Assembly (NCBI GenBank): GCA_030531245.1
Contig: JAUNOA010000019.1
Coordinates: 1 to 32,721, forward strand
Direction: 5' to 3'
Source: Lachnospiraceae bacterium
Lineage (GTDB): Bacteria; Bacillota; Clostridia; Lachnospirales; Lachnospiraceae
DNA length: 32,721 nucleotides
Below are positions 1 to 32,721 of the stretch, piece after piece; the first letter of the stretch is position 1, and the number at the start of each line of letters is the position of its first letter. The notes under the pieces are model-generated. The model was not told the origin of the DNA and ran no database searches. It was given only the letters and a program-made list of their open reading frames with translations. Both the position numbers and the translations under genes were made by a program.

Positions 1-17
1 GAAAGGAGGTTTCACAA

Positions 18-404
18 ATGTCAAAAGGACATAGATCCCAAATTAAAAGAGAAAGAAACGCTGTGAAGGATACGAGACCATCTGCAAAGCTTTCTTATGC
101 AAGAATTCCGGTACAGAAGGCATGTTTCGTACTTGACGCTATCAGGGGTAAGGATGTTGCAACAGCAGTTGGTATCCTTGAATACAGCCCAAGATATGCT
201 TCAGGCGTTATTGAGAAGTTACTTAAATCAGCAATCGCAAATGCAGAGAACAATCAGGGATTGAATCAGGCAGACCTGTACGTAGCAGAGTGCTGGGCAG
301 GCGATGGTCCGATCATGAAGAGAGTTAAACCAAGAGCACAGGGTAGAGCTTACAGAATCGAGAAGAGAATGAGCAATATCACAATCGTGCTTGACAAGAG
401 ATAA
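18..404 (+). CDS. rplV: 50S ribosomal protein L22
   Basis: 128-residue L22, which binds 23S rRNA and whose beta-hairpin lines the peptide exit tunnel. The C-terminal part ([13 protein letters not shown], around residues 101-113) is the typical conserved L22 hairpin and tail region. An AGGAGG ribosome site at 4-9 sets the ATG. It is the first complete gene here. Its promoter and the earlier S10-operon genes (rpsJ to rpsS expected) lie upstream of the window. The stop is followed after 11 bases by rpsC. Confidence 0.98.
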
Positions 405-415
405 GGGAGGCCAAT

Positions 416-1072
416 ATGGGACAGAAAGTTAATCCACACGGCTTAAGAGTCGGTGTTATTAAAGATTGGGATTCCAGATGGTATGCAGATGCAGATTTCG
501 CTGATTGCTTGATCGAAGATTACAACATCAGAAAGTTCCTGAAGAAGAAACTTTTCGCAGCAGGTGTTTCAGGTATTGAAATCGAGCGTACCACTGACAG
601 ACTTAAGGTCATCATCCACGTTGCCAAGCCGGGCGTTGTTATCGGCAAGCAGGGTGCTGAGATCGAAAAGCTTAAAAAAGAAATCGGTAAGTTCACAGAG
701 AAGAAAGTATTCGTTGACATCAAAGAGATTAAGCGTCCTGACCGTGAAGCTCAGTTAGTAGCAGAGTCAATCGCTAATCAGCTTGAGAACCGTGTTTCCT
801 TCCGTCGTGCCATGAAGTCAACAATGGGACGCAGCATGAAGGCAGGAGTTATGGGAATCAAGACATGTTGTTCAGGTAGACTTGGCGGTGCTGATATGGC
901 ACGTACAGAGTTCTATTCAGAAGGAACAATTCCGCTTCAGACACTTCGTGCTGATATCGACTACGGATTTGCAGAGGCTGATACAACTTACGGCAAGGTA
1001 GGCGTTAAGGTATGGATTTATAAGGGCGAAGTTCTTCCTTCAAAGAAGAAAGAAGAAGGGAGAGAGAGATAA
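416..1072 (+). CDS. rpsC: 30S ribosomal protein S3
   Basis: 218-residue S3, of normal family length. It helps form the mRNA entry site of the small subunit. The N terminus [15 protein letters not shown] is diagnostic. A KH RNA-binding domain follows, with [19 protein letters not shown] at about residues 69-87. The C-terminal S3 domain contains [17 protein letters not shown] at 405-410 sets the start. It sits between rplV and rplP as in all S10 operons, two bases before the L16 start. Confidence 0.98.
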
Positions 1073-1074
1073 CT

Positions 1075-1503
1075 ATGTTAATGCCAAAAAGAGTTAAGCA
1101 TAGAAAGCAGTTCCGCGGTTCTATGGCTGGCAAATGTATGAGAGGCAACACTGTTACTTACGGTGATTACGGTCTTGTATCTCTTGATCCTTGCTGGATC
1201 AAGTCAAACCAGATTGAGGCAGCCCGTATCGCAATGACACGTTACATCAAGCGTGGCGGTAAGGTTTGGATCAAGATATTCCCTGATAAGCCAGTAACAG
1301 CAAAACCGGCTGAGACACGAATGGGTTCAGGAAAAGGAACAACAGAGTATTGGGTAGCAGTAGTTAAACCGGGTAAAGTACTTTTCGAGATTGCAGGTGT
1401 TTCTGAGGAACAGGCAAAGGAAGCACTTCGTCTGGCAATGCACAAGCTTCCTTGCAGATGCAGAGTAGCTTCAAAGGCAGAACTGGAAGGCGGTGAAAAC
1501 TAA
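1075..1503 (+). CDS. rplP: 50S ribosomal protein L16
   Basis: 142-residue L16, a large-subunit protein near the A site and peptidyl transferase centre. [15 protein letters not shown] is the typical N terminus, and [18 protein letters not shown] around residues 82-99 is the conserved core loop. A second in-frame ATG two codons later is possible, but the family normally begins MLxPKR. The stop TAA shares its last base with the rpmC ATG, so translation of the two genes is probably coupled. Confidence 0.98.
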
Positions 1504-1706
1504 TGAAGTCAAGTAAATATGTAAAAAGTCTTAATGAGAAGACATTGGCAGAGCTTAATGAGGAATTAGTTACAGCCAAGAAGGAACTTTTCAATTTAAG
1601 ATTCCAGAATGCAACAAGCCAGCTTGATAACACAGCAAGAATTACGGAAGTTCGCAAGAACATTGCCAGAATTCAGACAGTTATCGCAGCAAAGGCAGAT
1701 AAGTAA
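1503..1706 (+). CDS. rpmC: 50S ribosomal protein L29
   Basis: 67-residue L29, a small helical hairpin protein at the exit of the peptide tunnel. The conserved core is [19 protein letters not shown] (about residues 18-36), followed by a basic helix with ARIQTVI near the C terminus. The ATG overlaps the last base of the rplP stop. The ribosome site (GGAAGGCGG) lies inside the end of rplP. Length and position are normal for the family. Confidence 0.97.
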
Positions 1707-1729
1707 TGAGCGGAAAGGAGAGATAAGTC

Positions 1730-1987
1730 GTGGAAGAGAGAAATCTTAGAAAAACTCGAGTTGGTAAAGTCGTAAGCGATAAGATGGACAAGACCATCAC
1801 GGTTGCTATCGAGGATCACGTAAAGCATCCGCTCTACGGTAAGATCGTTAAGAAGACCGTTAAATTCAAAGCTCATGACGAGAAGAATGAATGCGGTATC
1901 GGCGATACAGTAAAGATCATGGAGACCAGACCTTTATCAAAGGACAAGAGATGGAGACTGGTTGAAATCATTGAGAAGGCTAAATAA
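1730..1987 (+). CDS. rpsQ: 30S ribosomal protein S17
   Basis: 85-residue S17, an OB-fold primary 16S rRNA-binding protein. Recognisable segments are [20 protein letters not shown] at the N terminus, [11 protein letters not shown] in the middle and [17 protein letters not shown] at the end. The start is GTG at 1730, preceded by GGAAAGGAG near 1711-1720. No ATG in frame would keep the conserved N terminus. Position between rpmC and rplN is standard. Confidence 0.97.
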
Positions 1988-2004
1988 TTCGAAAGGAGTT
2001 CAAT

Positions 2005-2373
2005 ATGATTCAGCAGGAAAGTAGACTTAGGGTCGCTGACAACACTGGAGCAAAGGAACTTCTTTGCATCAGAGTTATGGGCGGATCAACAAGAAGATAT
2101 GCACACATCGGAGACATCATTACTGCAACAGTTAAGGATGCTACACCGGGTGGCACAGTTAAGAAGGGTGACGTTGTCAAGGCAGTTGTAGTTCGCACAG
2201 TTAACAAGACACGTCGTAAAGATGGTTCATACATCAGATTTGATGAGAACGCAGCAGTAGTAATCAAAGATGACAAGACACCGACAGGTACTCGTATCTT
2301 TGGACCGGTTGCAAGAGAACTTCGTGAAAAAGGATTTATGAAGATCGTTTCCCTTGCTCCGGAAGTATTATAA
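2005..2373 (+). CDS. rplN: 50S ribosomal protein L14
   Basis: 122-residue L14, exactly the usual length. It lies at the subunit interface, contacts 23S rRNA, and is the docking site for the silencing factor RsfS. The start [18 protein letters not shown] is diagnostic, and [28 protein letters not shown] forms the normal C terminus. AAAGGAG at about 1992-1998 precedes the ATG. Confidence 0.98.
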
Positions 2374-2385
2374 GGAGGGCCGGTT

Positions 2386-2691
2386 ATGCAGAAGATTAAA
2401 AAAGATGATACAGTCAAGATCATAACAGGCAAGGATAAAGGCAAAACCGGTAAGGTTCTCAGTGTTGACCTCAAGAAGCAGACAGTTATCGTTGAGGGAT
2501 GCAATATGCAGACAAAGCATCAGAAACCTTCACAGGCAAATCCGAACGGCGGCATCGTAAATAAAGAGGGTTCTATCCATATTTCAAACGTAATGCTCGT
2601 TGTTGACGGAAAGCCTACAAGAGTCGGATTCGGTGAGAAGGACGGAAAGAAAGTCCGCATCGCAAAGAAGACCGGCAAGGCAATAGACTAA
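2386..2691 (+). CDS. rplX: 50S ribosomal protein L24
   Basis: 101-residue L24, an assembly initiator of the large subunit. It carries an N-terminal KOW motif ([20 protein letters not shown], residues 3-22) and the typical [20 protein letters not shown] loop. The C terminus ([18 protein letters not shown]) is complete. AAGGAGGG precedes the ATG. It is co-transcribed with rplN and rplE. Confidence 0.98.
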
Positions 2692-2713
2692 GAAGGGAAG
2701 GAGGAAAAGTTAA

Positions 2714-3253
2714 GTGGCCAGATTAAAAGAAATATACGAGAATGAAATCGTAAAGAAGATGACTGAGAAGTTCGGCTACAAGAACGTAATGCAGGTTCCG
2801 AAGCTTGACAAGATCGTTGTTAACATGGGCGTAGGCGAAGCAAAGGAAAACGTTAAAGTTCTTGATTCGGCAGTAAGAGATCTCGAGATCATCACAGGTC
2901 AGCATGCAGTAATTACGAAGTCAAAGCATAACATCGCAAACTTCAAAGTACGTGAAGGCATGCCGATAGGTTGCAAGGTTACACTTCGTGGTGAGAAGAT
3001 GTATGAATTTGCAGATCGTCTTATCAACCTCGCACTTCCTCGTGTACGTGACTTCCGCGGAGTTAATCCGAATGCTTTCGACGGCAGAGGAAATTACGCA
3101 CTTGGCGTCAAGGAACAGCTCATCTTCCCTGAGATCGAGTACGACAAGGTAGATAAGGTTCGTGGTATGGATATCATTTTTGTAACAACAGCAAAGACAG
3201 ATGAAGAGGCACGTTATCTGCTGGCACTCTTCAATATGCCTTTCCAGAAATAA
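2714..3253 (+). CDS. rplE: 50S ribosomal protein L5
   Basis: 179-residue L5, which binds 5S rRNA and contacts the P-site tRNA in the central protuberance. Conserved parts are [16 protein letters not shown] (about residues 28-43), a [25 protein letters not shown] core and [24 protein letters not shown] in the second half. Start is GTG at 2714 with AAGGAGG at 2698-2704. Length is typical. Confidence 0.98.
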
Positions 3254-3269
3254 GGGGGACTAAATAATT

Positions 3270-3455
3270 ATGGCAAAGAAATCTCAGAAGATTCGTCAGG
3301 CTCGCCCTGCAAAGTTCTCTACAAGAGAATATACAAGATGCCGTGTTTGTGGACGTCCACATTCTGTTCTTAGAAAGTATGGTATCTGCAGAGTATGCTT
3401 CCGTGAGCTCGCTTACAAGGGCGAGATTCCGGGTGTAAGAAAAGCAAGTTGGTAA
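3270..3455 (+). CDS. rpsN: 30S ribosomal protein S14, zinc-binding short form (type Z)
   Basis: 61-residue S14 of the short zinc-ribbon type. Two CxxC pairs, CRVCGRPH (residues 24-31) and CRVC (residues 40-43), form the zinc site. The C terminus [16 protein letters not shown] is conserved. This zinc-dependent form is common in Firmicutes; a zinc-independent paralogue, if one exists, is not in this window. A weak AAGGGGG ribosome site precedes the ATG. Confidence 0.98.
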
Positions 3456-3471
3456 AGAAGGAGGAAATATC

Positions 3472-3873
3472 ATGACACAGAGCGATCCAATTGCTGATAT
3501 GCTTACAAGAATCCGTAATGCTAATACAGCAAAACATGACGAGGTTGACATTCCTGCTTCTAAAATGAAGATAGCAATTGCTGACATTCTTGTAAAAGAA
3601 GGATATGTACAGAAGTATGACCTCGTAGACGATGGTGCATTCAAGACCATCCACATGACACTTAAGTATGGTGCTGACAAGAACGAGAAGATTATAAACG
3701 GTATCAAGAAAATCTCAAAACCGGGTCTTCGTATTTACGCAGGCAAGGATGAGCTGCCAAAGGTTCTCGGCGGTCTCGGCACAGCAATCATCTCAACAAA
3801 CCAGGGCGTTATTACTGACAAAGAAGCCCGTAAGTTAGGCGTTGGCGGCGAAGTATTAGCTTTCATTTGGTAA
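3472..3873 (+). CDS. rpsH: 30S ribosomal protein S8
   Basis: 133-residue S8, a primary 16S rRNA-binding protein and, in E. coli, the translational repressor of the spc operon. The N terminus [14 protein letters not shown] and the C-terminal [26 protein letters not shown] are both diagnostic. AAGGAGG precedes the ATG. The 44-base gap after it, before rplF, is longer than most in this run and contains CGCGCG (see findings). Confidence 0.98.
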
Positions 3874-3917
3874 TCTCGCGCGCCACAGCAACATTTTAAA
3901 ATTATAGGAGGAACGGC

Positions 3918-4454
3918 ATGTCACGAATTGGTAAAATGCCTATCGCGATCCCGGCAGGAGTTACTGTTACGATCGCAGAAAATAATCATGTGACTGTAAA
4001 GGGTCCCAAGGGTACACTTGAGCGTACACTTCCGGCAGCTATGACAATCAAGCAGGAAGGCGCAGAGGTTATCGTTACGAGACCTAATGACCTGAAGCAG
4101 AACAAATCACTTCATGGTCTTACAAGAACACTTATCAACAATATGGTAATCGGCGTAACAGCAGGTTATTCAAAGGTGCTCGAGATCAACGGTGTTGGTT
4201 ACAAAGCAAATAAGAACGGCAAGGTTCTTGAGCTTTCACTCGGATATTCACATCCGATCAATATGCCTGATCCGGAAGGAATCACGACAACAGTTGAAAA
4301 CAACACAATCAAGATTGAAGGTATCGACAAGGAGAAGGTCGGACAGCACGCAGCTGAGATCAGATCCAAGAGAGGACCGGAGCCATATAAGGGCAAAGGT
4401 ATCAAGTACTCAACAGAGCATATCAGACGTAAAGTCGGTAAGACCGGTAAATAA
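3918..4454 (+). CDS. rplF: 50S ribosomal protein L6
   Basis: 178-residue L6, a two-domain protein near the factor-binding site of the large subunit. Recognisable are [15 protein letters not shown] at the start and [11 protein letters not shown] in domain 1. In domain 2, NGVGYKA and [20 protein letters not shown] carry the conserved rRNA-binding residues. AGGAGG at about 3907-3912 gives the start. Confidence 0.98.
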
Positions 4455-4472
4455 TAATAGGAGGGTAATAAG

Positions 4473-4841
4473 ATGGTTAGTAAGCAGGATAAGAATGCGC
4501 TTAGAATCAAGAAGCATCAGAGATTACGTAACCGCTTTGCTGGAACAGCTGAGAGACCTCGTCTTGCAGTTTTCAGAAGCAACAACCATATGTACGCTCA
4601 GATTATTGACGATACGGTTGGTAATACTCTGGTAGCAGCCTCAACTGTAGAAAAGGCAGTTAAGGAAGAGCTTGAGAAAACAAACAATGTTGATGCAGCA
4701 GCTTATGTAGGTACACTCGTTGCAAAGAGAGCACTCGACAAGGGCATCAAGGAAGTAGTATTTGACAGAGGTGGATTCCTCTATCATGGTAAAGTACAGG
4801 CACTCGCTGATGCAGCTCGTGAAGCTGGACTTCAGTTCTAA
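4473..4841 (+). CDS. rplR: 50S ribosomal protein L18
   Basis: 122-residue L18, which binds 5S rRNA with L5. The segment [24 protein letters not shown] (residues about 24-47) and the C-terminal [28 protein letters not shown] are characteristic. AGGAGGG upstream sets the ATG. The stop codon ends at 4841, which is also the A of an ATG that is probably not the start of rpsE. Confidence 0.98.
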
Positions 4842-4858
4842 TGGAAAGGAGACACACG

Positions 4859-5368
4859 ATGAAGAAAGGTTTTGTTGACCCAAGTAAGCTTGAGTTAAAC
4901 GATAGAGTAGTAGCCATCAAACGTGTTTCTAAAACCGTTAAGGGTGGTCGTACAATGAGATTTTCCGCACTCGTAGTTGTAGGTGACGGAAACGGTCATG
5001 TAGGTGTAGGTCTTGGAAAGGCCGGTGAAGTTTCAGAAGCTATCCGTAAGGGTAAAGAAGCTGCACAGAGAGCTATAGTTGAAATCCCGATCAATGAGAA
5101 CAACAGTATCTATCATGACTACACAGGTGTTTACGGAAGTTCAAGAGTTCTTATGAAGACAGCTCCTGAAGGTACCGGTGTTGTTGCGGGCGGTCCCGTT
5201 CGTGCGGTAGTAGAGCTTGCAGGTATCAAGAACATTCGTGCTAAATCACTTGGTTCAAACAATAAGACAAACGTAGTTATGGCAACACTTGAAGGTCTTA
5301 AGGCGATGAAGACTCCTGAGGAAGTTGCAAGACTTCGCGGAATCAGCGTAGAACAGTTATTAGGTTAA
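4859..5368 (+). CDS. rpsE: 30S ribosomal protein S5
   Basis: 169-residue S5, which takes part in decoding accuracy and mRNA unwinding at the entry site. It has an N-terminal dsRBD-like S5 domain (LNDRVVAIKRVSKTVKGGRTMRFSALVVVGDGNGHVG) and a C-terminal domain with GTGVVAGGPVRAVVELAG. An earlier in-frame ATG at 4841 was not chosen. It would place the ribosome site GGAAAGGAG (4843-4851) inside the gene and add six non-conserved residues. Confidence 0.97.
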   Translation: MKKGFVDPSKLELNDRVVAIKRVSKTVKGGRTMRFSALVVVGDGNGHVGVGLGKAGEVSEAIRKGKEAAQRAIVEIPINENNSIYHDYTGVYGSSRVLMKTAPEGTGVVAGGPVRAVVELAGIKNIRAKSLGSNNKTNVVMATLEGLKAMKTPEEVARLRGISVEQLLG

Positions 5369-5383
5369 GGAGGAGATAACACA

Positions 5384-5566
5384 ATGGCAAACAAGTTAAA
5401 AATCGAACTGGTCAAGTCTCCTATCGGCGCTATTCCAAAGCAGAGAGCTACAGTAGAAGCACTTGGACTTACAAAGATGCACAAGGTTGTTGAAATGCCT
5501 GATAACGATGCAGTTCGCGGAATGATCTGGCACGTAAGACATCTTGTAAAAGTAGAAGAAATCTAA
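5384..5566 (+). CDS. rpmD: 50S ribosomal protein L30
   Basis: 60-residue L30, the short bacterial form, a peripheral large-subunit protein. [26 protein letters not shown] matches the conserved N-terminal strand and helix, and the end [14 protein letters not shown] is typical. AAGGAGGAG precedes the ATG. It lies between rpsE and rplO as expected for an spc operon. Confidence 0.97.
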
Positions 5567-5580
5567 CAGGAGGGAGAGTC

Positions 5581-6021
5581 ATGGATTTATCTAATTTAAG
5601 ACCCGCAGCAGGTTCTGTTCACAGCGGCAACTTCAGACGTGGCCGTGGACATGGTTCAGGTAACGGAACACAGGCAGGTAAGGGTCATAAGGGTCAGAAA
5701 GCTCGTTCAGGAGCTCCGAGACCGGGATTCGAAGGCGGCCAGATGCCACTTTTCAGACGTCTTCCCAAGAGAGGATTCACTAATATCAATACCAAGGAAA
5801 TCGTTGCAATCAATGTTTCAGCACTTGAGTGTCTTGAAGACGGTATCGATGTAACACCGGAAGTTCTTCTTGAAGCAGGTATTATCAAGCATGTACGTGA
5901 CGGTGTCAAGATTCTTGGTAACGGTGAACTCACAAAGAAGCTCAATGTTAAGGCAGTTGCATTCTCAGAGGGTGCAAAGGCAAAAATTGAAGCAGTAGGC
6001 GGCACATGCGAGGAGATCTAA
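5581..6021 (+). CDS. rplO: 50S ribosomal protein L15
   Basis: 146-residue L15, a late-assembly large-subunit protein. It has the glycine- and arginine-rich N-terminal extension ([20 protein letters not shown], then [16 protein letters not shown]) that threads into rRNA, followed by a globular domain with the [17 protein letters not shown] motif. AGGAGGGAG upstream gives the start. One base separates its stop from the secY ATG, which implies coupled translation. Confidence 0.98.
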
Positions 6022-6022
6022 T

Positions 6023-7339
6023 ATGCTGAAAAAAATAGCAGATGCATGGAGAATTGTAGACATTCGTAAGAAGATAATATTTACTTTCATTATGCTTTGC
6101 GTAATCAGATTCGGAAGCAATATTCCGATCCCCGGAGTAAATACTTCTTACTTTGCTTCATTCTTCGCTTCACAGACAGGTGATGCATTCAGCTTCTTTA
6201 ATGCAATGACCGGCGGTTCATTTGAAAGCCTGAGTATACTGGCTCTTTCAATCACACCGTACATTACCAGCTCGATCATTGTTCAGCTGCTTACCATCGC
6301 CATTCCTGCACTCGAAGAGATGCAGAAAGAGGGCGAGGACGGCAGAAAGAAGATCGTCAGCATCACACGTTATTTAACGATTGCACTGGCACTTATTGAG
6401 TCAATTGCCATGGTAGTCGGTTTTGGTAATCAGGGTCTTTTGGTCAGCTTTGACTTCCTGAGTGTAGTAGTAGCAATTCTGACCATGACAGCAGGCAGTG
6501 CATTCCTTATGTGGATCGGTGAGCGTATCACTGAAAATGGTTTAGGAAACGGTATCTCTATGGTACTTCTTTTCAACATCATTTCATCATTACCTGCAGA
6601 TATAGTTACTCTCGGCGAACGCTTCCTTACAGGAAAGTCAGTAGCAGTCAAGGTTATCCTTATTCTCATCATGGTAGCACTTGCAGTAGCAATGGTTACA
6701 TATGTTGTAGTACTTCAGGATGCCGAGAGGAGAATTCCGGTTCAGTATTCGGCAAAGACAGTAGGACGCAGGATGCTCGGAGGACAGGGTTCAGCCATTC
6801 CGCTTAAGGTCAATACCGCAGGCGTTATCCCGGTTATCTTTGCATCATCACTGATGTCTTTCCCTGTAGTAATCGCACAGTTCTTCGATGTAGATTACTC
6901 AACATTCGGAGGAAAGATCCTGCTTTGCCTCAGTTCAAACAACTGGCTCAAACCGGGCAATATGGTTTATTCGATCGGTCTGCTTATATATATCTTTTTG
7001 ATTATTGTATTTGCATACTTCTATACATCGATTACTTTCAATCCGCTGGAAGTTGCCAATAATCTTAAGAAGTCCGGTGGCTTTATCCCCGGTATCAGAC
7101 CAGGTAAACCAACTAGTGATTATCTGAACAAGATACTGAATTACATTATTTTCATCGGAGCAGTAGGACTCCTCATCGTAGCACTTATTCCTATCATTCT
7201 TTCAGGATTATTCTCACTCAGCCGTCTCGGCTTTATGGGAACATCACTTATCATCATCGTAGGTGTTATCCTTGAAACAATGCAGGATGTTGAGTCACAG
7301 ATGCTCGTAAGAAATTACAAGGGATTCCTTAACGAGTAA
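6023..7339 (+). CDS. secY: Protein translocase subunit SecY
   Basis: 438-residue polytopic membrane protein, the channel of the Sec translocon. About ten hydrophobic segments are visible, starting at IIFTFIMLCVIRFGSNIPIPG. Conserved features are the NIPIPGVNT loop, QLLTIAIPALEEMQKEGEDGRKK in the first cytoplasmic loop, and the ERRIPVQYSAKTVGRR loop that contacts SecA and ribosomes. The C terminus LVRNYKGFL is standard. The ribosome site GAGGAG lies in the end of rplO. Confidence 0.98.
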   Translation: MLKKIADAWRIVDIRKKIIFTFIMLCVIRFGSNIPIPGVNTSYFASFFASQTGDAFSFFNAMTGGSFESLSILALSITPYITSSIIVQLLTIAIPALEEMQKEGEDGRKKIVSITRYLTIALALIESIAMVVGFGNQGLLVSFDFLSVVVAILTMTAGSAFLMWIGERITENGLGNGISMVLLFNIISSLPADIVTLGERFLTGKSVAVKVILILIMVALAVAMVTYVVVLQDAERRIPVQYSAKTVGRRMLGGQGSAIPLKVNTAGVIPVIFASSLMSFPVVIAQFFDVDYSTFGGKILLCLSSNNWLKPGNMVYSIGLLIYIFLIIVFAYFYTSITFNPLEVANNLKKSGGFIPGIRPGKPTSDYLNKILNYIIFIGAVGLLIVALIPIILSGLFSLSRLGFMGTSLIIIVGVILETMQDVESQMLVRNYKGFLNE

Positions 7340-7353
7340 TTCCGGAGGCGATT

Positions 7354-8004
7354 ATGAAAATCATAATGGTAGGTGCACCGGGTGCAGGCAAAGGTACCCA
7401 GGCAAAAAGAATCGCGGAAAAGTATGGTATTCCACATGTTTCGACCGGTGATATCTTCAGAAAGAACCTGAAGGAGGGCACGGAGCTCGGACTCAAGGCA
7501 AAGGTCTATATGGATCAGGGCGCTCTGGTTCCGGACGAGATAACCATAGGGATGCTTATGGATCGTATTCATCAGGCAGACTGCAGGGATGGTTATGTCC
7601 TTGACGGATTCCCGAGAAACATTCCGCAGGCAGAGGCTCTTACAAAGGCACTTGCGGCCGGAAACGAGTCGATAGATGCAGTCATTGACGTAAATGTTCC
7701 GGATGAGAATATCATGGACAGAATGTCAGGGCGCAGGACCTGCAGAAAGTGCGGAGAAGGATTCCACACCAGATTTAACCCTCCGGCTGTTCAGGGGATC
7801 TGTAACGTATGCGGCGGAGAGCTTTATATGCGTGACGATGATCTTCCCGAGACAGTAAAGAAGAGACTGGTGGTTTATCATGATCAGACTCAGCCGCTTA
7901 TCGATTATTATTCGAAGCAGCAGATTCTGAAGAGTGTAGACGGCACTCAACAAATGGATAAGGTCTTTGCTGATATCGTTGATGTTCTTGAGAACTTAGG
8001 TTGA
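7354..8004 (+). CDS. adk: Adenylate kinase (zinc-containing LID)
   Basis: 216-residue cytoplasmic kinase converting ATP + AMP to 2 ADP. The P-loop GAPGAGKGT is at residues 7-15. The AMP-site motif is DGFPRN, near residue 84. The LID carries C130/C133 (CRKC) and C150/C153 (CNVC), a four-cysteine zinc site typical of Gram-positive long-form Adk. GGAGG precedes the ATG. The secY-adk-map-infA order is canonical for Firmicutes. Confidence 0.98.
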   Translation: MKIIMVGAPGAGKGTQAKRIAEKYGIPHVSTGDIFRKNLKEGTELGLKAKVYMDQGALVPDEITIGMLMDRIHQADCRDGYVLDGFPRNIPQAEALTKALAAGNESIDAVIDVNVPDENIMDRMSGRRTCRKCGEGFHTRFNPPAVQGICNVCGGELYMRDDDLPETVKKRLVVYHDQTQPLIDYYSKQQILKSVDGTQQMDKVFADIVDVLENLG

Positions 8005-8023
8005 CAGGAAACCGGAGATAAAG

Positions 8024-8773
8024 ATGGTAACGATTAAATCAGCAAGGGAAATACAACTGATGCGTGAGGCGGGCAAGATACTCGGAGAGACACACAATCG
8101 TCTTAAAGAGCTGATTGAGCCCGGCATCACCACCGGTGAACTGGACCGTAAGGGTGCGGAAATCATCAGAAGTTATGGATGTATTCCGTCATTTCTGAAT
8201 TACGATGGCTATCCGGCCTCGATATGTACTTCGGTAAATGATGAAGTTGTCCATGGGATTCCCAGTAAGAAGAGAGTTCTTCATGAGGGTGACATCATAA
8301 GTATCGATGCCGGGGTTATCTGGCATGGTTATCAGTCTGATGCCGCAAGGACATGGGCCGTAGGCCGTATAAGTCCGGAGGCGGAAAAACTGATCGAGGT
8401 CACGAAACAGAGCTTTTATGAGGGAATCAAATACGCAGTTGCAGGGAATCATCTGAATGATATCTGCGGACATATTCAGGATTATGCCGAAAGCTTCGGA
8501 TACGGAGTCGTAAGAGATCTGGTAGGTCACGGAATCGGAACACAGATGCATGAAGATCCGGAGATTCCGAACTTCAGGATGAACCGCAAAGGCATTTTGT
8601 TGAAACCGGGTATGACATTTGCCATTGAACCAATGATCAATATGGGACGCGCAGACGTGGTCTGGTCAGAGGATGAATGGACAGTCGTAACGGATGACGG
8701 ATCGCTTTCAGCTCATTATGAAAATACCGTGCTCATCACAGACGGTGAGCCGGAGATTATGAGCCTTGTTTAA
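8024..8773 (+). CDS. map: Methionine aminopeptidase, type I
   Basis: 249-residue MetAP-I, which removes the initiator methionine from nascent proteins. The five metal ligands can be placed at D95, D106, H169, E202 and E233, and the substrate-contacting H77 lies in VVHGIP. The motif HGIGTQMHEDPEIPN (169-183) is diagnostic. There is no N-terminal SH3-binding zinc extension, so this is the short form. It is followed directly by infA; the small KOW protein found between them in some Clostridia is absent here. Confidence 0.97.
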   Translation: MVTIKSAREIQLMREAGKILGETHNRLKELIEPGITTGELDRKGAEIIRSYGCIPSFLNYDGYPASICTSVNDEVVHGIPSKKRVLHEGDIISIDAGVIWHGYQSDAARTWAVGRISPEAEKLIEVTKQSFYEGIKYAVAGNHLNDICGHIQDYAESFGYGVVRDLVGHGIGTQMHEDPEIPNFRMNRKGILLKPGMTFAIEPMINMGRADVVWSEDEWTVVTDDGSLSAHYENTVLITDGEPEIMSLV

Positions 8774-8789
8774 GGGAGGATGTTAGATA

Positions 8790-9008
8790 GTGTCAAAAAC
8801 TGATGTTATTGAAATCGAAGGTAAGGTTATTGAGAAGCTGCCGAATGCCATGTTTCAGGTTGAACTTGAGAACGGACACCAGGTACTCGCTCATATCAGC
8901 GGCAAGCTTCGTATGAATTATATTCGTATTCTGCCGGGTGATAAGGTAACGATTGAGCTGTCCCCGTACGATCTCTCAAAAGGCCGTATTATATGGCGTG
9001 ACAAGTAA
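8790..9008 (+). CDS. infA: Translation initiation factor IF-1
   Basis: 72-residue IF-1, an OB-fold protein that blocks the A site during initiation. Recognisable are [35 protein letters not shown] and the end [12 protein letters not shown]. The start is GTG at 8790, with GGGAGGA at 8774-8780. The next gene, rpmJ, follows after 68 bases that carry a promoter whose -35 box overlaps the last codons of infA. Confidence 0.98.
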
Positions 9009-9026
9009 ATGAAATTGTGATATAAT
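8998..9026 (+). promoter_or_regulatory. Internal sigma-A type promoter for rpmJ and the alpha operon
   Basis: GTGACA (8998-9003), a 17-base spacer and TATAAT (9021-9026), with TG one base upstream of the -10 (extended -10). The -35 overlaps the end of infA. Transcription should start near 9033, at the TCGCGCG sequence, and would supply rpmJ, rpsM, rpsK, rpsD, rpoA and rplQ independently of the long upstream operon. Confidence 0.8.
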
Positions 9027-9076
9027 TATTATTCGCGCGTGCAAAAGGCACTAAAACTTAGAAAAGGAGAACGAAA

Positions 9077-9190
9077 ATGAAAGTACGTTCATCGGTTAAG
9101 CCGATTTGCGAAAAGTGCAAAGTTATCAAAAGAAAAGGGGCTGTCATGATTATTTGTGAGAACCCGAAGCATAAACAGAGACAGGGATGA
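9077..9190 (+). CDS. rpmJ: 50S ribosomal protein L36 (zinc-binding form)
   Basis: 37-residue L36, the usual length and easily missed because of its size. The protein begins [15 protein letters not shown] and ends [11 protein letters not shown]11, C14, C27 and H32 form the zinc ribbon of the C+ type. AAAGGAG at about 9063-9069 precedes the ATG. The place between infA and rpsM is the standard one. Confidence 0.97.
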
Positions 9191-9216
9191 TAAAAAAATA
9201 AGGAGGAAATAGCAGT

Positions 9217-9585
9217 ATGGCTCGTATTGCAGGTGTTGACTTACCAAGAGAGAAACGAGTTGAGATCGGACTTACATACATCTATGGTATCGGTGTAACA
9301 AGTTCAAACCGTATTCTCAAAGAAGCCGGAGTAAATCCAGACACAAGAGTTAAGGATCTTACTGACGACGAGGTAAAGAACATAGCACAGGTTATCGCTG
9401 ATACTCAGGTTGTTGAAGGTGATCTCCGCAGAGAGACCGCAATGAACATCAAGAGACTTCAGGAAATCAGTTGCTACAGAGGCATCCGTCATCGTAAGGG
9501 TCTCCCATGCCGCGGTCAGAAGACCAAGACAAATGCAAGAACATGCAAGGGACCGAGAAAGACAGTTGCAAACAAGAAGAAATAA
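9217..9585 (+). CDS. rpsM: 30S ribosomal protein S13
   Basis: 122-residue S13, in the head of the small subunit, contacting P-site tRNA and bridging to L5. [25 protein letters not shown] at the start and [31 protein letters not shown] at the C terminus are diagnostic. AAGGAGG upstream gives the start. A 93-base spacer with no recognised element separates it from rpsK. Confidence 0.98.
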
Positions 9586-9678
9586 GTAACAGGTTCAATT
9601 GGTATGTGTCTTCTTTTTACGGGAAGCTCATAACACTTGGGACGAAACAAATTCAGAAGAAAGTAGGTTAGTTTAGAT

Positions 9679-10074
9679 ATGGCAAAAGCAAGCACCAAAA
9701 AGGTGACTAAAAAGCGTGTAAAGAAAAACGTTGAACGCGGACAGGCACATATCCAGGCATCTTTCAATAATACAATCGTAACATTGACAGATACACAGGG
9801 TAATGCTCTTTCATGGGCAAGTGCAGGTGGTCTTGGTTTCAGAGGTTCAAAGAAATCTACTCCTTATGCAGCTTCTATGGCTGCAGAGACTGCTGCAAAA
9901 GCAGCTATGGTACATGGACTTAAGTATGTAGACGTTTTTGTAAAGGGCCCCGGTTCAGGCAGAGAAGCTGCTATCAGACAGCTTGCTGCAGTAGGAATCG
10001 AAGTTACAAGTATTAAGGATGTGACACCTGTTCCACATAACGGATGCCGTCCACCAAAACGTAGAAGAGTCTAA
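9679..10074 (+). CDS. rpsK: 30S ribosomal protein S11
   Basis: 131-residue S11, on the small-subunit platform near the mRNA exit. It has a basic N-terminal tail ([15 protein letters not shown]), the [28 protein letters not shown] core, and the conserved end [18 protein letters not shown]. The ribosome site upstream (AGTAGGTTAG) is weaker than those of its neighbours. Confidence 0.98.
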
Positions 10075-10090
10075 TAGGAGGTAGCGTAAA

Positions 10091-10684
10091 GTGGCAGTTG
10101 ATAGAATTCCCGTTCTTAAAAGATGCAGATCACTTGGACTTGATCCAACATATTTAGGAATTGATAAGAAATCAAACAGAGATTCAAAAAGAGGAAACCG
10201 TAAGCTCAGTGAGTACGGCCTTCAGCTTCGTGAGAAGCAGAAAGCAAAGTTCATCTACGGCGTACTTGAGAAACCGTTCAGAAATTACTATGCCAAGGCT
10301 TCAAGAATGGAAGGCCAGGTAGGTGAAAACCTTATGATCCTCCTTGAGAGAAGACTTGACAATGTAGTATTCCGTATGGGATTAGCCAGAACAAGAAAAG
10401 AAGCTCGTCAGATCGTAGACCATAAGCATGTTCTTCTTAACGGCAAGGGCGTTAATATCCCTTCAATGCTCGTTAAGGCAGGCGATGTTATCGAAATCAA
10501 GGAGAAGGCTAAATCATCAGCAAGATATAAAGAGATCATAGAGCAGACAGCCGGACGTGTTGTACCTGCATGGATTGAAGCAGATGCAGAGAACCTTAAG
10601 GGCAGTGTGAAGGCACTTCCTGCAAGAGAAGAAATCGATGTTCCTGTAGACGAACTGCTTATCGTCGAGTTGTATTCAAGATAA
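10091..10684 (+). CDS. rpsD: 30S ribosomal protein S4
   Basis: 197-residue S4, a primary 16S rRNA-binding assembly protein. The N terminus is the zinc-free form: only one cysteine (KRCRSLGLD) is present where four-cysteine S4 proteins have a zinc site. The S4 RNA-binding domain is [38 protein letters not shown]. Start is GTG at 10091 after AGGAGG (10077-10082). S4 often autoregulates the alpha operon in other bacteria; no such site was identified here. Confidence 0.97.
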
Positions 10685-10729
10685 ACTCCATTATCATAAT
10701 TGGCACGGTAAAAATGAGGAGGGCACATA

Positions 10730-11686
10730 GTGTTCGATTTTGAAAGACCAAACATTTCAATAGTAGAAAAATCCGATGACAATAAGTACGGCAAATTCGT
10801 TTGCGAACCGCTCGAGAGAGGCTACGGTACTACTCTTGGCAACTCGCTCCGCAGAATTATGCTTTCAAGCTTGCCGGGTGTTGCAGTCAGCAGCATCAAA
10901 ATCGGCGGAGTTCTTCACGAGTTTTCTTCAATTCCCGGAGTTAAGGAAGATGTTACGGAAATCGTGATGAATATCAAGTCACTGGCAATCGTTGATAATT
11001 CAGGAAACGAAGAGCCTAAATCGGCAGTCATTGAATTCACTGGTACAGGCAAAATTACCGGAGCAGATGTCAAAGTCAGCTCGGAGGTTGAGATAGTAAA
11101 TAAAGACCAGTTAATCGCTACTGTTTCCGAGAATCCTGACAAGATCGTCATTGAGCTTGTTATTACCAGCGGACGCGGTTTCGTAGGAGCTGATAAGAAC
11201 AAGAAGGAAGATGATCCCATCGGAGTTATAGCAGTTGATAGTATTTATACACCGGTTGAACGTGTAAATATGCTTGTAGAAAACACACGTGTAGGTCAGC
11301 AGACAGATTTCGACAAGCTGACACTCGAGGTTTATACAAACGGAACACTTGCACCGGACAAGGCTGTCAGCATGGCAGCAAAGGTTCTGAATGATCATCT
11401 GAGCCTGTTCATTGATCTCTCCGAAGAGACAAGAGACATCCCGACGATGGTTGACAGACCAAGCGATCAGAAAGAGAAAGTCCTTGAGATGAATATCGAT
11501 GAGCTTGAGCTTTCGGTTCGTTCATACAATTGTCTTAAGAGAGCAAGCATCAATACTGTTGAAGAGCTTACAAACAAGACAGAAGATGAGATGATGAAGG
11601 TTCGTAACCTTGGACATAAGTCTCTGGAAGAAGTAAAAGCAAAACTTGAACAGCTTGGTTTCGGCTTCAGAAAGACAGAAGAATAA
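10730..11686 (+). CDS. rpoA: DNA-directed RNA polymerase subunit alpha
   Basis: 318-residue alpha subunit, the assembly platform of RNA polymerase. The N-terminal domain contains [25 protein letters not shown] (dimerisation and beta contact) and the [16 protein letters not shown] stretch. A linker near residues 235-250 leads to the C-terminal domain with [22 protein letters not shown] and [14 protein letters not shown], which binds UP elements and activators. Start is GTG at 10730 after GAGGAGGG. Confidence 0.98.
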
Positions 11687-11750
11687 GAAACCCGTAAGGG
11701 GTAGTTCATGCGGTAAGCCCGATGAGCACACATGAAAGGAGAATAATAAA

Positions 11751-12293
11751 ATGGCAATGTACAGAAAGCTTGGTAAGAATTCAAGCCAGAGAAAGGCACT
11801 CCTGAGAAATCAGGCAACAGCACTTCTCGCAAACGGAAAAATCATCACAACAGAGGCCAGAGCAAAAGAAGTACGTAAGGTTGTTGAGCCGCTTATTGCA
11901 CTCGCAATCAAGGAAAAGGACAACTTTGAGGTTGTCAAGGTTCAGGCTAAGGTTGCCCGTAAAGACAAAGACGGAAAGAGAATCAAACAGGTTGTTGATG
12001 GCAAGAAGGTTACAGTATACGACGAAGTTGAGAAAGAAATCAAGAGAGATCTTCCGTCAAGACTTCATGCCCGCCGCCAGATGTTAAAGGTTCTTTATGA
12101 TGTAACTGAAGTTCCTACAGCACTTGCAGGACGCAAGAGAAATACCCGCAAGGTTGATCTCTGCGATAAGCTTTTCACTGAGTATGCAACACGTTATGCA
12201 GAGTCAAACCATAATGGTGGTTATACACGTATCGTAAAGATCGCTCCGCGTCACGGTGATGCAGCTATGCAGGTACTTCTTGAGTTAGTTTAA
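11751..12293 (+). CDS. rplQ: 50S ribosomal protein L17, long form with internal insertion
   Basis: 180-residue L17, on the surface near the tunnel exit. The ends are normal: [24 protein letters not shown] at residues 3-26 and [25 protein letters not shown] near the C terminus. Between VVEPLIALA (residues 44-52) and LHARRQ (105-110) lies a lysine- and valine-rich stretch of roughly 50 residues that shorter L17 proteins of about 120 residues lack. AAAGGAG upstream sets the ATG. It is the last gene of the superoperon. Confidence 0.96.
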
Positions 12294-12305
12294 TAAGAAC
12301 AGATC

Positions 12306-12333
12306 GCCCGGTACGAAGGTACCGGGCATTTTC
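12306..12333 (+). terminator. Intrinsic terminator closing the alpha operon
   Basis: A perfect 9-bp stem, GCCCGGTAC (12306-12314) with GTACCGGGC (12319-12327), loop GAAG, followed by ATTTTC. The T-run is short, so some read-through into the next gene 13 bases downstream is plausible. Confidence 0.85.
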
Positions 12334-12345
12334 TGTTGTACGATT

Positions 12346-13104
12346 ATGTTAAAAAGACTGAATGATTATTTTACGACATATGAAAAGATATGGTTTTTCG
12401 GAATAATGATTCTTGCAATCGTATTTGCAGTACTGTTTCCGGAAGAAGATATCAACGGTGTGAACGGCAGTATTGTGATGGGATTCTATCTGCTGGACAC
12501 AGTTTTAAATATACTTTGCGAGCTGCTTATTTCAAAACAGTCCAGATGGAACTTTATCGTGTCACTGGGCGTGGAAGTATGTGAGATTGCCATATGTGTA
12601 GTTTGCGCCTATAGATTTGCAACTATGGCTACGACTCTTTTTTTCTGGATACCGATAGATATACTGAGCTTCATCACCTGGTCTCATCATACGGACAGGG
12701 AAGATAAAGAACTTACGGTTGTCAGAAAACTGAACGGATGGGCGGAACTTGCCATAATTGCCGGTATAATAATATGGACGGCTGCAGTTGGCGGGCTGCT
12801 TGTGAGATTCTCCCCTGATTCCGACATATTCAGAGGAAATGATACCATAGGCAAGATAGTATGTTATCTCGATGCCTGCGTAAGTGCCGTTGCGATATGT
12901 AATGGTATATTTATTCTGCTGCGTTTAAGAGAACAGTGGATCGCCTGGTATCTCAATTCCATCATAGAAGCAGCAATTAATATCCTGACAGGACAGTGGG
13001 CGCTTCTGCCGCTTAAACTGGGATTTCTGATAAACACAACTTACGGCTATATCAAATGGACCGGATACATTAAAACCCATGACATAAAGGAAGAACTTAT
13101 TTAA
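12346..13104 (+). CDS. pnuC: PnuC-type nicotinamide mononucleotide/riboside transporter
   Basis: 252-residue membrane protein with about seven hydrophobic segments. C-terminal features fit PnuC: LREQWIAWYLNSIIEAAI (around residues 195-212), with the paired tryptophans, and NTTYGYIKWTGY near residues 228-239. PnuC proteins take up vitamin B3 derivatives by facilitated diffusion, with trapping by kinases such as NadR. Related members import other vitamins such as riboflavin or thiamine, so the substrate here is inferred. The start 13 bases after the rplQ terminator has no clear ribosome site, and no own promoter was seen. Read-through is a possible source of transcription. Confidence 0.85.
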   Translation: MLKRLNDYFTTYEKIWFFGIMILAIVFAVLFPEEDINGVNGSIVMGFYLLDTVLNILCELLISKQSRWNFIVSLGVEVCEIAICVVCAYRFATMATTLFFWIPIDILSFITWSHHTDREDKELTVVRKLNGWAELAIIAGIIIWTAAVGGLLVRFSPDSDIFRGNDTIGKIVCYLDACVSAVAICNGIFILLRLREQWIAWYLNSIIEAAINILTGQWALLPLKLGFLINTTYGYIKWTGYIKTHDIKEELI

Positions 13105-13159
13105 TTACGAAAATGCGTCAGACGTAACAATTACGTAAGGTAATTAAGGTGAACGTAAG
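13101..13159 (+). promoter_or_regulatory. Nested inverted repeats upstream of the 13218 gene (operator candidate)
   Basis: The palindrome ACGTAA-CAA-TTACGT occupies 13122-13136. It is enclosed by TTAATTAC (13101-13108) and GTAATTAA (13140-13147), which could form a hairpin after pnuC. Another ACGTAA follows at 13153-13158, touching the -35 box. This is the arrangement expected of a regulator site, but the regulator is unknown. Confidence 0.4.
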
Positions 13160-13188
13160 TTTACATTTTGTGTTTTGTCGGCTATAAT
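13160..13188 (+). promoter_or_regulatory. Sigma-A type promoter of the secreted-protein/prmA/rsmE/nlpC run
   Basis: TTTACA (13160-13165), a 17-base spacer and TATAAT (13183-13188). The start of transcription would be near 13195, about 23 bases before the ATG, with GAGGAGG at about 13203-13209 as ribosome site. Confidence 0.85.
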
Positions 13189-13217
13189 GAGTACAAGATA
13201 TAGAGGAGGCCAGACAA

Positions 13218-14501
13218 ATGAAGAGATTTTTGGCGGTTGTTTTAGCGGCGGCAATGTTAGTTTCCTGTTTTGCGATGACATCATTTGCAGCTACATCCTC
13301 AAAGGATGAGGTTGTTGTAAAAACAGTATCATTTTCTATCGATACCAGCGGAATAGAGCCCGGAATGGATCCTGATGATGTTGACAGAGCTGTCAGTATA
13401 GAATCTACAGACAGCGGTGAGCCGTGGACGGTAAGTGTCGGACAGATAGAGTGTACAAGTCCTACAAAGACTCTGAAAATCGGTGACAACGTAAAAATCA
13501 CATTCTATGCAGATCTTCGCTCAAAATCCTATATCGATTATTATTTCAGCAGCTCATCAAAGGCAAGAGTCAGTGCCGAAGGTGATATAAAAGTCCAGAG
13601 CACGACATCTCACAGAGACGATGCATACTGTCTGAAGGTTACGGTTACTCTGAAACCTCTTAAGGGAACATATTCAGAGCCGGAGAACCTTGAATGGAAG
13701 TCCGGATACGGACAGGCCAAGTGGTCAAAACCGGAAGACGGAAACGGCTCGGGTTCATATGATATCAGACTTAAAAGAGATGACAAAACAGTTGTTGAGT
13801 TTGCATGTGTATCGGGAACAACGATGAATTTCTATCCCTGGATGGAAAAAGAAGGTGACTACACATTCGAAGTAAGAACTGTTCCGAATGAGACAAAATC
13901 AGTCGGCAAGAAGTCGGAGTGGGTTCAGTCGGATTCGCAGTACATTGATAAGAATCATGTATCGGACGGATCGGGCAAATTTGATCCCTCGGGAACCGGC
14001 GGCGGCGGAGAAGATCCTTCCAATCCCGGTAAGGTCGGCTGGGTACAGAGCGGGAATACGTGGTATTACCGTTATCCGGACGGTGCATATAAAAAGAACG
14101 GCTGGGAGAAGATTCAGGGTAAATGGTACTACTTTGATGCTTCCGGTGCTATGAAGACCGGATGGGTTACGGTCAACGGCCAGGTTTACTACTTGGATGC
14201 TGCAAACGGTGATATGAAGACCGGATGGGTAAAGACCAGCGACGGACAGTGGTATTTCCTTATCACAGATCCTAATTCTTCAATTCAGGGCGCTATGGTC
14301 AAGGATCAGTGGATAGTTGATAACAACAAAACGTACTACATGAAGTCTACAGGTGCCATGGCAACAGGATGGCTTAAGATCGGAGAGGATTATTACTACT
14401 TCAATCCTACGCAGAATGCTGATTACGGTGCTATGGTCAGAAATCAGAGAATAGATTCATTCTATGTAGGCGCTGACGGAAAATGGGTACGCGGAGCATA
14501 A
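13218..14501 (+). CDS. Secreted protein with C-terminal aromatic cell-wall/glycan-binding repeats
   Basis: 427 residues. The N terminus MKRFLAVVLAAAMLVSCFAM is a signal peptide, with likely cleavage after TSFA (residue 24). LVSC at 14-17 also fits a lipobox, so a lipoprotein cannot be excluded. Residues about 30-240 form an unrecognised beta-rich region, the last part of which resembles a fibronectin-III-like fold. A Gly/Pro linker spans 246-272. Residues 273-427 are about six 20-residue repeats of the GW...WYYF...G.M.TGW type (choline/glucan-binding repeat family). No catalytic domain was seen. The likely role is surface attachment; the ligand is unknown. Confidence 0.8.
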   Translation: MKRFLAVVLAAAMLVSCFAMTSFAATSSKDEVVVKTVSFSIDTSGIEPGMDPDDVDRAVSIESTDSGEPWTVSVGQIECTSPTKTLKIGDNVKITFYADLRSKSYIDYYFSSSSKARVSAEGDIKVQSTTSHRDDAYCLKVTVTLKPLKGTYSEPENLEWKSGYGQAKWSKPEDGNGSGSYDIRLKRDDKTVVEFACVSGTTMNFYPWMEKEGDYTFEVRTVPNETKSVGKKSEWVQSDSQYIDKNHVSDGSGKFDPSGTGGGGEDPSNPGKVGWVQSGNTWYYRYPDGAYKKNGWEKIQGKWYYFDASGAMKTGWVTVNGQVYYLDAANGDMKTGWVKTSDGQWYFLITDPNSSIQGAMVKDQWIVDNNKTYYMKSTGAMATGWLKIGEDYYYFNPTQNADYGAMVRNQRIDSFYVGADGKWVRGA

Positions 14502-14519
14502 GGAAAAAACGGACCGAAC

Positions 14520-15467
14520 ATGAAATGGAATAAATACAGCTTCATAACAAGGAGTGACAGTGTCGACATTTTGTCGGCACTGCTTTGCGATGTAGGAATT
14601 GAAGGGATTGAAGTAGAAGATCATAAAGCACTGAGCCAGGAAGATACAAAAGGGATGTTTATTGATATACTTCCTGATCTCGGACCGGATGACGGAACGG
14701 CAAAGGTGAGCTTTTATCTTGACCCGGATGATCCGGAACTGGAAAGAAAACTGGCAGATGCCGTGGAGACGCTTGATCAGTTCGGAAACGGAGCGGAACT
14801 TGTATCCGGACAGACCGAAGACATAGATTGGATAAACAACTGGAAAGAATTTTTTCATCCGCTCAGTGTAGGCAATATTCTGGTCAAGCCGACATGGGAG
14901 GATGTTCCTGTTGAAGATAAAGACAAAATATTGATCGAGATAGACCCGGGCACGGCTTTCGGAACCGGCGGACATGAAACCACTCAGCTGTGCATGATCC
15001 AGCTTGAGAAGTATATAAAGGCCGGTGACGAAGTCTGCGATCTGGGAACCGGCAGCGGGATACTCGGTATCGCCGCACTCAAACTCGGAGCAGGACATGT
15101 TGTCGGTACTGATCTTGATGATAATGCCATCGATGCAGTAGGAGAAAACTGTATTCAGAACAATATCGAAATCGGCAGGGCATTCGAGGTTATATGCGGA
15201 AATGTAATCGATGACAGGTCGGTACAGGATCGGATCGGCTATGAGAAGTATGATATAGTGGTAGCCAATATTCTGGCTCCGGTTATTATTATGCTTGTGG
15301 ATGAGGTTGCCAGACACATGAAAAAAGGTGCACTGTTTATCACCTCCGGAATAATTGATACAAAAGAAGCCGAAGTAACCGAGGCCTTCCGCCGAAATCC
15401 GGAATTTGAAATAACGGAGATAAATCATCTGGGCGAGTGGGTCAATATCACTGCAAGAAAAAGATAG
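14520..15467 (+). CDS. prmA: Ribosomal protein L11 methyltransferase
   Basis: 315-residue SAM-dependent enzyme that trimethylates lysines and the N terminus of ribosomal protein L11. An N-terminal L11-recognition domain (about residues 1-100) is followed by WKEFFHPL. The PrmA signature DPGTAFGTGGHETT is at 142-155, SAM motif I is CDLGTGSGILG (173-183), and VVANILAP holds the active-site Asn. The start is 18 bases after the previous stop with only a weak AAGGA, so it is probably co-transcribed from the 13160 promoter. The prmA-rsmE pairing is widespread in Firmicutes. Confidence 0.95.
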   Translation: MKWNKYSFITRSDSVDILSALLCDVGIEGIEVEDHKALSQEDTKGMFIDILPDLGPDDGTAKVSFYLDPDDPELERKLADAVETLDQFGNGAELVSGQTEDIDWINNWKEFFHPLSVGNILVKPTWEDVPVEDKDKILIEIDPGTAFGTGGHETTQLCMIQLEKYIKAGDEVCDLGTGSGILGIAALKLGAGHVVGTDLDDNAIDAVGENCIQNNIEIGRAFEVICGNVIDDRSVQDRIGYEKYDIVVANILAPVIIMLVDEVARHMKKGALFITSGIIDTKEAEVTEAFRRNPEFEITEINHLGEWVNITARKR

Positions 15468-15470
15468 GAT

Positions 15471-16214
15471 ATGATACACATCTTTACTGACAATTTTACA
15501 GATACGCAGGTCGTTATCTCGGGAGATGATTATAATCATCTGAGCCATGCACTGCGCATTCAGCCGGGTGATGATATACTGGTCAGCGACGGTAACGGCA
15601 GAGATGTCATAGCGGCAGTGGCAGAGATTACCGACAGAGAGATCATAGCGGATATTATCAGGGAAAATGCCTCCGAAGCAGAACTCCGATGCAGGATAGT
15701 TCTATATCAGGCACTGCCCAAGTCGGACAAGATGGACTTTATAATCCAGAAATGCGTCGAACTCGGTGTGGCAGAGATAGTGCCGGTGGAAACCGCGAGA
15801 TGTATCGTGAAACTCGATGCAAAGGCAAGGGATAAAAAGGTCGAAAGATGGCAAAAAATCGCTTCAAGCGCGGCAGAACAGTCGCAGAGGAGCCGTATCA
15901 CGAAGATCTGTCCGGTAATGAGATTTAAAGATGCGATAAAAGACGCCTGTAAGCTCTCCAGATGCGTTATGCCTTATGAACATAAGGATGGACGGTCAGA
16001 GCTTAAAAGCCTTCTGGAGGACGCCAGAGAGTCCAAATCGGACAGCATAGGTATTTTTATCGGGCCGGAAGGAGGGTTCGATGAAAAAGAAGTGGAAATA
16101 GCAGCTTCAAACGGTATCGAACCCATATCGCTGGGACACAGGATATTGCGAACGGAAACAGCCGGTATGGCGCTGATTGCGGCATTGATGCTGGAGGAAG
16201 AAAGTGGTTTGTAA
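15471..16214 (+). CDS. rsmE: 16S rRNA (uracil-1498-N3)-methyltransferase
   Basis: 247-residue SPOUT-class methyltransferase. The N-terminal PUA-like domain has HLSHALRIQPGDDILVSDGNG (about residues 23-43). The SPOUT domain shows LPKSDKMDFIIQKCVELGV, SSAAEQSQRS, the knot motifs IGIFIGPEGGFDEKE and the SAM-pocket LGHRILRTETAGMALIAAL. It begins three bases after prmA and is followed 12 bases later by the NlpC/P60 gene, so all three look co-transcribed. Confidence 0.96.
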   Translation: MIHIFTDNFTDTQVVISGDDYNHLSHALRIQPGDDILVSDGNGRDVIAAVAEITDREIIADIIRENASEAELRCRIVLYQALPKSDKMDFIIQKCVELGVAEIVPVETARCIVKLDAKARDKKVERWQKIASSAAEQSQRSRITKICPVMRFKDAIKDACKLSRCVMPYEHKDGRSELKSLLEDARESKSDSIGIFIGPEGGFDEKEVEIAASNGIEPISLGHRILRTETAGMALIAALMLEEESGL

Positions 16215-16226
16215 GAAAGGAGCAGT

Positions 16227-17525
16227 ATGCGCAGAAAACTGAATATTGTAATGCTCCTTATGATGATTATTGTATTTGTATCCGCAACCCCGGTGTATGC
16301 AAGCATGAGCCTGGAGACGGATGCTGCTATCAGCGGTATCTCGGTGGCTCTCAATAATTATTACGCTAGGAATCTTGAACCGGAAAAAGCGCTGGCAGAA
16401 TCGGTACAGATGGTTGCATCCGGGATAATAGAGATCAATGATGAAAAGACCGAGAAGGCAGCTACAAAACTGGTAAAGGATATTACACCTGTGCAGGAAA
16501 CAATAGTGACCAGGGAAGAAGGGGGTGTAACATGGGGAACCGTAAAGGATACGGCCAGCTTAAGACTCAGGGACAAACCGAATTCAAGCGCAAAAACACT
16601 TACGCTTCTTGCGAAGGGAGAGCATTACATAGTAACCGGTCAGGAAGGACAGTTCCTGAAAATCCAGGTCGATGATGATCTTGAGGGATATGTATTCAAA
16701 GACTATATCGATACATCAATCTCATATGATGCGGAGCTGACGGCCGAGGAAAAAGCACAGAAGGAATCGGAATCTGCAAGACTGAAAGCAGAGGCCGATG
16801 CAGCGATGAAAGCTTTGGAAGAGGCAAAGAAGGCGGAAAAGAATAACGAAAAGAAGCCTGAAACAACCAAAGCCGAAGAAACAAAAACCGAAACAACGAA
16901 GGCAGAGGAAACGAAAGAAACCAAAGCCGAAGAAACAACGGTTGAGTCAAAGGCGGAGACTAAAGAAGAAACTCAGGAATCAGTAGAGAAGAAGCCCGAG
17001 ACAACAAAAGCAGAGGAAACAAAAAAGAAAGAACCGGAAACAATTGAAGCGTTGCAGCTGGAAGAAAACACCGAGAAAGAATCAGAAGCGGATGAACCGT
17101 ATGAGGTAGAAGCTCCTGAGACGAAAAAAGAGGAAATATCATCAGGGCCGGGAACTGTAACGAGCGCAACAAGGACAGCATTGGTAGCATATGCAAAGCA
17201 GTTTCTCGGAAATCCATACGTATACGGAGGAACAAGTCTTACAAACGGATGCGACTGCTCAGGATTTACGATGCAGGTATATAAACATTTCGGAATTTCG
17301 ATTCCCAGAAACAGTTCGGCACAGGCTGCATCAGGAACTTCTATTAACGAATCAGATGCACAGCCGGGAGATTTGTATTTCTATGACAGCGGCGGAACAA
17401 TCAATCATGTCGCAATATATATAGGAGGAGGACAGGTTATTCACGCAAGTAATTCTACGACCGGAATTATCATTTCCAACTCACATTATCGTACTCCGGT
17501 AAGAATCTGCTCATACATAAAGTAA
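16227..17525 (+). CDS. Secreted SH3b-NlpC/P60 cell-wall endopeptidase
   Basis: 432 residues. A signal peptide (RRKLNIVMLLMMIIVFVSATPVYA) probably cleaves after residue 25. An SH3b wall-binding domain lies at about 103-160 (LRLRDKPNSSAKTLTLLAKG). Residues about 170-305 form a charged, repetitive Lys/Glu/Thr linker with many TTKAEETK-like units. The NlpC/P60 domain spans about 315-432. C344 (in CDCSGF), H394 (in NHVAIYIG) and H406 form the expected Cys-His-His catalytic set. Family members cut peptide stems of peptidoglycan, typically between D-Glu and the diamino acid. AAGGAG sets the start. Partner of the repeat protein at 13218 is possible but unproven. Confidence 0.93.
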   Translation: MRRKLNIVMLLMMIIVFVSATPVYASMSLETDAAISGISVALNNYYARNLEPEKALAESVQMVASGIIEINDEKTEKAATKLVKDITPVQETIVTREEGGVTWGTVKDTASLRLRDKPNSSAKTLTLLAKGEHYIVTGQEGQFLKIQVDDDLEGYVFKDYIDTSISYDAELTAEEKAQKESESARLKAEADAAMKALEEAKKAEKNNEKKPETTKAEETKTETTKAEETKETKAEETTVESKAETKEETQESVEKKPETTKAEETKKKEPETIEALQLEENTEKESEADEPYEVEAPETKKEEISSGPGTVTSATRTALVAYAKQFLGNPYVYGGTSLTNGCDCSGFTMQVYKHFGISIPRNSSAQAASGTSINESDAQPGDLYFYDSGGTINHVAIYIGGGQVIHASNSTTGIIISNSHYRTPVRICSYIK

Positions 17526-17581
17526 TATAAAACAACACATAGAATCATAAAAATTAAAGGGGAGATAAAAAATCTCAGGAG

Positions 17582-17620
17582 AGATCCGCAGATGCAATAT
17601 ATGGCATCTGCGGATCTTTT
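17582..17620 (+). terminator. Intrinsic terminator after the NlpC/P60 gene
   Basis: A perfect 14-bp stem, AGATCCGCAGATGC (17582-17595) with its complement at 17604-17617, an 8-base loop, then TTTTATATA. It is the strongest hairpin in this part of the window and ends the run from 13160. Confidence 0.92.
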
Positions 17621-17639
17621 ATATACAACGAAATTATTT

Positions 17640-18050
17640 GTGCACTTTTCGAATCAGACCGGGCTGCTCCCTGCAGTCGACTTCTGCTTTTTTGCCTCCT
17701 CCCTGTAATTTATTTTCGGATATTTTGCTTTTTTGAGATCCATTAAGCGGCTTTTGCAGATGGTTTCTTTTGGCCCCCTCTTTTCTTTGCTGCCCGTTTT
17801 ATTTCCCTCCTCCCTTTTTTCTCGTCCGTCAGTTTGCTTCCTGGTTTTCCTGCGTATTCAATGATCTCTACTCCCGTCGCCTTCTCCTCCCTCGGTCTGT
17901 TCCTCCCTTCCGCCCCTTCACTTTTCTCCTCCCTTTTCTACTTTCCCTGTCCTCCTTCTTAGTTTTTGTGGCTTTTTCTGCTTTCCTTCTGCTGCTTTCG
18001 CTTCTTTTCAGATGCTTTTTAATTGACGGATCCCGGAATCTTAAAAGTTG
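17640..18050. other. Gene-free polypyrimidine tract with four CTCCTCCCT repeats
   Basis: From 17761 to 18000 only about 41 of 240 bases on the + strand are purines (hand count). CTCCTCCCT occurs at 17696-17704, 17807-17815, 17884-17892 and 17926-17934; its complement AGGGAGGAG is an ideal ribosome site. No promoter or convincing protein was found. On the - strand, short Lys/Arg/Glu-rich frames are interrupted by stops, which could be a decayed gene. A C-rich regulatory RNA on the + strand is another reading. Function unknown. Confidence 0.5.
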
Positions 18051-18118
18051 TTCTATAAATTAAAACTTTATAGAATTAACTGACTAATTAGATAAAATTC
18101 ATATAAATCGTTTATATG
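18051..18118. repeat. Cluster of AT-rich palindromes upstream of the HTH-AAA gene
   Basis: TTCTATAAA (18051-18059) pairs with TTTATAGAA (18067-18075). CTAATTAG lies at 18084-18091. CATATAAA (18100-18107) pairs with TTTATATG (18111-18118). None is followed by a T-run, so they do not look like terminators. They lie directly upstream of the 22-bp-phased operators. Confidence 0.55.
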
Positions 18119-18134
18119 CACATTTGAAAAATGG

Positions 18135-18194
18135 TTTTATTCGGAATAAAAAAACGCATAATGCGGAATAAAGCTTGACATTATTCGGAATAAT
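18135..18194 (+). promoter_or_regulatory. Three 22-bp-phased operator repeats (TTATTCGGAATAA type)
   Basis: Site 1 is TTTTATTC-G-GAATAAAA, centred at 18143. Site 2 is the degenerate ATAATGC-G-GAATAAA, centred at 18165. Site 3 is ATTATTC-G-GAATAAT, centred at 18187. The centres are exactly 22 bases apart, two helical turns, so a dimeric regulator would sit on one face of the DNA. Site 3 fills most of the promoter spacer, which suggests repression. Confidence 0.75.
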
Positions 18195-18203
18195 ATCTAC
18201 AAT
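18175..18203 (+). promoter_or_regulatory. Sigma-A type promoter of the HTH-AAA ATPase gene
   Basis: TTGACA (18175-18180), a 17-base spacer and TACAAT (18198-18203). The start of transcription would be near 18210, about 26 bases before the ATG. The spacer contains operator site 3. Confidence 0.85.
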
Positions 18204-18235
18204 ATACAGCAAGCTGTGAAAAGTCAGTAAAATCA

Positions 18236-20101
18236 ATGGTTCCAACAATGAACATCAAAAGAGCAGCCCAGGTATGGTCTCTCAGTGAGCGACGTGTGAA
18301 TGAATTGTGCAAAACTGGCAGAATCGAAGGGGCTCATAAAGAAGATGGCAAATGGGTCATTCCGGCCAATGCCAGAAAACCGGTGGATGAAAGATATAAG
18401 GTATCGGCTCCGCCGTCTTTGCTTGCGCCCGGAAACAGGCCATTACCGATTGGAATAACTGATTTTAAGAAGATTTCAGATGAGTATTTCTATGTGGATA
18501 AGACGCTGTTTATCAAAGAAATATTGGATGAAAAGGCTATAGTCTCCCTGTTTACGCGTCCAAGAGCATTTGGCAAGACGCTGAATCTTGACATGATAAG
18601 GACGTTTTTTGAAATGACGGAGGAAGACAACAGTGTCTACTTCAGAAACAAGAAAATCTGGCTGGAGGGAGAAAAATACCGTGCCTTCATGGGAAAATTT
18701 CCTGTTATTTATCTGGATTTTCGCTCCGTAAGATTTGACGACTGGATTACCGCATACGAAAAAATATCAAAAATCATCATTGGTGAATATGAGAGACACA
18801 GAGTGCTGATGAATTCGGAACGGGTTTCTCAGATGGATCAGTTTTACTTTACAAAGATACTGACAGGAAGATACAGTACATCAGAATTGAAATCATCGCT
18901 CTTTATGCTGACAAAAATGCTTCATGAACATTACGGCGAAGAAGTGATTGTTATAGTTGATGAGTACGATACTCCGGTTTCGTATGCACATAATTTCGGA
19001 TATGAAACCGAAATGAGAGAATTTTTCAGTGACTTTTATTATGAGGGATTGCAGGAAAACAGAAATCTGCGTTTTGCATTTATCTGCGGAATACTGAATC
19101 TGATCGGAGAAGGAATATTCAATCGTGTCTCCAATATAAAAGTCAATTCGGTACTGGACAAAAGATACGGGGACTGTTTCGGATTTACAGACAAAGAACT
19201 GGACGGAATAATCGATTATTTCGGAGCCGAAGTGAAAGAACGCGAGATAAAAAACTGGTACGCAGTATACCAGTTCGGAGAATCCGAAGTTTATAATCCA
19301 TGGTCGATCATGAATTATTTCAACGATGACCTGAGGCCGCTTCCCTTCTGGGAAATGACCGGAGATAACGAGGTTATAAACATCTTTCTGGATAAAGCGG
19401 ATCTGAACATGCTTGAACAGCTTGAGCTTATGATGCAGTCCAAAACGATAACGCTCAGACTGGATACCACATCGATAAATCCCGATGATGATGAAGACCC
19501 GAACGCTCTGTACAGTTACATGATCGCACACGGGTATTTCAAGGCAGTAAAAGCAGAGATGCAGTTTGACGGGGATTATATGTGCCAGATCACGATTCCG
19601 AACAGAGAGGTCTCATTTATGTTCGGAAAGAAAATACTGATACAGTTTGAACCCATTATTCCGAAGGCGACGGCTATGAGCATGAGAGAAGCGATCTATC
19701 GTGCCGATGCGGAAGCGCTCCGCAGCCATATCTACAACCTTATAGTACAGACTATCGGATTTAATTCCGCTGATTCGGACAGGATATTTTATCACGGGCT
19801 TGTGCTTGGACTGTGTTCCATGCTCGGAAACAGATATCATGTTGTTACGGACGGAGATTCGGAAACCGGGAATTTCAGCATAGAAATGATGCCGCTTGAG
19901 ACGAGACTTCCGGGAATACTGATACAGACCAAGAGAGTGCAGATGGGCGAGTCGGGACAGCTTGAAGCGCTGGCGAGATTTGCCTGCAAACAGATAACCA
20001 ACAGACAGTACGATAATGAGTCAAAGATGCGATACATTTCGCAGGCATTAAAATACGGTGTCGCATATAGCGGCACCGCAATAAAAATTGTTATGGAGTG
20101 A
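18236..20101 (+). CDS. HTH-AAA ATPase with degenerate PD-(D/E)XK nuclease domain
   Basis: 621 residues. Residues about 5-47 (IKRAAQVWSLSERRVNELCK, then GRIEGAHKEDGKWVIP) form an excisionase/MerR-like winged HTH. An AAA-ATPase-like domain (PF09820 type) follows from about 70, with a Walker A variant RPRAFGKTLNL (108-118, K114) and Walker B VIVIVDEYD (237-245). The C terminus matches the PD-(D/E)XK domain usually attached to these ATPases (PF08011 type). However, the catalytic Asp of the GRYD motif is S548 (GNFS) and the Glu of the IEFK motif is Q564 (IQTK); K566 remains. Nuclease activity is therefore doubtful. There is no good ribosome site. Such proteins are multicopy in Lachnospiraceae; their function is unestablished, with defence or mobile-element roles proposed. 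Confidence 0.85.
   Translation: MVPTMNIKRAAQVWSLSERRVNELCKTGRIEGAHKEDGKWVIPANARKPVDERYKVSAPPSLLAPGNRPLPIGITDFKKISDEYFYVDKTLFIKEILDEKAIVSLFTRPRAFGKTLNLDMIRTFFEMTEEDNSVYFRNKKIWLEGEKYRAFMGKFPVIYLDFRSVRFDDWITAYEKISKIIIGEYERHRVLMNSERVSQMDQFYFTKILTGRYSTSELKSSLFMLTKMLHEHYGEEVIVIVDEYDTPVSYAHNFGYETEMREFFSDFYYEGLQENRNLRFAFICGILNLIGEGIFNRVSNIKVNSVLDKRYGDCFGFTDKELDGIIDYFGAEVKEREIKNWYAVYQFGESEVYNPWSIMNYFNDDLRPLPFWEMTGDNEVINIFLDKADLNMLEQLELMMQSKTITLRLDTTSINPDDDEDPNALYSYMIAHGYFKAVKAEMQFDGDYMCQITIPNREVSFMFGKKILIQFEPIIPKATAMSMREAIYRADAEALRSHIYNLIVQTIGFNSADSDRIFYHGLVLGLCSMLGNRYHVVTDGDSETGNFSIEMMPLETRLPGILIQTKRVQMGESGQLEALARFACKQITNRQYDNESKMRYISQALKYGVAYSGTAIKIVME
20050..20078 (-). terminator. Terminator for fba, nested in the 3' end of the HTH-AAA gene
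   Basis: Read on the - strand: CGGTGCCGC (20078-20070), loop TATAT, GCGACACCG (20064-20056, one G-U pair), then TATTTTAAT. It lies within the last codons of the convergent gene. There is no comparable T-run on the + side. Confidence 0.6.
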
Positions 20102-20108
20102 TCAGAGA

Positions 20109-21089
20109 TCAGTCATGATAATGATTCTTTCCTGCACATCCGAGTACATCAACAAGCTTATGACGAACCATCTCCTTGATGTTTGCTCTTGCCGGTTTTA
20201 AGTACTCACGCGGATCGAATTTGTCAGGATGCTCATTGTAGAACTGACGGATGCTTCCTGTCATAACAAGACGGATATCGGAATCGATATTGATCTTGCA
20301 GACTGCAGACTTGGCTGCTTCACGAAGCTGAGCCTCAGGAACACCTACTGCATCAGGCATCTTGCCGCCGTTTTCATTGATGATCTTAACCCATTCCTGA
20401 GGAACAGATGATGATCCGTGAAGAACGATCGGGAATCCCGGAAGTCTCTTAACAACTTCATCAAGGATGTCGAAACGAAGTGGAGGCGGAACGAGGATAC
20501 CATTCTCATCTCTTGTGCACTGCTCAGGTTTGAATTTGTAAGCACCATGGCTTGTTCCGATAGCGATAGCAAGAGAATCACAACCTGTAGCTTTAACGAA
20601 CTCTTCAACATCGTCAGGTCTTGTATAAGATGAGTCCTCTGCGCTAACCTTGACATCGTCTTCAACACCTGCAAGAGTACCGAGCTCTGCCTCAACAACT
20701 GCACCGTGTGCATGAGCATATTCAACGACTTTCTTTGTAACTTCGATATTCTCTTCGAAAGGCTTGCTTGAAGCATCGATCATAACAGATGTGAAACCGT
20801 CATCAACGCATGCTTTGCAGATATCGAAATCTGAACCGTGATCAAGGTGAAGGCAAACTTCGAGTTCCGGATAGCACTCAAGAGCTGACTTAACTAAGTT
20901 TACAAGGTATTTGCTGTTTGCATATGCGCGGGCACCTTTTGAAACCTGAAGGATAACGGGAGCGTTTTCCTCGTAGCAAGCTTCTGTGATACCCTGGATG
21001 ATTTCCATGTTGTTAACATTGAAAGCACCAACGGCGTATCCACCATTGTAAGCCTTTTTGAACATTTCTGTAGATGTAACTAATGGCAT
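20109..21089 (-). CDS. fba: Fructose-bisphosphate aldolase, class II
   Basis: 326-residue zinc-dependent aldolase of glycolysis/gluconeogenesis, splitting fructose 1,6-bisphosphate into glyceraldehyde 3-phosphate and dihydroxyacetone phosphate. VGAFNVNNMEI at the start and HLDHGSDFD (D83 proposed catalytic, H84 zinc ligand) are diagnostic. EAELGTLAGVED, GTSHGAYKF and IVLHGSSS contain the other zinc and phosphate-binding residues. Start ATG at 21089 has GGAAGGAG upstream on the - strand. It is convergent with the HTH-AAA gene, with only 7 bases between stops. Class II enzymes of this subtype are common in Clostridia. Confidence 0.97.
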   Translation of the reverse strand: MPLVTSTEMFKKAYNGGYAVGAFNVNNMEIIQGITEACYEENAPVILQVSKGARAYANSKYLVNLVKSALECYPELEVCLHLDHGSDFDICKACVDDGFTSVMIDASSKPFEENIEVTKKVVEYAHAHGAVVEAELGTLAGVEDDVKVSAEDSSYTRPDDVEEFVKATGCDSLAIAIGTSHGAYKFKPEQCTRDENGILVPPPLRFDILDEVVKRLPGFPIVLHGSSSVPQEWVKIINENGGKMPDAVGVPEAQLREAAKSAVCKINIDSDIRLVMTGSIRQFYNEHPDKFDPREYLKPARANIKEMVRHKLVDVLGCAGKNHYHD

Positions 21090-21133
21090 AGTATATCTCC
21101 TTCCATTTTAAAATTGGTTTTGTTCCGAAGGGG

Positions 21134-21163
21134 ATTATAACACATTTGTATAGAAAGTGTATA
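21134..21163 (-). promoter_or_regulatory. Promoter of fba
   Basis: On the - strand: TATACA (21163-21158), an 18-base spacer and TATAAT (21139-21134). The -10 is perfect and the -35 weak. The -35 lies in one of two direct TGTATAGAAA repeats (+ strand 21147-21156 and 21158-21167, 11 bases apart). Confidence 0.6.
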
Positions 21164-21170
21164 GAAAAAT

Positions 21171-22478
21171 ATGAGAGCAGTAATTATGGCCGGCGGAAAG
21201 GGAACCCGCCTTAGCAGTCTGACAAAGGATCAGATTCCGAAAGGATTATATCCGATAGCGGGGAAACCCATCCTGGAATGGCAGCTTATAATGCTGAAAA
21301 AATACGGAATATCGGATGTCACGATGGTGATAGGACGCCTCGGAGAACTGATAAAGGATTACTTCGGAGACGGATCATCCCGGGGATTCAGCATAGATTA
21401 TATAACGGAACCAGAACCGCTCGGTACTGCCGGAAACCTGTATTATCTGAAAGAGACGGAGCCGTTCCTGTTTGTGATGGGAGATATTTTCTTTGATTTT
21501 GATATCAGGAGAATGATAGATTATCACACAAACAAACAGGCGTTTGTTACGCTCCTGGCACATCCCAACATGCATCCGTTTGATTCCGACCTGGTTGTGA
21601 CGGATAATGACGGAAGAGTGTTGGGTTTTGATTCAAAACATAACATCCGTGATTACTGGTATGACAATCTTGTTAATTCCGGCATTTTCATCATGGATCC
21701 GGGAATAAGCTCCTATGTGAAAAAGCCCGAGAAAATGAGTCTTGAAAAGGATCTGCTGTCAGGCATCATTGACCGGGAAAGAATCTACGCATACAGGACA
21801 CCGGAGTTTGTGCGGGATGTCGGGACACCGGATCGTGTGGAAGCGACGGAAAGAGATTTTGCGAGCGGACTCATCGCAGCAAAGAATCTTGAAAACCGGC
21901 AGAAAGCAATTTTCATAGACCGGGACGGCACACTGAATAAATACAAAGGATTCATCACGGATCCGGAGGATATAGAACTTGAAGAAAATGCCGCAGAGGC
22001 CGTGCGGCTTATCAATGAATCAGGGTATCTTGCGATAGTTACGACAAACCAGCCGGTAATTGCAAGAGGAGAGTGTACCCGGGAAAAACTCGGGGAAATA
22101 CACAGGAAGATAAAAACACTTCTGGGACGGGAGGGTGCATATGTGGACGACATCATCTACTGTCCGCATCATCCTGATAAAGGCTTTGAGGGAGAAGTCC
22201 CGGAACTTAAGATAGAATGCAGCTGCAGAAAACCGAAGACCGGAATGATAGACCGGGCCGCATCGGAATACAATATCGATGTCACACAGTCATGGGTTGT
22301 CGGAGATGCCACTATCGATATTGCATTCGGGAAAAATGCAGGATGCAGGACCATACTGGTCAAAACCGGAGTCGCCGGGGAGGATAAGAAGTACGACGCG
22401 GCTCCGGATCATATAGATTTGGATTTGCTTGAGGCTGTAAGAAGAATAACGGCCGAAGAGCAAAAGGAGGGCCTATGA
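21171..22478 (+). CDS. Fused sugar-1-phosphate nucleotidyltransferase / HAD-IIIA phosphatase
   Basis: 435 residues with two enzymes. Residues 1-225 are a GT-A nucleotidyltransferase with MAGGKGTRL (6-14), IPKGLYPIAGKP and the metal-site GD in FVMGDIFFDF. Residues 245-430 are a HAD phosphatase with DRDGTLN (D250, D252), TTNQ, the zinc loop ligands C331, H333, C350, C352, and VVGDATIDIAFG. The pairing matches D-glycero-D-manno-heptose-1-phosphate nucleotidyltransferase (HddC-like) plus heptose-bisphosphate 7-phosphatase (GmhB-like). It could therefore make NDP-heptose for surface glycans; the exact sugar is inferred. No kinase or isomerase gene is nearby. The ATG has no ribosome site; a promoter ATAACA-17-TATAGA (21137-21165) would give a leaderless mRNA. 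Confidence 0.85.
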   Translation: MRAVIMAGGKGTRLSSLTKDQIPKGLYPIAGKPILEWQLIMLKKYGISDVTMVIGRLGELIKDYFGDGSSRGFSIDYITEPEPLGTAGNLYYLKETEPFLFVMGDIFFDFDIRRMIDYHTNKQAFVTLLAHPNMHPFDSDLVVTDNDGRVLGFDSKHNIRDYWYDNLVNSGIFIMDPGISSYVKKPEKMSLEKDLLSGIIDRERIYAYRTPEFVRDVGTPDRVEATERDFASGLIAAKNLENRQKAIFIDRDGTLNKYKGFITDPEDIELEENAAEAVRLINESGYLAIVTTNQPVIARGECTREKLGEIHRKIKTLLGREGAYVDDIIYCPHHPDKGFEGEVPELKIECSCRKPKTGMIDRAASEYNIDVTQSWVVGDATIDIAFGKNAGCRTILVKTGVAGEDKKYDAAPDHIDLDLLEAVRRITAEEQKEGL

Positions 22479-23371
22479 TACTTGCGAATCGTTGGGAAGA
22501 CTATAAGGTGCTCGACACGAGTGACGGTGAGAAACTCGAGGACTGGGGAGGATATATACTGCTTCGACCCGATCCTCAGGTCATCTGGAAAACTCCGAAA
22601 GAGCAAAAGGCATGGAAGCATCTGAACGCACATTATCACAGGTCCTCCAAAGGCGGAGGGGAATGGGAGTTTTTTGATCTTCCGCATCAGTGGCAGATAA
22701 GCTATAAGCTTCCGGAGGGGTGCGGAGGAGCGCTGACATTTAATCTCAAACCGTTCAGCTTCAAACATACCGGGCTTTTTCCGGAGCAGGCAGCTAACTG
22801 GGACTGGTTTTCAAAGCTGATTGCAAAACGTGTCGCGGAAGGCAGAGAGGTCAGGGTATTGAACCTGTTTGCCTATACCGGAGGAGCTACACTGGCGGCA
22901 GCGGCGGCAGGAGCCAGAGTTACTCATGTCGATGCGAGCAAAGGTATGGTGAACTGGGCCAAAGAAAATGCCCAGTCATCGAAGCTATCGGACAAGCCTG
23001 TCAGATGGCTTGTGGATGACTGCGGAAAATTTGTGGAACGTGAGCTGCGCCGCGGCAGCAGGTATGAGGCCATAATTATGGATCCTCCTTCATACGGACG
23101 GGGCCCGAAGGGAGAAATCTGGAAGATAGAAGATTCGATATATGATCTCGTGAAACTGTGTGCAGGACTTTTGTCGGAAGAAGCGTTGTTTTTCCTGATC
23201 AATTCCTATACAACAGGGCTGCAGCCCGGGGTGCTTTCGTATATGCTGAATGTACTTATCAAACCCGGATTCGGAGGAACAACAACAGCGGATGAGATAG
23301 GAATTCCGCTCGAAAAACGCGGACTCGTCCTGCCTTGCGGAGCCTGTGGAAGGTGGCAGAGCGAAAGCTGA
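22475..23371 (+). CDS. Class I SAM-dependent methyltransferase, RlmI/RlmK-like (probable rRNA)
   Basis: 298 residues. Motif I is LNLFAYTGGATLAAAAAGA (about residues 125-143), followed by VTHVDASKGMVNWAKENA (motif II) and the catalytic/base-binding MDPPSYGRGPKGE. This pattern is that of the COG1092-type RNA methyltransferases. The N-terminal PUA domain of RlmI is absent; residues 1-120 form a family-specific region with FKHTGLFPEQAANWDW before the SAM site. The ATG overlaps the upstream stop by 4 bases with AAGGAGGG, so it is translationally coupled to the sugar enzyme. The modified base is unknown. Confidence 0.85.
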   Translation: MILANRWEDYKVLDTSDGEKLEDWGGYILLRPDPQVIWKTPKEQKAWKHLNAHYHRSSKGGGEWEFFDLPHQWQISYKLPEGCGGALTFNLKPFSFKHTGLFPEQAANWDWFSKLIAKRVAEGREVRVLNLFAYTGGATLAAAAAGARVTHVDASKGMVNWAKENAQSSKLSDKPVRWLVDDCGKFVERELRRGSRYEAIIMDPPSYGRGPKGEIWKIEDSIYDLVKLCAGLLSEEALFFLINSYTTGLQPGVLSYMLNVLIKPGFGGTTTADEIGIPLEKRGLVLPCGACGRWQSES

Positions 23372-23410
23372 ATGTAAGATTATTGCAAGCGTTTATTTAG
23401 TATTTTAATG

Positions 23411-23438
23411 TAGACATAACCACAATATGTGGTAAAAT
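23411..23438 (+). promoter_or_regulatory. Promoter with 15-bp palindrome in its spacer
   Basis: TAGACA (23411-23416), a 16-base spacer and TAAAAT (23433-23438). The palindrome ACCACA-ATA-TGTGGT (23419-23433) lies inside the spacer and touches the -10, a typical repressor position. The cognate regulator is unknown. Confidence 0.65.
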
Positions 23439-23474
23439 ATTATGTGTGAAGTTATCACTTGAGAGGTAAGAAAA

Positions 23475-24734
23475 ATGAAGAGATACCTTATACCTGTACT
23501 GGCACTTTTGATGGTTGCAGCCGGAACCATAACAGCACGTGCCGACTGGGTCCAGAACGGTAACGATTATTACTATTATAACGGAGACCAGCTGGTAACG
23601 AATCAGATAGTTGAAGACGAGTATTACGTTGACGGAAACGGAAAGCTTTCATGTAATGTATGGGTCAATATTCAGGAAGAAAATGACACATACTATTATT
23701 ACTTTGACTCGAACGGCAAGATGGTCAGAGATAAGTGGAAGACCATAAACGAAAAGGCATATCATTTCAATGACGAAGGTCATATGGAGACAGGATGGAT
23801 CCTTGATAATATGTATTTCTGTCATCTCGATGACGGACATATGCTTACAGGATGGCAGAGACTTGAAGACCCGTCGGATGAACAGCAGACAGGTCCGCTG
23901 GATGACAGTAATATTCACTGGTACTATTTCTCGGCAAGCGGAAAGAAATACTGCGCCGGTGAGGGAGAGGACTTCGCGGAGAGAAGAGTGGACGGCAAGA
24001 GATACTGTTTTAACGAGATGGGTGCTCTTCAGACAGGTTGGGTAAAGGTTTATGATGAATATGATGAAAGCATAGGCAACTATAAGTATTACAAGAGTGA
24101 CGGAACAGATCTTACCGGATGGTGCGCTCTGAATCCGCCGGATGAGCTTTCAGAGCATTATGCATACGATGTAATGTGGTTTTACTTCAACAGCGCAGGA
24201 GTTCCGTATTACGATAATGACGGAATCCCCACAGAATCCGATATCAAGAGAATATCACTGAAGAACAGTTCAAAGAAAGGCAGATATTATTTCAATCAGT
24301 GGGGTACACCGGTCTGGGGTCTCTGCAAACTCTATACCGACGAATATGAATCGGATTATGAAGCATATTTCTTCGGGGAATTCAAGGAGAGCTGTATTCA
24401 GACAGGAAAATTCCAGCTTTATGACGGAAATGACACACCTGATACTTTCTACTTCGGAAAGTCAGGTGCCGGTTATACCGGAGTGCATAACAGCATGCTT
24501 TACTATAAGGGAAAACTTCAGTATGCAGAAAAAGATATGAAGTATGAGGTTGTTTGTGTCGATGATCTCAATTATCTTATAAATAAGTCAGGGCAGATCG
24601 TAAAGAACAAGACCGTTACTGACGGTATGGGCACCAAGTGGACATCAAGTGCAGCAGGTGTCGTATATCTGAAAGACGGAAAGCGTTATGACGGACACGG
24701 ACGTGAGCCGGATGAACCATCCTTCAAAGGTTGA
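23475..24734 (+). CDS. Secreted protein built of aromatic cell-wall/glycan-binding repeats
   Basis: 419 residues. A signal peptide (MKRYLIPVLALLMVAAGTIT) is likely cut after ARA, residue 23. Nearly all of the rest consists of degenerate repeats of about 20 residues with Trp/Tyr/Phe-Gly patterns, such as WVQNGNDYYYYNGDQL, WYYFSASGKKY and YYFNQWGTPVWG, of the choline/glucan-binding type. There is no catalytic or sorting (LPXTG) motif. It is related in repeat type to the protein at 13218 but lacks that protein's N-terminal domain. It has its own promoter and terminator, so it is a single-gene unit. Ligand unknown. Confidence 0.8.
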   Translation: MKRYLIPVLALLMVAAGTITARADWVQNGNDYYYYNGDQLVTNQIVEDEYYVDGNGKLSCNVWVNIQEENDTYYYYFDSNGKMVRDKWKTINEKAYHFNDEGHMETGWILDNMYFCHLDDGHMLTGWQRLEDPSDEQQTGPLDDSNIHWYYFSASGKKYCAGEGEDFAERRVDGKRYCFNEMGALQTGWVKVYDEYDESIGNYKYYKSDGTDLTGWCALNPPDELSEHYAYDVMWFYFNSAGVPYYDNDGIPTESDIKRISLKNSSKKGRYYFNQWGTPVWGLCKLYTDEYESDYEAYFFGEFKESCIQTGKFQLYDGNDTPDTFYFGKSGAGYTGVHNSMLYYKGKLQYAEKDMKYEVVCVDDLNYLINKSGQIVKNKTVTDGMGTKWTSSAAGVVYLKDGKRYDGHGREPDEPSFKG

Positions 24735-24753
24735 TAGGTATTGATATTATTTT

Positions 24754-24778
24754 AAGGCGACCTTAGGGCCGCCTTTTC
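24754..24778 (+). terminator. Intrinsic terminator after the 23475 gene
   Basis: AAGGCGACC (24754-24762) pairs with GGCCGCCTT (24767-24775) with one A-C mismatch, loop TTAG, followed by TTC. The gene stop is about 20 bases upstream. Confidence 0.75.
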
Positions 24779-24804
24779 TATATGATCAGCATGTCCGATT
24801 CTGC

Positions 24805-24833
24805 TTGACAAAACAGACACATAAAACTATAAT
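24805..24833 (+). promoter_or_regulatory. Consensus promoter of tRNA-Arg
   Basis: TTGACA (24805-24810), a 17-base spacer and TATAAT (24828-24833), both perfect. The start would be about ten bases before the mature tRNA 5' end at 24849. Confidence 0.9.
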
Positions 24834-24848
24834 TCAAACTTGCAATAC

Positions 24849-24922
24849 GTGTGTGTAGCTCAGCTGGATAGAGCACTTGGCTACGGACCAAGGTGTCGGG
24901 GGTTCGAATCCTCTCACGCACG
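24849..24922 (+). tRNA. tRNA-Arg (anticodon ACG)
   Basis: A 74-base cloverleaf. The acceptor is GTGTGTG (24849-24855) with CACGCAC (24915-24921), one G-U pair, and discriminator G. The D stem is GCTC/GAGC. The anticodon stem CTTGG/CCAAG has loop CTACGGA, so the anticodon is ACG at 24883-24885. The T stem GGGGG/CCTCT has loop TTCGAAT. CCA is not encoded. A34 is normally deaminated to inosine by TadA to read CGU, CGC and CGA. Confidence 0.96.
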
Positions 24923-24951
24923 TTTAATGAAACAAGAAATTTATCTTTTGC

Positions 24952-24996
24952 AAAAAACGTTGGAAGCCTTATAAATCAAGGGCTCCAGCGTTTTTT
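24952..24996 (+). terminator. Intrinsic terminator after tRNA-Arg
   Basis: AAAAAACG (24952-24959) pairs with CGTTTTTT (24989-24996). The inner parts TGGA/TCCA and GCC/GGC also pair, around one bulged A and one T-G pair. The A/T symmetry would allow it to work in both directions. Confidence 0.85.
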
Positions 24997-25099
24997 GGTC
25001 AAATTTGATGATTTTATGAGAAATCCTATATATTCGGTAGTGAAAAAGTGGTTGTATTTATGATATACTGCTTATACATTAAATGAAATGGGAGACTAT

Positions 25100-25366
25100 A
25101 TGCCAGCATTAAGTACATTTTTTGGAATAATTGTATATATGTATAAAGAATCAGGTGGAAAACATTCCGTTCCGCATATTCATGTAGAGTACGGTGATGA
25201 AGATGCTGTTTATGATTTTGATGGAAACATTATTGAAGGAGATATTCCAAAGGCAAAGCAAAAACTCGTTGAAGCATGGATAGAAATACACAAAGAAGAA
25301 TTAAAAGCCAATTGGATCCTTTTAGGAAGAGGAGAACAATTCTTTAAAATTGATCCGTTGAAGTAA
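25100..25366 (+). CDS. DUF4160 family protein (intact copy of a tandem pair)
   Basis: 88 residues. MPALSTFFGIIVYMYKES, VPHIHVEYGDEDAVYDFDG, IIEGDIPKAKQKLVEAW and IHKEELKANW match the DUF4160 pattern. An upstream in-frame ATG at 25088 was rejected because GGGAG (25090-25094) sits between the two and serves the ATG at 25100. The next gene is DUF2442. The two families commonly occur side by side and have been suggested to be toxin-antitoxin-like, but I know of no established biochemical role. A -10-like TATACT is at 25064-25069 with no good -35. Confidence 0.85.
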   Translation: MPALSTFFGIIVYMYKESGGKHSVPHIHVEYGDEDAVYDFDGNIIEGDIPKAKQKLVEAWIEIHKEELKANWILLGRGEQFFKIDPLK

Positions 25367-25377
25367 AGGTGATAATG

Positions 25378-25623
25378 ATGAAAAGACCGGATATAATCAG
25401 TGTTGTTGGAAAACCAGATAAAACATTAGAATTAGGATATTCTAATGGTGAAAGAAGAATATTTGATGTAAAACCATATATTGAAGGAAGCTGGTTCGGA
25501 GAATTAAGTGACGATTCATACTTTAGATCAGTACATATCATTAATGGTGGAAAAGGTATAGAATGGTCAAATGGTCAGGACATAGCTCCGCATGAACTAT
25601 ATGAACTCAGTATATTGTTATAA
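25378..25623 (+). CDS. DUF2442 family protein (first copy)
   Basis: About 81 residues. LELGYSNGERRIFDVKPYIEG, WFGELSDDSYFRSVHI and GIEWSNGQDIAPHELYEL fit DUF2442, a small alpha/beta domain of unknown function. Possible starts are GTG 25369, ATG 25375 and ATG 25378; AAAGG at 25365-25369 best serves 25375 or 25378. It begins a few bases after DUF4160, so the two form a two-gene operon ended by the hairpin at 25629. Confidence 0.85.
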   Translation: MKRPDIISVVGKPDKTLELGYSNGERRIFDVKPYIEGSWFGELSDDSYFRSVHIINGGKGIEWSNGQDIAPHELYELSILL

Positions 25624-25628
25624 TAACA

Positions 25629-25655
25629 GTCGGATGGTAAGCCATTCGGCTTTTT
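25629..25655 (+). terminator. Intrinsic terminator after the first DUF4160-DUF2442 pair
   Basis: GTCGGATGG (25629-25637) pairs with CCATTCGGC (25642-25650) with two G-U pairs, loop TAAG, followed by TTTTT. Confidence 0.88.
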
Positions 25656-25676
25656 ATATAGGATTCCGGGATTTGG

Positions 25677-25695
25677 CGTCTGCTTTTAGGGGAAT
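25677..25695. repeat. 19-bp cassette-flanking repeat, copy 1
   Basis: CGTCTGCTTTTAGGGGAAT. A second copy with one mismatch occurs at 26463-26481. Each follows the terminator of a DUF4160-DUF2442 pair. The shared sequence resumes at 25712-25729 (AATATCATC, AAAATCAGG), which has its counterpart at 26642-26665. Confidence 0.7.
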
Positions 25696-25790
25696 AGGAT
25701 AGTAGGAAGTGAATATCATCAAAATCAGGGTTTCATTCGAAAAAAGAGAAGGGATATGCTATACTATAACTGAAAGCAGGAGGTGTATCA

Positions 25791-26057
25791 ATGCCGGAAT
25801 TAAGTAGATTTTACAACATAGTGATTAAGATGATTTATGATGATACCAGTCAGCATCATAAACCGCATTTCCATGTTTACTATGCGGAGTATGAAGCTTC
25901 TGTTGGCATTGATGGAGAGCTTATTGCGGGTTCCTTGCCGGTAAAACAACTGAAACTGGTGTAGGCGTGGGCGGCTATACATGAAGAGGAATTGTATGCA
26001 ACATGGAACAAGGTTGTAAAGAGTGAGCCGTTTGGAAAGATAGATCCTTTGCGATAA
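25791..26057 (+). pseudogene. DUF4160 family gene broken by an in-frame TAG (second copy)
   Basis: The frame starts MPELSRFYNIVIKMIYDD after AGGAGG and continues PHFHVYYAEYEASVGIDGELIAGSLPVKQLKLV. It meets TAG at codon 58 (25962-25964), then continues AWAAIHEEELYATWNKVV to a normal stop. Read through, it is 88 codons, exactly the length of the copy at 25100, which has Glu at codon 58. One base change (GAG to TAG) explains the break. The rest of the frame is undamaged, so the mutation is probably recent. The truncated product would lack the EAW helix region. Confidence 0.88.
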
Positions 26058-26070
26058 GAATGGAGCAGAT

Positions 26071-26340
26071 ATGTATATAGAAAATGGAATTGCATACGCA
26101 GGAGAAAAGGCACCCATGCTTAAGGTGTATGGTATAAGACCCATGAAGGATTATAAGCTTTGGTTAAGATTCAGTGACGGGACAACAAAAGTCTTTGATT
26201 TTACACAAATGCTTGATAAACCTGCATTTGCTCCGCTGAAAAATGTGGAACTGTTTAATAAAGTGTATTTAGATTATGGAGTTCCGGTATGGAATGATGG
26301 AGATATTGATATTGCTCCGGAATATCTGTATGCAAATTAG
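26071..26340 (+). CDS. DUF2442 family protein (second copy)
   Basis: 89 residues, intact. MLKVYGIRPMKDYKLWLRFSDGTTKVFDFTQMLD, FAPLKNVELFNKVYLDYG and PVWNDGDIDIAPEYLYAN fit DUF2442. It starts 13 bases after the end of the broken DUF4160 frame, with GGAG at about 26061-26064. It probably depended on translation of the upstream gene, so the new stop may lower its expression by polarity. If the pair is a toxin-antitoxin system, the partner that stayed intact would be the candidate antitoxin, but this is inference. Confidence 0.82.
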   Translation: MYIENGIAYAGEKAPMLKVYGIRPMKDYKLWLRFSDGTTKVFDFTQMLDKPAFAPLKNVELFNKVYLDYGVPVWNDGDIDIAPEYLYAN

Positions 26341-26364
26341 GAGCCGCAATGTGCTCCGTAATAT

Positions 26365-26389
26365 AGGGCTGGCTTCGGCTGGTCCTTTT
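26365..26389 (+). terminator. Terminator after the second DUF2442 gene
   Basis: AGGGCTGGC (26365-26373), tetraloop TTCG, GCTGGTCCT (26378-26386) with three G-U pairs, followed by TTT. It lies 25 bases after the stop. Confidence 0.7.
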
Positions 26390-26462
26390 GATTGAAAGAA
26401 GATAAAATTAATCTTATATCATTCCTTGCCCATTTCTATCTAACCGGAATAATCCCGTGGTC

Positions 26463-26481
26463 CGTCTGCTTTTAGAGGAAT
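26463..26481. repeat. 19-bp cassette-flanking repeat, copy 2
   Basis: CGTCTGCTTTTAGAGGAAT, one mismatch from copy 1 at 25677, 786 bases apart. Here the downstream shared sequence (26642-26665) is separated from the repeat by about 160 bases that contain a coding fragment. Confidence 0.7.
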
Positions 26482-26619
26482 GCTGTAGTTTGGGTTGATT
26501 TTGATTACATTACTCTTGAACCAGAGGTAGCAAATATTACCGGTGGAACTTTATGCGAACCATATGTTATATGTGTAACAGCAAATGGTAATGCGGTTGT
26601 TATTGAGAAGGAAGAGTAA
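26476..26619 (+). pseudogene. Unrecognised coding fragment (47 codons, no start)
   Basis: An open frame from the stop at 26473 to TAA at 26617. It includes DFDYITLEPEVANITGGTLC and then VICVTANGNAVVIEKEE. There is no ATG/GTG start with a ribosome site. It reads like the C-terminal end of a protein, but I do not recognise the family. It fills most of the gene-free stretch 26390-26725; nothing else was seen there except the repeat sequences. Confidence 0.35.
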
Positions 26620-26725
26620 TGCAGTACTGAATGGTGTACTAAATATCATCTAATATAAAATCAGGCGTTTATCTACCTGAAGATAGCGACTAATTGGTGA
26701 GAAATCCCCGCTCCTTTTCACATTA

Positions 26726-26754
26726 TTGCATTTTCCCCGGCATTTTGATAAAAT
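26726..26754 (+). promoter_or_regulatory. Promoter of the ECF transporter operon
   Basis: TTGCAT (26726-26731), a 17-base spacer and TAAAAT (26749-26754). The start of transcription would be near 26761, leaving a leader of only about 13 bases before the ecfA1 ATG. Confidence 0.7.
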
Positions 26755-26773
26755 TCACCTTGCCAAAAAGTCT

Positions 26774-27634
26774 ATGAAACAGATAGATGTCAAAAACATT
26801 ACCTTTGATTATATCGTCCGCGACGAAAACGACCAGATTGAGTCAAGCATAAGAGCTCTGGAAGACTTAAGTATGGAAGTTAAACCCGGGGACTTTATTG
26901 CTGTACTCGGAAGAAACGGCAGCGGCAAGTCAACATTTGCAAAGATGCTGAATGCGATCCTGCTTCCGAATTTCGGAGATGTTATTGTTTTGGGCATGAA
27001 CACAAAGGAAGAAGACAATCTGCTGGAAATCAGAAAAAATGTCGGAATGGTATTTCAGAATCCGGACAATCAGATTGTTGCAAATGTAGTCGAAGAGGAC
27101 ATGGCTTTCGGACCTGAAAATCTCGGTATTCCCTCGGAAGAGATAGTAAAGCGCGTGGAAACGGTCAGTCATATGGTCGGAATGGAGAAATTTCTGCAAA
27201 AAAGCCCGAATAAGCTTTCCGGCGGACAGAAGCAGCGTGTAGCTATTGCGGGAGTACTGGCAATGAAACCGAAATGCATAGTGCTGGATGAACCGACGGC
27301 TATGCTGGATCCCATAGGAAGAAGAGATATTATTGAAACCGTTACGAAGCTGAATCATGAGGAGGGCATCACCATAATTATGATCACCCACTTCATGGAA
27401 GAGGCGGCAGCGGCGAAGCGGGTGGTAGTAATCGATAAAAACAGGATACAGATGGACGGAACTCCGGGAGAAGTTTTTGCCGATTACAGGAGATTAAAGG
27501 AGTTCGGACTCGATGTTCCGCAGGTTACGGAACTGGCTGGGAAACTTAAGAGTGCGGGCATCCCGCTCCCGGATGGAATAATTACTGTAGAGGAACTGAT
27601 AAGTGAGCTTAAAAGCCGAAAAACTGGAACATAA
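26774..27634 (+). CDS. ecfA1: ECF transporter ATPase EcfA1
   Basis: 286-residue ABC ATPase of the group II ECF module, which powers vitamin and cofactor uptake by interchangeable S components. Walker A is GRNGSGKST (46-54), the Q-loop FQNPDNQ (94-100), the signature LSGGQKQR (148-155) and Walker B CIVLDEP (168-174). The C-terminal extension typical of EcfA follows, including the GIPLPDGIITVEEL stretch. The chosen ATG has no ribosome site. The alternative TTG at 26726 coincides with the -35 box and would add 16 unrelated residues. The end overlaps ecfA2 by 32 bases. Confidence 0.95.
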   Translation: MKQIDVKNITFDYIVRDENDQIESSIRALEDLSMEVKPGDFIAVLGRNGSGKSTFAKMLNAILLPNFGDVIVLGMNTKEEDNLLEIRKNVGMVFQNPDNQIVANVVEEDMAFGPENLGIPSEEIVKRVETVSHMVGMEKFLQKSPNKLSGGQKQRVAIAGVLAMKPKCIVLDEPTAMLDPIGRRDIIETVTKLNHEEGITIIMITHFMEEAAAAKRVVVIDKNRIQMDGTPGEVFADYRRLKEFGLDVPQVTELAGKLKSAGIPLPDGIITVEELISELKSRKTGT

Positions 27635-28448
27635 GTATAATGCCGGGACTACCCTTGAATCATATGCGCTTAAAGGTATTGATCTTGAGATAGAGAAAGG
27701 CGAATTTGTGGGTCTGATCGGAAGAACAGGCTCCGGAAAGTCTACCCTGATCCAGCATTTCAACGGACTTTTAAAACCTACAGGAGGCAGGATCCTATTT
27801 GACGGAAAAGATATTTCCGAAAAAGGATACAGTCTGAAAATACTGAGACAGAAGGTCGGACTGGTGTTTCAGTATCCTGAATATCAGCTTTTTGAAGAGA
27901 CGATAATCAAAGATGTCGCATATGGACCTATGAATAAAGGAATGAGTCAGGAAGAGGCTTTAAAAGCTGCTCAGGAGGCCCTGCGGCTTGTCGGAATTCA
28001 GAAGGAATTATATAACAAATCACCGTTTGAGGTTTCCGGAGGACAGAAGAGGCGTGTGGCGGTTGCAGGCGTACTGGCAATCCATCCAGATTATCTGATA
28101 CTTGATGAGCCTACAGCAGGGCTTGATCCGGAAGGACGTGAAGCGATACTGGGTCTTTTCAGATCACTTCATGAGAAACTTGGTATAACGATCATTATGG
28201 TTTCCCACAGCATGGAAGACGTGGCCAGATATGCAAAGAGGCTGATCGTAATGAATGAGGGCAGCATAGCATATGATGATACGCCGCGTGAGGTGTTCAG
28301 GCATACAGACGAGCTTGAAAACATGGGACTGTCGGCTCCGCAGTCAGTCCATATCGCACGTGCACTTAAGCAGGCGGGATTTGATGTTCCCGGGGATGCG
28401 ATAACCGTAGATGAACTTGTAAAACCTATTATTGAATCGATGAGATAA
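27603..28448 (+). CDS. ecfA2: ECF transporter ATPase EcfA2
   Basis: 281 residues, the second ATPase that pairs with EcfA1. Walker A is GRTGSGKST (40-48), the Q-loop FQYPEYQLFEET, the signature VSGGQKRR (144-151, with Val in place of Leu) and Walker B YLILDEP. Start is GTG at 27603 inside ecfA1, so translation is coupled. The C-terminal domain (VHIARALKQAGFDVPGDAITVDELV) mirrors that of EcfA1. The last base is shared with the ecfT ATG. Confidence 0.95.
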   Translation: MSLKAEKLEHKYNAGTTLESYALKGIDLEIEKGEFVGLIGRTGSGKSTLIQHFNGLLKPTGGRILFDGKDISEKGYSLKILRQKVGLVFQYPEYQLFEETIIKDVAYGPMNKGMSQEEALKAAQEALRLVGIQKELYNKSPFEVSGGQKRRVAVAGVLAIHPDYLILDEPTAGLDPEGREAILGLFRSLHEKLGITIIMVSHSMEDVARYAKRLIVMNEGSIAYDDTPREVFRHTDELENMGLSAPQSVHIARALKQAGFDVPGDAITVDELVKPIIESMR

Positions 28449-29239
28449 TGTTAAGAGATATTACACTTGGACAATACTATCCTGAAGATTCCGTGCTGCA
28501 CAGACTGGATCCGAGGACAAAATTATTCGGGACGATGATTTATATCGTCTCATTGTTCATATGTAATTCATGGGCGGCTTATGCCGCAGCGGTTGTCGCG
28601 CTTGCAGTACTGATTATACTGTCAAAAGTTCCTGTTGGATTCATGTTCAGAGGACTCAGGGCAATACTGATACTGTTGCTTATCAGTGTGTTTTTCAATC
28701 TGTTCTTTACGACGGGTGAAGTGATCCTTCAGATGGGCTTTCTGAAAATAACAAAAGAAGGATTGCAGACGGCGGCATGGATGGCGATAAGACTTATATG
28801 TCTTGTAATAGGTGCTTCGATAATGACACTTACCACAACACCGAACAGTCTGACGGACGGTCTGGAAAAATCCCTCGGATTTCTGAAGGTGATAAAAATT
28901 CCGGTACATGAAATCGCTATGATGATGAGTATAGCACTCAGATTCATACCTATTCTTGTCGAAGAAACAGATAAGATTATGAAAGCGCAGATGGCCAGGG
29001 GTGCCGATTTTGAAAACGGCGGTCTGGCGGCAAAGGCCAAGGCGATGATTCCTCTGCTTATTCCGCTTTTCATTTCTGCATTCAGACGGGCGACCGAGCT
29101 CGCCACGGCAATGGAGGCACGCTGCTATCACGGCGGAGAAGGACGTACAAAAATGAGACCGTTAAAGTATGCTGTACGGGATTACATAGCATATGTTTGC
29201 ATAATAGCATTTCTTGTATTGATAATTATTCTGAAATGA
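28448..29239 (+). CDS. ecfT: ECF transporter transmembrane component EcfT
   Basis: 263-residue membrane protein linking the two ATPases to S components. YYPEDSVLHRLDPRTKL at the N terminus is typical. Several membrane segments follow, then two coupling motifs, AQMARGADF and AMEARCYHGGEGRT, of the Ala-Arg-Gly/Cys type that contact EcfA1 and EcfA2. The C terminus is another hydrophobic helix (YIAYVCIIAFLVLIIIL). No S component is encoded in the window, so substrate-binding subunits must be elsewhere. The stop overlaps truA by 4 bases. Confidence 0.95.
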   Translation: MLRDITLGQYYPEDSVLHRLDPRTKLFGTMIYIVSLFICNSWAAYAAAVVALAVLIILSKVPVGFMFRGLRAILILLLISVFFNLFFTTGEVILQMGFLKITKEGLQTAAWMAIRLICLVIGASIMTLTTTPNSLTDGLEKSLGFLKVIKIPVHEIAMMMSIALRFIPILVEETDKIMKAQMARGADFENGGLAAKAKAMIPLLIPLFISAFRRATELATAMEARCYHGGEGRTKMRPLKYAVRDYIAYVCIIAFLVLIIILK

Positions 29240-29982
29240 GAAGAATCAGACTCATAATCGCATATGACGGAACAAATTATTGCGGGTGGCAGAAACAGCC
29301 GAATGGGATAACCATCGAAGAGGTACTGAATGCGGCTCTTACTGATTTGTGTCAGGAACCGATCGGAGTTATCGGCGCAAGCAGGACGGATGCAGGTGTT
29401 CATGCATATGGAAATGTGGCTGTATTCGATACAGAAAAGACCAGGATGGCAGCGGATAAGTTTGCATTTGCTTTGAATCAGAGGCTGCCGGAAGATATCA
29501 GAGTCCAGTATTCGGATGAGGTACCACTTGACTGGCATCCCCGGAAGAGGGATTGTGAAAAGACATACGAATACAGGATACTGAATCGCAAAATCGATAT
29601 TCCGACTGAAAGGCTGTATTCACATTTCTGTTATTTTGATCTGGATGTTGAAAAGATGCGGGAAGCTACAGGTTATATAATCGGGACTCACGATTTCACC
29701 AGTTTCTGCTCAATCAAGTCGCAGGCTTCCAGTCCGGTTCGTACTGTTCATTCGCTGGAAATCTGGCAGGACGGAGATATCATTACCATACATATCACAG
29801 GCGGCGGATTCCTCTACAACATGGTTCGCATAATTGCAGGAACGCTCATAAAGGTCGGAATGGGCGTGTATCCTCCGGAGCATGTGGCAGAGATAATAGC
29901 CGGGAAAGACCGGCAGCTTGCAGGGCAGACTATGCCGGCAAAGGGGCTGACTCTCGTGGGAATAGATTATTATGAGGATTGA
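29236..29982 (+). CDS. truA: tRNA pseudouridine(38-40) synthase TruA
   Basis: 248-residue enzyme making pseudouridine at positions 38-40 of tRNA anticodon arms. The catalytic Asp is D52 in GASRTDAGVHAYGNVAVF. YDGTNYCGWQKQPNG at the start and GGGFLYNMVRIIAGTLIKVG in the C-terminal half are conserved. The ATG at 29236 overlaps the ecfT stop (ATGA). An in-frame ATG 13 codons earlier lies in ecfT and adds non-conserved residues. The ecfA1-ecfA2-ecfT-truA-rplM-rpsI order is the usual Firmicutes one. Confidence 0.96.
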   Translation: MRRIRLIIAYDGTNYCGWQKQPNGITIEEVLNAALTDLCQEPIGVIGASRTDAGVHAYGNVAVFDTEKTRMAADKFAFALNQRLPEDIRVQYSDEVPLDWHPRKRDCEKTYEYRILNRKIDIPTERLYSHFCYFDLDVEKMREATGYIIGTHDFTSFCSIKSQASSPVRTVHSLEIWQDGDIITIHITGGGFLYNMVRIIAGTLIKVGMGVYPPEHVAEIIAGKDRQLAGQTMPAKGLTLVGIDYYED

Positions 29983-30008
29983 GTCCGTGAAACAGCTATA
30001 TATGGTGG

Positions 30009-30037
30009 TTGACAGTATTGCCCACTTAATATATAAT
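30009..30037 (+). promoter_or_regulatory. Consensus promoter of rplM-rpsI
   Basis: TTGACA (30009-30014), a 17-base spacer and TATAAT (30032-30037), both perfect. Six bases later comes TCGCGCG (30044-30050), the same spacing and sequence as at the rpmJ promoter. Confidence 0.92.
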
Positions 30038-30043
30038 ATTTAA

Positions 30044-30124
30044 TCGCGCGATTGTCGCCGGTGCCCGGACATCACCGGAAACAAAAGCCGAAAATAGTGA
30101 CATCTGAATATTTGGAGGAAAATC
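30044..30124 (+). ncRNA. Structured leader of rplM-rpsI (possible ribosomal-protein leader)
   Basis: The 80-base leader starts in the perfect palindrome ATCGCGCGAT (30043-30052). It holds a 6-bp stem, CCGGTG (30058-30063) with CACCGG (30073-30078), 9-base loop. Autoregulatory L13 leaders are known at this position in low-GC Gram-positives. Whether this one belongs to that class was not tested. The ribosome site GGAGG is at about 30114-30118. Confidence 0.45.
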
Positions 30125-30559
30125 ATGAAGACATTTATGGCTAGCCCAGAAAAAGTCGAGAGAGCATGGTATGTTGTCGACGCTGATGGTTGCACACTGG
30201 GCCGTCTTTGCACAGAGATAGCAACGATACTCCGTGGAAAGAATAAACCGATATATACTCCTCACGCTGATTGCGGTGATTATGTAATCGTAGTTAATGC
30301 TGAGAAGATTAAAGTAACCGGTAAGAAGCTTGATGAGAAGATTTATTATCATCATTCTGAATACGTAGGCGGCATGAAGGAAGCTACTCTTAGAGAACTT
30401 CTTGCCAAGAAACCTGAAATGGTAATCGAGCACGCTGTTAAAGGTATGCTTCCGGGAGGCCCTCTTGGAAATGCAATGTTCAAGAAGCTTTTCGTATATG
30501 CAGGACCTGATCACAAGCATCAGGCTCAGAAGCCACAGGTTCTTGAGATCAAGGCTTGA
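30125..30559 (+). CDS. rplM: 50S ribosomal protein L13
   Basis: 144-residue L13, an early-assembly 23S rRNA-binding protein. [27 protein letters not shown] at the start, the central [31 protein letters not shown] and [23 protein letters not shown] are all conserved. GGAGG precedes the ATG. It is followed by rpsI after 14 bases, the universal L13-S9 pair. Confidence 0.98.
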
Positions 30560-30573
30560 TGGGAGGAGATATC

Positions 30574-30966
30574 ATGGCAAGTACAAAATTTTACGGAACA
30601 GGTAGAAGAAAAAAATCTATCGCCAGAGTATATGTAACATCCGGAACAGGAAAGATCACTATCAACAAGAGAGATATTGATGACTTCTTCGGATATGAGA
30701 CACTTAAAGTTATCGTTCGTCAGCCGCTGGAGCTTCTGGGACTTAACGGCAAGTTTGATCTTCAGGTCAATGTAAAGGGCGGCGGATACACAGGACAGGC
30801 AGGAGCAATCCGTCACGGCCTTGCACGTGCACTTTGCAGAGTTGATGAAGAGTACAGACCGGCTCTTAAAGCAGCAGGATACCTTACACGTGATCCTCGT
30901 ATGAAAGAGCGTAAGAAACCAGGTCTCAAAGCAGCTCGTAGAGCACCACAGTTTTCAAAGAGATAA
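30574..30966 (+). CDS. rpsI: 30S ribosomal protein S9
   Basis: 130-residue S9, whose C-terminal tail reaches the P-site t[31 protein letters not shown] at the start, [19 protein letters not shown] in the core and the tail [17 protein letters not shown] are diagnostic. The ATG follows GGGAGGAG (30561-30568). An in-frame ATG at 30556 lies upstream of this ribosome site and was rejected. Confidence 0.98.
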
Positions 30967-30967
30967 T

Positions 30968-31113
30968 TATCCTGCGATGTCAGGAACAACAAAAGAAGCC
31001 AGAGGAATGTTTACATTCCAAAGGCTTCTTTTTTGTGACTGAAATCATAAGATGATTGAGATGACCGAGATGAAGCGAAGCGTAATCGAGGTTCATCTCA
31101 GCATCGCAGGATA
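30968..31113. repeat. 146-bp element bounded by 12-bp perfect inverted repeats
   Basis: TATCCTGCGATG (30968-30979) is the exact complement of CATCGCAGGATA (31102-31113). It starts one base after the rpsI stop codon. Inside are the terminator hairpin (30993-31034) and a second hairpin, TGAGATGA (31057-31064) with TCATCTCA (31093-31100), so an RNA copy could fold into a three-way structure. It may be a small non-autonomous mobile repeat, but no target-site duplication is evident. Confidence 0.6.
30993..31034 (+). terminator. Intrinsic terminator after rpsI
   Basis: GAAGCC (30995-31000) pairs with GGCTTC (31023-31028), and GGAATG (31004-31009) with CATTCC (31014-31019), around a small internal loop. 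The loop is TTTA and six T residues follow (31029-31034). Confidence 0.9.
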
Positions 31114-31122
31114 TCTATGCTA

Positions 31123-31161
31123 TTGACAATAATTAATATCATCGCTATACTAACAATTAGT
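31123..31161 (+). promoter_or_regulatory. Promoter and palindromic operator candidate of the AbiE pair
   Basis: TTGACA (31123-31128), a 17-base spacer and TATACT (31146-31151). The palindrome ACTAA-CAA-TTAGT (31149-31161) overlaps the -10 end and the start of transcription. AbiEi proteins are known to repress their own operon, so this is a natural site. Confidence 0.75.
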
Positions 31162-31196
31162 AAAATACTTATTTACATATTGAAAGACAGCTGATT

Positions 31197-31820
31197 ATGG
31201 TATATTCATATTTGAAAAATAATTACAAAGAAGGTGAACCGGTTTTCCTGACAGATATTCAGATAGACGGCATGAGCGAAGGGAACTTAAGATATCATCT
31301 TAAGAGTCTGACAGATCAGGGACTTATCAACCGGTTTGATTCGGGTATCTACTATATTCCTCAAAAAGATCTTTTGAATAATCCGGTAAAGATTTCTGCT
31401 GAGACAGTGACAATTCATAAATATATTAACCGTCACGGCAAACATATCGGATATTATTCCGGATATACACTGGCAAACAGGATGGGAATGTCTACACAGG
31501 TTCCGTTCAAAGAGGAGATTACAAGCAACTATGCTGCAGCACCAGTAAGAGAAATCAAGGTTGGAAACAGAACATATGTCATCCGCCGTCCCGTAGTTCC
31601 GGTAACGGAGGAGAACATACATGTACTGCAGCTTCTGGATTGTCTTAAAGATCTCGAAAAATCATCAGAAATCAATCTTAAAGAGTGTGGAAAGATTCTG
31701 ACGCAGTATGCAAAAAAGCACCACATCACAAAAGAAATGATTGATAAGTACATAGGCCATTATCCATTAAAGATTTTCAAGGCTATTTATGACACGGAGG
31801 TTAAATATGTTCCTGCATGA
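31197..31820 (+). CDS. AbiEi-like antitoxin (DUF6088-type transcriptional regulator)
   Basis: 207 residues. An N-terminal winged-helix domain (residues about 1-55, with FLTDIQIDGMSEGNLRYHLKSLTDQGLINRFDSGIYYIP) is followed by a C-terminal domain with HKYINRHGKHIGYYSGYTLANRMGM. This matches antitoxin/regulator proteins of AbiE systems, which bind promoter DNA and counter the AbiEii nucleotidyltransferase. It overlaps the toxin gene by 14 bases. The ribosome site is weak, which is unusual for an antitoxin expected to be in excess. Confidence 0.82.
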   Translation: MVYSYLKNNYKEGEPVFLTDIQIDGMSEGNLRYHLKSLTDQGLINRFDSGIYYIPQKDLLNNPVKISAETVTIHKYINRHGKHIGYYSGYTLANRMGMSTQVPFKEEITSNYAAAPVREIKVGNRTYVIRRPVVPVTEENIHVLQLLDCLKDLEKSSEINLKECGKILTQYAKKHHITKEMIDKYIGHYPLKIFKAIYDTEVKYVPA

Positions 31821-32721
31821 TGACAGAGATAATTTCAGAAACCTAATAGAGCAGGTTGTGAACGAAACGGGTAAAGCCGGAGCAGTCATTGAAAAAGATT
31901 ACTATGTGACGCTTATACTGAGATTTCTTGCCGAAAGAATGGATAATGTTGTATTTAAAGGCGGAACTTCATTATCTAAAGGGTTCCACGCGATAAACAG
32001 GTTTTCAGAAGATATAGATATCACCTTCAGTGTACATATCGGAGAGGCAAGGAGAAAGAAACTGAAGAACACGGTTATAAAGAGTATCAGTGAAACCTTG
32101 AATATGCCGATTTTCAACTGGGATTCAACTCAAAGCGACAGGGACTATAATGAATACCGTTTCTCGTATGAATCGGTTTTCAATATTGATGATGACAGAA
32201 TACCTGATTCTGTAAAAATGGAAACGGCACTTGGATCATATTCTTTCCCGACTGAAAGGGTTTTGATCGGAAATTATATCGGCGACTACCTTTTGAAAGC
32301 GGGTCGGGATGATCTTGCCAGAGGATTTATGCTGGATACGTTTTACATGCAGCTTCAATCTATCAATCGGACTTACATAGACAAGGTGTTTGCCCTGTGT
32401 GATTATTATATTGAAAGAAAGTCAAAGCGTTATTCACGGCATCTATATGATATAAAGAAGCTGACACCCATGCTTAGTTTCGATGATGAGATGAAGAAAT
32501 TATTTGAGGAGGTCCGTCTGCACAGATCCGGTATGGTGGTTTGCCCCTCTGCACAGGAAGCTGTGAATATCCCGGAACTAATCAGAGAATTCTGCGATAC
32601 AGATTTTTACCAGAAGGATTATCAGGATATTACAGAGTATTTTACAGATGATTTAATAGAGTACGAGGAATGCAAAAAGCAAATGCTTGCCATCGCTTCG
32701 TGGATAGAATCGATAAAATAA
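31807..32721 (+). CDS. AbiEii/AbiGii-type nucleotidyltransferase toxin
   Basis: 304 residues, complete, ending at the last base of the window. The motif FKGGTSLSKGF (50-60) and FSEDIDIT with D69 and D71 (66-73) are the nucleotidyltransferase motif I/metal-site residues of AbiEii (DNA polymerase-beta-like fold). The conserved KSKRYSRHLYDIKKL stretch lies in the C-terminal half. AbiE systems are type IV toxin-antitoxin modules that can abort phage infection; some family toxins block tRNAs by adding nucleotides. The ATG at 31807 follows GGAGG (31796-31800). An in-frame ATG at 31789 lies before this ribosome site. Confidence 0.88.
   Translation: MFLHDDRDNFRNLIEQVVNETGKAGAVIEKDYYVTLILRFLAERMDNVVFKGGTSLSKGFHAINRFSEDIDITFSVHIGEARRKKLKNTVIKSISETLNMPIFNWDSTQSDRDYNEYRFSYESVFNIDDDRIPDSVKMETALGSYSFPTERVLIGNYIGDYLLKAGRDDLARGFMLDTFYMQLQSINRTYIDKVFALCDYYIERKSKRYSRHLYDIKKLTPMLSFDDEMKKLFEEVRLHRSGMVVCPSAQEAVNIPELIREFCDTDFYQKDYQDITEYFTDDLIEYEECKKQMLAIASWIESIK

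Follow-up and report, generated by a model that had tools for sequence, protein, structure and literature searches.

The window, that is, the whole stretch of 32,721 nucleotides analyzed here from a Lachnospiraceae bacterium, carries at 18135-18203 a group of repeated sites and a promoter-like sequence in front of an intact open reading frame of 621 amino acids. The preceding gene ends at 17525 and the following one (20109-21089), on the opposite strand, reads as a fructose-bisphosphate aldolase; no small gene that could encode a type II toxin-antitoxin partner was evident between the neighbours at the locus. Elsewhere in the window we observed an AbiEi/AbiEii pair (type IV toxin-antitoxin/abortive infection; 31197-31820 and 31789-32721, with PADLOC E-values of 3e-76 and 1.9e-75) and small genes (25088-25366 with 25369-25623, and 26071-26340) that we take to resemble DUF4160/DUF2442 pairs, possibly toxin-antitoxin-like. 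The features of the locus, with their conservation in the ortholog L074 described below, are the following:

18137-18149 (centre 18143), no strand assigned: putative operator site 1, exact TTATTCGGAATAA; 13 of 13 bases conserved in L074
18159-18171 (centre 18165), no strand assigned: putative operator site 2, TAATGCGGAATAA, imperfect; 10 of 13 bases conserved in L074
18175-18180, plus strand: -35 hexamer TTGACA; 6 of 6 bases conserved in L074
18181-18193 (centre 18187), no strand assigned: putative operator site 3, exact TTATTCGGAATAA; 13 of 13 bases conserved in L074
18198-18203, plus strand: -10 hexamer TACAAT; TATAAT in L074
18236-20101, plus strand: intact open reading frame, 621 amino acids, winged HTH, AAA-ATPase_like and degenerate PD-(D/E)XK-like domains
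18248-18364, plus strand: HTH domain, residues 5-43, with helices at 7-14 and 18-27 and a beta wing at 34-43
18446-19120, plus strand: AAA-ATPase_like domain (PF09820), residues 71-295, E=7.5e-38
19763-20089, plus strand: PD-(D/E)XK_9-like C-terminal domain, placed by alignment to relatives, in which the catalytic D and E are substituted

The preliminary description had presented the repeats as three palindromes. Their positions and their centre-to-centre distances (22 and 22 bp) hold, but site 2 agrees with the motif at 11 of 13 positions and is palindromic at only 4 of its 6 arm positions, so that the term palindrome suits it less well than strong right half-site (TGCGGAATA). The location given there for site 3, between TTGACA and TACAAT, is confirmed: its first base is also the first of the 17-bp spacer, which it fills, and the two hexamers are the sequence of the region that most resembles a promoter (11 of 12 positions). 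The same position within the spacer is used across the HTH family. With up to one mismatch allowed, the window contains five strand-matches to the TTATTCGGAATAA motif, where shuffled sequences predict 0.07. In the 1.84-Mb Lachnospiraceae genome, the pair pattern CGGAATAAN{2,30}CGGAATAA occurs solely at this array, with no occurrence of the reversed-pattern control, and the pattern combining promoter and site was found once. A single exact TTATTCGGAATAA copy on another contig (C44) lies within coding sequence, and single copies arise by chance. A global regulon was also considered and is unsupported, since the other exact genomic sites are single and located in coding DNA and the promoter-plus-site pattern occurs only once.

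The encoded protein joins a DNA-binding domain to an ATPase. The open reading frame contains a further in-frame ATG at 18248, and the recognition helix of its HTH reads SERRVNELC. This domain matches HTH_17 (PF12728) with E=3.7e-4 and 21.1 bits, under the curated cut-off of 27 bits, which is passed by the close homologs L070, L075 and L120. Its AlphaFold2 model is a winged HTH (pLDDT about 81-85) that lacks a MerR dimerisation helix or coiled coil; the nearest solved folds are lambda Xis (Z 6.4) and BldC (Z 6.3), over 45-51 residues and with a Foldseek E-value of 0.3, although Z scores below 8 may reflect a common arrangement only. Sequence searches gave no credible solved relative of the HTH, the PPR matches of its profile being spurious 15-residue hits, and Avs3, the top match for the fold of the whole protein, was discarded as weak (E 2e-3, TM 0.3, with a model pLDDT of 66). 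Residues about 50-70, modelled with low confidence, probably form a flexible linker. The Walker A (TRPRAFGKT) and Walker B (VDEYDTP) motifs are both intact and agree with the family patterns RPRxFGK[TS] and DEYD. The intact PD-(D/E)XK catalytic residues of the PF09820/DUF1703 AAA-nucleases are lacking: the nuclease motif YDI..MELK of the relatives reads FSI..IQTK both in the window protein and in its ortholog, and PF08011, which matches L075, L077, L087 and L088, does not match the window protein. PADLOC defence-system models gave no match to the HTH-ATPase gene.

L074, from Candidatus Darwinimomas equi (Lachnospiraceae), lies between the same neighbours as the window gene. Both proteins share 80% of their amino acids (91% in the HTH domain), with a dN/dS of 0.083 at a dS of 1.47, and the dN/dS of 0.079 in the degenerate nuclease region indicates purifying selection. 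Conserved yet catalytically changed, the region points to a function distinct from the cutting of DNA in this lineage. At the DNA level, (i) sites 1 and 3 are unchanged in L074 at 26 of 26 bases, (ii) the 22/22 spacing is kept, (iii) the distance to the ATG is the same (99 bp), (iv) site 2 retains TGCGGAATA alone, and (v) the 200-bp upstream flanks are 48% identical. To judge from this comparison, the footprint pattern has the appearance of a functional operator.

We searched 299 family genomes with the CGGAATAA-pair pattern and, independently, with the HTH protein. Both searches converged on common loci, which encode HTH-Fic rather than HTH-AAA proteins. The resulting collection comprises 93 loci with such HTH genes: AAA, Fic and other fusions (N6 and C5 DNA methylases, phosphoglucomutase, galactokinase, sigma-like, LuxR-like and kinase/receiver proteins) as well as lone HTHs. 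The question raised beforehand, whether arrays in relatives are tied to HTH-AAA genes, thus had a wider outcome: HTH-Fic, HTH-methylase and lone-HTH genes are likewise preceded by related sites. As a marker, the two-copy CGGAATAA pair was abandoned because it is unspecific and also occurs in coding DNA; a 21-bp pair common to six genomes lay inside homologous coding sequence at the three loci opened (L012, L021 and L036).

The repeats upstream of the Fic and AAA genes tend to be phased. HTH-Fic genes are preceded by two or three, and up to five, TTATTCCGATAA-type copies, and within their 200 upstream bases repeat distances of 20 bp (17 genes), 22 bp (14) and 42 bp (14) stand out against 0.3-0.4 expected; the corresponding distances for AAA genes are 21 bp (7 genes) and 22 bp (6), against 0.7 expected, and none stands out for lone HTH genes. 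Using the own spacer site of each AAA gene as query, few upstream copies appeared at 22 bp and seven at 32 bp, and this 32-33-bp class widens the two-turn rule to whole turns. The fixed two-turn period proposed beforehand thus holds here and in the ortholog, but the apparent rule common to the family is looser, namely distances near whole helical turns (20-22, 32-33 and 42-44 bp), and 22 bp is an instance of it. Seven AAA genes, where 0.8 would be expected, also have upstream repeats 12 bp apart, a spacing outside the two- and three-turn rule (L057 and L065 are examples). Upstream copies are not universal in the HTH family, so that cooperativity is not required family-wide.

The spacer site is shared more widely. 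Most family genes, with any effector or a lone HTH, have a 17-bp spacer starting with TT[AG]TTC[CG], replaced in some AAA subgroups by TTTCGnnCGAAA or TGCGAAA; the spacer measures 17 bp in 63 of the 79 scored family promoters. When the spacer length was left free, 44 of the 79 family genes (AAA 11/29, Fic 18/21, other fusions 7/16, solo HTHs 8/13) had TTC starting at the fourth base of the spacer, against 4 of 85 control ORFs. The AAA fusions L045, L047, L048, L075 and L087 have no clear spacer site. In the reverse direction, the pattern TTGN3TTATTCSGN9TAN3T gave 42 matches in 200 genomes against 7 for the reversed pattern; an HTH was encoded 51-84 bp downstream at 19 of the 30 loci opened, some of them already among the 93 and others new (e.g. 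L140, L152, L155, L156, L157, L162 and L164), and a further one of the 30, L142, proved to be an HTH-Fic gene stripped of its HTH. Beyond the family, an HTH was present at 6 of 25 pattern loci, and the association that these counts indicate is thinner there but persistent.

Several of the loci merit separate mention. At L142/L134 (G067:C1) an HTH-Fic relic has lost the HTH coding part and retains a Fic fragment, the phased operators and the promoter. At L098, L100, L116, L107 and L117 the fusion partner of the HTH is a solitary DNA methylase (N6 with TaqI_C, D12-type or C5), and most of these genes have a TTATTC spacer site, a parallel to the autoregulation of M.SsoII. The HTH is also fused to metabolic enzymes, a galactokinase-like protein of the same genome as the window (L073, 1492-2898, G000:C98) and phosphoglucomutases of relatives (L104 and L105, 442-2001), and the promoters of these three genes lack the TTATTC spacer site. 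Fusions to sigma-70 regions 2 and 4 (L095, L112) and to a LuxR-type GerE domain (L081, L103) may offer a route that couples self-repression to a wider regulon.

If the HTH recognizes the spacer site of its own gene, both should vary together. For pairs of different effector class, HTH identity correlated with spacer identity (rho 0.31) and with neither of the adjacent 17-bp flanks (rho -0.05 and -0.04), and of 56 genes whose recognition helix has two arginines (ERR/DRR), 44 had TTC at spacer position 4, against 2 of 18 genes with other helices (Fisher 4e-7; dereplicated p=2e-5), values which, the sequences being related, overstate independence. Proteins of the ERR type go with a TTATTC site and those of the KRT type with TTTCGctCGAAA. 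Within the AAA genes alone, the correlations for the spacer (0.24) and for the upstream flank (0.23), which often carries further sites, are equal, so that this subset is not decisive. Despite the inflation by relatedness, the covariation signal spans effector classes.

These observations bear on the possibility that the array is bound in trans by a different regulator, either another host HTH or a protein of a resident element, while the N-terminal HTH serves some other DNA-binding task. Many relatives have lone proteins with this type of HTH and closely similar spacer sites, which makes cross-regulation conceivable. Nevertheless, between genes of different effector class the spacers are the more alike the closer the HTHs are, as self-recognition would give, and, at the sensitivity of our search, the genome encodes just one further HTH of this type, the HTH-galactokinase, whose promoter has no matching site. 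Self-binding is thus the simplest reading, and we regard regulation by another protein as improbable. The earlier proposal of self-regulation through the N-terminal HTH is supported by the comparison, in which the putative operator goes with the HTH rather than with the effector, and the spacer covaries while the flanks do not.

An even less probable alternative is activation in the manner of MerR, in which the HTH would sit between the -35 and -10 hexamers and untwist a spacer that is too long. In its favour are the position of site 3, as in MerR regulators, and the modelled winged HTH, apparently of the MerR/Xis type. However, MerR-type promoters have spacers of 19-20 bp, whereas the 17 bp found here, and in most of the family, is already optimal, which argues against such activation and for steric repression; the dimerisation coiled coil of MerR regulators is also absent from the model of the window HTH. 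Chance, or non-regulatory AT-rich low-complexity intergenic DNA, can practically be dismissed as the origin of the repeats: chance does produce single copies and pairs of copies in genomes, but the array is unique in this one with a control of zero, the 26 bases of sites 1 and 3 are kept at a dS of about 1.5 beside diverged flanks, and its association with HTH genes is recurrent.

Taken together, these results indicate that the array is most probably an autorepression operator of the HTH-ATPase gene that it precedes. The analysis shows the array itself, the promoter match, the domains of the protein, the conservation, and the association and covariation of HTH and operator site; from these we infer the following course of events, including binding, repression, cooperativity, the role of the linker and the inducing signal. 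The N-terminal winged HTH would bind TTATTCGGAATAA, and occupancy of site 3 in the 17-bp spacer would block RNA polymerase. Sites 1 and 2, which lie two repeats and one repeat farther upstream on nearly the same face of the helix, would raise the occupancy locally, probably by way of several HTH domains joined by an oligomerising ATPase part and the flexible linker. Expression would thereby stay low and self-limiting, until repression is relieved by a change in the effector part, which might be its nucleotide state, its oligomer, a ligand or a phage protein. In the family, the HTH together with its spacer operator would form a single transferable unit attached to many effectors.

Self-silencing of enzyme genes through a fused HTH is already known. 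CccR of Yersinia pseudotuberculosis represses its own promoter via inverted repeats at -35/-10, and mutation of the repeats causes derepression (PMC9755527). Like the window protein, it carries effector (Fic in CccR) and HTH in one chain. Its HTH belongs to another type and lies at the C terminus, unlike that of the HTH-Fic relatives found here, which is N-terminal; its operator is AGATAATCAT-N26-ATGATAATCT with no phased array, and the effector of the window protein is an AAA ATPase instead. The methylases M.SsoII and M.Ecl18kI, likewise enzymes with an N-terminal regulatory region, bind a 15-bp quasi-palindrome and compete with RNA polymerase at their own promoter (PMC3978073); they differ in their operator (AGGACAAATTGTCCT), which is a single site, in also steering a restriction gene and in their effector. 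As in these autorepressed fusions, in the window gene HTH and effector form one polypeptide and a putative operator with dyad symmetry (site 3) overlaps the own promoter. BldC and the phage or ICE excisionases (lambda Xis, RdfS) bind DNA cooperatively (PMC11963761, PMC5859096); in BldC and RdfS there is about one protomer per DNA turn, and the sites are direct repeats or loosely conserved (PMC11963761). In contrast, the window array has near-palindromic sites about two turns (22 bp) apart, its HTH shares 13-17% sequence identity with BldC and Xis, and the gene is not linked to recombination. The description of the DUF1703 (PF09820-PF08011) AAA-nucleases makes no mention of an N-terminal HTH (PMC1913061), and the window protein differs from them in having lost the catalytic D and E. 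In the literature searched, we found no description of these HTH fusions, of this HTH family or of its operator sequences in this setting; the two papers in which such strings occur deal with unrelated subjects.

Beyond the single locus, it is rather probable that Clostridia possess a portable cassette made up of a winged HTH of about 55 residues and a co-evolving operator in the 17-bp spacer of its promoter, joined to many unrelated effectors, in which helix and operator change together and to which the AAA and Fic branches add helically phased upstream operators for cooperative repression by an oligomer. AAA-nucleases, Fic proteins, N6/C5 methylases and sigma-like and LuxR-like regulators would all be effectors of this cassette. 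Such an operator rule would apply to a large unstudied set of HTH-fused proteins of gut Clostridia: the spacer would reveal which genes silence themselves, and the recognition helix would predict the operator site. The matched HTH-operator pairs would constitute a natural series for the evolution of DNA specificity and may open a route to what switches on the HTH-Fic and HTH-AAA-nuclease effectors.
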